A stretch of 34,376 nucleotides of DNA from Paludibacteraceae bacterium (lineage in GTDB: Bacteria; Bacteroidota; Bacteroidia; Bacteroidales; Paludibacteraceae), in NCBI GenBank assembly GCA_017517845.1, contig JAFWXW010000005.1, forward strand, positions 1 to 34,376, given 5' to 3'. Each line of letters opens with the position of its first letter. The stretch's first letter is position 1. The position numbers and the translations under genes are program-made. Below the pieces are notes generated by a model. That model saw only the letters and a program-made list of their open reading frames with translations, searched no databases and had not been told where the DNA came from. This document shows, one piece after another, positions 1 to 34,376 of this stretch.

Positions 1-25
1 AGTCTACATCGAGAAATTAATTCAT

Positions 26-51
26 AATTCCTAATTCCTAATTCCTAATTA
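26..51. repeat. Tandem CTAATTC-type octamer repeat
   Basis: Three consecutive copies of a CCTAATT-type octamer precede thyA. The same motif family recurs at 955-981, 1047-1063 and 22062-22125, where it forms inverted arms. Here only one orientation is visible; a partner arm could lie left of the window. Confidence 0.6.
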
Positions 52-56
52 TTTTT

Positions 57-64
57 TATTTTTG
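57..64 (+). promoter_or_regulatory. Putative -7 promoter box for thyA
   Basis: TATTTTTG matches the Bacteroidetes -7 consensus TAnnTTTG exactly and lies 23 bp before the thyA start codon. No clear -33 TTTG is visible upstream. Confidence 0.5.
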
Positions 65-87
65 CAGAAAATAAAAAATTAAATATT

Positions 88-882
88 ATGAAACAATATC
101 TAGACCTTTTGGATAGAATACTTAAAGAAGGTGTGCGTAAAGAAGACCGTACTGGCACTGGAACTATCAGTGTCTTTGGTCATCAAATGCGATTTAATAT
201 GGAAGAAGGGTTCCCACTTCTTACCACAAAAAAACTACACCTAAAATCTATCATTCATGAATTGTTATGGTTCCTAAATGGTGACACCAACGTAAAATAT
301 CTTCAAGAAAACGGAGTGCGTATTTGGAATGAATGGGCAGATGAAAATGGAGATCTAGGTCACATTTATGGCTATCAATGGCGTAGTTGGCCAGATTATG
401 AAGGAGGTCACATAGATCAAATTTCTGAGGTGGTCAATACTATCAAAAATAACCCAGATTCACGTCGTATAATAGTAAATGCATGGAATGTAGGTGATAT
501 AAAAAATATGAATCTACCACCTTGCCACGCATTTTTCCAATTCTATGTGGCAGACGGAAAGCTAAGTCTTCAACTTTACCAACGCAGTGCAGATACATTC
601 CTAGGAGTGCCATTTAATATAGCTTCATACGCTCTTTTACTCAAAATGATGGCACAAGTTTGTGGACTTAAAGAGGGAGATTTCATTCACACACTAGGTG
701 ATGCTCATATATACCTTAACCACTTGGAACAAGTTAAGGAACAACTTTCTCGTGAGCCTCGTCATCTTCCAACAATGAAGATTAACCCAGATGTGAAGTC
801 TATATTTGATTTCAAATATGAAGATTTTGAATTGACGGATTATGATCCGCATCCGCACATAAAAGGCGTAGTAGCGGTATAA
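88..882 (+). CDS. thyA: Thymidylate synthase
   Basis: Makes dTMP from dUMP with methylene-tetrahydrofolate as carbon donor and reductant, in the cytosol. The protein is 264 residues, the same length as E. coli ThyA, and aligns with it almost without gaps from memory. The active-site cysteine is Cys146 in PPCHAFFQ (codon 523-525). The N-terminal DRTGTG and the dUMP-binding [17 protein letters not shown] stretch are intact. The protein ends in [12 protein letters not shown], typical of the family. It is followed by folA, which regenerates the dihydrofolate that ThyA produces, so the pairing is functional. An AT-rich hairpin follows the stop. I see nothing broken. Confidence 0.98.
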
Positions 883-889
883 TTCGAGA

Positions 890-912
890 TTTTTTTAGAG
901 TCTCTAAAAAAA
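890..912 (+). terminator. AT-rich palindrome after thyA
   Basis: TTTTTTTAGAG and CTCTAAAAAAA form an 11-bp perfect inverted repeat around one base, just after the thyA stop. It may act as a weak terminator in either direction. The stem is AT-rich, so function is uncertain. Confidence 0.45.
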
Positions 913-939
913 ACTCTCAATGGTGCAGAAAATAACAAA

Positions 940-981
940 GTTAGAGTTAGAGTAACAACTCCTAACTCCTAACTAACTAAC
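940..981. repeat. Imperfect inverted TTAGAG / CTAACTC repeat
   Basis: GTTAGAGTTAGAGT (940-953) faces tandem CTAACTC units (from 958). The arms could pair imperfectly. Same motif family as at 26-51 and 22062-22125, and it abuts the dispersed repeat at 989. Confidence 0.5.
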
Positions 982-988
982 GTTGATT

Positions 989-1063
989 CTTGGCTGCGTT
1001 CGGCATAGTTCAAACAAGTTTGACTCTGCTCTCACTTGCACAAGAATTCCTAACTCCTAACTT
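989..1063 (+). repeat. Dispersed intergenic repeat, copy A
   Basis: Begins TTGGCTGCGTTCGGCATAG and ends TTGCACAAGAATTCC followed by CTAAC units. It carries a central palindrome TCAAAC-AA-GTTTGA (1010-1023). Copies B (9057-9115) and C (31987-32050) share both ends and the palindrome position but not its sequence. This copy fills the space immediately before folA, and an open frame runs through it only by chance. Confidence 0.7.
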
Positions 1064-1064
1064 T

Positions 1065-1550
1065 ATGATAACAATAGTAGTAGCAATAGACAAAAACAAT
1101 GGCATTGGCAAAGACAATAAGTTGCTTTGTTATCTGCCAAATGACCTAAAGCATTTCAAGCAGATCACCACTGGTGGCACTGTGGTGATGGGTAGAAAAA
1201 CATACGATTCTCTGCCTAACGGAGCACTTCCAAACCGCAGAAATATAGTGATTTCTCGTCAAAAAGACCTAAATCTGGCGAATTGCGAAGTGTTTAGTTC
1301 TTTATCAGACGCGTTCGCTGCGTGCAAATCGGAAGAATCAGTTTTTATAATGGGTGGCGAAACAATATATTCTCAGACCATTGCGAATGCAGACCGATTG
1401 GAAATTACCAAAATAGATGCTCGCTTCGATGCAGATGCGTTCTTTCCTGTGATAGATGAGGCTATTTGGGAGATAGAAAAGCAGGAAAATCACTTTGCAG
1501 ATGAGAAACACAAGTATAATTATTCCTTTGTCACATATAAAAGACGATAA
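1065..1550 (+). CDS. folA: Dihydrofolate reductase
   Basis: Reduces dihydrofolate to tetrahydrofolate with NADPH; target of trimethoprim. I place the start at the ATG at 1065 (161 residues), because MITIVVAIDKNNGIG is the usual DHFR N-terminus. The frame stays open upstream to a TTG at 990, but that stretch is dispersed repeat A. Visible hallmarks are NNGIG (11-15), the acidic substrate-binding Asp27 in LPNDLKHFK, VVMGRKTYDSLP with the NADPH-binding loop, and IMGGETIY. Length is normal for chromosomal DHFR. It sits 182 bp after thyA with repeats between, so it may not be strictly co-transcribed. Confidence 0.95.
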   Translation: MITIVVAIDKNNGIGKDNKLLCYLPNDLKHFKQITTGGTVVMGRKTYDSLPNGALPNRRNIVISRQKDLNLANCEVFSSLSDAFAACKSEESVFIMGGETIYSQTIANADRLEITKIDARFDADAFFPVIDEAIWEIEKQENHFADEKHKYNYSFVTYKRR

Positions 1551-1620
1551 TTTTATCAACATTTTTATCTTTCTATGTAATTTAAGTGCGTTAAGTGTCT
1601 GACTTTTCGCACTTTTTATG

Positions 1621-1628
1621 TAATTTTG
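1621..1628 (+). promoter_or_regulatory. Putative -7 box for purH-mre operon
   Basis: TAATTTTG is an exact TAnnTTTG match 30 bp before the purH start. No convincing -33 element is seen. Confidence 0.45.
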
Positions 1629-1658
1629 TGGCACTGAAACTCACTTTATATTAAAATA

Positions 1659-3179
1659 ATGGAAAACAAACGTATTAAAACAGCTTTGATCTCTGTCTTT
1701 CATAAAGAAAATTTGGATCAAATAGTTCTAAAATTACATGAAGAAGGTGTGCGTATTCTTTCTACAGGTGGCACAAAAACATTTGTAGAATCTTTGGGCG
1801 TGCCATGTGATGCAGTAGAAGATTTAACTTCTTACCCTTCTATACTTGGTGGTAGAGTAAAAACACTTCACCCTAAGGTATTCGGTGGTATTCTTTGTAG
1901 AAGAGACAACGAAAGTGATCAAGCTCAAATAGCTCAATACGAAATTCCAGAAATAGACCTAGTAATAGTTGATTTATATCCATTTGAAAAAACCGTTGCT
2001 TCTGGAGCTAGCGAAGCTGATATTATAGAAAAAATAGACATAGGTGGTATTTCACTTATTCGTGGTGCTGCTAAAAACTTCAACGATGTGGTAATTGTAG
2101 CATCTCAAGCTCAATATGCTCCACTTTATGATATGCTATGCAATAATGGTGCAGTTAGTACTCTAGACGAACGCAGATTCTTTGCAAAAGAAGCATTTGC
2201 TGTTTCTTCTTCTTACGACACTGCTATTTTCAACTATTTTGATGGTGGATTGGATTCTGCATTCCGTTATGCAAAAGACAATGCAAAATCTCTTCGTTAT
2301 GGCGAAAATCCTCACCAAAAAGGTAGTTTCTATGGTGATTTCGACAGCATGTTTGAACAACTTCAAGGTAAAGAAATTTCTTACAACAACCTTCTAGACA
2401 TAGATGCTGCAGTAAACTTAATCGCAGAATTTGATGAAACCACATTTGCTATTCTTAAACACAACAATGCTTGCGGTATAGCTTCTCGTGACACTTTGTT
2501 AGACGCTTGGAAAGATGCTCTAGCTGGTGACCCTGTTTCTGCTTTTGGTGGTGTACTTATAACCAACACTCCTGTAGATAAAGCAACTGCAGAAGAAATA
2601 AATAAAATCTTCTTTGAAGTTATTATTGCTCCAGACTATGACATGGACGCATTAGAAATCTTAACTCAAAAGAAAAATCGTATTATTCTTATTCAAAAAC
2701 CTACTGCTCGTCCAAATAAACAATTCCGCAGTCTTTTGGGTGGTGTTTTGGTTCAAGAACGTGACAGCAGTACAGAGACAAAAGAAGATTTAACTCCTGT
2801 AACTAATGCTAAGGCAACAGATGCAGAAATAGAAGATATGATTTTTGCTAATAAGATAGTAAAACATACTAAATCTAATGCCATAGTACTAGCCAAAAAC
2901 AAACAACTTTGTGCTAGCGGTGTAGGTCAAACTTCACGTGTAGATGCACTTAAACAAGCAATAGAAAAAGCAGGTTCATTTAACTTCGACTTAAATGGTG
3001 CTGTTATGGCTTCTGACGCATTCTTCCCATTCCCAGATTGCGTAGAAATAGCTTATAAAGCAGGTATTAAGGCTGTAATCCAACCTGGTGGCTCTATCAA
3101 GGATAATCTTTCTATAGATTATTGCAACGAAAACAATATAGCTATGGTTACCACTGGTATCCGTCACTTTAAACACTAA
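1659..3179 (+). CDS. purH: Bifunctional AICAR transformylase / IMP cyclohydrolase
   Basis: Catalyses the last two steps of de novo IMP synthesis. At 506 residues it has the full two-domain length. The N-terminal MGS-like cyclohydrolase part shows KTALISVFHK, STGGT and RVKTLHPKVFGGIL. The C-terminal transformylase part shows RYGENPHQ, the KHNNACG motif with His268 (equivalent to the catalytic His267 of E. coli), SDAFFPFPD and the IQPGGSI stretch, and ends in TTGIRHFKH. mreB follows after only 8 bp, so purH is probably the first gene of the elongasome operon, an arrangement known in Bacteroidales. The cyclohydrolase uses the formyl group transferred by its partner domain, so folate supply from thyA/folA is linked. 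Confidence 0.97.
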   Translation: MENKRIKTALISVFHKENLDQIVLKLHEEGVRILSTGGTKTFVESLGVPCDAVEDLTSYPSILGGRVKTLHPKVFGGILCRRDNESDQAQIAQYEIPEIDLVIVDLYPFEKTVASGASEADIIEKIDIGGISLIRGAAKNFNDVVIVASQAQYAPLYDMLCNNGAVSTLDERRFFAKEAFAVSSSYDTAIFNYFDGGLDSAFRYAKDNAKSLRYGENPHQKGSFYGDFDSMFEQLQGKEISYNNLLDIDAAVNLIAEFDETTFAILKHNNACGIASRDTLLDAWKDALAGDPVSAFGGVLITNTPVDKATAEEINKIFFEVIIAPDYDMDALEILTQKKNRIILIQKPTARPNKQFRSLLGGVLVQERDSSTETKEDLTPVTNAKATDAEIEDMIFANKIVKHTKSNAIVLAKNKQLCASGVGQTSRVDALKQAIEKAGSFNFDLNGAVMASDAFFPFPDCVEIAYKAGIKAVIQPGGSIKDNLSIDYCNENNIAMVTTGIRHFKH

Positions 3180-3187
3180 AAATAATT

Positions 3188-4210
3188 ATGGGTTTATTTT
3201 CATTCACACAAGAAATAGCTGTTGACTTAGGTACAGCTAATACCATTATAATCCAAAATGGGAAAGTGGTTCTAGATGAACCTTCCATTGTGGCTCTTGA
3301 CAAAAATGACCAACTTGTGGCTGTGGGTAAAGAAGCATACTTAATGTATGAAAGAACTAACCCAAACATTCGTACCATTCGCCCACTTCGTGATGGTGTG
3401 ATAGCCGACTTCTATGCTGCGGAAATGATGATTCGTGGTATGATAAAAAAAATAGGTCAAAGAAATAAATTCTTCTCTCCTTCTCTACGTATGGTGGTTT
3501 GTATTCCATCTGGTAGTACCGAGGTAGAAATCCGTGCGGTACGTGACTCTTCTGAACACGCTGGTGGTAGAGATGTATATATGATTTTTGAACCTATGGC
3601 TGCTGCTATGGGTATTGGTCTAGATGTAGAAGCTCCTTGTGGTCAAATGATAGTGGATATAGGTGGTGGTACCACAGAAATCGCTGTTATTTCACTAGGA
3701 GGTCTAGTTTGCGACAAATCTATCCGTATCGCTGGTAACGAATTAACTAGTGATATTCAAGAATATATGCGTCGTATGTACAACATCAAAGTGGGTGCTC
3801 CTACTGCAGAACAAATTAAAATTAAAGTAGGTTCTGCACTTACAGAACTTCCAGAAGATGAAGCTCCAGACGAATTTGAAGTTATAGGACCTAATAATAT
3901 GACTTCACTTCCTCTAAAAATACCTGTATCTTACCAAGAAATAGCTCACTGTCTAGACAAATCTATTTCTAAAATGGAAGCTGCTATTATGGCTGCATTG
4001 GAAAGTACTCCTGCCGAGCTATATACAGACATCGTAAGAAATGGTATTTACCTAACAGGTGGTGGTGCTCTTCTTCGTGGCTTGAGCCAACGTTTGTCTA
4101 ACAAGATTAATATTACATTCCATGTACCAGAAGACCCACAACACGCTGTGGCTCGCGGTACTGGATTGGCACTCAAAAATATAGATAATTATTCTTTCTT
4201 AATGAGATAA
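3188..4210 (+). CDS. mreB: Rod shape-determining protein MreB
   Basis: Bacterial actin that forms membrane-bound filaments guiding lateral wall synthesis. The actin-fold ATPase motifs are all present: phosphate-1 DLGTANT (13-19), phosphate-2 DIGGGTTEIAV (from Asp157) and adenosine motif YLTGGGALLRGL (about 288-299). The N-terminal GLFSF is the short hydrophobic membrane-anchoring tail usual for MreB. Length 340 is normal. Directly follows purH (8 bp) and is separated from mreC by a 148-bp structured insert that may set different expression levels for mreB and the genes after it. Confidence 0.98.
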   Translation: MGLFSFTQEIAVDLGTANTIIIQNGKVVLDEPSIVALDKNDQLVAVGKEAYLMYERTNPNIRTIRPLRDGVIADFYAAEMMIRGMIKKIGQRNKFFSPSLRMVVCIPSGSTEVEIRAVRDSSEHAGGRDVYMIFEPMAAAMGIGLDVEAPCGQMIVDIGGGTTEIAVISLGGLVCDKSIRIAGNELTSDIQEYMRRMYNIKVGAPTAEQIKIKVGSALTELPEDEAPDEFEVIGPNNMTSLPLKIPVSYQEIAHCLDKSISKMEAAIMAALESTPAELYTDIVRNGIYLTGGGALLRGLSQRLSNKINITFHVPEDPQHAVARGTGLALKNIDNYSFLMR

Positions 4211-4214
4211 GAAC

Positions 4215-4325
4215 CATTTTAAAGGGTGCTTTTCTCGTTGCCCTTGTCCTCGAAATCCTCGAGTACCTCATGTACACTCTGGTTTCTCGGACTTCGGGAC
4301 GCCTAAAAATCCCTCCTTTAAAATG
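4215..4325 (+). repeat. Structured repeat element between mreB and mreC
   Basis: CATTTTAAAGG (4215-4225) is perfectly complementary to CCTTTAAAATG (4315-4325), closing about 90 nt. Inside lies a long imperfect hairpin centred on GTAC-CTCAT-GTAC (4263-4275). The 24-nt block 4236-4259 matches the minus strand at 27759-27782 in 20 of 24 positions, so this is a member of a dispersed family. The closing stem overlaps the left arm of the terminator-like hairpin that follows. Confidence 0.65.
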
Positions 4326-4351
4326 ACTCTTTAAAAAGGAGGGAGTTTTTT
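4311..4351 (+). terminator. Terminator-like hairpin before mreC
   Basis: CCCTCCTTT (4311-4319) pairs perfectly with AAAGGAGGG (4335-4343), and a run of six T begins at 4346. This is the layout of an intrinsic terminator inside an operon, 8 bp before the mreC start. Its left arm is shared with the 4215-4225/4315-4325 stem, so the two cannot form together. Confidence 0.6.
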
Positions 4352-4358
4352 ACAATTT

Positions 4359-5165
4359 ATGGAGAATTTACTTTTACTACTTAAAAAAGCAAGTTCACTG
4401 CTATTATTCTTACTTTTGGAACTGATAGCTGTATTGCTGATAGTTTTTAATAATAACTATCAGCATTCTGTGTTTTCTAGTTCTATGACTGCCGTGAATG
4501 GGTCTATTAGTAATATAACTGGTAGTATAAGTGAGTATTTTTTCCTTTCTACGAATAATCAAGAACTACTAGAAGAAAATGCTAGGTTAAAAGAAGAATT
4601 ATTAGCATTGAAGTCTCAAACAATGGGATTAACAACTGATAGTAGTGATTATGAATATGAGATTATAACTGCTAAAGTCATAAATAATTCTGTTAATAAT
4701 CAGCAGAATTTAATTATACTGGACAAAGGTGAACTAGATGGGATAAGGCCAGATATGGGAGTAATATGTGCTTCTGGTGTGGTTGGTATAATAAAAACTG
4801 TTTCTGACAATTTTTCTGTGGTTATTCCAATTATAAATAATCAGTCAAAAATTAGTTGTAAGCTGGATTCCACAAATAATTTTGGTTCTTTAATTTGGAA
4901 CAATGCAGATTATAGATATGCAAAACTCACAGAAATTCCTAAACACGTAAAGGTAAAAGAGGGCGAAACTATAAGTACTAGTGGATTTTCTTCTATATTC
5001 CCTGCTGATATTCCTGTGGGCATGGTTATAGATGTAGAAGAAGAGTCTGAACAGTTTTTATCCATTGATGTTCAGTTGAGTACCAATTTCCGCACTTTGT
5101 CGTACGTACAAATTATGAACTTTACTCTTAAACAAGAACTTGATTCTATAAATGTAACACAATGA
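4359..5165 (+). CDS. mreC: Rod shape-determining protein MreC
   Basis: Bitopic inner-membrane protein linking MreB filaments to PBP2 and RodA. Residues about 10-31 form one hydrophobic membrane segment. Residues about 65-90 are a heptad-like coiled coil (ELLEENARLKEELLALK). The rest is the periplasmic beta domain, with DKGELDGIRPDMGV and a GMVIDVE stretch as in other MreC proteins. Length 268 is usual. The stop overlaps the mreD start as ATGA. The gene is preceded by the terminator-like hairpin at 4311-4351. Confidence 0.93.
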   Translation: MENLLLLLKKASSLLLFLLLELIAVLLIVFNNNYQHSVFSSSMTAVNGSISNITGSISEYFFLSTNNQELLEENARLKEELLALKSQTMGLTTDSSDYEYEIITAKVINNSVNNQQNLIILDKGELDGIRPDMGVICASGVVGIIKTVSDNFSVVIPIINNQSKISCKLDSTNNFGSLIWNNADYRYAKLTEIPKHVKVKEGETISTSGFSSIFPADIPVGMVIDVEEESEQFLSIDVQLSTNFRTLSYVQIMNFTLKQELDSINVTQ

Positions 5166-5662
5166 ATGCGTCATCTATAAAATATATTATTCAGTTTATA
5201 GTGGTAGTGCTTATTCAAGTGTTACTATTTAATAATATGGACTATTTCTATTTGGTTAGTCCATATATTTACATTGTCTTTCTTTTGGATTTACCTCTAA
5301 ATATAAAGACCCCAGGTCTTATGTTAGTCTCATTCCTATTAGGTCTAACTATAGATTTCTTTTCTAATACCTTGGGACTGCACACATTTGCTTGCACCCT
5401 AATAGGTTTTATCCGTCAGGGATATTTAAAGGTACTATTCTCACACCTAGAATTTAAATTCCAGCAGCCTTCTATAATTCAGTTTGGATTGGTAGGTTAT
5501 TTAAAATACGCCGTTGGTATGGTTTCTCTTCATCATATAGGTTTATTTATGATGGAGGCTCTCTCTTTTAATAATTTCGGCTTTTTACTTCTAAGAATAA
5601 TTATAAACATAGCACTTAGTTTACTAATAATTATGTGTTATGAATTGTGCCGAAAAAAATGA
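5162..5662 (+). CDS. mreD: Rod shape-determining protein MreD
   Basis: Small integral membrane protein of the elongasome. All 166 residues are strongly hydrophobic with about five predicted membrane segments; DFFSNTLGLHTFACTLIGF resembles the conserved central part of MreD. Identity rests mostly on hydropathy and position between mreC (ATGA overlap) and mrdA (ATGA overlap at 5659-5662), which is the invariant order of this operon. Confidence 0.88.
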   Translation: MNASSIKYIIQFIVVVLIQVLLFNNMDYFYLVSPYIYIVFLLDLPLNIKTPGLMLVSFLLGLTIDFFSNTLGLHTFACTLIGFIRQGYLKVLFSHLEFKFQQPSIIQFGLVGYLKYAVGMVSLHHIGLFMMEALSFNNFGFLLLRIIINIALSLLIIMCYELCRKK

Positions 5663-7542
5663 ACCAATATAGACGAAAACACCAGGATTCTCATGCTCGC
5701 CAAATAATTATAGTTTTGGTTGTACTTCTGTGTGCTCTTATATTTATAACTCGTCTGTTTTTTCTTCAGGTTTTAAATGATTCTTACAAGGATAATGCAG
5801 ATAGCAATGCCTTCTTAAAAAAGACTATTTACCCTGCTCGCGGACTTATATATGATAGAAATAATAATCTTATAGTTTCTAATCAGCCTGTTTATGATGT
5901 TATGCTCATCATGCGTGAAATGGTAGATTTTGATACATTAGGTTTTTGTAATACGCTAAATATAACCAAGGCAGAATTTGATGATAGAATTAAGGATATA
6001 AAAAATAAAAGAAAAAATCCTGGTTATTCTAGATATACTCCTCAAGTATTTATGTCGCAGATTTCCACTTCATCATACGGTCTTTTGCAAGAAAAAATGT
6101 TCCGTTTCCCTGGGGTTTTAACTCAACAACGTGTTCTTAGAAAATATTCTATGCCTCATGGAGCTCATGCACTAGGCAATGTAGGAGAAGTAAGTCAGAA
6201 ACAAATAGACGAAGATTCATATTATGTAAGAGGTGACTATAAGGGACAGTCTGGAGTGGAAAAAACATACGAAAATGAACTTCGAGGCGAAAAAGGAGTA
6301 GAAATCTTACTTCGTGATGTTCATGGACGTATTAAGGGCAAATATATGGACGGTGCCAAGGATATTAACCCTGTTTCTGGAAAGAACCTTACCATGGGAC
6401 TTGATATGGAACTCCAGAGATATGGTGAACTCCTTATGAATGGTAAGATGGGTAGCATTGTGGCAATAGAGCCTTCTACAGGTGAAATCCTAGCACTAGT
6501 ATCTAGTCCTTCATACGATCCTGCCCTTTTGGTGGGTAGAGAACGTTCTGCCAATTATGCTAGGCTACTTAAAGATAAAAAAAGACCATTATTTGACCGC
6601 CCTGTTATGGCTCAATATCCTCCTGGTTCCACATTTAAGTTGGTACAGGCTCTTATTTTTCAAGAAGAAGGAATTATAAATGCCAACACTGCATTTCCGT
6701 GTAAGAGAGGATATTATTATACAAAAACCAGAAAGATGGGTTGCCACGAACACAAATCTCCACTAGATTTAGCTGGTTCTATACAACATTCTTGCAACGC
6801 GTATTATGGTTATGCTCTACGAGACTTCCTAGATCTTAATCTAGATAAATATGGTAGCACTGATAATGCTTACAATGTGTGGAGAAATTACGTTATGTCC
6901 ATGGGATTTGGATTGCCACTAGGCATAGACTTCCCAAATGAAAAGGGTGGAACTATATATAAATCTACCACATACGATAAGATTTATGGAAAAAATCGTT
7001 GGAAATCTTCTACTATTATTTCCACCTCTATTGGTCAAGGAGAAATATTGGCTACACCAATACAAATAGCAAATCTAGCGGCTCTTATTGCTAATAAAGG
7101 TTATTTCTATACTCCTCATATTATTAAGAAAATAGAAGGTGGTGAGATAGATGAGAAATATAGGACAAAGCATGTGGTGGATATAAAGGAAAAACATTTT
7201 GATGTAGTTCAATATGGTATGGAATTAGCAGTGAAGAAAGGTACTGCTAGATTTGGACAAATAGATAGTCTGGTATTTTGTGGCAAAACAGGAACTGCTC
7301 AAAATCCACATGGTGAAGACCACTCCATTTTTATGGGATTTGCTCCCAAAGAAAATCCCCAGATAGCAATAGCAGTTTATGTGGAGAATTCTGGTTTTGG
7401 TGCCACATGGGCTGTGCCTATAGCCAGTCTTATGATAGAAAAATATCTACATGGAAGCATCTCTGCAAAGAGATTACACATAGAAAAACGTATGATGGAA
7501 AGTGTAATAGAACCTAAAGCAAAAGAAAGTGAGAAGAAATGA
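5659..7542 (+). CDS. mrdA: Penicillin-binding protein 2 (elongasome transpeptidase)
   Basis: Class B PBP that crosslinks peptidoglycan during cell elongation. I place the start at the ATG at 5659, which overlaps the mreD stop as ATGA; a GTG at 5647 in frame would add four residues. One N-terminal membrane segment (about 14-34) precedes the pedestal domain with ARGLIYDRN. The transpeptidase domain has all three motifs: SxxK as PGSTFK with Ser324, SxN as SCN (378-380), and KTG at 543-545 (KTGTAQNPHG). Length 627 fits PBP2. It works with RodA, encoded next. The C-terminal tail is charged. Confidence 0.96.
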   Translation: MNQYRRKHQDSHARQIIIVLVVLLCALIFITRLFFLQVLNDSYKDNADSNAFLKKTIYPARGLIYDRNNNLIVSNQPVYDVMLIMREMVDFDTLGFCNTLNITKAEFDDRIKDIKNKRKNPGYSRYTPQVFMSQISTSSYGLLQEKMFRFPGVLTQQRVLRKYSMPHGAHALGNVGEVSQKQIDEDSYYVRGDYKGQSGVEKTYENELRGEKGVEILLRDVHGRIKGKYMDGAKDINPVSGKNLTMGLDMELQRYGELLMNGKMGSIVAIEPSTGEILALVSSPSYDPALLVGRERSANYARLLKDKKRPLFDRPVMAQYPPGSTFKLVQALIFQEEGIINANTAFPCKRGYYYTKTRKMGCHEHKSPLDLAGSIQHSCNAYYGYALRDFLDLNLDKYGSTDNAYNVWRNYVMSMGFGLPLGIDFPNEKGGTIYKSTTYDKIYGKNRWKSSTIISTSIGQGEILATPIQIANLAALIANKGYFYTPHIIKKIEGGEIDEKYRTKHVVDIKEKHFDVVQYGMELAVKKGTARFGQIDSLVFCGKTGTAQNPHGEDHSIFMGFAPKENPQIAIAVYVENSGFGATWAVPIASLMIEKYLHGSISAKRLHIEKRMMESVIEPKAKESEKK

Positions 7543-9004
7543 GAATATATTAAAGATGTTGGACTGGTGGACTATTGGTCTTTACCTAGTATTAATTTTT
7601 ATAGGTTGGTGCACCATCTATGCTGCTTGTTATGATTATGACAATGCAGAGATTTTTAATTTTTCTGCAAATCACGGCAAACAAATCATTTGGATTTCTA
7701 CTGCACTTATATTAGGGGCTATAATTCTAACTATAGATAGTAAGTTTTATAGTAATATAGCATACTTATTTTATGTGTTGATGATAATTTTGCTTATAGC
7801 AACTATATTTCTGGCAACAGACACCAAAGGATCACATTCTTGGCTAAACTTCGGGGCATTCAAAATTCAGCCTGCTGAATTTGCCAAATATGCCACCTGC
7901 CTGTGTCTTTCTGCTTTTCTTAGTAAATCTCAGATAGACCTAAGGCGAAACAAGGACCTTATGCTAGCCATGGGTATTATTCTACTGCCTGCATTAATTA
8001 TTATTGCCCAGAGTGAAACTGGTTCTGCATTGGTCTTTTTCTCATTCTTTATCCTACTTTTTAGAGAGGGAATGAATGGAATGATATTGATTTTGGGAGT
8101 ATTTGCTATAGTTTTCTTTATTCTAGTTTTACGATACAATAATCTACCAGATGCTGTGGTTGGAGTAGATGTCCCAGAACTTCTAGGATTCATTCTAGTG
8201 TTTGCTATTGCTGTTATTACCGCATTGATTTTCTTAAGGATTTATACCAAGGACAAAACTTGTATGCTAACATTCCTAGGTATTAACATTGGCATTTATG
8301 CCGTAGGAATAATACTTGCAAACTTTATTCCTGCTGTCAAAACTTGGTATTTTGCCGCATTAAGTATTGGCGTTAGCATAATATTCCTATTTATTTGGGG
8401 AATGGTGATGCATAGACAAACCTACCTGCTTATATCTGCATTCTTGATGTTTTCCATTGCTCTTTCTGGCAGTGCCGATTATGCTTTTAATAAAATTTTG
8501 GCACCTCACCAACAGATTCGTATCAAAATAGTTTTGGGATTGGAAGACGACCCTCAAGGTGCAGGATACAATGTGAGACAATCTCAAATAGCCATAGGTT
8601 CTGGCGGTCTAACAGGTAAGGGATATTTAAATGGAACACAAACCAAACTAAATTATGTTCCAGAGCAAGATACCGACTTTATTTTTTGTACCATTGCAGA
8701 GGAATGGGGATTTATAGGCTCTACACTATTTATCATTATTTATGCCACATTGATGCTTAGACTCATCTTTTTGGCAGAAAGACAGAGGTCTGCATTCTCT
8801 CGCATTTATGGGTATGGAATACTCTGTATTTTCCTATTCCACTTCTTTATAAATCTAGGAATGGTTACTGGCATCACCCCTGTAATCGGTATTCCTCTAC
8901 CTCTTATTAGCTATGGTGGTTCCTCTCTTTGGGGATTCACTTTGCTACTATTTACTTTCATTCGTCTAGACGCCAACAGAATGGAAGTGCTACAAGCTAG
9001 ATAG
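7529..9004 (+). CDS. rodA: Peptidoglycan polymerase RodA (SEDS family)
   Basis: SEDS glycosyltransferase that polymerises lipid II and acts with PBP2. The protein has about ten membrane segments. The conserved IPLPLISYGGSSL motif near the C-terminus and DTDFIFCTIAEEWGF are intact. The start is either GTG at 7529, giving MRRNENILKMLDWW and overlapping mrdA by 14 bp, or ATG at 7556. I prefer the GTG because RodA proteins of related bacteria carry a short charged stretch before LDWW. Length 491 is slightly long for RodA but normal in Bacteroidetes. Last gene of the operon; a hairpin with a T-rich tail follows. Confidence 0.94.
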   Translation: MRRNENILKMLDWWTIGLYLVLIFIGWCTIYAACYDYDNAEIFNFSANHGKQIIWISTALILGAIILTIDSKFYSNIAYLFYVLMIILLIATIFLATDTKGSHSWLNFGAFKIQPAEFAKYATCLCLSAFLSKSQIDLRRNKDLMLAMGIILLPALIIIAQSETGSALVFFSFFILLFREGMNGMILILGVFAIVFFILVLRYNNLPDAVVGVDVPELLGFILVFAIAVITALIFLRIYTKDKTCMLTFLGINIGIYAVGIILANFIPAVKTWYFAALSIGVSIIFLFIWGMVMHRQTYLLISAFLMFSIALSGSADYAFNKILAPHQQIRIKIVLGLEDDPQGAGYNVRQSQIAIGSGGLTGKGYLNGTQTKLNYVPEQDTDFIFCTIAEEWGFIGSTLFIIIYATLMLRLIFLAERQRSAFSRIYGYGILCIFLFHFFINLGMVTGITPVIGIPLPLISYGGSSLWGFTLLLFTFIRLDANRMEVLQAR

Positions 9005-9013
9005 TTAGAAGTT

Positions 9014-9046
9014 AAACTCGCATCGCGAGTTTGTCTTTTGTTATTT
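9014..9046 (+). terminator. Terminator after rodA
   Basis: AAACTCGC (9014-9021) and GCGAGTTT (9025-9032) form an 8-bp perfect hairpin with loop ATC, followed by a T-rich stretch. It lies 9 bp after the rodA stop and probably ends the purH-mre-rodA transcript. Confidence 0.75.
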
Positions 9047-9056
9047 TTAATGATTA

Positions 9057-9115
9057 TTGGCTGCACTCGGGATAACACAAGCAAGCTTGGTTCTCCTCTC
9101 GTTTGCACAATAATT
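9057..9115 (+). repeat. Dispersed intergenic repeat, copy B
   Basis: Begins TTGGCTGCACTCGG and ends GTTTGCACAATAATT. The central palindrome is CAAGC-AA-GCTTG (9078-9089). Compared with copy A the palindrome sequence changes on both sides together, so pairing is kept. Confidence 0.7.
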
Positions 9116-9192
9116 GTAGGCAGGTGTCAGAGCGTAGCGGCGACGCCTGTGTATAGGAATTACACCCCAACCTCCACGCCCGTAGGGTGTGT
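9116..9192 (+). repeat. REP-like palindrome R1
   Basis: GTAG tetranucleotide (9116-9119), then stem CAGGTGTC (9121-9128) with GACGCCTG (9142-9149), including one G-T pair. A second hairpin follows, ACACCC (9162-9167) with GGGTGT (9185-9190), inside a weaker ATAGGAA/TTCCTAT stem (9153-9199). The whole unit is homologous to R3, which lies inverted beyond the transposase. GTAG plus an imperfect palindrome is the layout recognised by RAYT transposases. Confidence 0.75.
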
Positions 9193-9202
9193 TTCCTATG
9201 TT

Positions 9203-9250
9203 GTAGGCAGGTGTTAAAGGAGCGTAGCGACTGCAACGCCTGTAGAATTG
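9203..9250 (+). repeat. REP-like palindrome R2
   Basis: Second direct copy: GTAG (9203-9206), stem CAGGTGTT (9208-9215) with AACGCCTG (9235-9242), and the loop motif GAGCGTAGCG. Relative to R1, the last stem pair changes from C-G to T-A, a compensatory change. The sequence after 9243 is only weakly like the second hairpin of R1. Confidence 0.7.
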
Positions 9251-9285
9251 GATACAACCAAACCCTCCTCTACCCCAAAACCATT

Positions 9286-9427
9286 GGGATTTTTAATGTG
9301 GGCGGTGCGCATTGCGGAGCAATGCAGACCACTAGTTAATCGTATACTATATAAACAAACCTGTCAACCCCATACTAGTGGTCTAAGTCGCCTTTCCTGC
9401 GACTGCACCGCCCACATTAAAAATCCC
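9286..9427. other. Perfect DNA/RNA cloverleaf element
   Basis: A 23-bp perfect inverted repeat (9286-9308 with 9405-9427) encloses three perfect hairpins placed end to end. H1 is GCATTGC-GGA-GCAATGC (9309-9325). H2 is AGACCACTAGT (9326-9336) with ACTAGTGGTCT (9374-9384) and a 37-nt loop. H3 is AGTCGC (9386-9391) with GCGACT (9399-9404). Only A9385 is unpaired at the four-way junction; 94 of 142 bases are Watson-Crick paired with no mismatch. No target duplication or convincing ORF is visible. It belongs to no family I recognise; its position among REP palindromes and next to an HUH transposase suggests a non-autonomous mobile or single-strand-folded element. Confidence 0.85.
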
Positions 9428-9482
9428 CTTGAAATATCATAGAATTTACAATATTAACGTAACAACATATTAAAATAATTAA

Positions 9483-9490
9483 TATCTTTG
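9483..9490 (+). promoter_or_regulatory. Orphan -7 promoter box
   Basis: TATCTTTG, an exact TAnnTTTG match, sits between ACAACAT (9462-9468) and ATGTTGT (9493-9499). It probably drove the gene whose 3' remnant lies at 9638-9805, or drives a structured transcript from 9521-9637. Confidence 0.45.
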
Positions 9491-9520
9491 TGATGTTGTA
9501 CATTTTGTACACATAACTTA

Positions 9521-9637
9521 TTTTGCTCAATCGCTCTCGAATCACCACCTCGAACTAGATACGAGCAAAAGAATACACTATTGAGTTTGTGCCTAATAGG
9601 GCGCAGACTTAGTCATTGTGTATTCGGCTTGTGGTGA
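9521..9637 (+). other. Structured region of unknown nature
   Basis: TTTTGCTC (9521-9528) pairs with GAGCAAAA (9563-9570). AATACAC (9572-9578) pairs with GTGTATT (9618-9624) around an inner stem 9584-9593/9600-9609 that has two G-T pairs. TCACCAC (9542-9548) can instead pair with GTGGTGA (9631-9637). There is no convincing ORF here. It lies between a promoter box and a coding remnant. Confidence 0.4.
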
Positions 9638-9805
9638 GCTGGAATTTCTACTATTGCTGTCGGTATACCTTTAGTATGTGTTGGAAAATCTCAAAAAAGA
9701 AAGAGTTATGAAACTTTCAATAACACTTCTGGAGGATATATATCTTCTTCAGAATTACAATTCAAAATAAACAACGATGGTGTAGGATTAGCTTTAATGT
9801 TCTAA
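9638..9805 (+). pseudogene. 3' remnant of a small Bacteroidetes membrane protein gene
   Basis: In frame from 9638 to a TAA at 9803-9805 there are 55 codons reading AGISTIAVGIPLVCVGKS, then a charged segment, then a C-terminus ending INNDGVGLALMF. A hydrophobic stretch, a short basic turn and a final strand ending in an aromatic residue resemble the end of a common uncharacterised Bacteroidetes envelope protein family, as I remember it. An in-frame TGA (9635-9637) and no start codon precede it, so it is 5' truncated. Its stop overlaps the opposing transposase stop. No function is claimed. Confidence 0.5.
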
Positions 9806-10236
9806 ATATAAATATCCCCATAACCGAATTTGGATAGGATATTTCTATATTCATCAGCAAAGGACACCTTTTTATGGTGTTCTTTTTGTTTTTTGATGTA
9901 TTGGAAGACATTATCAATATGTGATTTTGTATATGAGAAAGCACCATAGCCTTCTTGCCACGAAAAATCCTTGTTAAAATTATTCTTAATAAATTTAGAA
10001 GAGAATTGTTTGATGCAGAGCATTAGTTTGGCAGGCGATTCTGAGTTATCCATTGAGACGAATATATGGACGTGGTCTTTTGTGCCGTTTATTATTAATG
10101 TTTTGTTTTTGCGGTTATCTATAGATGTGGTGATGTATTGATATAGTCTTTGCTCCCATTCTGGTTTAATTAGGGGCATTCTATTTTTAACGGAAATAAT
10201 GAAATGAACGTAAATTTGATTATAGGTGTTTGCCAT
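9802..10236 (-). mobile_element. HUH/Y1 transposase, REP-associated (RAYT/IS200-like)
   Basis: Single-strand DNA transposase of the Y1 class. The 144 residues show the HUH metal site as His55-Val-His57 (KDHVHIFVSM) and the catalytic tyrosine helix YIKKQ, with Tyr113 and Gln117 spaced as in IS608 TnpA (Tyr127, Gln131). FSWQEGYGAFSY is a strong signature of short Bacteroidetes REP-associated transposases. The reading frame looks intact. No TnpB accompanies it. REP-like palindromes flank it: R3 inverted about 70 bp upstream of its start, R1 and R2 beyond its 3' end. This favours a RAYT over an autonomous IS200, although an IS200 with decayed ends is possible. Confidence 0.88.
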
Positions 10237-10273
10237 ATTGATTAAGAATTTGTGGTTAATAATTAATTTTATG

Positions 10274-10304
10274 CAAATGTAATGTTTTTATTTTATTTGA
10301 ACAA
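10274..10304 (-). promoter_or_regulatory. Putative transposase promoter
   Basis: On the minus strand TACATTTG (10281 to 10274) fits the -7 consensus, with a TTG at 10304-10302, 20 bp upstream. The -33 element abuts repeat R3, so binding to R3 could affect transcription. Confidence 0.5.
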
Positions 10305-10309
10305 GACCC

Positions 10310-10386
10310 ACACCCTACGGGCGTGGTATGCGTAGGGTTAATATTCCCAAACACAGGCGTTATCGCTACGCTCAACACCTGCCTAC
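10310..10386 (-). repeat. REP-like palindrome R3 (inverted)
   Basis: Read on the minus strand from 10386: GTAG, stem CAGGTGTT with AACGCCTG (10381-10374 with 10361-10354), loop motif GAGCGTAGCG, then a perfect 8-bp second hairpin ACCCTACG/CGTAGGGT (10338-10331 with 10319-10312). It is homologous to R1 over almost its whole length, including the ACGCCCGTAGGGTGTG end. Confidence 0.75.
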
Positions 10387-10398
10387 AATTTAAGATTA

Positions 10399-10442
10399 AC
10401 CCCCGATGGGGGTCACATCAAATTCATCCTCCAGTATCGGGG
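10399..10442. repeat. Competing palindromes downstream of polyprenyl synthase
   Basis: ACCCCC-GAT-GGGGGT (10399-10413) is a perfect 6-bp hairpin. CCCCGAT (10401-10407) can instead pair with ATCGGGG (10436-10442). It lies just beyond the minus-strand gene stop but lacks a T-run, so terminator function is unsure. Confidence 0.45.
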
Positions 10443-10458
10443 AACTAAATTATCTGTA

Positions 10459-11421
10459 TTATTTCTTTCTACTTAGTAGGTATTCAATATACAACTCCAA
10501 GGAATCTTTGATTGGGGAAGCTGGGAATTCTTCTAGGATTTTGATGGCTTTGGAATAATATCTACCTAGAATCATATTGGCATATTCTATACCGCCATTT
10601 TCATTTACTATCTGAATTATCTTATCGACATTTTTTTCTAGAATGCATTCTGAGATATACTTTCTTTCTTCTTCTGAGGCATGATTGTATGAATATAAAA
10701 GAGGTAGGGTAATCTTTCCTTCTTGAATATCATTACCATAAGGTTTTCCTGTCTCATTATCTGGTTGTAGGTCTAATAAGTCATCTTTTATCTGAAAACA
10801 TATACCTATGTATTCTCCCAACTTGGTAAGTTTTTCTACATTTTCTGATGTTTGGTTTGCTGCGGAAATAGCCCCCAATTTGGAAGATGCAGAAAATAAT
10901 GCTGCAGTTTTACACTTGATAATAGAGAAATAATTTTCTTCTTTGAAACTAGGATTTCTACTTTCTGTAAGTTGGAGCATCTCGCCTTCTATAAGTATTT
11001 TACCTAGATTTGATATGGTCTCTACTACTCCTAAGGTTTGTGAGGCTACTGCTTCACATAGTGCTGTAGATAAAAAGAAATCACCACCTAGAACTGCTGC
11101 TTTATTTTCAAACGCTGCCATCACAGATGGTAAACCTCTACGTTCTGCAGAATTATCTACCACATCATCATGAATTAGACTTGCCACATGAAGTAATTCT
11201 AACGCAACTGCAGATCTTATAGTCTTTTCTGTTACTCCCCCACACAACTGTGCCGAAAGAAACACCAATATAGGACGCATCATTTTTCCAGAACTCTTGG
11301 TAACATGTGCTACTATTTCTTGCAGTAATGGATTTGAGCTATGAAGTGACTGTCTATAAGCAATCTTAAATCTGTGTAAGTCTTCTGCTACTGGTAATGA
11401 TATCTTTTCTAAAGTAGTCAT
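10459..11421 (-). CDS. Long-chain polyprenyl diphosphate synthase
   Basis: Extends a short allylic diphosphate with IPP units, probably to the side chain of menaquinone (IspB-like). I start at the ATG at 11421 (320 residues); an in-frame TTG at 11445 precedes a likely promoter box and is less credible. The first aspartate-rich motif is DDVVD (85-89) and the second DDLLD (213-217). The residue five before the first motif is Ala80. In this family a small residue there permits long products. The second synthase in this window (20061-21041) has Phe there. It is divergent from the glycosyltransferase cluster and faces the repeat island at its 3' end. Confidence 0.9.
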   Translation of the reverse strand: MTTLEKISLPVAEDLHRFKIAYRQSLHSSNPLLQEIVAHVTKSSGKMMRPILVFLSAQLCGGVTEKTIRSAVALELLHVASLIHDDVVDNSAERRGLPSVMAAFENKAAVLGGDFFLSTALCEAVASQTLGVVETISNLGKILIEGEMLQLTESRNPSFKEENYFSIIKCKTAALFSASSKLGAISAANQTSENVEKLTKLGEYIGICFQIKDDLLDLQPDNETGKPYGNDIQEGKITLPLLYSYNHASEEERKYISECILEKNVDKIIQIVNENGGIEYANMILGRYYSKAIKILEEFPASPIKDSLELYIEYLLSRKK

Positions 11422-11442
11422 TTTATTCACTTTTATAGAGTA

Positions 11443-11450
11443 CAAAAATA
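11443..11450 (-). promoter_or_regulatory. Putative -7 box of the polyprenyl synthase gene
   Basis: On the minus strand TATTTTTG matches TAnnTTTG and lies 21 bp before the ATG at 11421, which supports that start over the upstream TTG. Confidence 0.5.
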
Positions 11451-11464
11451 ATAAAAAATTTAGT

Positions 11465-11472
11465 TATATTTG
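11465..11472 (+). promoter_or_regulatory. -7-like box abutting a start codon
   Basis: TATATTTG matches TAnnTTTG but ends only 4 bp before the ATG at 11477. If used, transcription would begin at or just after the start codon. It may be chance. Confidence 0.35.
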
Positions 11473-11476
11473 CATT

Positions 11477-12310
11477 ATGAAAAGAATTGCTGCAATAACT
11501 ATGGCCCGTAACGATAACTTTTACCTTGAAAAGTGGATATCGTATTATGGAAAACAACTTGGAGAAGAAAATCTCTACATCTTCTTGGATGGGAAAGACC
11601 AAGTTCTGCCAAAAAACATTGGCAAAGCCAATGTTACTCTTTGTGAACATAAAGAGGAAGAAATGACTGTAGGCGATAGAACTAGAATAGCATTCTTAAA
11701 TGAAAAATCTAAAGAACTTCTTAAAACATACGACTTAGTTATTGGCGGTGACGCTGATGAATATTTGGTGGTAGATCCCAAAACTAATCTTTCACTTAGA
11801 GAATATCTTTCTAAGATTAAAATAAAAAATTCTGTTTCTGGACTTGGATTGGACGTGGGTCATAACTTAAAAGAAGAAAAACCTATAAATCCAAATCTTC
11901 CTTATCTCTCTCAAAGAAGATATGCACTTTTGGATTCTCAATATACCAAACCTGTGGTCAAAGCACGTGCTATACGTTGGGGAGCTGGATTTCATAGAAC
12001 CAAAAATCATAATTATAAAATAGATAAAAATCTTTACCTTTTCCATTTCGGTTCTTTTGATAATGATATGTTTATGGAAAGAATTAAAGATAAAGAAAAA
12101 ATAAATGCTGGCTGGAGTAAGCATCTTGAACAACGTTACCGAACCATACGTTTGGCAAATGAGGGGAAAGCCAAAGATGGAGATAAATATCTACCTATTG
12201 CTAGATTTTTACAGACTATAATTAGACATCCATTTGCATGGCTTAGACCTTATATGTATTATTGGAAACTAGTAGTTACCATTCCTGAAAGATTTAAAGA
12301 AAGCGTTTAA
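11477..12310 (+). CDS. Family 2-like glycosyltransferase, paralogue 1
   Basis: Probable surface glycan glycosyltransferase of the Glyco_tranf_2_4 type, without membrane segments. The 277 residues start MKRIAAITMARND, followed by LEKWISYYGKQLG and a metal-binding DADE (Asp92, Asp94). SQRRYAL, RWGAGFHR and FHFGSFD are shared with the paralogues at 12316 and 14250. It is closest by eye to paralogue 3. First gene of a five-gene plus-strand cluster with gaps of 5, 5 and 12 bp and then a 1-bp overlap. The sugar donor and acceptor cannot be told from the sequence. Confidence 0.85.
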   Translation: MKRIAAITMARNDNFYLEKWISYYGKQLGEENLYIFLDGKDQVLPKNIGKANVTLCEHKEEEMTVGDRTRIAFLNEKSKELLKTYDLVIGGDADEYLVVDPKTNLSLREYLSKIKIKNSVSGLGLDVGHNLKEEKPINPNLPYLSQRRYALLDSQYTKPVVKARAIRWGAGFHRTKNHNYKIDKNLYLFHFGSFDNDMFMERIKDKEKINAGWSKHLEQRYRTIRLANEGKAKDGDKYLPIARFLQTIIRHPFAWLRPYMYYWKLVVTIPERFKESV

Positions 12311-12315
12311 ACCCA

Positions 12316-13164
12316 ATGAAAAAACTAAAAAAAATAGCCTTACTTACTCGTGCCAGAAGGGATAATTTCTTTTTGGAACGTTGGATGAATTATTATGGTC
12401 CTCAAATAGGATTTGAAAATATTTATATCTACCTTGATGGAAAAGACCAGGACCCTCCACAAGACCCTACTGGTAAAGTTCATATAGAACTTTGTGACCG
12501 CATTCCTGGAAATCTAGATACAATGGAAGGCCAACGCTTAAGTTTCTTGTCGGATAAGGCTGCAGAACTCTTTGCTGCTGGTTATGAAATAGTTATAGGT
12601 TGTGATGCCGATGAGTACATTGTGGTAGAACCACGTTTGGGAATGAATTTAGCTGAATATATTAGTGGACTAGATATTAAAACTTCTGTTAGTGGATTGG
12701 GATTTGATGTAGGCCAAAGACAAGGAGTAGAACCAACGTTTGACTATAGCAAAGGTTTCTTAGCACAAAGACATTATGCATTAATTGCTCCAGATTATAC
12801 CAAACCTTGCATAATTAACAAACCTGTAAGATGGGGTTCTGGTTTTCATAGAATTAAAGGACATAATTATCATATAGATCCCAATTTATACACATTCCAC
12901 TTTGGTGGTTTCGACTTTGATTTCTTAAAAGAACGTTGTATGAACAGCGACCTTAAAAATCATGGTTGGGAGAAACATTTAGAATTTCGTACTCGTACCA
13001 TCTCACTTATAAGTGAGAGCGAACCACTCAGAGGAGATGAAATCATTAGAAAAGCACAGTTTATTCAAAAATGGTTTAGACCTCCTTACAAATGGAATAG
13101 ACCTAGTATGTTAAACCAACTTTGGGTATATGAAATTCCTGAACGTTTCTGGAGCGTAGTGTAA
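12316..13164 (+). CDS. Family 2-like glycosyltransferase, paralogue 2
   Basis: Same family as its neighbour: RRDNFFLERWMNYYG at the N-terminus, IGCDADE with Asp97 and Asp99 as the metal site, AQRHYAL, RWGSGFHRIKGHN and FHFGGFD. It is the most divergent of the three copies, with a longer N-terminus and a DPPQDP insertion. The first copy ends 5 bp upstream, and the GT4 gene starts 5 bp downstream. The divergence suggests an old duplication and a different specificity from paralogues 1 and 3. Confidence 0.85.
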   Translation: MKKLKKIALLTRARRDNFFLERWMNYYGPQIGFENIYIYLDGKDQDPPQDPTGKVHIELCDRIPGNLDTMEGQRLSFLSDKAAELFAAGYEIVIGCDADEYIVVEPRLGMNLAEYISGLDIKTSVSGLGFDVGQRQGVEPTFDYSKGFLAQRHYALIAPDYTKPCIINKPVRWGSGFHRIKGHNYHIDPNLYTFHFGGFDFDFLKERCMNSDLKNHGWEKHLEFRTRTISLISESEPLRGDEIIRKAQFIQKWFRPPYKWNRPSMLNQLWVYEIPERFWSVV

Positions 13165-13169
13165 GATTT

Positions 13170-14237
13170 ATGAAAATAGTATTTAGTAATAAAGCCCTAA
13201 ATAATCCTGGTGGAACTGAGCGTGTCACCTCTATTCTCTCTAGAGAACTTGCAGAACGTGGACATGAGGTTCATATTATATCATTCATTGGTAAGGACAA
13301 AGAACCTTTCTTTAATATAGATAGTAGGGTTAATTTACATTACTTGGCACCCACAAAAGATAAATACCCCTTCCCTATTCGTGATATTAGAAGAATAGTC
13401 CTTATGAAAAAGATTTATAAGCAGATTAATCCCGATATTATCATCATAGTAGATGCAGGACGTAGTTTTGTAAATATTCCAGCGTCTAGAGGGTATAAAA
13501 CCATAACATGGGAACATTTTAATGTAGATGTAAATTGGCATCTAGGACATAGGTTGTCTCGTAAAATAGCTGCCAAATATTCAGACTTAATAGTAACACT
13601 AACAGAACCTGCTGTAGAGGCTTATAAAACTAAATTTAAGGCGAAAAATGCCATTTGTATATACAATCCTGTAACCATAGATGCTTCTACTCCATCTAGT
13701 TTAGACAAGAAAGTCTGTATGGCAATGGGTTGGTTGGGAGCACAGAAAAACTTTATAGATTTGATTAATGCTTGGTATCTTACCAAAGCTCGCAAAGAGG
13801 GGTGGAAATTGAGGATTATAGGAAAAGGCAAACAACAAACCATGCTAGAAAATCAGATTTCTAAATTGGGTCTAGAAAATACTATAGAAATGCTTCCTCC
13901 ACAAAAAAATGTAGTGGAACAATACAAAAATGCTTCTGTATATGCTATGTCTTCTCGCAACGAAGGATTGCCTTTGGTACTAATAGAAGCTATGGCAATG
14001 GGACTTCCTATTGTTAGTTATGATTGTCCAACAGGACCAGCTGATATAGTATCACACGAGAAGACTGGACTTTTAATTCCATACCTTAATGTAGAAGCAT
14101 TGGCTGAGGGCCTAGACAGAGTAATGCTCGACGAAGATTTACGCAAAAATTTCCACGAAGAATCACTAAAAGAAGTGGAAAAATTTTCTGTGAAAACCAT
14201 TGTAGATAAATGGGAAACTGTATTTAAAAACATTTAA
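13170..14237 (+). CDS. GT4-family glycosyltransferase
   Basis: Retaining glycosyltransferase of the GT-B fold, probably adding a sugar to LPS or capsule at the cytoplasmic face. The N-terminal domain has the glycine-rich NNPGGTERV. The C-terminal nucleotide-sugar domain has MGWLGAQKNF, IIGKGKQ and the EX7E motif in RNEGLPLVLIEAMAMGLP (about 265-273). Length 355 is normal. It interrupts the run of three paralogous GT2-like genes, sitting between copies 2 and 3. The specific sugar is unknown. Confidence 0.92.
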   Translation: MKIVFSNKALNNPGGTERVTSILSRELAERGHEVHIISFIGKDKEPFFNIDSRVNLHYLAPTKDKYPFPIRDIRRIVLMKKIYKQINPDIIIIVDAGRSFVNIPASRGYKTITWEHFNVDVNWHLGHRLSRKIAAKYSDLIVTLTEPAVEAYKTKFKAKNAICIYNPVTIDASTPSSLDKKVCMAMGWLGAQKNFIDLINAWYLTKARKEGWKLRIIGKGKQQTMLENQISKLGLENTIEMLPPQKNVVEQYKNASVYAMSSRNEGLPLVLIEAMAMGLPIVSYDCPTGPADIVSHEKTGLLIPYLNVEALAEGLDRVMLDEDLRKNFHEESLKEVEKFSVKTIVDKWETVFKNI

Positions 14238-14249
14238 TAACTTAACATA

Positions 14250-15083
14250 ATGAAGAAGATAGCAGCTATAACCATGGCAAGAAATGATGCCTTTTTCCTA
14301 AAAAAATGGGTATCATATTATGGTAAGGAACTCGGTAGAGAAAATCTATACATTTATCTAGATGGACTAGACCAAGAAAATCCACCTGAGTCTGAGGGGG
14401 TTAATATCACCAAAGTGGAAAAAATTAAGGGGCAGGTGGTTTCTGCAGAAAAAGCTCGCCTTAAATTTCTTTCTGATAGAGCTGCGGAACTTTTAACAGA
14501 TTATGACTTAATCATAGGCTGCGATGCTGATGAATTTCTTATAGTTGATCCTAAATTGGAAATTTCATTGAGGGCGTATCTTTCTTCATTAAATATTAAA
14601 TCATCTGCTTCTGCATTAGGACTAGATGTGGGTCAAAATCTAAATGAGGAAAAACCTATCATAGAAGATGAAAACTTCTTATCTCAGAGAAGATATGCAT
14701 TTGTTTCTACCCGTTATACAAAACCTGTTATAGTGGCTCAACCCTTAACTTGGGGGGCTGGTTTTCATAGAATCAAAGGACATAACTTCCATATTGCAAA
14801 GCATCTTTATCTAATACACCTTGGCTGTTTTGATGATAATATGCTTATGGCTCGTTTTTCTGATAAGGATAGAATGGCTGCTGGTTGGGGTAAACATATC
14901 AAGAAACGCAGAAGAACTATAATAGAGGTCACAGAAAGAAAATCAATAGACTTAGATAAAATTTCTAATAAACTCAGACTATTCCAAACATTTTGCCGTA
15001 AGCCATACGCATGGAATAAGCCTTCTATGGCATGGTGGAAAGTGGTGGTTAAACTTCCAGAACGTTTTAAAAACATTTTCTAA
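14250..15083 (+). CDS. Family 2-like glycosyltransferase, paralogue 3
   Basis: 277 residues, the same length as paralogue 1 and closely alike: MKKIAAITMARND, KKWVSYYGKELG, ENLYIYLDG, CDADEF (Asp92, Asp94), SQRRYAF, TWGAGFHRIKGHN. The C-terminal third (KPYAWNKPSM, LPERFKN) follows the shared pattern. Its TAA overlaps the next start by one base (TAATG), which indicates translational coupling. Likely the same linkage class as paralogue 1, on another acceptor. Confidence 0.85.
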   Translation: MKKIAAITMARNDAFFLKKWVSYYGKELGRENLYIYLDGLDQENPPESEGVNITKVEKIKGQVVSAEKARLKFLSDRAAELLTDYDLIIGCDADEFLIVDPKLEISLRAYLSSLNIKSSASALGLDVGQNLNEEKPIIEDENFLSQRRYAFVSTRYTKPVIVAQPLTWGAGFHRIKGHNFHIAKHLYLIHLGCFDDNMLMARFSDKDRMAAGWGKHIKKRRRTIIEVTERKSIDLDKISNKLRLFQTFCRKPYAWNKPSMAWWKVVVKLPERFKNIF

Positions 15084-15943
15084 TGAAAGTAAGCGTACTT
15101 ATGCCCACTTATATGCATGAGAAGTACATTTCTCAGGCTATAGAGAGTTTTCTCTCACAGGAATGCACATTTGCCATTGAGCTATTAATAAACGACGATT
15201 GCTCAAAAGACAAAACAGCAGAAATCGCGGCAGAGTACGCAAACAAATACCCAGAAAAAATAAAATTTTTCGCTCAAAAGGAGAATAAAGGGTTACTAGA
15301 AAACTATAAATTTCTTCTTTCTAAGGCTAGTGGCGATTATATTGCCATACTAGAGAGTGATGATTATTGGATAGACCAAGAGAAACTAGAAAAGCAAATT
15401 TCATTTCTAGAGAATAATCAAGATTATGGAATTTCTTTTACAGGTTGGACTAGAGATAGAGATGGAGTTCAAGAAAGTTACTCAAACGACGCATTTCTAA
15501 GCTCTCTAAGCAAAGAAGATGCTTATAAATACATTCTTCTAAGAAATATAATTCGTGCAGTCACAGTGGTTTTTAGACGCTCAGAATTTGATAAATATTG
15601 CAATATAGATGACTATATCAACAATAAGTTTATCACTTTTGACTATCCAGTTTGGCTTTCTATTCTAGCACATAATAAAGTTCATTACCTACCAGAATGC
15701 ACAGCTGTGTATAGAGAGATTGGCACTTCTATAAGCAACACAAGCAATTTGGGAAAGAGACTCAACTTTGAAAGAGAAACTTATAAAATAAGAAGATATA
15801 TCATCAATCTTTATGGTAGTGCAGGGCTTAGTCCATTTAAAATAAGATTGAGAGAATCTATAGTGCTTTCACGCATTGCTTGGAGAGCGAGAAATCCATT
15901 TAGGGCTACATATCTTTTCTTTTCCCATCTCATTAGAGGCTAA
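15083..15943 (+). CDS. GT2-family glycosyltransferase
   Basis: Inverting GT-A glycosyltransferase. The first 100 residues hold the classical core: VSVLMPTYMHEKYI, LLINDDCSKDKT (37-45) and ESDDYW (91-96) with the metal-binding aspartates. The rest (DYPVWLSILAHNKVHYLPE, YREIGTSIS) matches O-antigen or capsule glycosyltransferases. It has no membrane segment. The last 75 bp overlap the 3' end of the opposing O-antigen ligase gene, so the two transcripts converge without a visible terminator. Confidence 0.92.
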   Translation: MKVSVLMPTYMHEKYISQAIESFLSQECTFAIELLINDDCSKDKTAEIAAEYANKYPEKIKFFAQKENKGLLENYKFLLSKASGDYIAILESDDYWIDQEKLEKQISFLENNQDYGISFTGWTRDRDGVQESYSNDAFLSSLSKEDAYKYILLRNIIRAVTVVFRRSEFDKYCNIDDYINNKFITFDYPVWLSILAHNKVHYLPECTAVYREIGTSISNTSNLGKRLNFERETYKIRRYIINLYGSAGLSPFKIRLRESIVLSRIAWRARNPFRATYLFFSHLIRG

Positions 15944-17173
15944 TAAAACCAGAATTAGATATACATAAGTGCAGAAACCCACAGTGGTCACTCCTCCATC
16001 TATAACTTCTGATAAAAGCTGAACAAAGATTATTATAAAAATAAGATTTAGAGTCAATGACCCTCTAACTGCCATTATTATGGATATAAATAATGCCATA
16101 ATAGCAAATAGCCCTATAATTCCATATTCTTGCCAAGACTGCATAATTTGATTATGTGGGTGCATTCCATAAACTTTATCTTGTCTTAGGTTCATTAATA
16201 GAAATTGTTCTGTTCTGATAAGGTCTTCATTATTTAATAATATCTCTTTAAATTGAGCTGCATTAGTACTTGCCCCCACCCCAAAAATAGGAGATTGTTT
16301 TATCCTGTTTATACCTTCCTCCCAAATAAATTCCCTAGGATTGCCTTTTTCTAATGCAGAAATTCTAAACTCAGTTTTCTCTGAGATTGTAAGATAAAAA
16401 ACTGAAACAAAAGAAATAACTAGTCCTATTAACAAAGGTATAAGTAACTTTCTGTTTGAAATAATAGCACGTAATATTATACAACCTAGAACAATAGTGG
16501 CATTTAACATTCCTACCCTACCTTCTGAAGCCATTACCATTGTATAGTATAGGATTATCATAAGCACAGAAAAACCCTTCTCCAGATTTGATTTAGATAT
16601 AGTAAATAATTTAGCAAACAATGCCATTCCCACACCTAAGAATATGTTTATGGTCATGTGCTTACAAAGATTTAATCCTCTTAGCGACCTCACTACAGCT
16701 AATTTCTCATTAATTGTAGTAAGATTGTCATACCAATCTGGAATAATCAAATATAATGAAATGAGAAGTACAATAACAGATATTATGGTAGAATATGCAA
16801 AATATCTCACCTTAAACTTATCAGAAACACCTAGTAACCCTACTATCCCGAAACCTAAAAAGGCCAAACGATATTCATATAGTGTGGATAAGTATTGAGG
16901 TTGCTGCTCAAAGAAGCTAAATATAAATAACAGAACTATTTGTAAAAGCAAGAAAAAAGAAACTATCCTAGAAGAATTAATCTTAAAACCTTTTTTCCAT
17001 CTTTCACTAGAGACATAATCTATGACAAATGATACAAAGAAAAAGATTAGCCCATATTGGGTAAATCTAGAATAATAAAATGGTATGGAACAAAATAAAA
17101 CCAGCGTGCAGATTATATGAAAATAACTGCACACTGATTGGATATTTGACTTGTTTATACTCATACTACGCAT
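15869..17173 (-). CDS. O-antigen ligase / polymerase family membrane protein
   Basis: Probable periplasmic-face enzyme that joins or polymerises glycan on a lipid carrier (Wzy/WaaL superfamily). About ten to twelve membrane segments flank a long periplasmic loop with FGVGASTNAAQF and MHPHNQIMQSWQEYGIIGL, the Wzy_C signature with the conserved histidines. The start is uncertain: ATG at 17173 overlaps the gyrB stop by 8 bp, while ATG at 17164 lies 1 bp past it. It is coupled to gyrB rather than to the glycosyltransferases, with which it overlaps tail-to-tail. Ligase and polymerase cannot be separated from sequence alone. Confidence 0.85.
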   Translation of the reverse strand: MRSMSINKSNIQSVCSYFHIICTLVLFCSIPFYYSRFTQYGLIFFFVSFVIDYVSSERWKKGFKINSSRIVSFFLLLQIVLLFIFSFFEQQPQYLSTLYEYRLAFLGFGIVGLLGVSDKFKVRYFAYSTIISVIVLLISLYLIIPDWYDNLTTINEKLAVVRSLRGLNLCKHMTINIFLGVGMALFAKLFTISKSNLEKGFSVLMIILYYTMVMASEGRVGMLNATIVLGCIILRAIISNRKLLIPLLIGLVISFVSVFYLTISEKTEFRISALEKGNPREFIWEEGINRIKQSPIFGVGASTNAAQFKEILLNNEDLIRTEQFLLMNLRQDKVYGMHPHNQIMQSWQEYGIIGLFAIMALFISIIMAVRGSLTLNLIFIIIFVQLLSEVIDGGVTTVGFCTYVYLILVLLASNEMGKEKICSPKWISRSPSNA

Positions 17174-19133
17174 CTATACGTGCATAAGTAGCATTCTTTT
17201 CTATAAATTCACGACGAGGAGCCACATCGTCACCCATAAGCATAGAGAAGATACGGTCTGCACTCATAGCATTTTCTATAGTTACTTGACGAAGTGTTCT
17301 GTTTTGCTTATCCATAGTGGTTTCTTTAAGCTGAGCAGCGTTCATTTCACCAAGACCTTTGTAACGTTGCACGTGGATACCACTTTCTGTACCATTATTA
17401 CCATATTTTTCTATGAAGGCAAGACGTTGTTGCTCATTCCAACAATATTCTTCTACTTTACCTTTTTTACACAAGTATAGTGGAGGAGTTGCGATATAAA
17501 CGTGACCACCTTCTATAAGTTCTTTCATATAACGGAAGAAGAAGGTAAGGATAAGTGTTGCAATGTGGCTACCATCCACATCGGCATCGGTCATGATAAT
17601 AACCTTGTGGTAACGAAGCTTTTCTAGGTTTAGAGCCTTTGAGTCATCTGCTGTACCAATGGTTACACCTAATGCGGTGTAGATATTCTTGATTTCTTGA
17701 CTATCAAACACTTTGTGTGTCATAGCTTTTTCCACATTAAGGATTTTACCACGTAGTGGAAGAATAGCTTGAGTAACACGGTCACGACCTTGTTTTGCTG
17801 TACCACCTGCAGAGTCACCTTCGACTAAGAATAATTCACATTCAGAAGGGTCTTTACTAGAGCAGTCGAATAGTTTACCAGGAAGCCCAAAACCAGAAAG
17901 TGGACTAGCACGTTGAACTAGTTTACGAGCATTCTGAGCTGCTTTACGAGCTGTAGCAGCAAGAACTACTTTCTCTACAATAAGTTTAGCTTCTTTTGGA
18001 TTTTCTTCTAGGAAGTTACCAAGTGCTTCGCTAACAGCCATATCCACAGAACCCATAACTTCGTTGTTACCAAGTTTAGTTTTGGTTTGACCCTCAAATT
18101 GTGGTTCTGCCACTTTGATAGAAACTATAGCTGTAAGACCTTCACGGAAGTCATCACCATTTAGTTCTATTTTGGCTTTTTCAAGTTTGTCTAGTAGTTT
18201 GTTTTCTTCTGCATATTTCTTAAGTGTACGTGTTAAACCACGACGGAAACCAGCCAAGTGAGTACCACCTTCTATGGTGTTGATATTGTTCACGTATGAG
18301 TGAACATTTTCACCATATGAAGTATTATAAGTCATGGCTATTTCTACTGGTGTTTCATATTTATCTGTCTGAATATGAATTACATCATTTAGAAGTTTTT
18401 CACGAGACTCATCTACATAAAGAACAAATTCTTTAAGACCATCTTTTGAGTAATATGTTTCTTGTATTGGTTCTTCGCCTTCTGCAACACGCTTGTCGGT
18501 AAGAGTTAATCTAATACCTGCATTAAGGTATGCCAACTCTCTAAGGCGTGCAGAAAGAATATCAAATTTGTATTCTGTAGTAGTGAAAATAGAACCATCT
18601 GGCTTGAATGTAACTGTGGTACCTGTTTTGTCACTCACACCTATTTCTTTGACAGGAGCAAATGGTTTACCCACAGAATATTCTTGCATATAAATTTTTC
18701 CATTTCTGTGAACCTCAGCTCTAAGGTATGTAGAAAGGGCATTCACACAAGATACACCCACACCATGAAGACCACCAGATACCTTGTAACTATCTTTGTT
18801 AAACTTACCACCAGCATGAAGCACTGTTAATACCACTTCCAACGCAGACTTACCTTCTTTCTCATGCATATCCACAGGAATACCACGTCCATCATCTGTA
18901 ACAGTTATAGAATTATCTTCATTGATGGTAACATCTATATTCTTACAATATCCAGCCATCGCCTCGTCTATAGAGTTGTCCACCACCTCATATACCAAGT
19001 GATGCAGACCCTTCTGACTAATATCACCAATATACATAGCAGGACGTTTTCTAACTGCCTCTAAGCCCTCTAGAACAGTGATACTTGAAGCACCATAATC
19101 TTGATTTTGTTGGATTTTTTCTACTTCTTCCAT
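17166..19133 (-). CDS. gyrB: DNA gyrase subunit B
   Basis: ATPase subunit of DNA gyrase, introducing negative supercoils with GyrA. The GHKL domain shows NSIDEAMAG, DDGRGIPV and GGLHGVGVS. The TOPRIM domain shows EGDSAGG (about 436-442), PLRGKILNVEKA and DADVDGSH (about 517). The tail QRYKGLGEMN and MGDDVAPRREFIE mark GyrB rather than ParE. At 655 residues it lacks the long insert found in enterobacterial GyrB, as usual for Bacteroidetes. A 14-bp perfect inverted repeat lies at its promoter. The O-antigen ligase gene starts at its stop codon. Confidence 0.98.
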   Translation of the reverse strand: MEEVEKIQQNQDYGASSITVLEGLEAVRKRPAMYIGDISQKGLHHLVYEVVDNSIDEAMAGYCKNIDVTINEDNSITVTDDGRGIPVDMHEKEGKSALEVVLTVLHAGGKFNKDSYKVSGGLHGVGVSCVNALSTYLRAEVHRNGKIYMQEYSVGKPFAPVKEIGVSDKTGTTVTFKPDGSIFTTTEYKFDILSARLRELAYLNAGIRLTLTDKRVAEGEEPIQETYYSKDGLKEFVLYVDESREKLLNDVIHIQTDKYETPVEIAMTYNTSYGENVHSYVNNINTIEGGTHLAGFRRGLTRTLKKYAEENKLLDKLEKAKIELNGDDFREGLTAIVSIKVAEPQFEGQTKTKLGNNEVMGSVDMAVSEALGNFLEENPKEAKLIVEKVVLAATARKAAQNARKLVQRASPLSGFGLPGKLFDCSSKDPSECELFLVEGDSAGGTAKQGRDRVTQAILPLRGKILNVEKAMTHKVFDSQEIKNIYTALGVTIGTADDSKALNLEKLRYHKVIIMTDADVDGSHIATLILTFFFRYMKELIEGGHVYIATPPLYLCKKGKVEEYCWNEQQRLAFIEKYGNNGTESGIHVQRYKGLGEMNAAQLKETTMDKQNRTLRQVTIENAMSADRIFSMLMGDDVAPRREFIEKNATYARIDA

Positions 19134-19160
19134 ATATTGTTTTTTATGTTTTTCTATAAA

Positions 19161-19202
19161 ATATTTGTCCTTTGATTTCTATAAAACCAAAGGACAAATA
19201 TA
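19161..19202 (-). promoter_or_regulatory. Palindromic gyrB promoter region
   Basis: ATATTTGTCCTTTG (19161-19174) and CAAAGGACAAATAT (19188-19201) are perfect 14-bp inverted arms. The minus-strand -7 box TATATTTG (19202-19195) is built into the outer arm. Transcription would start inside the palindrome, so it is more likely an operator or DNA structure than an RNA hairpin. It could alternatively end the upstream gene. Confidence 0.5.
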
Positions 19203-19244
19203 ATAAAAATAACTGAAAAACTTTTATTTTTAATTCTAATTTTT

Positions 19245-19979
19245 TCACTCAAAATCTTCGTCTCCAGAGACTGGAATTCCTAGTTTCTGCTTCTCCTTTC
19301 TACGAAGATAATACACTATACCAAACTCTTTTGATTTTTCTTGCATCGCTTCTGTTCCCAATTCTGCAAAATGACCTTCTATTTGGTTCCAAAGGTCTAG
19401 AATTATTTGGTCTGCCTTGGTACGAAGACTTTGAATATTATCCAAAAATCTACTCGAAGTTTTTTGTGAAACCTTTTTTCCTTGATATGCCTCTGCAAAA
19501 AGTTCATAGTGAACTTTTACTTTACCAATAGAAGGATTATAGATAGCACTACCAGGACTACTCATGGTACGTTCTGTTTCTCCATCTATTATATTTTTAC
19601 CCCATTCTAGAAGAAGTGCTTCTGTACTTAAATCTGGTACAGTATAGTTGTCTGGAAGAAGTTTGTACATCAACTTCTTTTCTGGTTTAATCTCATTTCT
19701 AAGACATGACAAATTTAGCACCTGAATAAAGTGAGAAACATACATTCTAGCATTTTTAACCAATTGCTGATACTTAGAACTCTTCTCACTCTGCATAGAA
19801 ACTGACATTTTATACTCAGAAATAGCTCTCTCAAACTGAGGTATAAAAGAGTTTATCTCTATCATAGTTTTTGTAGAGAAAGGAGACGCAGCAGATCCTA
19901 ATTCTTCAAACTTTGACTTTGCCACTTTCATGGCACGAAGTCTCGCTGCATCTGTATTAGGTAAGCGACGATATGGCAT
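19245..19979 (-). CDS. Conserved Bacteroidetes protein of unknown function
   Basis: I recall similar proteins starting MPYRRLPNTDAAR in Bacteroidales but know no function. The 244 residues are charged, mostly helical by eye, with no signal peptide, no membrane segment and no enzyme motif. A central SSPGSAIYNPSIGKV stretch and the C-terminal YYLRRKEKQKLG may be structural landmarks. It lies between the terminator after the prenyl synthase gene (20009-20045) and the gyrB promoter, so it is probably its own transcription unit, but no clear -7 box is seen. Confidence 0.75.
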   Translation of the reverse strand: MPYRRLPNTDAARLRAMKVAKSKFEELGSAASPFSTKTMIEINSFIPQFERAISEYKMSVSMQSEKSSKYQQLVKNARMYVSHFIQVLNLSCLRNEIKPEKKLMYKLLPDNYTVPDLSTEALLLEWGKNIIDGETERTMSSPGSAIYNPSIGKVKVHYELFAEAYQGKKVSQKTSSRFLDNIQSLRTKADQIILDLWNQIEGHFAELGTEAMQEKSKEFGIVYYLRRKEKQKLGIPVSGDEDFE

Positions 19980-20008
19980 AATCTTTGATTTTTAAGGATA
20001 TTCGCCAT

Positions 20009-20045
20009 AAAAATAGGGAGATTTTTTGAAAATCCCCCTATTTTT
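20009..20045 (-). terminator. Strong terminator after the prenyl synthase gene
   Basis: Arms 20009-20025 and 20029-20045 pair over 17 positions with one mismatch; the loop is only three bases. T-rich outer arms follow in both directions. It separates ddl-prenyl synthase from the unknown gene at 19245-19979. Confidence 0.8.
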
Positions 20046-20060
20046 CAACAAAAATTTTAA

Positions 20061-21041
20061 TTATTTTTTTCGTCCCATTAAATGATAGGCCAAATTTATC
20101 AATATATCTTTCTTATATTCAGGAAGTTGCAACTGTTTTGCACAAACGACTGATTTTTCAAAGAAATCTTGAATCGCCTCTTCGCAACGCTTATCAGAAC
20201 CTGTCTTTCTATAAATATCTAGCACTGCTTGTATCTTGGCTTTTTCATCATTTACATTATTTGTTCCTAACCAATTTTTAAGATTTAGGGCTGTTTCTTC
20301 ATCAGCAGTTTCCAAAGCATTGATTAAAAGATACGTCTTTTTATTACACTTAATATCTCCGCCTATTTGTTTTCCAAATTCTTTTGGGTCACCAAATGCA
20401 TCTAGATAATCATCTCTCAATTGAAATGCCAACCCCAAGTTTATTCCGTAATTATATAAAAGGTCTGAATCTGTAGATGGTGCACCACCTATTATAGCCC
20501 CTATCTCCAAACTGGTTGCTAATAAAACAGCTGTTTTAAGGCGAATCATTTCTATGTATTCATCTACAGAAACTGCCTCTCTTGTTTCAAAAGACATATC
20601 TAATTGTTGCCCTTTACAAACCTCTAATGCCACCTTTGAGAATAGTGTCATTATATTGCTTAAAAGATGACCTTCTACCTGTGCTACGTGTTGATATGCA
20701 CATATAAGCATGGCATCACCAGAAAGAATAGCAGCATTATCATTCCATTTTTTATGAACTGTAGCTTGTCCTCTTCTGGTATCTGCTCTATCCATAATAT
20801 CATCATGCAAAAGAGTGAAATTGTGGAAAATCTCTAGACCCAATGCCGCTGGAATAGCCTTTTCTGCATCTTCTGAATAAAATTCACATGCCAGAGTACA
20901 TAATGCTGGTCTAATTCTCTTACCCCCTAAACTAAGAACATAATCTATTGGGTCATATAAAGATTGTGGATTACCTTTCCAACTAATCTTGGATAGAGCT
21001 TTTTCTATTAAAGCTATTTGCTCTTTAACCTTTGGTTCCAT
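20061..21041 (-). CDS. Short-chain polyprenyl diphosphate synthase
   Basis: Makes farnesyl or geranylgeranyl diphosphate from DMAPP and IPP. The aspartate-rich motifs are DDIMD (80-84) and DDYLD (210-214). GGKRIRP (39-45) is the usual IPP-binding region. Phe75, five residues before the first motif, is a bulky chain-length stop and points to a C15-C20 product; the family's trans-synthases use this position for product size. Length 326. It starts 6 bp after ddl and forms an operon with it. Its product would feed both undecaprenyl phosphate and the long-chain enzyme at 10459-11421. Confidence 0.9.
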   Translation of the reverse strand: MEPKVKEQIALIEKALSKISWKGNPQSLYDPIDYVLSLGGKRIRPALCTLACEFYSEDAEKAIPAALGLEIFHNFTLLHDDIMDRADTRRGQATVHKKWNDNAAILSGDAMLICAYQHVAQVEGHLLSNIMTLFSKVALEVCKGQQLDMSFETREAVSVDEYIEMIRLKTAVLLATSLEIGAIIGGAPSTDSDLLYNYGINLGLAFQLRDDYLDAFGDPKEFGKQIGGDIKCNKKTYLLINALETADEETALNLKNWLGTNNVNDEKAKIQAVLDIYRKTGSDKRCEEAIQDFFEKSVVCAKQLQLPEYKKDILINLAYHLMGRKK

Positions 21042-21047
21042 AGTATC

Positions 21048-22022
21048 TTAATTTAATTTGTTTTCTATAATATCAGTCATTACATCTTTTATATCTAGAC
21101 CTGCAGCACGCACTTGTTGTGGTATAAAACTAGTAGGTGTCATTCCTGGAGTGGTGTTTGCTTCTAAAACATGAGGAACACCATCTTCTGTAATGATATA
21201 ATCAATACGAACAATGCCCTTACAGCCCAAAATATCATAATATTTTTTTGTTTCCTCTTGAACTCTTTTTGTCAGTTCATCTGAAATACGAGCAGGAGTA
21301 ATTTCTTTTACTTGACCATTATATTTTGCATCATAATCGAAAAATTCATTTTCAGAAACCACCTCTGTAATAGGGAACACAACAGTTTTTTCATGAGTCT
21401 TATACATACCACAAGTAATCTCAGTCCCTTTCAAAAAAGACTCTATAATCACATCACCACCCTCTGCAAATGCCTTATTTATGGCAGGAAGGATTTGTGA
21501 CTCTTCTTTTACTTTGGTCACCCCAAAACTACTTCCACCCACATTTGATTTAATGAAACAAGGTAATCCCAATTTTTCTACCACATCTTTTGGCTCTACA
21601 TTCATTCCAGGACTAACAAGCAATGATTGAGCCACTTTTGCTCCAAAGTTTTTTAAATATTGGTTACAAGCAAATTTATTAAAACTAAGGGCCGCTGCCA
21701 ATACTCCACAACAAGAATATTTAAGACCAATTAGATCAAAATAACCTTGAAGAATACCATTCTCACCTGGAGTACCATGAATGGTTATATAAGCAAAATC
21801 AAATCTTTGTTTTTCGCCATCTATAGTATATGAAAAATCATTTTTATCTATAGTGTATGATTTATTATCAGACACTTTGGCAAGCCATTCATCACCTATA
21901 ATGGTAACTATAGTGGTTTTATATTTAGTTTCATCTATAAAAGATTTTATCCCCTTTGCACTTTTTAGTGACACTTCCACCTCAGAAGAATCACCACCAG
22001 CTACGATTGCTATATGTTTCAT
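21048..22022 (-). CDS. ddl: D-alanine--D-alanine ligase
   Basis: Joins two D-alanines with ATP for peptidoglycan precursors. The 324 residues show the N-terminal IAIVAGGDSSEVEVSL, the HGTPGENG motif, KSNVGGSSFGV in the ATP-grasp domain and the C-terminal EANTTPGMTPTS. In the omega loop, DYDAKY keeps the lysine and tyrosine (Lys215-Tyr216 in E. coli DdlB) associated with D-Ala rather than D-Lac as second substrate. It has its own -7 box right after the inverted repeat that follows the CPBP gene. Confidence 0.96.
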   Translation of the reverse strand: MKHIAIVAGGDSSEVEVSLKSAKGIKSFIDETKYKTTIVTIIGDEWLAKVSDNKSYTIDKNDFSYTIDGEKQRFDFAYITIHGTPGENGILQGYFDLIGLKYSCCGVLAAALSFNKFACNQYLKNFGAKVAQSLLVSPGMNVEPKDVVEKLGLPCFIKSNVGGSSFGVTKVKEESQILPAINKAFAEGGDVIIESFLKGTEITCGMYKTHEKTVVFPITEVVSENEFFDYDAKYNGQVKEITPARISDELTKRVQEETKKYYDILGCKGIVRIDYIITEDGVPHVLEANTTPGMTPTSFIPQQVRAAGLDIKDVMTDIIENKLN

Positions 22023-22045
22023 TGTTTTCTAATTTTTATTTTTTA

Positions 22046-22053
22046 CAAAAATA
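22046..22053 (-). promoter_or_regulatory. Putative -7 box of ddl
   Basis: Minus-strand TATTTTTG fits TAnnTTTG, 23 bp before the ddl start and 8 bp after the end of the TTAGGA inverted repeat. Confidence 0.5.
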
Positions 22054-22061
22054 TAAATTAA

Positions 22062-22125
22062 TTAGGAATGAGGAATTAGGAATGAGGAATTTTTTAACTC
22101 CTAACTCCTAACTCCTAATTCCTAA
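22062..22125 (-). terminator. Inverted TTAGGAAT-type repeat, probable terminator
   Basis: Two 30-nt arms (22062-22091 and 22096-22125), each built from TTAGGA-type octamers, pair over 28 positions counting G-T, with a 4-nt loop. It begins inside the 3' end of the CPBP gene and supplies its last codons and stop. It separates CPBP from ddl. Confidence 0.65.
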
Positions 22126-23010
22126 CTGTGAGTTGTTGTAATACAACTTGTAATACGAAAGTGCTACTACGAACACGCAACCTATAAGGAAAATGTAATC
22201 TTCAGAGGTGGTGTAGGTAGGAGCTACCGCCTCTACTTCTTTCATAATCTCCAACTTATTAGCACCCCAAGCTGTTATCACTGCCAATGAATTATTTACA
22301 CAATGAGCCACGATAGGAAGCCAAAGTGATTTTCCATAAACAAGTAAATAACCCAATGCCGCACCCAATACCATTCTAGGCAAGAATCCATAAAACTGAA
22401 AGTGAATAGCACTAAATATTATAGCTGCCACCCAAACTGCAATATGTGCATTTTTAAACCATTTTTCTAATTGGTTTTGTAAAACCCCTCTAAACAATAA
22501 TTCTTCACAAATGGCTGGAGTGATAGCCATTATCACTATGTTTATAATTAAATCTAGATATGAAGTACCAGACAGAAATCTCTCTTGAAGTTCTGCCGCA
22601 GCATCTTCTGCCTCACGCATCCATTGTTCCAAAGGTGCTAAAGCATCTGGAAAACTTATTCCTTGATTCCATTCATTAAGCACTCCAACTATAGGAAGCA
22701 GAGCCAATAATGCTATAATTCCATACAAATAATTTTTTCCACCACCCCACGAACTCATCATTAACTCCTCTTTGGGATTTTCAAATATAAGGTAAGCAAC
22801 AGACACTCCACCTACGATAAAAGTTATCACAGATGAAATAAACTGAACAGCTCTCTCTACATTCAAAGATGTAACATCTACCCCCGCTGCTTCAATTATC
22901 AAAGCCCAAATAACAGATGTAAGACATAATAAAAACAAAGGTATTAATAAAGTAACTAAGAGTTTTACCCAATTACTACTACCAGCAAATAATCCTTTTA
23001 TTTTAAACAT
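22108..23010 (-). CDS. CPBP family intramembrane metalloprotease
   Basis: Membrane protein of the CAAX protease/bacteriocin-processing (Abi) family. The three glutamate/histidine motifs are intact: EELLFR (Glu169, Glu170, Arg174), FSAIHF (His203) and HCVNN (His236, Asn240). About seven or eight membrane segments; 300 residues. The start overlaps the end of the LD-carboxypeptidase gene by 13 bp, so it is last in the gtrA-porX operon. The final residues SQLGIRS and stop are encoded by the dispersed TTAGGA repeat, so the original C-terminus may have differed. The substrate is unknown. Confidence 0.9.
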   Translation of the reverse strand: MFKIKGLFAGSSNWVKLLVTLLIPLFLLCLTSVIWALIIEAAGVDVTSLNVERAVQFISSVITFIVGGVSVAYLIFENPKEELMMSSWGGGKNYLYGIIALLALLPIVGVLNEWNQGISFPDALAPLEQWMREAEDAAAELQERFLSGTSYLDLIINIVIMAITPAICEELLFRGVLQNQLEKWFKNAHIAVWVAAIIFSAIHFQFYGFLPRMVLGAALGYLLVYGKSLWLPIVAHCVNNSLAVITAWGANKLEIMKEVEAVAPTYTTSEDYIFLIGCVFVVALSYYKLYYNNSQLGIRS

Positions 23011-23891
23011 TTCAATATTGATTTATTATTTAAAACCTCCAATTTATAATTTGCACCCAACATTAATGGTTGGTTAAAATCTACATGACCTGCAGGAAAA
23101 TTAAAACATACAGGAATATCATAGTCTTTTACTGCTTCTGCTATTACTCCATACGCTCCACCACAAAAACTATCATCATCGTCTATATCTGTAAATTGAC
23201 CTACGACAAGAGCTTTTATCTTTCCAAAAACTCCACCCAAACGTAAATTTTGTACCATTCTGTCTATATGATAAAGCCTTTCTGAAAGGTCTTCTATAAA
23301 CAATATTTTCCCTCTATAATCCAAATCAAATGGAGTTCCACGCAGTCCATAAAGTACAGAAAGATTGCCACCAACCAATTCTCCTTCCACCACTCCTTGT
23401 TTATTATATTCATTGGCAGTAGCCTCCAATTGCACAGACTTTCCAAATAACATATTTATCAAGTTTTCTAGACCATCTGCCTCTAGAGTGATATGTTTTG
23501 CCATAATGGAATGAATAGAAGCCACTCCTACCCCATTTAAGGCATTATGAAGAGCCGTAATGTCACTAAAACCCACCACCCATTTAGGGTTTTTCATCAG
23601 TGGAGAAAAATCTATCTTATCTATAATTCTAGCAAGTCCATATCCACCACGAGAACAGAAAATAGCCTTAACCTCTTCATTATTAATAGCCTCCTGTAGG
23701 TCTGTTATTCTCTCTTCGTCTGTACCAGCAAACCTTCCCTTTTTACATAAAGCATGATGCGCAACACCAACATCTAAACCATATGAAGTTAAAACATTGG
23801 TAAGTCCTTCCACCCATTTTGCCTCTATGCTACCAGATGGGGACAATATGACTACCTTATCTGATTGTTTTAAAAAATCTGGATATATCAT
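22998..23891 (-). CDS. S66 family LD-carboxypeptidase
   Basis: Serine peptidase that cleaves the L-lysine/DAP to D-alanine bond of murein tetrapeptides, usually cytoplasmic in recycling. The triad is visible: Ser109 in VVGFSD, Glu200 in LFIED and His269 in PAGHVDFNQP. The substrate-loop GGYGLARI (82-89) is present. No signal peptide is seen, so the cytoplasm is likely. Length 297 is normal. Its start overlaps the porX stop as ATGA, and its end overlaps the CPBP start. Placement beside porX is worth noting; a microcin C self-immunity role (MccF branch of the same family) is less likely. Confidence 0.92.
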   Translation of the reverse strand: MIYPDFLKQSDKVVILSPSGSIEAKWVEGLTNVLTSYGLDVGVAHHALCKKGRFAGTDEERITDLQEAINNEEVKAIFCSRGGYGLARIIDKIDFSPLMKNPKWVVGFSDITALHNALNGVGVASIHSIMAKHITLEADGLENLINMLFGKSVQLEATANEYNKQGVVEGELVGGNLSVLYGLRGTPFDLDYRGKILFIEDLSERLYHIDRMVQNLRLGGVFGKIKALVVGQFTDIDDDDSFCGGAYGVIAEAVKDYDIPVCFNFPAGHVDFNQPLMLGANYKLEVLNNKSILKCLK

Positions 23892-25435
23892 TTAGGATTC
23901 ATTTTTATTATTGGAATAATCATTTCTTCTAGTGATATGCCACCATGTTGAAATGTATCTTTATAATAACCTACATAATAATTATAATTATTGGGATATG
24001 CTATAAAGTCTGCATTGTACGCAAATATATAATTTGTACTAATATTAGGACTTGGCAGATATATAGAAGAGGGATTAGTGATAGCAAAAACCTCTTTCTT
24101 GTTATATGCTAGATTCTTTCCCAATTTATAACGCAAATTTACATTAGTATTTTTATCTCCCACCACCTTGATTGCATTTTTTACTCTAATACTTCCGTGG
24201 TCTGTGGTTAAAATAACTTTTATCTTATGTTTAGCCAATGTACGGAAAAACTCAGAAACAGGTGAATGCTTAAACCATGATTTCACTAGTGATCGATACG
24301 CCGCCTCATCTGGAGCTAATTCTCTAAATAATTTCACTTCTGTACGGGCATGAGAAAGCATATCTACAAAATTAAACACTACCACATTAAGGTCATTTTC
24401 CATTAATGAATTTAATTGGTCATTATATTTTTCTAGTGCTTGATTTGTATTAATCTTGTTGTAGGAGAAAGTAAAACGCCTTCTAAATCTCTCTATCTGA
24501 TGTCTTATTAATGATTCCTCATTTAGATTTTTACCCTCATCTTCCTCTTCATCTACCCATAAGTCTGGATACATTTTTTTTATTTGTTCAGGCATTAGCC
24601 CAGAGAAAATGGCGTTTCTAGCATATTGTGTTGCCGTGGGTAATATACTAAAATATGTATCATCCTCTACAAACTCATAAAGAGAACTTAATTCTTTTTG
24701 AATCACTCTCCAATGGTCTAGACGCAAATTATCTATCAGAACAAAGAATACTTTCTCACCTTTGTCTAGAAGTGGAAAAACCTTGTTTTTAAATAAATCT
24801 GGACTCATCATAGGTTTATTTGGATCACCCTGAAACCATTTTTCATAATTATTCTTGATGTATTTAGAAAAAGCAGCATTTGCTTCTTGCTTCTGCATTT
24901 GTAGCATTTCAAGCATATTCTCATCTGCTTGTTCTAATTCCATTTCCCAAAAAACTAAATCTTTATAAAGTTTTTTCCACTGTTCAGAAGAAAGTTTATC
25001 ACTTATCTCATTACTAATTCTCATAAACTCTGCCCTATAATTTACAGTGGTTTTCTCCATAATAATCTCCTGAGAATTTACCACTTTTTTTAGTGACATT
25101 AGAATTTGTAACGGATTTACAGGTTTAATCAAATAATCTGAAATTTTATGACCAATAGCCTGTTCCATTATATCCTCCTCTTCACTTTTTGTTATCATAA
25201 TAACAGGCAGAGAAGGATTCTCCTTTTTTATCTCAAGCAAGCATTCTAGCCCACTCAAACCAGGCATATTTTCATCCAAAATTACCACATCAAAGTGTTT
25301 CTGCTTGCACTCATCTATAGCATCTTGAGCAGAAATCACTGTAGTAATTTCATATCCTTTGTTTTCCAAAAATATTATATGGGGCTTCAATAATTCTATT
25401 TCATCATCTGCCCAAAGTATCTGTATTTTTCTCAT
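23888..25435 (-). CDS. porX: PorX-type response regulator with PglZ domain
   Basis: Response regulator known in Porphyromonas gingivalis to control the type IX secretion system with PorY. Residues 1-120 are a receiver domain with Asp10, Asp11, phosphoacceptor Asp54 (VVILDENMPG), Thr82 and Lys104 (LIKPVNP). A helical linker follows. Residues about 200-515 are a PglZ domain of the alkaline phosphatase superfamily, with VLIDNLRLDHW, FVDMLSHAR and LTTDHGSI metal ligands. There is no DNA-binding domain. Length 515 matches PorX. It overlaps the flippase-like gene by 32 bp upstream and the LD-carboxypeptidase by ATGA. No PorY is in the window. Confidence 0.93.
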   Translation of the reverse strand: MRKIQILWADDEIELLKPHIIFLENKGYEITTVISAQDAIDECKQKHFDVVILDENMPGLSGLECLLEIKKENPSLPVIMITKSEEEDIMEQAIGHKISDYLIKPVNPLQILMSLKKVVNSQEIIMEKTTVNYRAEFMRISNEISDKLSSEQWKKLYKDLVFWEMELEQADENMLEMLQMQKQEANAAFSKYIKNNYEKWFQGDPNKPMMSPDLFKNKVFPLLDKGEKVFFVLIDNLRLDHWRVIQKELSSLYEFVEDDTYFSILPTATQYARNAIFSGLMPEQIKKMYPDLWVDEEEDEGKNLNEESLIRHQIERFRRRFTFSYNKINTNQALEKYNDQLNSLMENDLNVVVFNFVDMLSHARTEVKLFRELAPDEAAYRSLVKSWFKHSPVSEFFRTLAKHKIKVILTTDHGSIRVKNAIKVVGDKNTNVNLRYKLGKNLAYNKKEVFAITNPSSIYLPSPNISTNYIFAYNADFIAYPNNYNYYVGYYKDTFQHGGISLEEMIIPIIKMNPK

Positions 25436-26399
25436 TTCTGTTTGTTTTAATTAAAAGTAATGACCCTATAAGCATAGGAATTACATAATTTAAAAACCAA
25501 AGTCCCACTGCAGAGAGTGCCACACCCACAGTATTTGCCGTAAAGGTTCCCAATAAAAGTATAGCATAAGTACCTCTAATTCCTATCTCGGCAAACGCCA
25601 CAGAAGGCGTAATAGAGACTAGAAAATAATTTATTGGAATAATAATCAAAGCCAACAACATATCCATATCTATAGAAAAGAACCTAAGCATTAAGTAATA
25701 CTGGAAAGTATAAACCCCAAATCTCAAAATAGAATAAAGGCTCACTATTAGCAATCTTCTATAAGATATTAACGAAATAGCTTCAATTATATTTTTTAGT
25801 TTTTGTGAATTAGATTTAATTTTTCTTATCCAAAAAGGCAATGTAAAATACAAAACACTAACAAGTGCTAATCCTATCACTGCAACATTTCTTATTAAAG
25901 AAATTTCATCACCATCTATATGTGGAATGTATTGTGCAACACCCAATAATGATAACATAACAAAAAACAATGTTGCAAAAGTCTGTGAGAGCGTGCAAAT
26001 AAGAGAGCAAATCACACCCTTTGTTTTGTTGCCATCATTTAAAATAAATGTTCTGCCTACAGGCTCACCTACTCTATTTGGAGTAAAAAATCCAGATGTT
26101 AGACCTATTAAAACAGATTTTATAGAGGTCCAAAAAGAAACCTTTTGAACGCTTTTTAAAACTTCCTTCCATTTTGTTGCCTCCAAAAACCAATTTAATG
26201 GCATCAGAAGCAAACAGAATAACAAATATTTTACGTTTTCTAGTCCGTAGTTTTTAAAGTAAGAAGAAAACTCATCGTAATGTTCAAAATTGATAAATGT
26301 ATAAATAAGATAGCCGTATGCTGCTATCATTATAAAAATCTTTATCCACTTGAAATTTTGATTAAAGATTTCTGAAATATTTATATCATTTATTTTCAT
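25404..26399 (-). CDS. UPF0104 / LPG-synthase-TM-like flippase domain protein
   Basis: Polytopic membrane protein (331 residues, about eight segments) like the membrane half of lysylphosphatidylglycerol synthase MprF/AglD. Visible family marks are LNWFLEATKWK, FFTPNRVGEPVGR and SVAFAEIGIRG. The soluble aminoacyl-transferase domain of MprF is absent, so lipid or polyprenyl-sugar handling is more plausible than lysylation. It overlaps gtrA-like (14 bp) and porX (32 bp). The exact substrate is unknown. Confidence 0.85.
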   Translation of the reverse strand: MKINDINISEIFNQNFKWIKIFIMIAAYGYLIYTFINFEHYDEFSSYFKNYGLENVKYLLFCLLLMPLNWFLEATKWKEVLKSVQKVSFWTSIKSVLIGLTSGFFTPNRVGEPVGRTFILNDGNKTKGVICSLICTLSQTFATLFFVMLSLLGVAQYIPHIDGDEISLIRNVAVIGLALVSVLYFTLPFWIRKIKSNSQKLKNIIEAISLISYRRLLIVSLYSILRFGVYTFQYYLMLRFFSIDMDMLLALIIIPINYFLVSITPSVAFAEIGIRGTYAILLLGTFTANTVGVALSAVGLWFLNYVIPMLIGSLLLIKTNRNEKNTDTLGR

Positions 26400-26883
26400 C
26401 AGACGAAGCAGACTCCTTTTTTACCCTAAATGAAAAATACTTTTGTATTATAAAACCTATGATTGTGGTTACAACTGTTATTATCATTTTAGACGGCGTA
26501 GGATAAAATCCTACCACTTCCACCAAAAGTTTTAGACCCAAATATGTTAGCAAAAAATTAAATGCCAACAAAGAAGCATATCTAAATATTTGCGAAAAAG
26601 TTTTTAAGTTGGACTGACTAAAAGTAATATATTTTGAGAAACAAAAACCCACAGTAAATGTGATTGGAGTAACAATAAAAAGACTCAAAATATGTGGAGA
26701 CATCACCACAAAGCCTAAGTCTAGAAACCTTTTCTGAACAATAAAATTGTAAGTGATAAAATATAAAATCCAATCAGAAACTGTATTTATAGTTCCGCAA
26801 GCTAGGTAATGATAAACCTGCTTATTCATCCACCTGCTAAAAAGCGGATAAAAAATATCTATTATTTTTTCTATTATTTTCAT
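26386..26883 (-). CDS. GtrA family membrane protein
   Basis: Small four-helix membrane protein of the GtrA/DPMS family, often involved in moving polyprenyl-linked sugars. I start at the ATG at 26883 (165 residues, MKIIEKIIDIFYP). A TTG at 26916 is in frame but lies within the minus-strand -7 box. YLACGTINTVSDWILYF is the typical first segment, and GFCFSKYITF the conserved middle; the tail is basic then acidic. First gene of the overlapping gtrA-UPF0104-porX-S66-CPBP operon. Transcribed divergently from rsmA from an overlapping palindromic promoter. Confidence 0.88.
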   Translation of the reverse strand: MKIIEKIIDIFYPLFSRWMNKQVYHYLACGTINTVSDWILYFITYNFIVQKRFLDLGFVVMSPHILSLFIVTPITFTVGFCFSKYITFSQSNLKTFSQIFRYASLLAFNFLLTYLGLKLLVEVVGFYPTPSKMIITVVTTIIGFIIQKYFSFRVKKESASSDENK

Positions 26884-26921
26884 TATCTTTGCATTGAGAC
26901 ATATGTCCCATTGCAAAGATA
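26884..26921. promoter_or_regulatory. Palindromic face-to-face promoters of gtrA-like and rsmA
   Basis: TATCTTTG on the plus strand (26884-26891) and TATCTTTG on the minus strand (26921-26914) are arms of a 38-bp palindrome centred on CATATG (26900-26905). TATCTTTGCA arms and the GACATATGTC core are perfect; only a few positions between differ. Each -7 box lies in the initial transcribed region of the other promoter, so simultaneous use looks impossible. Confidence 0.65.
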
Positions 26922-26930
26922 GTAATTATT

Positions 26931-27713
26931 ATGTATGTAAAACCAAAAAAACACCTCGGGCAACATTTTTTAACCGATTTAAGTATTGCTAAAAGAATAG
27001 CTGATACATTGCCAGAAGAAGAGGGAATTAAAGTATTGGAGATAGGTCCTGGTACAGGAGTGCTTACTCAGTTTTTACTTGAAAAATCTAATGTAGATTT
27101 GAATGTAATAGAACTAGATGGAGAGTCGGTGGAATATCTATCCAAAAATTTCCCTAAACTAGATGGCAAGATTCACTTTAAAGACTTCTTAAAATATGAT
27201 TTAAAGGAATTATATGGTGAAGACCCATTTATGGTGATAGGAAACTATCCTTACAATATCTCAAGCCAAATTTTCTTTAAGATATTGGAATATAGAGACC
27301 AAATTCCTTTTGTGAGCGGTATGCTACAAAAAGAAGTAGCAGAGAGAATTGCATCTAAACCAGGTAAAAAAGCATACGGTATTTTGAGTGTGCTTCTGCA
27401 AGCATATTACGATATTGAATACCTATTTACAGTGCCACCTTCTGTGTTCAACCCACCACCAAAAGTGCAATCTGCGGTGATTAGCCTAAAGAGAAATACT
27501 CGTGAGAGTCTTCCTTGTGATGAGAAACTGTTTAAAACAGTGGTAAAAACCACATTTAACCAACGTAGAAAAACCATTAGAAACTCAATCAAACCACTTA
27601 TCCCTGATGGTGATTTCTCCAAAAAAGAAGATATTGACCTATTGACCAAACGCCCAGAACAGCTTTCTGTAGAAGAGTTTATAAGACTTACAGAGTGGTT
27701 AATAGCAGAATAA
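26931..27713 (+). CDS. rsmA: 16S rRNA dimethyladenosine transferase
   Basis: Dimethylates A1518 and A1519 (E. coli numbering) of 16S rRNA late in 30S assembly; loss gives kasugamycin resistance. Opens with KKHLGQHFL, then the SAM-binding [12 protein letters not shown] (35-46), acidic ELDG (61-64) and the catalytic NYPYNISS (105-112). The C-terminal part has [11 protein letters not shown] and [11 protein letters not shown], as in KsgA. Length 260. The promoter is shared with the divergent gtrA-like gene. A bidirectional terminator follows and separates it from convergent recQ. Confidence 0.97.
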
Positions 27714-27716
27714 AAA

Positions 27717-27744
27717 AATTCCGACGATGAGTCGGAATTTTTTT
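27717..27744. terminator. Bidirectional terminator between rsmA and recQ
   Basis: AATTCCGAC (27717-27725) and GTCGGAATT (27731-27739) form a 9-bp perfect stem with loop GATGA. Runs of A on the left and T on the right suit both converging genes. Confidence 0.88.
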
Positions 27745-27753
27745 ATTCTATAT

Positions 27754-27810
27754 AAATTAGGATTTTGAAGACGAGGACAACGTAGAAGACGCCTTTTAAA
27801 TTTCTAATTT
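27754..27810 (-). repeat. Degenerate copy of the mreB-mreC element
   Basis: On the minus strand 27782-27759 matches 4236-4259 in 20 of 24 positions, and similarity continues weakly toward recQ. AAATTAG (27754-27760) and CTAATTT (27804-27810) close it as a stem. The central GTAC hairpin of the mre copy is missing. The recQ stop TAG lies in one stem arm. Confidence 0.55.
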
Positions 27811-29987
27811 GAATGTTCGGAGATATATTTAATACGAACCAAACGAATTTCTTCTTCTGTGAAATCTGGACCCAATTCATTAATAGCTTCATCAATGTCG
27901 CCATCTGCAGATTCACTAAAGTATTCCATAATTTCATCTACTTTGTCTAGGTCTATTTCGTCTTCTATAAAGTAGTCTATGTTAATCTTTGTACCAGAAT
28001 TTACGATAGCATCAATTTCATCTATTAATTCTGCAAATTCCAAACCTTTGGAGATTGCAATATCTTCTAGACTAATCTTTCTATCTATAGCTTGAATAAT
28101 TTCTACTTTAAGTTTAGACTTATTAGCCACAGTCTTAACACGTAGGTCTTCTGGACGCTCAATTTCGTTTTCCTGAACGTGTTTCTTAATTAGAGCAATA
28201 AAGTCTTGAACGTATGGTTTATTAGCCTTACCAACACCAACACCAGGAATATTTTGCATTTCTTCTACAGTGATAGGATAAGTAGTAGCCATAGACTCAA
28301 GAGAAGGGTCTTGGAAAATAATATAAGGAGGCTGACCCTCTTGTTTTGCTATTTTCTTTCTTAAATCTTTAAGCATAGAGAATAGAGCCTCATCTGCCGC
28401 ACCAGAACCACTCTTTAATACTTGTTTTTCTTCTATCTCTTCATCTTCGTCAGAGTCTTTGGTGATTTTAAATGATTTTGGTTTGTTTAAGAATGCTTTA
28501 CCAGCCTTAGTTACCTTCAGAACGCCATAGTTTTCTATTTCCTTATCTATGTAACCACTTATTAAACCTTGACGAATAACAGTACTCCAAACAGAGACTT
28601 CCTCATTCTTTCCTGTTCCAAATACATCTAATTCGTGGTGTTTATAATCTACAACTTCTGATGTTTCTTTACCAATAACAATATCTATTATATGGCCTTC
28701 TTTAAATTTTTCTTTTACCTCTAAAATCGTTTCTAGAACGGTACATAATAAATCTTGCGCTTCCATTTTCTTCTTAGGGTGCAGGCAATTATCACAGTTT
28801 CCACAATTTTCTTGATCATACTCCTCTCCGAAGTAATGTAAAAGTAATTTTCTTCTACATATAGACGATTCTGCATATGCTCTAGTCTCACTTAGAAGCT
28901 GTTTTCCTATTTCTTGTTCAGAAATAGGCTTGCCCTGCATAAATTTTTCTAATTTTTGAATGTCTTTTGTTGAATAAAATGCTATACACTGACCTTCACC
29001 ACCATCACGACCAGCACGACCTGTTTCTTGGTAGAATCCTTCTAAACTTTTTGGAATATTATAATGAATAACGTAGCGAACATCTGGTTTGTCTATACCC
29101 ATACCAAATGCTATAGTTGCTACTATCACTTCTACTTCTTCTAATAAGAAATTATCTTGGTTTTCACTTCTCACACTAGAATCCATACCAGCATGATATG
29201 GAAGTGCACTAATACCATTAACTTTTAATTTCTCAGCTAGGTCTTCTACTTCTTTTCTGCTCAAGCAATAAATAATACCAGATTTACCCTTTTGAGATTT
29301 TATATATTTGATAATTTCTTTGTCTATATCATCAGTCTTTGGTCTTACTTCATAATAAAGGTTTGGTCTATTAAATGAAGATTTAAAGACTGCAGCATCT
29401 AATATTCCTAAATTCTTCTGAATATCATTTTGAACTTTAGGTGTTGCTGTTGCTGTTAAAGCAATTATAGGAGCCTCCCCTATCTTGTTTATTATAGGTC
29501 TAATATTTCTGTATTCTGGTCTAAAATCGTGTCCCCATTCAGAAATACAATGAGCCTCATCTACTGCATAAAAAGAAATTTTCACTCCCTGTAGGAATAA
29601 TACATTTTCTTCTTTGGTCAAAGACTCTGGTGCTACATACAAAAGCTTAGTCTTTCCACTAATAACGTCATTTTTTACTTCGTCAATAGCAGATTTTGAT
29701 AGTGAAGAATTTATAAAGTGTGCTATGCCTGGTTCTTTACTCATAGAACGCATAGCATCTACTTGGTTTTTCATAAGTGCTATTAGTGGAGATATAATTA
29801 TGGCCACACCATCCATAATAAACGATGGCAATTGGTAACATAAGGATTTACCTCCACCTGTTGGCATAAGAACGAAAGTATTCTTGCCAGAAAGAAGATT
29901 ACTTATAATTTCTTCCTGCTTTTCTTTAAAGGTATCAAAACCAAAATACTTCTTTAAAGCTGAATATATTTCTTTCTTTTCTGCCAT
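27804..29987 (-). CDS. recQ: ATP-dependent DNA helicase RecQ
   Basis: 3'-5' superfamily 2 helicase for recombination and fork repair. Walker A is MPTGGGKS (41-48), Walker B DEAH (143-146) followed by the aromatic-rich SEWGHDFRPEY, and motif VI is QETGRAGRDG. The zinc site follows with CRRK and CGNCDNC. Next come a winged-helix RQC part and an HRDC domain around EEMQNIPGVGVGKANK. The C-terminal 100 residues are an acidic helix-turn-helix extension common in Bacteroidetes. Length 727. It has its own promoter 53 bp after clpX. Confidence 0.96.
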   Translation of the reverse strand: MAEKKEIYSALKKYFGFDTFKEKQEEIISNLLSGKNTFVLMPTGGGKSLCYQLPSFIMDGVAIIISPLIALMKNQVDAMRSMSKEPGIAHFINSSLSKSAIDEVKNDVISGKTKLLYVAPESLTKEENVLFLQGVKISFYAVDEAHCISEWGHDFRPEYRNIRPIINKIGEAPIIALTATATPKVQNDIQKNLGILDAAVFKSSFNRPNLYYEVRPKTDDIDKEIIKYIKSQKGKSGIIYCLSRKEVEDLAEKLKVNGISALPYHAGMDSSVRSENQDNFLLEEVEVIVATIAFGMGIDKPDVRYVIHYNIPKSLEGFYQETGRAGRDGGEGQCIAFYSTKDIQKLEKFMQGKPISEQEIGKQLLSETRAYAESSICRRKLLLHYFGEEYDQENCGNCDNCLHPKKKMEAQDLLCTVLETILEVKEKFKEGHIIDIVIGKETSEVVDYKHHELDVFGTGKNEEVSVWSTVIRQGLISGYIDKEIENYGVLKVTKAGKAFLNKPKSFKITKDSDEDEEIEEKQVLKSGSGAADEALFSMLKDLRKKIAKQEGQPPYIIFQDPSLESMATTYPITVEEMQNIPGVGVGKANKPYVQDFIALIKKHVQENEIERPEDLRVKTVANKSKLKVEIIQAIDRKISLEDIAISKGLEFAELIDEIDAIVNSGTKINIDYFIEDEIDLDKVDEIMEYFSESADGDIDEAINELGPDFTEEEIRLVRIKYISEHSN

Positions 29988-29995
29988 AACAAAAG

Positions 29996-30026
29996 CAAAT
30001 ATATGAAATAGAAATCTTTAAAACAA
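29996..30026 (-). promoter_or_regulatory. Putative recQ promoter
   Basis: Minus-strand TATATTTG (30003-29996) with a TTG (30026-30024) 20 bp upstream, 8 bp before the recQ start codon. The short leader is unusual but the -33/-7 spacing fits. Confidence 0.5.
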
Positions 30027-30040
30027 TAGTTTAGACAAAA

Positions 30041-31261
30041 TTAAATTAATTTTTCTTCAAATTTCTCTATTTTTTCTGCAACAATAGACTTATTTATCAC
30101 TAATTCATCTATTTTTTCTGATGGAATAGAGTACATAAAGTCCACCATCACAGATTCTGCCAACGAACGTAAACCACGAGCACCTAGTTTAAATTCTATT
30201 GCTTTATCCACTATATATTCTATAGCTTCGTCTTCAAATTTTAACTTCACACCGTCCATATCAAACAGTTTAACGTATTGTTTAGTGATGGAATTTTTTG
30301 GTTCCACCATAATACGGCGAAGTGCTTCACGGTCTAGCGGATTTAAGTAAGTCAAAATAGGCAGACGACCTATAATTTCTGGTATAAGACCAAAAGATTT
30401 TAAATCTTGAGGTGCCACATATTGTAATAAATTGTCTTTATTAACCTTTCTAGTGGCTTTAGAAGCAGAATAACCCACAGTTTTTGTATTTAATCTAGAG
30501 GCTATTTTCTTTTCTATACCATCAAATGCACCACCGCAGATGAAAAGAATATTGCGAGTATTCACTGCTATTAGCTTTTGTTCTGGGTGTTTTCTGCCAC
30601 CTTGAGGTGGAACATTTACTATAGAACCTTCCAATAACTTCAATAGACCTTGTTGAACCCCTTCTCCACTAACATCACGTGTAATAGAAGGATTATCGCC
30701 CTTACGGGCAATTTTATCTATTTCATCAATAAATACAATGCCTCTTTCTGCGGCTTCAACATCATAATCTGCCACTTGTAAGAGTCTTGTCAATATACTT
30801 TCTATATCCTCACCCACATAACCTGCTTCTGTAAGTACAGTGGCATCTACTATGGTGAAAGGAACTTGAAGTTTTTTGGCAATGGTTTTGGCTAGTAAAG
30901 TCTTTCCTGTACCAGTGGAACCCACCATGATTACATTAGACTTTTCTATTTCCACTTCATCACCCATATCTTTTTGTAATAGGCGTTTGTAGTGATTATA
31001 AACCACCACACTAAGATTTTTCTTAGCTTCATCTTGACCTATTACATATTGATCCAAAAATTCTTTTATTTCTTGTGGACGAGGAAGTGAATCTTTGTCT
31101 AATGAAAAATTAGTCTTTTTACTTTTTATTTGTTCCTTAATTATATCATTAGCACTTTCAACACAATTATTACAGATATTTCCTGTAACACCTGTCAAAA
31201 GAAGTTCCACTTCACTCTGCTTACGCCCGCAGAAACTACATCTTTCTTCGTTTTTTGCCAT
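30041..31261 (-). CDS. clpX: ClpX ATPase subunit of ClpXP
   Basis: AAA+ unfoldase that feeds proteins to ClpP. The N-terminal zinc domain has Cys8, Cys11, Cys30 and Cys33. Walker A is GSTGTGKT (114-121) and Walker [24 protein letters not shown] holds a pore-proximal segment and IGRLP with GARGLRS the sensor regions. Where E. coli has the IGF ClpP-docking tripeptide, this protein reads VGY (TKTVGYSAS). Related Bacteroidetes show a similar form as I remember. Length 406. Starts 3 bp after the clpP stop, so the two are co-expressed. Confidence 0.98.
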
Positions 31262-31264
31262 AAA

Positions 31265-31936
31265 TTACTTAGATTGTCTTACTAAAACCTCATCTATCAT
31301 ACCATATTCTTTTGCTTCTAAAGAAGTCATCCAATAGTCACGATCAGAATCTTTTTCTATTCTTTCAAAAGGATTTCCTGAATGATCTGCTATGATAGTA
31401 TAAAGTTCTTTTTTAAGTTTTTGGATTTCACGAGCTGTGATTTCTATATCAGAAGCCTGACCTTGTGCTCCACCCATAGGTTGGTGAATCATAACACGAG
31501 AGTGTTGAAGAGCAGAACGTTTACCTTTGGCACCAGCTGTTAATAACACAGCAGCCATAGAAGCAGCCATACCTGTACAGATAGTAGCCACATCAGATGA
31601 TATAAACTGCATTGTATCATAAATACCTAGACCTGCATATACAGAACCACCAGGAGAATTTAGGTATATAGAAATATCTTTACCAGGTTCAGAAGAATCT
31701 AAATAAAGAAGTTGTGCTTGAATAACATTTGCAGTATAATCATCTATCTGTGTACCAAGGAAGATGATTCTATCCATCATAAGACGAGAGAAAACATCCA
31801 TTTGTGCCACATTCAGCTGACGCTCCTCTATAATTGTAGGAGAAATATAACTGCTAGTAACATCCATGTATTTGTCTAGAGCTAAACTATTTAACCCTAG
31901 ATGCTTAGTAGCATAATTTCTAAATTCGTTGTTCAT
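31265..31936 (-). CDS. clpP: ATP-dependent Clp protease proteolytic subunit
   Basis: Serine protease forming the tetradecameric chamber. The triad is Ser126 (TGMAASMAA), His151 ([10 protein letters not shown]) and an aspartate in EKDSDRD (196-200). The Ser-His spacing of 25 equals E. coli. The N-terminus is about 25 residues longer than the mature E. coli enzyme, probably a propeptide or docking extension. Length 223. Coupled to clpX by a 3-bp gap and separated from tig by a terminator and dispersed repeat C. No clear -7 box is seen in front. Confidence 0.97.
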
Positions 31937-31966
31937 AATATATAATGTTTATTGTTGTTTCTAATT

Positions 31967-31981
31967 ACGGACTGCGTCCGT
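31967..31981. repeat. Small perfect hairpin before clpP
   Basis: ACGGAC-TGC-GTCCGT is a 6-bp GC-rich stem directly beside repeat C, inside the probable clpP leader region. Confidence 0.45.
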
Positions 31982-31986
31982 GATTT

Positions 31987-32050
31987 TTGGCGGCACCTCG
32001 GCAAATTAAGTGAACTTATTTGCACTCGGTTTGCACAAAAATTCCTAACT
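31987..32050 (+). repeat. Dispersed intergenic repeat, copy C
   Basis: Begins TTGGCGGCACCTCGG and ends GGTTTGCACAAAAATTCC plus CTAAC. The central palindrome is TAAGT-GA-ACTTA (32007-32018). It has the same orientation as copies A and B but lies between minus-strand genes, so orientation relative to genes is not fixed. Confidence 0.65.
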
Positions 32051-32066
32051 TTTAACAAAGTTATAC

Positions 32067-32105
32067 AAAAAAAAGGCAGAACACAAAATAGTTCTGCCTT
32101 TTTTT
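32067..32105 (-). terminator. Terminator after tig
   Basis: GGCAGAAC (32075-32082) and GTTCTGCC (32091-32098) form a perfect 8-bp stem with A and T runs on either side. It is 19 bp past the tig stop and could work in both directions. Confidence 0.9.
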
Positions 32106-32123
32106 ATTCTATTTAGAAATTAT

Positions 32124-33473
32124 TTATTGGAAGAACTTATTAAATTCTTCAAATGAAATAGTTTTGTTTTCTAAAGTTACTTTTTCTTTAACCACTGCTA
32201 TAAATTTAGCGTTAGCTGCTTGATCTGCTGCATTACGTAAACCATTTTTATCTTTTAGCATTTCTGTTACGTAGTTGTCTAGAATATCTTCTGGTACATT
32301 TAGCATACCGTATTGGATAAATTGCATTTTAGCAGCACTGCGAGCAGCAGCTTCTATATCAGCTCTTTCTACCTTGATTTCTGCATCTTTCACCAATTGG
32401 TCTTTAACCATTTGCCATTTAAGGTCTTCTATCATTTTTGGATATTCTGCTTCTATAGAAGATTCTGTCATTTCTTTGTTAGTTTCTTTTAACCAACGTT
32501 TCAAGAAATTATCAGCAAATTGAACATCTTTTAGTTGAGAAAGAACCCATTCACGAACATCGATAGAAAGTTTAATATCGCTATCTCCTACAAATTGTTC
32601 TTCTAGACCAGCTTTAACTTTTGCACGGAATTCATCTGCAGATTTAACTGCGTCTTTGCCAAATGCAGCATCAAATAATTCTTGATCAAGTTCTGCGTGA
32701 GCAAAACGTGTGATTTCAGAAACAGTGAATTGGCAATCTGCTGTAAATTCTTTTGCTTCTTCTTTTTTGATTTGAAGAAGAGAAGCTATTTCGTTTTCAT
32801 TAACAAATGCTTTTGCAGGATTGAATACGAAGCTTTCGCCTACTGCTTTACCCAAAGCTTTAGCTTGTTCTTCTGTATCTTTCATGTAACCAGGGCTAAG
32901 AATAGCTTTTTCTACTTTAACGCCACCTTCTTTTACAGAACCATCAGCATTAAGTTCTACTAATTCACCTTTGATTACGTCTTTTTCTTCTACTTTTTCT
33001 GCTGGAACATATTTACCGAAACGACCACGATAAGCATCTACTTGTTTTTCTAGAAGTTTTTCATCTATTTCGATATTATAGAAAGGAAGTTTTGCGTCTT
33101 TGTTCCATTCTACTTTTAGTTCTGGAGCTAAAGCAATATCAAATACAAATTCAAAGTCGTCACCTTCATTGAAAGCTTCTACTTTTGAATTTTCATTTGG
33201 TAGAGGTTCGCCTAAAATATTTACTTTATTTTCGTTTATATAGTTATAAAGTTCTTCTGAAACTATTTTATTAATTTCATCAACCAATATAGTTTGACCA
33301 TACATTTTTTTAACCATACCCATAGGAGCCATACCTACGCGGAAACCTGGTACGTTAATTTTTTTACGAGCGGTTTTCAACGCTTTTTCATACTTTTCTG
33401 CATAATCCTGGTTGCTAACTTTCACTGTTAGAGTAGCATTTACAAGATCGATGTTGTTTTGGATAACACTCAT
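32124..33473 (-). CDS. tig: Trigger factor
   Basis: Ribosome-bound chaperone that meets nascent chains at the exit tunnel. The N-terminal domain carries the ribosome-binding signature as VPGFRVGMAP (E. coli GFRKGKVP), so the lysine after the second glycine is Met here. A divergent FKBP-like domain follows (about 150-240), where EEKDVIKGELVEL is visible, then a long helical arm domain. Length 449 is normal. The order tig-clpP-clpX is widespread. The start lies only about 20 bp after the tRNA-Leu terminator and no separate promoter is evident. Confidence 0.95.
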   Translation of the reverse strand: MSVIQNNIDLVNATLTVKVSNQDYAEKYEKALKTARKKINVPGFRVGMAPMGMVKKMYGQTILVDEINKIVSEELYNYINENKVNILGEPLPNENSKVEAFNEGDDFEFVFDIALAPELKVEWNKDAKLPFYNIEIDEKLLEKQVDAYRGRFGKYVPAEKVEEKDVIKGELVELNADGSVKEGGVKVEKAILSPGYMKDTEEQAKALGKAVGESFVFNPAKAFVNENEIASLLQIKKEEAKEFTADCQFTVSEITRFAHAELDQELFDAAFGKDAVKSADEFRAKVKAGLEEQFVGDSDIKLSIDVREWVLSQLKDVQFADNFLKRWLKETNKEMTESSIEAEYPKMIEDLKWQMVKDQLVKDAEIKVERADIEAAARSAAKMQFIQYGMLNVPEDILDNYVTEMLKDKNGLRNAADQAANAKFIAVVKEKVTLENKTISFEEFNKFFQ

Positions 33474-33493
33474 ATTTTAAAATTTTATTAAAT

Positions 33494-33521
33494 AAAAAAA
33501 ACCGCTACTTAAAGCAGCGGT
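33494..33521 (-). terminator. Terminator of tRNA-Leu
   Basis: On the minus strand ACCGCT (33521-33516) pairs with AGCGGT (33506-33501), extended by CTT/AAG inside, and is followed by seven T. It lies between the tRNA and tig. Confidence 0.85.
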
Positions 33522-33539
33522 CAATTGCCTTTTTTAAAG

Positions 33540-33621
33540 TGCGGCTGAAGGGACTCGAACCCCCACGCCTCTCGGCACCAGATCCTAAGTCTGGCGCGGC
33601 TACCAATTACGCCACAGCCGC
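33540..33621 (-). tRNA. trnL: tRNA-Leu, anticodon UAG
   Basis: Minus-strand class II tRNA of 82 nt. Acceptor GCGGCTG pairs with CAGCCGC. Anticodon stem CCAGA/TCTGG encloses CTTAGGA, so the anticodon is UAG (reads CUN leucine codons). A long variable arm and the GTTCGAGTC T-loop are present. CCA is not encoded. Confidence 0.96.
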
Positions 33622-33632
33622 AAAACTGAGTG

Positions 33633-33663
33633 CAAAGATAGGAACAATTTTTTACCTACCAAA
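33633..33663 (-). promoter_or_regulatory. tRNA-Leu promoter
   Basis: Minus-strand TTTG (33663-33660), 19 bp, TATCTTTG (33640-33633): a full match to the Bacteroidetes -33/-7 promoter, ending 11 bp before the tRNA. Best promoter in the window. Confidence 0.8.
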
Positions 33664-33760
33664 ATTTTTTGCACTTTTTTTCAAAAAAAATGAATTTTCT
33701 TGAAATTTCTGCTATTTATGCCCAAAAATTGGGATTTTTCCCTATTTAGCTAGATAAAGA

Positions 33761-33782
33761 GTTTTATTTTATCAAATAAAAC
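33761..33782. repeat. AT-rich hairpin in a gene-free stretch
   Basis: GTTTTATTT (33761-33769) and AAATAAAAC (33774-33782) form a perfect 9-bp stem with loop TATC. It may end the transcript of the right-edge gene. Apart from this and the tRNA promoter, I see nothing in 33622-33891. Confidence 0.4.
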
Positions 33783-33891
33783 CCTAATTGTAATAAATAG
33801 CCCACACCTTTATACTCCTATAAATACGGCATGGACCTTATTTGACAAGATTAATAATTATTTCTTTAAATCTTTATTTTACTTAAAAATT

Positions 33892-34376
33892 TTATACAAT
33901 TTTATTCAACATTTCGTTAGCATCGATGCAGGTAATAAGTGAAACGGCACAAAGTTTCTTGCCTAAATCCTTTACTGATGCGCCTACGTGATAAACTTTA
34001 TCATCGAGTATTAAAAATCTATCATGCGCTTTGGTATATAGTTTTACCTCTATTGGCGAATATTGACTATTATAACTTTGAAGGTCATGTCTAAAAGTTC
34101 TACTTACTTGCAAAGTATAAATTTTTGCAGAAACATTGGCTTTGCGTTTAGAAAGCAACATCAACACTGATTCATCAATATAGTTGTCAATTAAAACAAT
34201 TCTATTCTCTGCCGATTCTATTAACGTACTTATTAATATATGTGCATCAAACAACTGCCCATCAAAGAAAATATTCTGTTTGGGTAGTTCGTATTTTGAT
34301 ATAGAATTAAATATTTCATCAAATTTACCTTCTGCTCTATTCTTCCACTCAATCAAATTTAATTGATTAGATTCTA
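33892..34376 (-). CDS. C-terminal part of an ORF6N/RhuM-like accessory protein (partial)
   Basis: The frame is open to the right edge, so the 5' end is outside the window. What remains begins ESNQLNLIEWKNR and runs 154 residues from a TTG that is probably internal. FFDGQLFDAHILISTLIESA, RIVLIDNYIDESVLMLLSKR, KAHDRFLILDD and YHVGASVKDLGKK strongly resemble the C-terminal domain of Bacteroidetes proteins that carry an N-terminal ORF6N or RhuM-like domain. The HDRFLILDD and GAS pattern resembles one half of a phospholipase D-like fold. Function unknown; such genes are common near mobile or phage-derived DNA. Confidence 0.7.
   Translation of the reverse strand, partial: ESNQLNLIEWKNRAEGKFDEIFNSISKYELPKQNIFFDGQLFDAHILISTLIESAENRIVLIDNYIDESVLMLLSKRKANVSAKIYTLQVSRTFRHDLQSYNSQYSPIEVKLYTKAHDRFLILDDKVYHVGASVKDLGKKLCAVSLITCIDANEMLNKIV

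Follow-up and report, generated by a model that had tools for sequence, protein, structure and literature searches.

A perfectly paired cloverleaf DNA element beside a subclass-1.2 Y1 transposase, probably part of a selfish-repeat system, in a Paludibacteraceae bacterium

In the IS200/IS605 family, hairpins serve as single-strand recognition sites. Published GTAG REPs carry GTAG at the foot of a 20–40-bp palindrome. TnpA subclass 1.2 is characterized in excerpts of PMC6006769 by the motifs Y---Q--HH, DH[IV]H and WQ and a length of about 148 aa, and is described there as occurring mostly in Cyanobacteria and Bacteroidetes, at low copy number and generally without typical terminal IS200 structures. 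Among open-licence PMC texts we found no paper linking this subclass to repeats of the kind reported below, and no substrate suggested for it; our survey offers a candidate. The REPtron kind of system is itself already known, and what appears new here is the presence of such repeats at subclass 1.2.

The window, by which we mean the whole stretch of DNA analyzed, comprises 34,376 bases of a Paludibacteraceae bacterium (contig JAFWXW010000005.1, assembly GCA_017517845.1). A preliminary description had proposed a cloverleaf with a 23-bp closing stem, three hairpins of 7, 11 and 6 bp and one junction base, and all of these parts are present (Table 1), base 9385 being the single unpaired junction residue. 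All 47 pairs are Watson-Crick, so that 94 of the 142 bases are paired with neither mismatch nor wobble, as had been stated. Folded as DNA, the element reaches -48.1 kcal/mol, compared with a shuffle mean of -13.9 (sd 2.7; z = -12.6), and none of 200 shuffles folds as well, in keeping with the earlier view that such a fold lies beyond chance. No other perfect inverted repeat with a span of 40–260 bases is as long as the closing stem, either in the window or in 356,428 bases sampled from its genome, the runner-up having 22 bp, and the element is the only site in the window found by either of the two cloverleaf detectors introduced below.

Table 1. Coordinates of the cloverleaf, its neighboring repeats and the transposase gene in the window.
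Feature	Position	Strand	Remark
GTAG-tagged REP	9116..9149	+	1 of 17 in assembly by exact pattern
CACGCCCGTAGGGTGTG-type hairpin, one G-T pair	9174..9191	+	perfect inverse of 10309-10326
Second GTAG REP	9203..9242	+	43 nt upstream of cloverleaf
Cloverleaf element, copy 1	9286..9427	.	142 bases
Closing stem, 5' arm	9286..9308	.	23 bp, perfect
Arm 1	9309..9325	.	7-bp hairpin, GGA triloop
Arm 2	9326..9384	.	11-bp stem, 37-nt AT-rich loop at 9337-9373
Arm 3	9386..9404	.	6-bp hairpin, 7-nt loop
Closing stem, 3' arm	9405..9427	.	pairs with 9286..9308
Y1 HUH transposase, 144 aa	9802..10236	-	Y1_Tnp / IS200 family; NCBIfam: IS200/IS605 family transposase
Partner hairpin, inverse of 9174-9191	10309..10326	-	upstream of transposase
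Inverted GTAG REP	10354..10386	-	far side of transposase

Other structured stretches were seen in the same genome. Between the cloverleaf and the transposase, at 9520–9655, an 8-bp stem encloses a hairpin with wobble pairing, and none of 200 shuffles equals the DNA fold of this stretch (z -3.3; z -2.2 for the whole of 9428–9801), which is possibly a decayed relative. A 19-bp perfect inverted repeat spanning 114 bases (L245:9629-9742) is not scored as a cloverleaf by the detectors. Elsewhere (L241:6129-6272), two inverted 22-nt copies containing ATTGTTCCACGTGGAACAAT stand 100 bases apart and presumably resemble parS sites.

Three identities were considered for the cloverleaf and rejected. The best miRNA-family match is sub-threshold (26.2 bits against 211, E 0.029), the sole tRNA found is a tRNA-Leu at 33539–33621, and the boxes of integron attC sites were not seen by eye. 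A promoter-like match lies inside the element at 9339–9367, such matches being in no excess (6 vs 5.6 in shuffles), and a simple terminator scan touched only its left edge, at 9274–9288.

A second copy is present in the same assembly (G000:C2:15646-15788, equivalent to L007:2647-2789) and is 87% identical over the full length. Stem columns changed at 4 of 94 positions and unpaired columns at 14 of 49, one of these a gap (Fisher p = 7e-5), with most of the differences falling in the loop of arm 2. All four stem changes break a pair in copy 2, which retains 43 of the 47 pairs, and none is compensatory. Since stems were conserved while loops diverged, pairing appears to have been maintained over much of the copies' separate history; this speaks for a functional fold, short of the proof that covariation would give. 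The absence of decay noted in the preliminary description thus holds for copy 1 and not for copy 2, where 4 of 47 pairs are lost, and the recent mobility it suggested is not supported, the copies being just 87% identical with well-diverged loops. Its inference of a mobile substrate or a structured RNA is borne out in part: the element is repeated and its stems are conserved, and a structured RNA gained no positive support, compensatory change being absent.

Searching relatives with the 142 bp and a covariance model, which the preliminary description had proposed, returned the second copy in the element's own genome and none in others. By blastn, none of the 199 other family genomes, 15 of them congeners, gave a match, and the covariance model, run on 150 genomes, matched only in the window's own. 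A palindromic core pattern gave 14 stretches in the genome_contigs species-genome collection, none cloverleaf-like once folded, and 0 matches in viral contigs; such exact-pattern scans miss variants, and records of the window's own genome may be left out of them. Plasmids yielded no cloverleaf, and phages just 4 records with a 24-base match at E 0.4. The exact cloverleaf is therefore a matter of two copies in one genome. This distribution bears on the idea that a host protein (gyrase, a nucleoid or a replication protein) recognizes the element as a cruciform, with no role in transposition. According to excerpts of PMC6006769, IHF, DNA polymerase I and gyrase have been described as binding REPs, and the pairing is conserved in both copies; two copies, with none in the 199 other family genomes, are unlike a host function, and we regard this explanation as very improbable.

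Copy 1 lies between convergent reading frames, a RodA-like one by eye at 7529–9004 (+) and that of the Y1 transposase. Copy 2 lies between same-direction frames of 549 aa (AMP-ligase-like by eye) and 82 aa, with no transposase found in the 5.5-kb stretch around it; a small gene group with DUF3990 and DUF3791 domains (L007:2843-3799) adjoins this copy and the 82-aa frame. The convergent setting of copy 1 would suit a structured RNA or 3'-end element (an mRNA stabilizer, attenuator or terminator-like structure) between the frames at 7529–9004 and 9802–10236, as would the excess of terminator-like hairpins in 8990–10460 (8 vs a shuffle mean of 1.1) and the report, in excerpts of PMC3733652, that REPs occur mostly downstream of genes. 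Only one of those 8 matches touches the cloverleaf, however, and copy 2 is not in a convergent place. No Rfam family attains its gathering score, in line with the original statement that no family was recognized, which leaves only the lone sub-threshold miRNA match, while the four stem changes each break a pair rather than compensate. Such an RNA role seems quite unlikely to us.

REPs and hairpins form arrays inverted around the transposase gene, the two REPs on one side facing the one on the other (Table 1). The cloverleaf itself is no GTAG REP, having the foot CCATY|GGGATT and a length of 142, whereas the neighboring REPs do have GTAG. Both copies follow the same form of REP, GTAGGCAGGTGT...ACGCCTG, from which they are separated by 43 nt (copy 1) and 26 nt (copy 2). 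This pattern has 17 exact matches in the 1.68-Mb assembly, and by eye it is followed by a CCCGTAGGG-like hairpin (variants included) in 14 cases, by the cloverleaf in 2 and by another hairpin in 1. In both copies the cloverleaf thus fills the second-hairpin slot of this genome's REP arrays. By eye, the small hairpins of the window's arrays have the CCCTACGGG core of the relatives' elements, here with a G-T pair.

At 17 places in this genome (L028-L044), small hairpins form mosaic arrays that recur in similar order by eye, composed of a AACCCGCAAGCGGGTT type, a GTAG REP with a very variable inner hairpin, a CCCGTAGGG type and a GAGCGAAGCGAG type. Some of them contain GCGNAGC, an unusually stable DNA mini-hairpin.

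A long and perfect terminal inverted repeat, two dispersed copies and the lack of a motif in common with the elements of other genomes would also be expected of an unrelated MITE-like palindrome, with 23-bp terminal inverted repeats, that belongs to another transposon and landed in the REP arrays, its nearness to the transposase being accidental. Neither a target-site duplication nor an autonomous partner with the same ends was seen for the cloverleaf. No duplication is seen at either copy, as had already been claimed for the first, the flanks common to both being just CCATY before and CT after, and the ends, allowing ≤3 mismatches, occur nowhere outside the two copies in an assembly that is 81% complete. 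Moreover, both copies occupy the same slot after a REP, and the inner stems are no less conserved than the terminal ones. We consider a MITE-like origin unlikely.

The gene next to copy 1 encodes a protein with the motifs DHVH, WQ and YIKKQKEHH, the last being the Y---Q--HH signature of TnpA subclass 1.2. Signature and size, low copy number and flanks made of REP and hairpin arrays place it in this subclass, and at E ≤ 0.001 it is the one transposase match in the assembly (81% complete). H55, H57 and W93 are invariant in 129 proteins picked by the Y---Q--HH motif, and the window protein has all three; its HUH, Y and Q residues are intact. The nearest relatives among the matches listed are 54% identical to it. 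A single-sequence search of solved structures gave no match at E 0.001, and there were no relatives in phages and none confirmed in viral contigs. Plasmids supplied two records at 40–41% identity, both from Cytophagales, and the detector found no closing-stem-plus-hairpins element at either locus (L185 and L186). At one locus (L156, G055:C37:12424-13475), the transposase has two adjacent relatives in one orientation, alike in score and identity.

We surveyed the flanks of related transposase genes. With the window's genome included, matches were present in 192 of 393 genomes of the order at E ≤ 1e-15 and in 103 of 358 genomes of the family at E ≤ 1e-10. Set 1 consisted of 30 loci, 29 from the order search plus one congener, and it was here that elements with pairing ends (a closing stem) and a hairpin directly inside each end were first seen. 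The first detector, which requires a perfect closing stem of ≥9 bp, found 17 elements in 9 of these 30 loci, compared with 5 AT-rich ones in 3 of 30 control stretches (439,620 bases); shuffles gave 0, 0, 0, 0 and 0 for the loci and 2, 2, 3, 1 and 0 for the controls. In set 2, it found 8 near the transposase (7 of 40 loci, 105,255 bases) vs 2 far from it (350,639 bases), and in the window's genome 5 AT-rich elements in 356,428 bases.

The second detector requires hairpins with stems of ≥5 bp, ≥40% G+C and loops of 3–7, and a closing stem of 12 bp with ≤2 mismatches that lies ≤4 nt from both hairpins; elements within 1.5 kb of the transposase were counted as near. It was written after the first detector's results, so only the family and weak-hit sets (29 and 40 loci) are fully held out. 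With loops limited to 6 it had missed the window cloverleaf, and the limit was therefore set to 7. The cloverleaf conforms to the element plan with the limit so widened; the counts for sets 1 and 2, 24 and 17, were unchanged by this. Set 1, which suggested the detector, has its 24 elements in 14 of 30 loci, and set 2 its 17 in 12 of 40 loci, all within 1.5 kb. The held-out sets gave 19 elements in 12 of 29 loci (family) and 13 in 8 of 40 (weak hits). Over the four sets, 46 of 139 loci have elements, 73 in all, with lengths of 76–252 nt (median 126), and the flanks scanned amount to about 382 kb; at least one of the elements counted, at L168, looks like a low-complexity chance match, and the loci share phylogeny, some genomes supplying several. 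The background amounts to 2 elements in about 1.15 Mb: 0 in the control stretches, which come from the 30 genomes of set 1 and total 439,620 bases, 1 in the 350,639 bases of set-2 loci beyond 1.5 kb and 1 in the 356,428 bases from the window's genome. Shuffles gave 0, 0, 0, 1 and 0 elements for set 1, 0 and 0 for set 2 and five zeros for the family set.

The Y---Q--HH motif is present at 130 of the 139 loci, and 43 of these 130 have an element; as 39 of the 40 weak-hit loci also carry the subclass-1.2 motif, the comparison spans almost solely this subclass. No element was found by the second detector in 93 of the 139 loci. Elements are distributed over the transposase tree much as in shuffles, with 34 changes against an average of 35.1, and 75 of 200 shuffles need no more. 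That 46 of 139 loci carry elements speaks against subclass 1.2 being generally without DNA structures. It also gives breadth to the earlier remark that the cloverleaf's neighbors are REP palindromes and an HUH transposase: the REPs are in place, the transposase is intact, and those 46 loci of relatives are flanked by elements of the same plan.

Besides this plan, namely a closing stem with a hairpin immediately within either end and a middle part separating the two hairpins, the relatives' elements have recurrent sequence features. The tags that pair into the closing stem contain CTAY in 103 of 146 cases, compared with 8.1% of random 17-mers from the same loci, and TTCTA in 68 of 146, compared with 0.9% of random 17-mers. 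CCTACGG (47 of 146) and CCTAACGG (24 of 146) are the commonest hairpin apices. Perfect CCTACGG-type hairpins of ≥6 bp number 80 in the 381,675 bases near transposases (27 of 139 loci) and 4 in the 351,541 bases farther away, with 0 in the control stretches, 0 in the window and 0 in the 356,428 sampled bases of its genome, whose own hairpins of the CCTACGG kind carry a G-T pair. The closing stem of the window cloverleaf lacks a CTAY tag, and a CCTACGG-like hairpin core is likewise absent. A REPIN/BIME-like inverted dimer would have two related tagged hairpins in inverse orientation; the closing stem of the cloverleaf amounts to inverted tags, but its arms 1 and 3 do not resemble one another, whereas in many relatives both hairpins are alike by eye. 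As the cloverleaf is without the class motifs, we do not claim its membership in the relatives' element class by sequence; its assignment to the system rests on plan, address and shared arrays.

Two relatives illustrate how such elements are spread. In genome G369, the copies of one element, three full and one partial, all lie within 1.5 kb of the transposase. In genome G199, an element has at least 43 matches (40 of 58 candidates scored), and 36 of the 43 matches listed are confined to its first 47 bases, that is, tag plus hairpin, and are dispersed over the genome. The three near-full single matches listed all lie beside the transposase on its contig, and one further place (C239:381-545) matches the element in two pieces. 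Among six dispersed places inspected, none holds a closed element and four hold two tags facing each other. By analogy, the pattern in the two genomes resembles REP monomers and BIME/REPIN dimers around RAYT genes.

The four places with facing tags (L195, L196, L198 and L199) are modules of about 150 bp with hairpins outside and TTCTAT-type tags pointing inward, the reverse layout of the closed elements.

Because the cloverleaf has two copies and similar folded repeats lie beside about a third of the relatives examined, it is probably part of a selfish-repeat system and not a lone curiosity. Our best explanation, to which we would give an even chance, is that it is a DNA-structure module of a REP/BIME-like system belonging to the adjacent single subclass-1.2 Y1 transposase. 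Against it stand the lack of a transposase near copy 2, the missing class motifs and the 93 of 139 loci with no element. If it holds, single-strandedness of the locus, as lagging-strand template, would let the inverted tags pair up as the closing stem and present the hairpins to the transposase. The enzyme might then bind hairpin plus foot and nick at the foot, and the nicked unit could spread as a non-autonomous passenger, as is thought for TnpA-REP with REP/BIME. Folding, nicking and passenger spread are modeled here on TnpA-REP and IS200/IS605 biology (excerpts of PMC8266576 and PMC6006769, and general knowledge).

More tentatively, subclass-1.2 Y1 transposases could form a separate REPtron-like system with multi-branched substrates made of a closing stem and hairpin arms, of which the cloverleaf would be an extreme, fully closed three-arm form, recognized whole in its folded state and not hairpin by hairpin; we hold this to be possible rather than probable. 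The candidate substrate that the survey offers has the CTAY tag, the CCTACGG-like hairpin and the inverted pair as its recurrent features. Recognition of the branched fold would widen the DNA shapes read by Y1 enzymes from single hairpins to multi-way junctions, and would account for some of the palindromes that clutter intergenic DNA in these bacteria.

Among described systems, REP/BIME/REPIN sequences with TnpA-REP (RAYT), the REPtrons, come closest. According to excerpts of PMC3733652, PMC6006769 and PMC8266576, these are short palindromes, often in inverted pairs, that flank a Y1 HUH gene, with monomers dispersed in the genome and a tag at the hairpin foot. The window transposase differs from them in its subclass-1.2 signature, RAYT being assigned in the excerpted literature to subclass 2.x. 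The relatives' tag differs as well: it is a longer arm, often with TTCTA, and forms the closing stem by pairing with its inverse. The window element is set apart by its 142 nt, three arms and 23 closing pairs. Likeness to IS200/IS605 (TnpA-IS200, subclass 1.1) lies in the NCBIfam naming of the window protein; the gene, in contrast, is flanked by inverted REP/hairpin arrays, not by IS ends. TIRtrons with TIRYT, as excerpted from PMC3733652, also have Y1 genes flanked by long inverted repeats, some self-complementary and some dimers, but their proteins are related to RAYT, and GGGGWSAS is common to several of their repeats. The 'atypical secondary structures' of TnpA subclass 2.6 in Bacteroidetes and of class 3 are likewise unusual non-GTAG structures that flank Y1 genes and have copies elsewhere (excerpts of PMC6006769, whose main text does not use the word cloverleaf). 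The Y motif of subclass 2.6 is, however, YIH[QN]NP, and the atypical structures are called weaker in the same excerpts.
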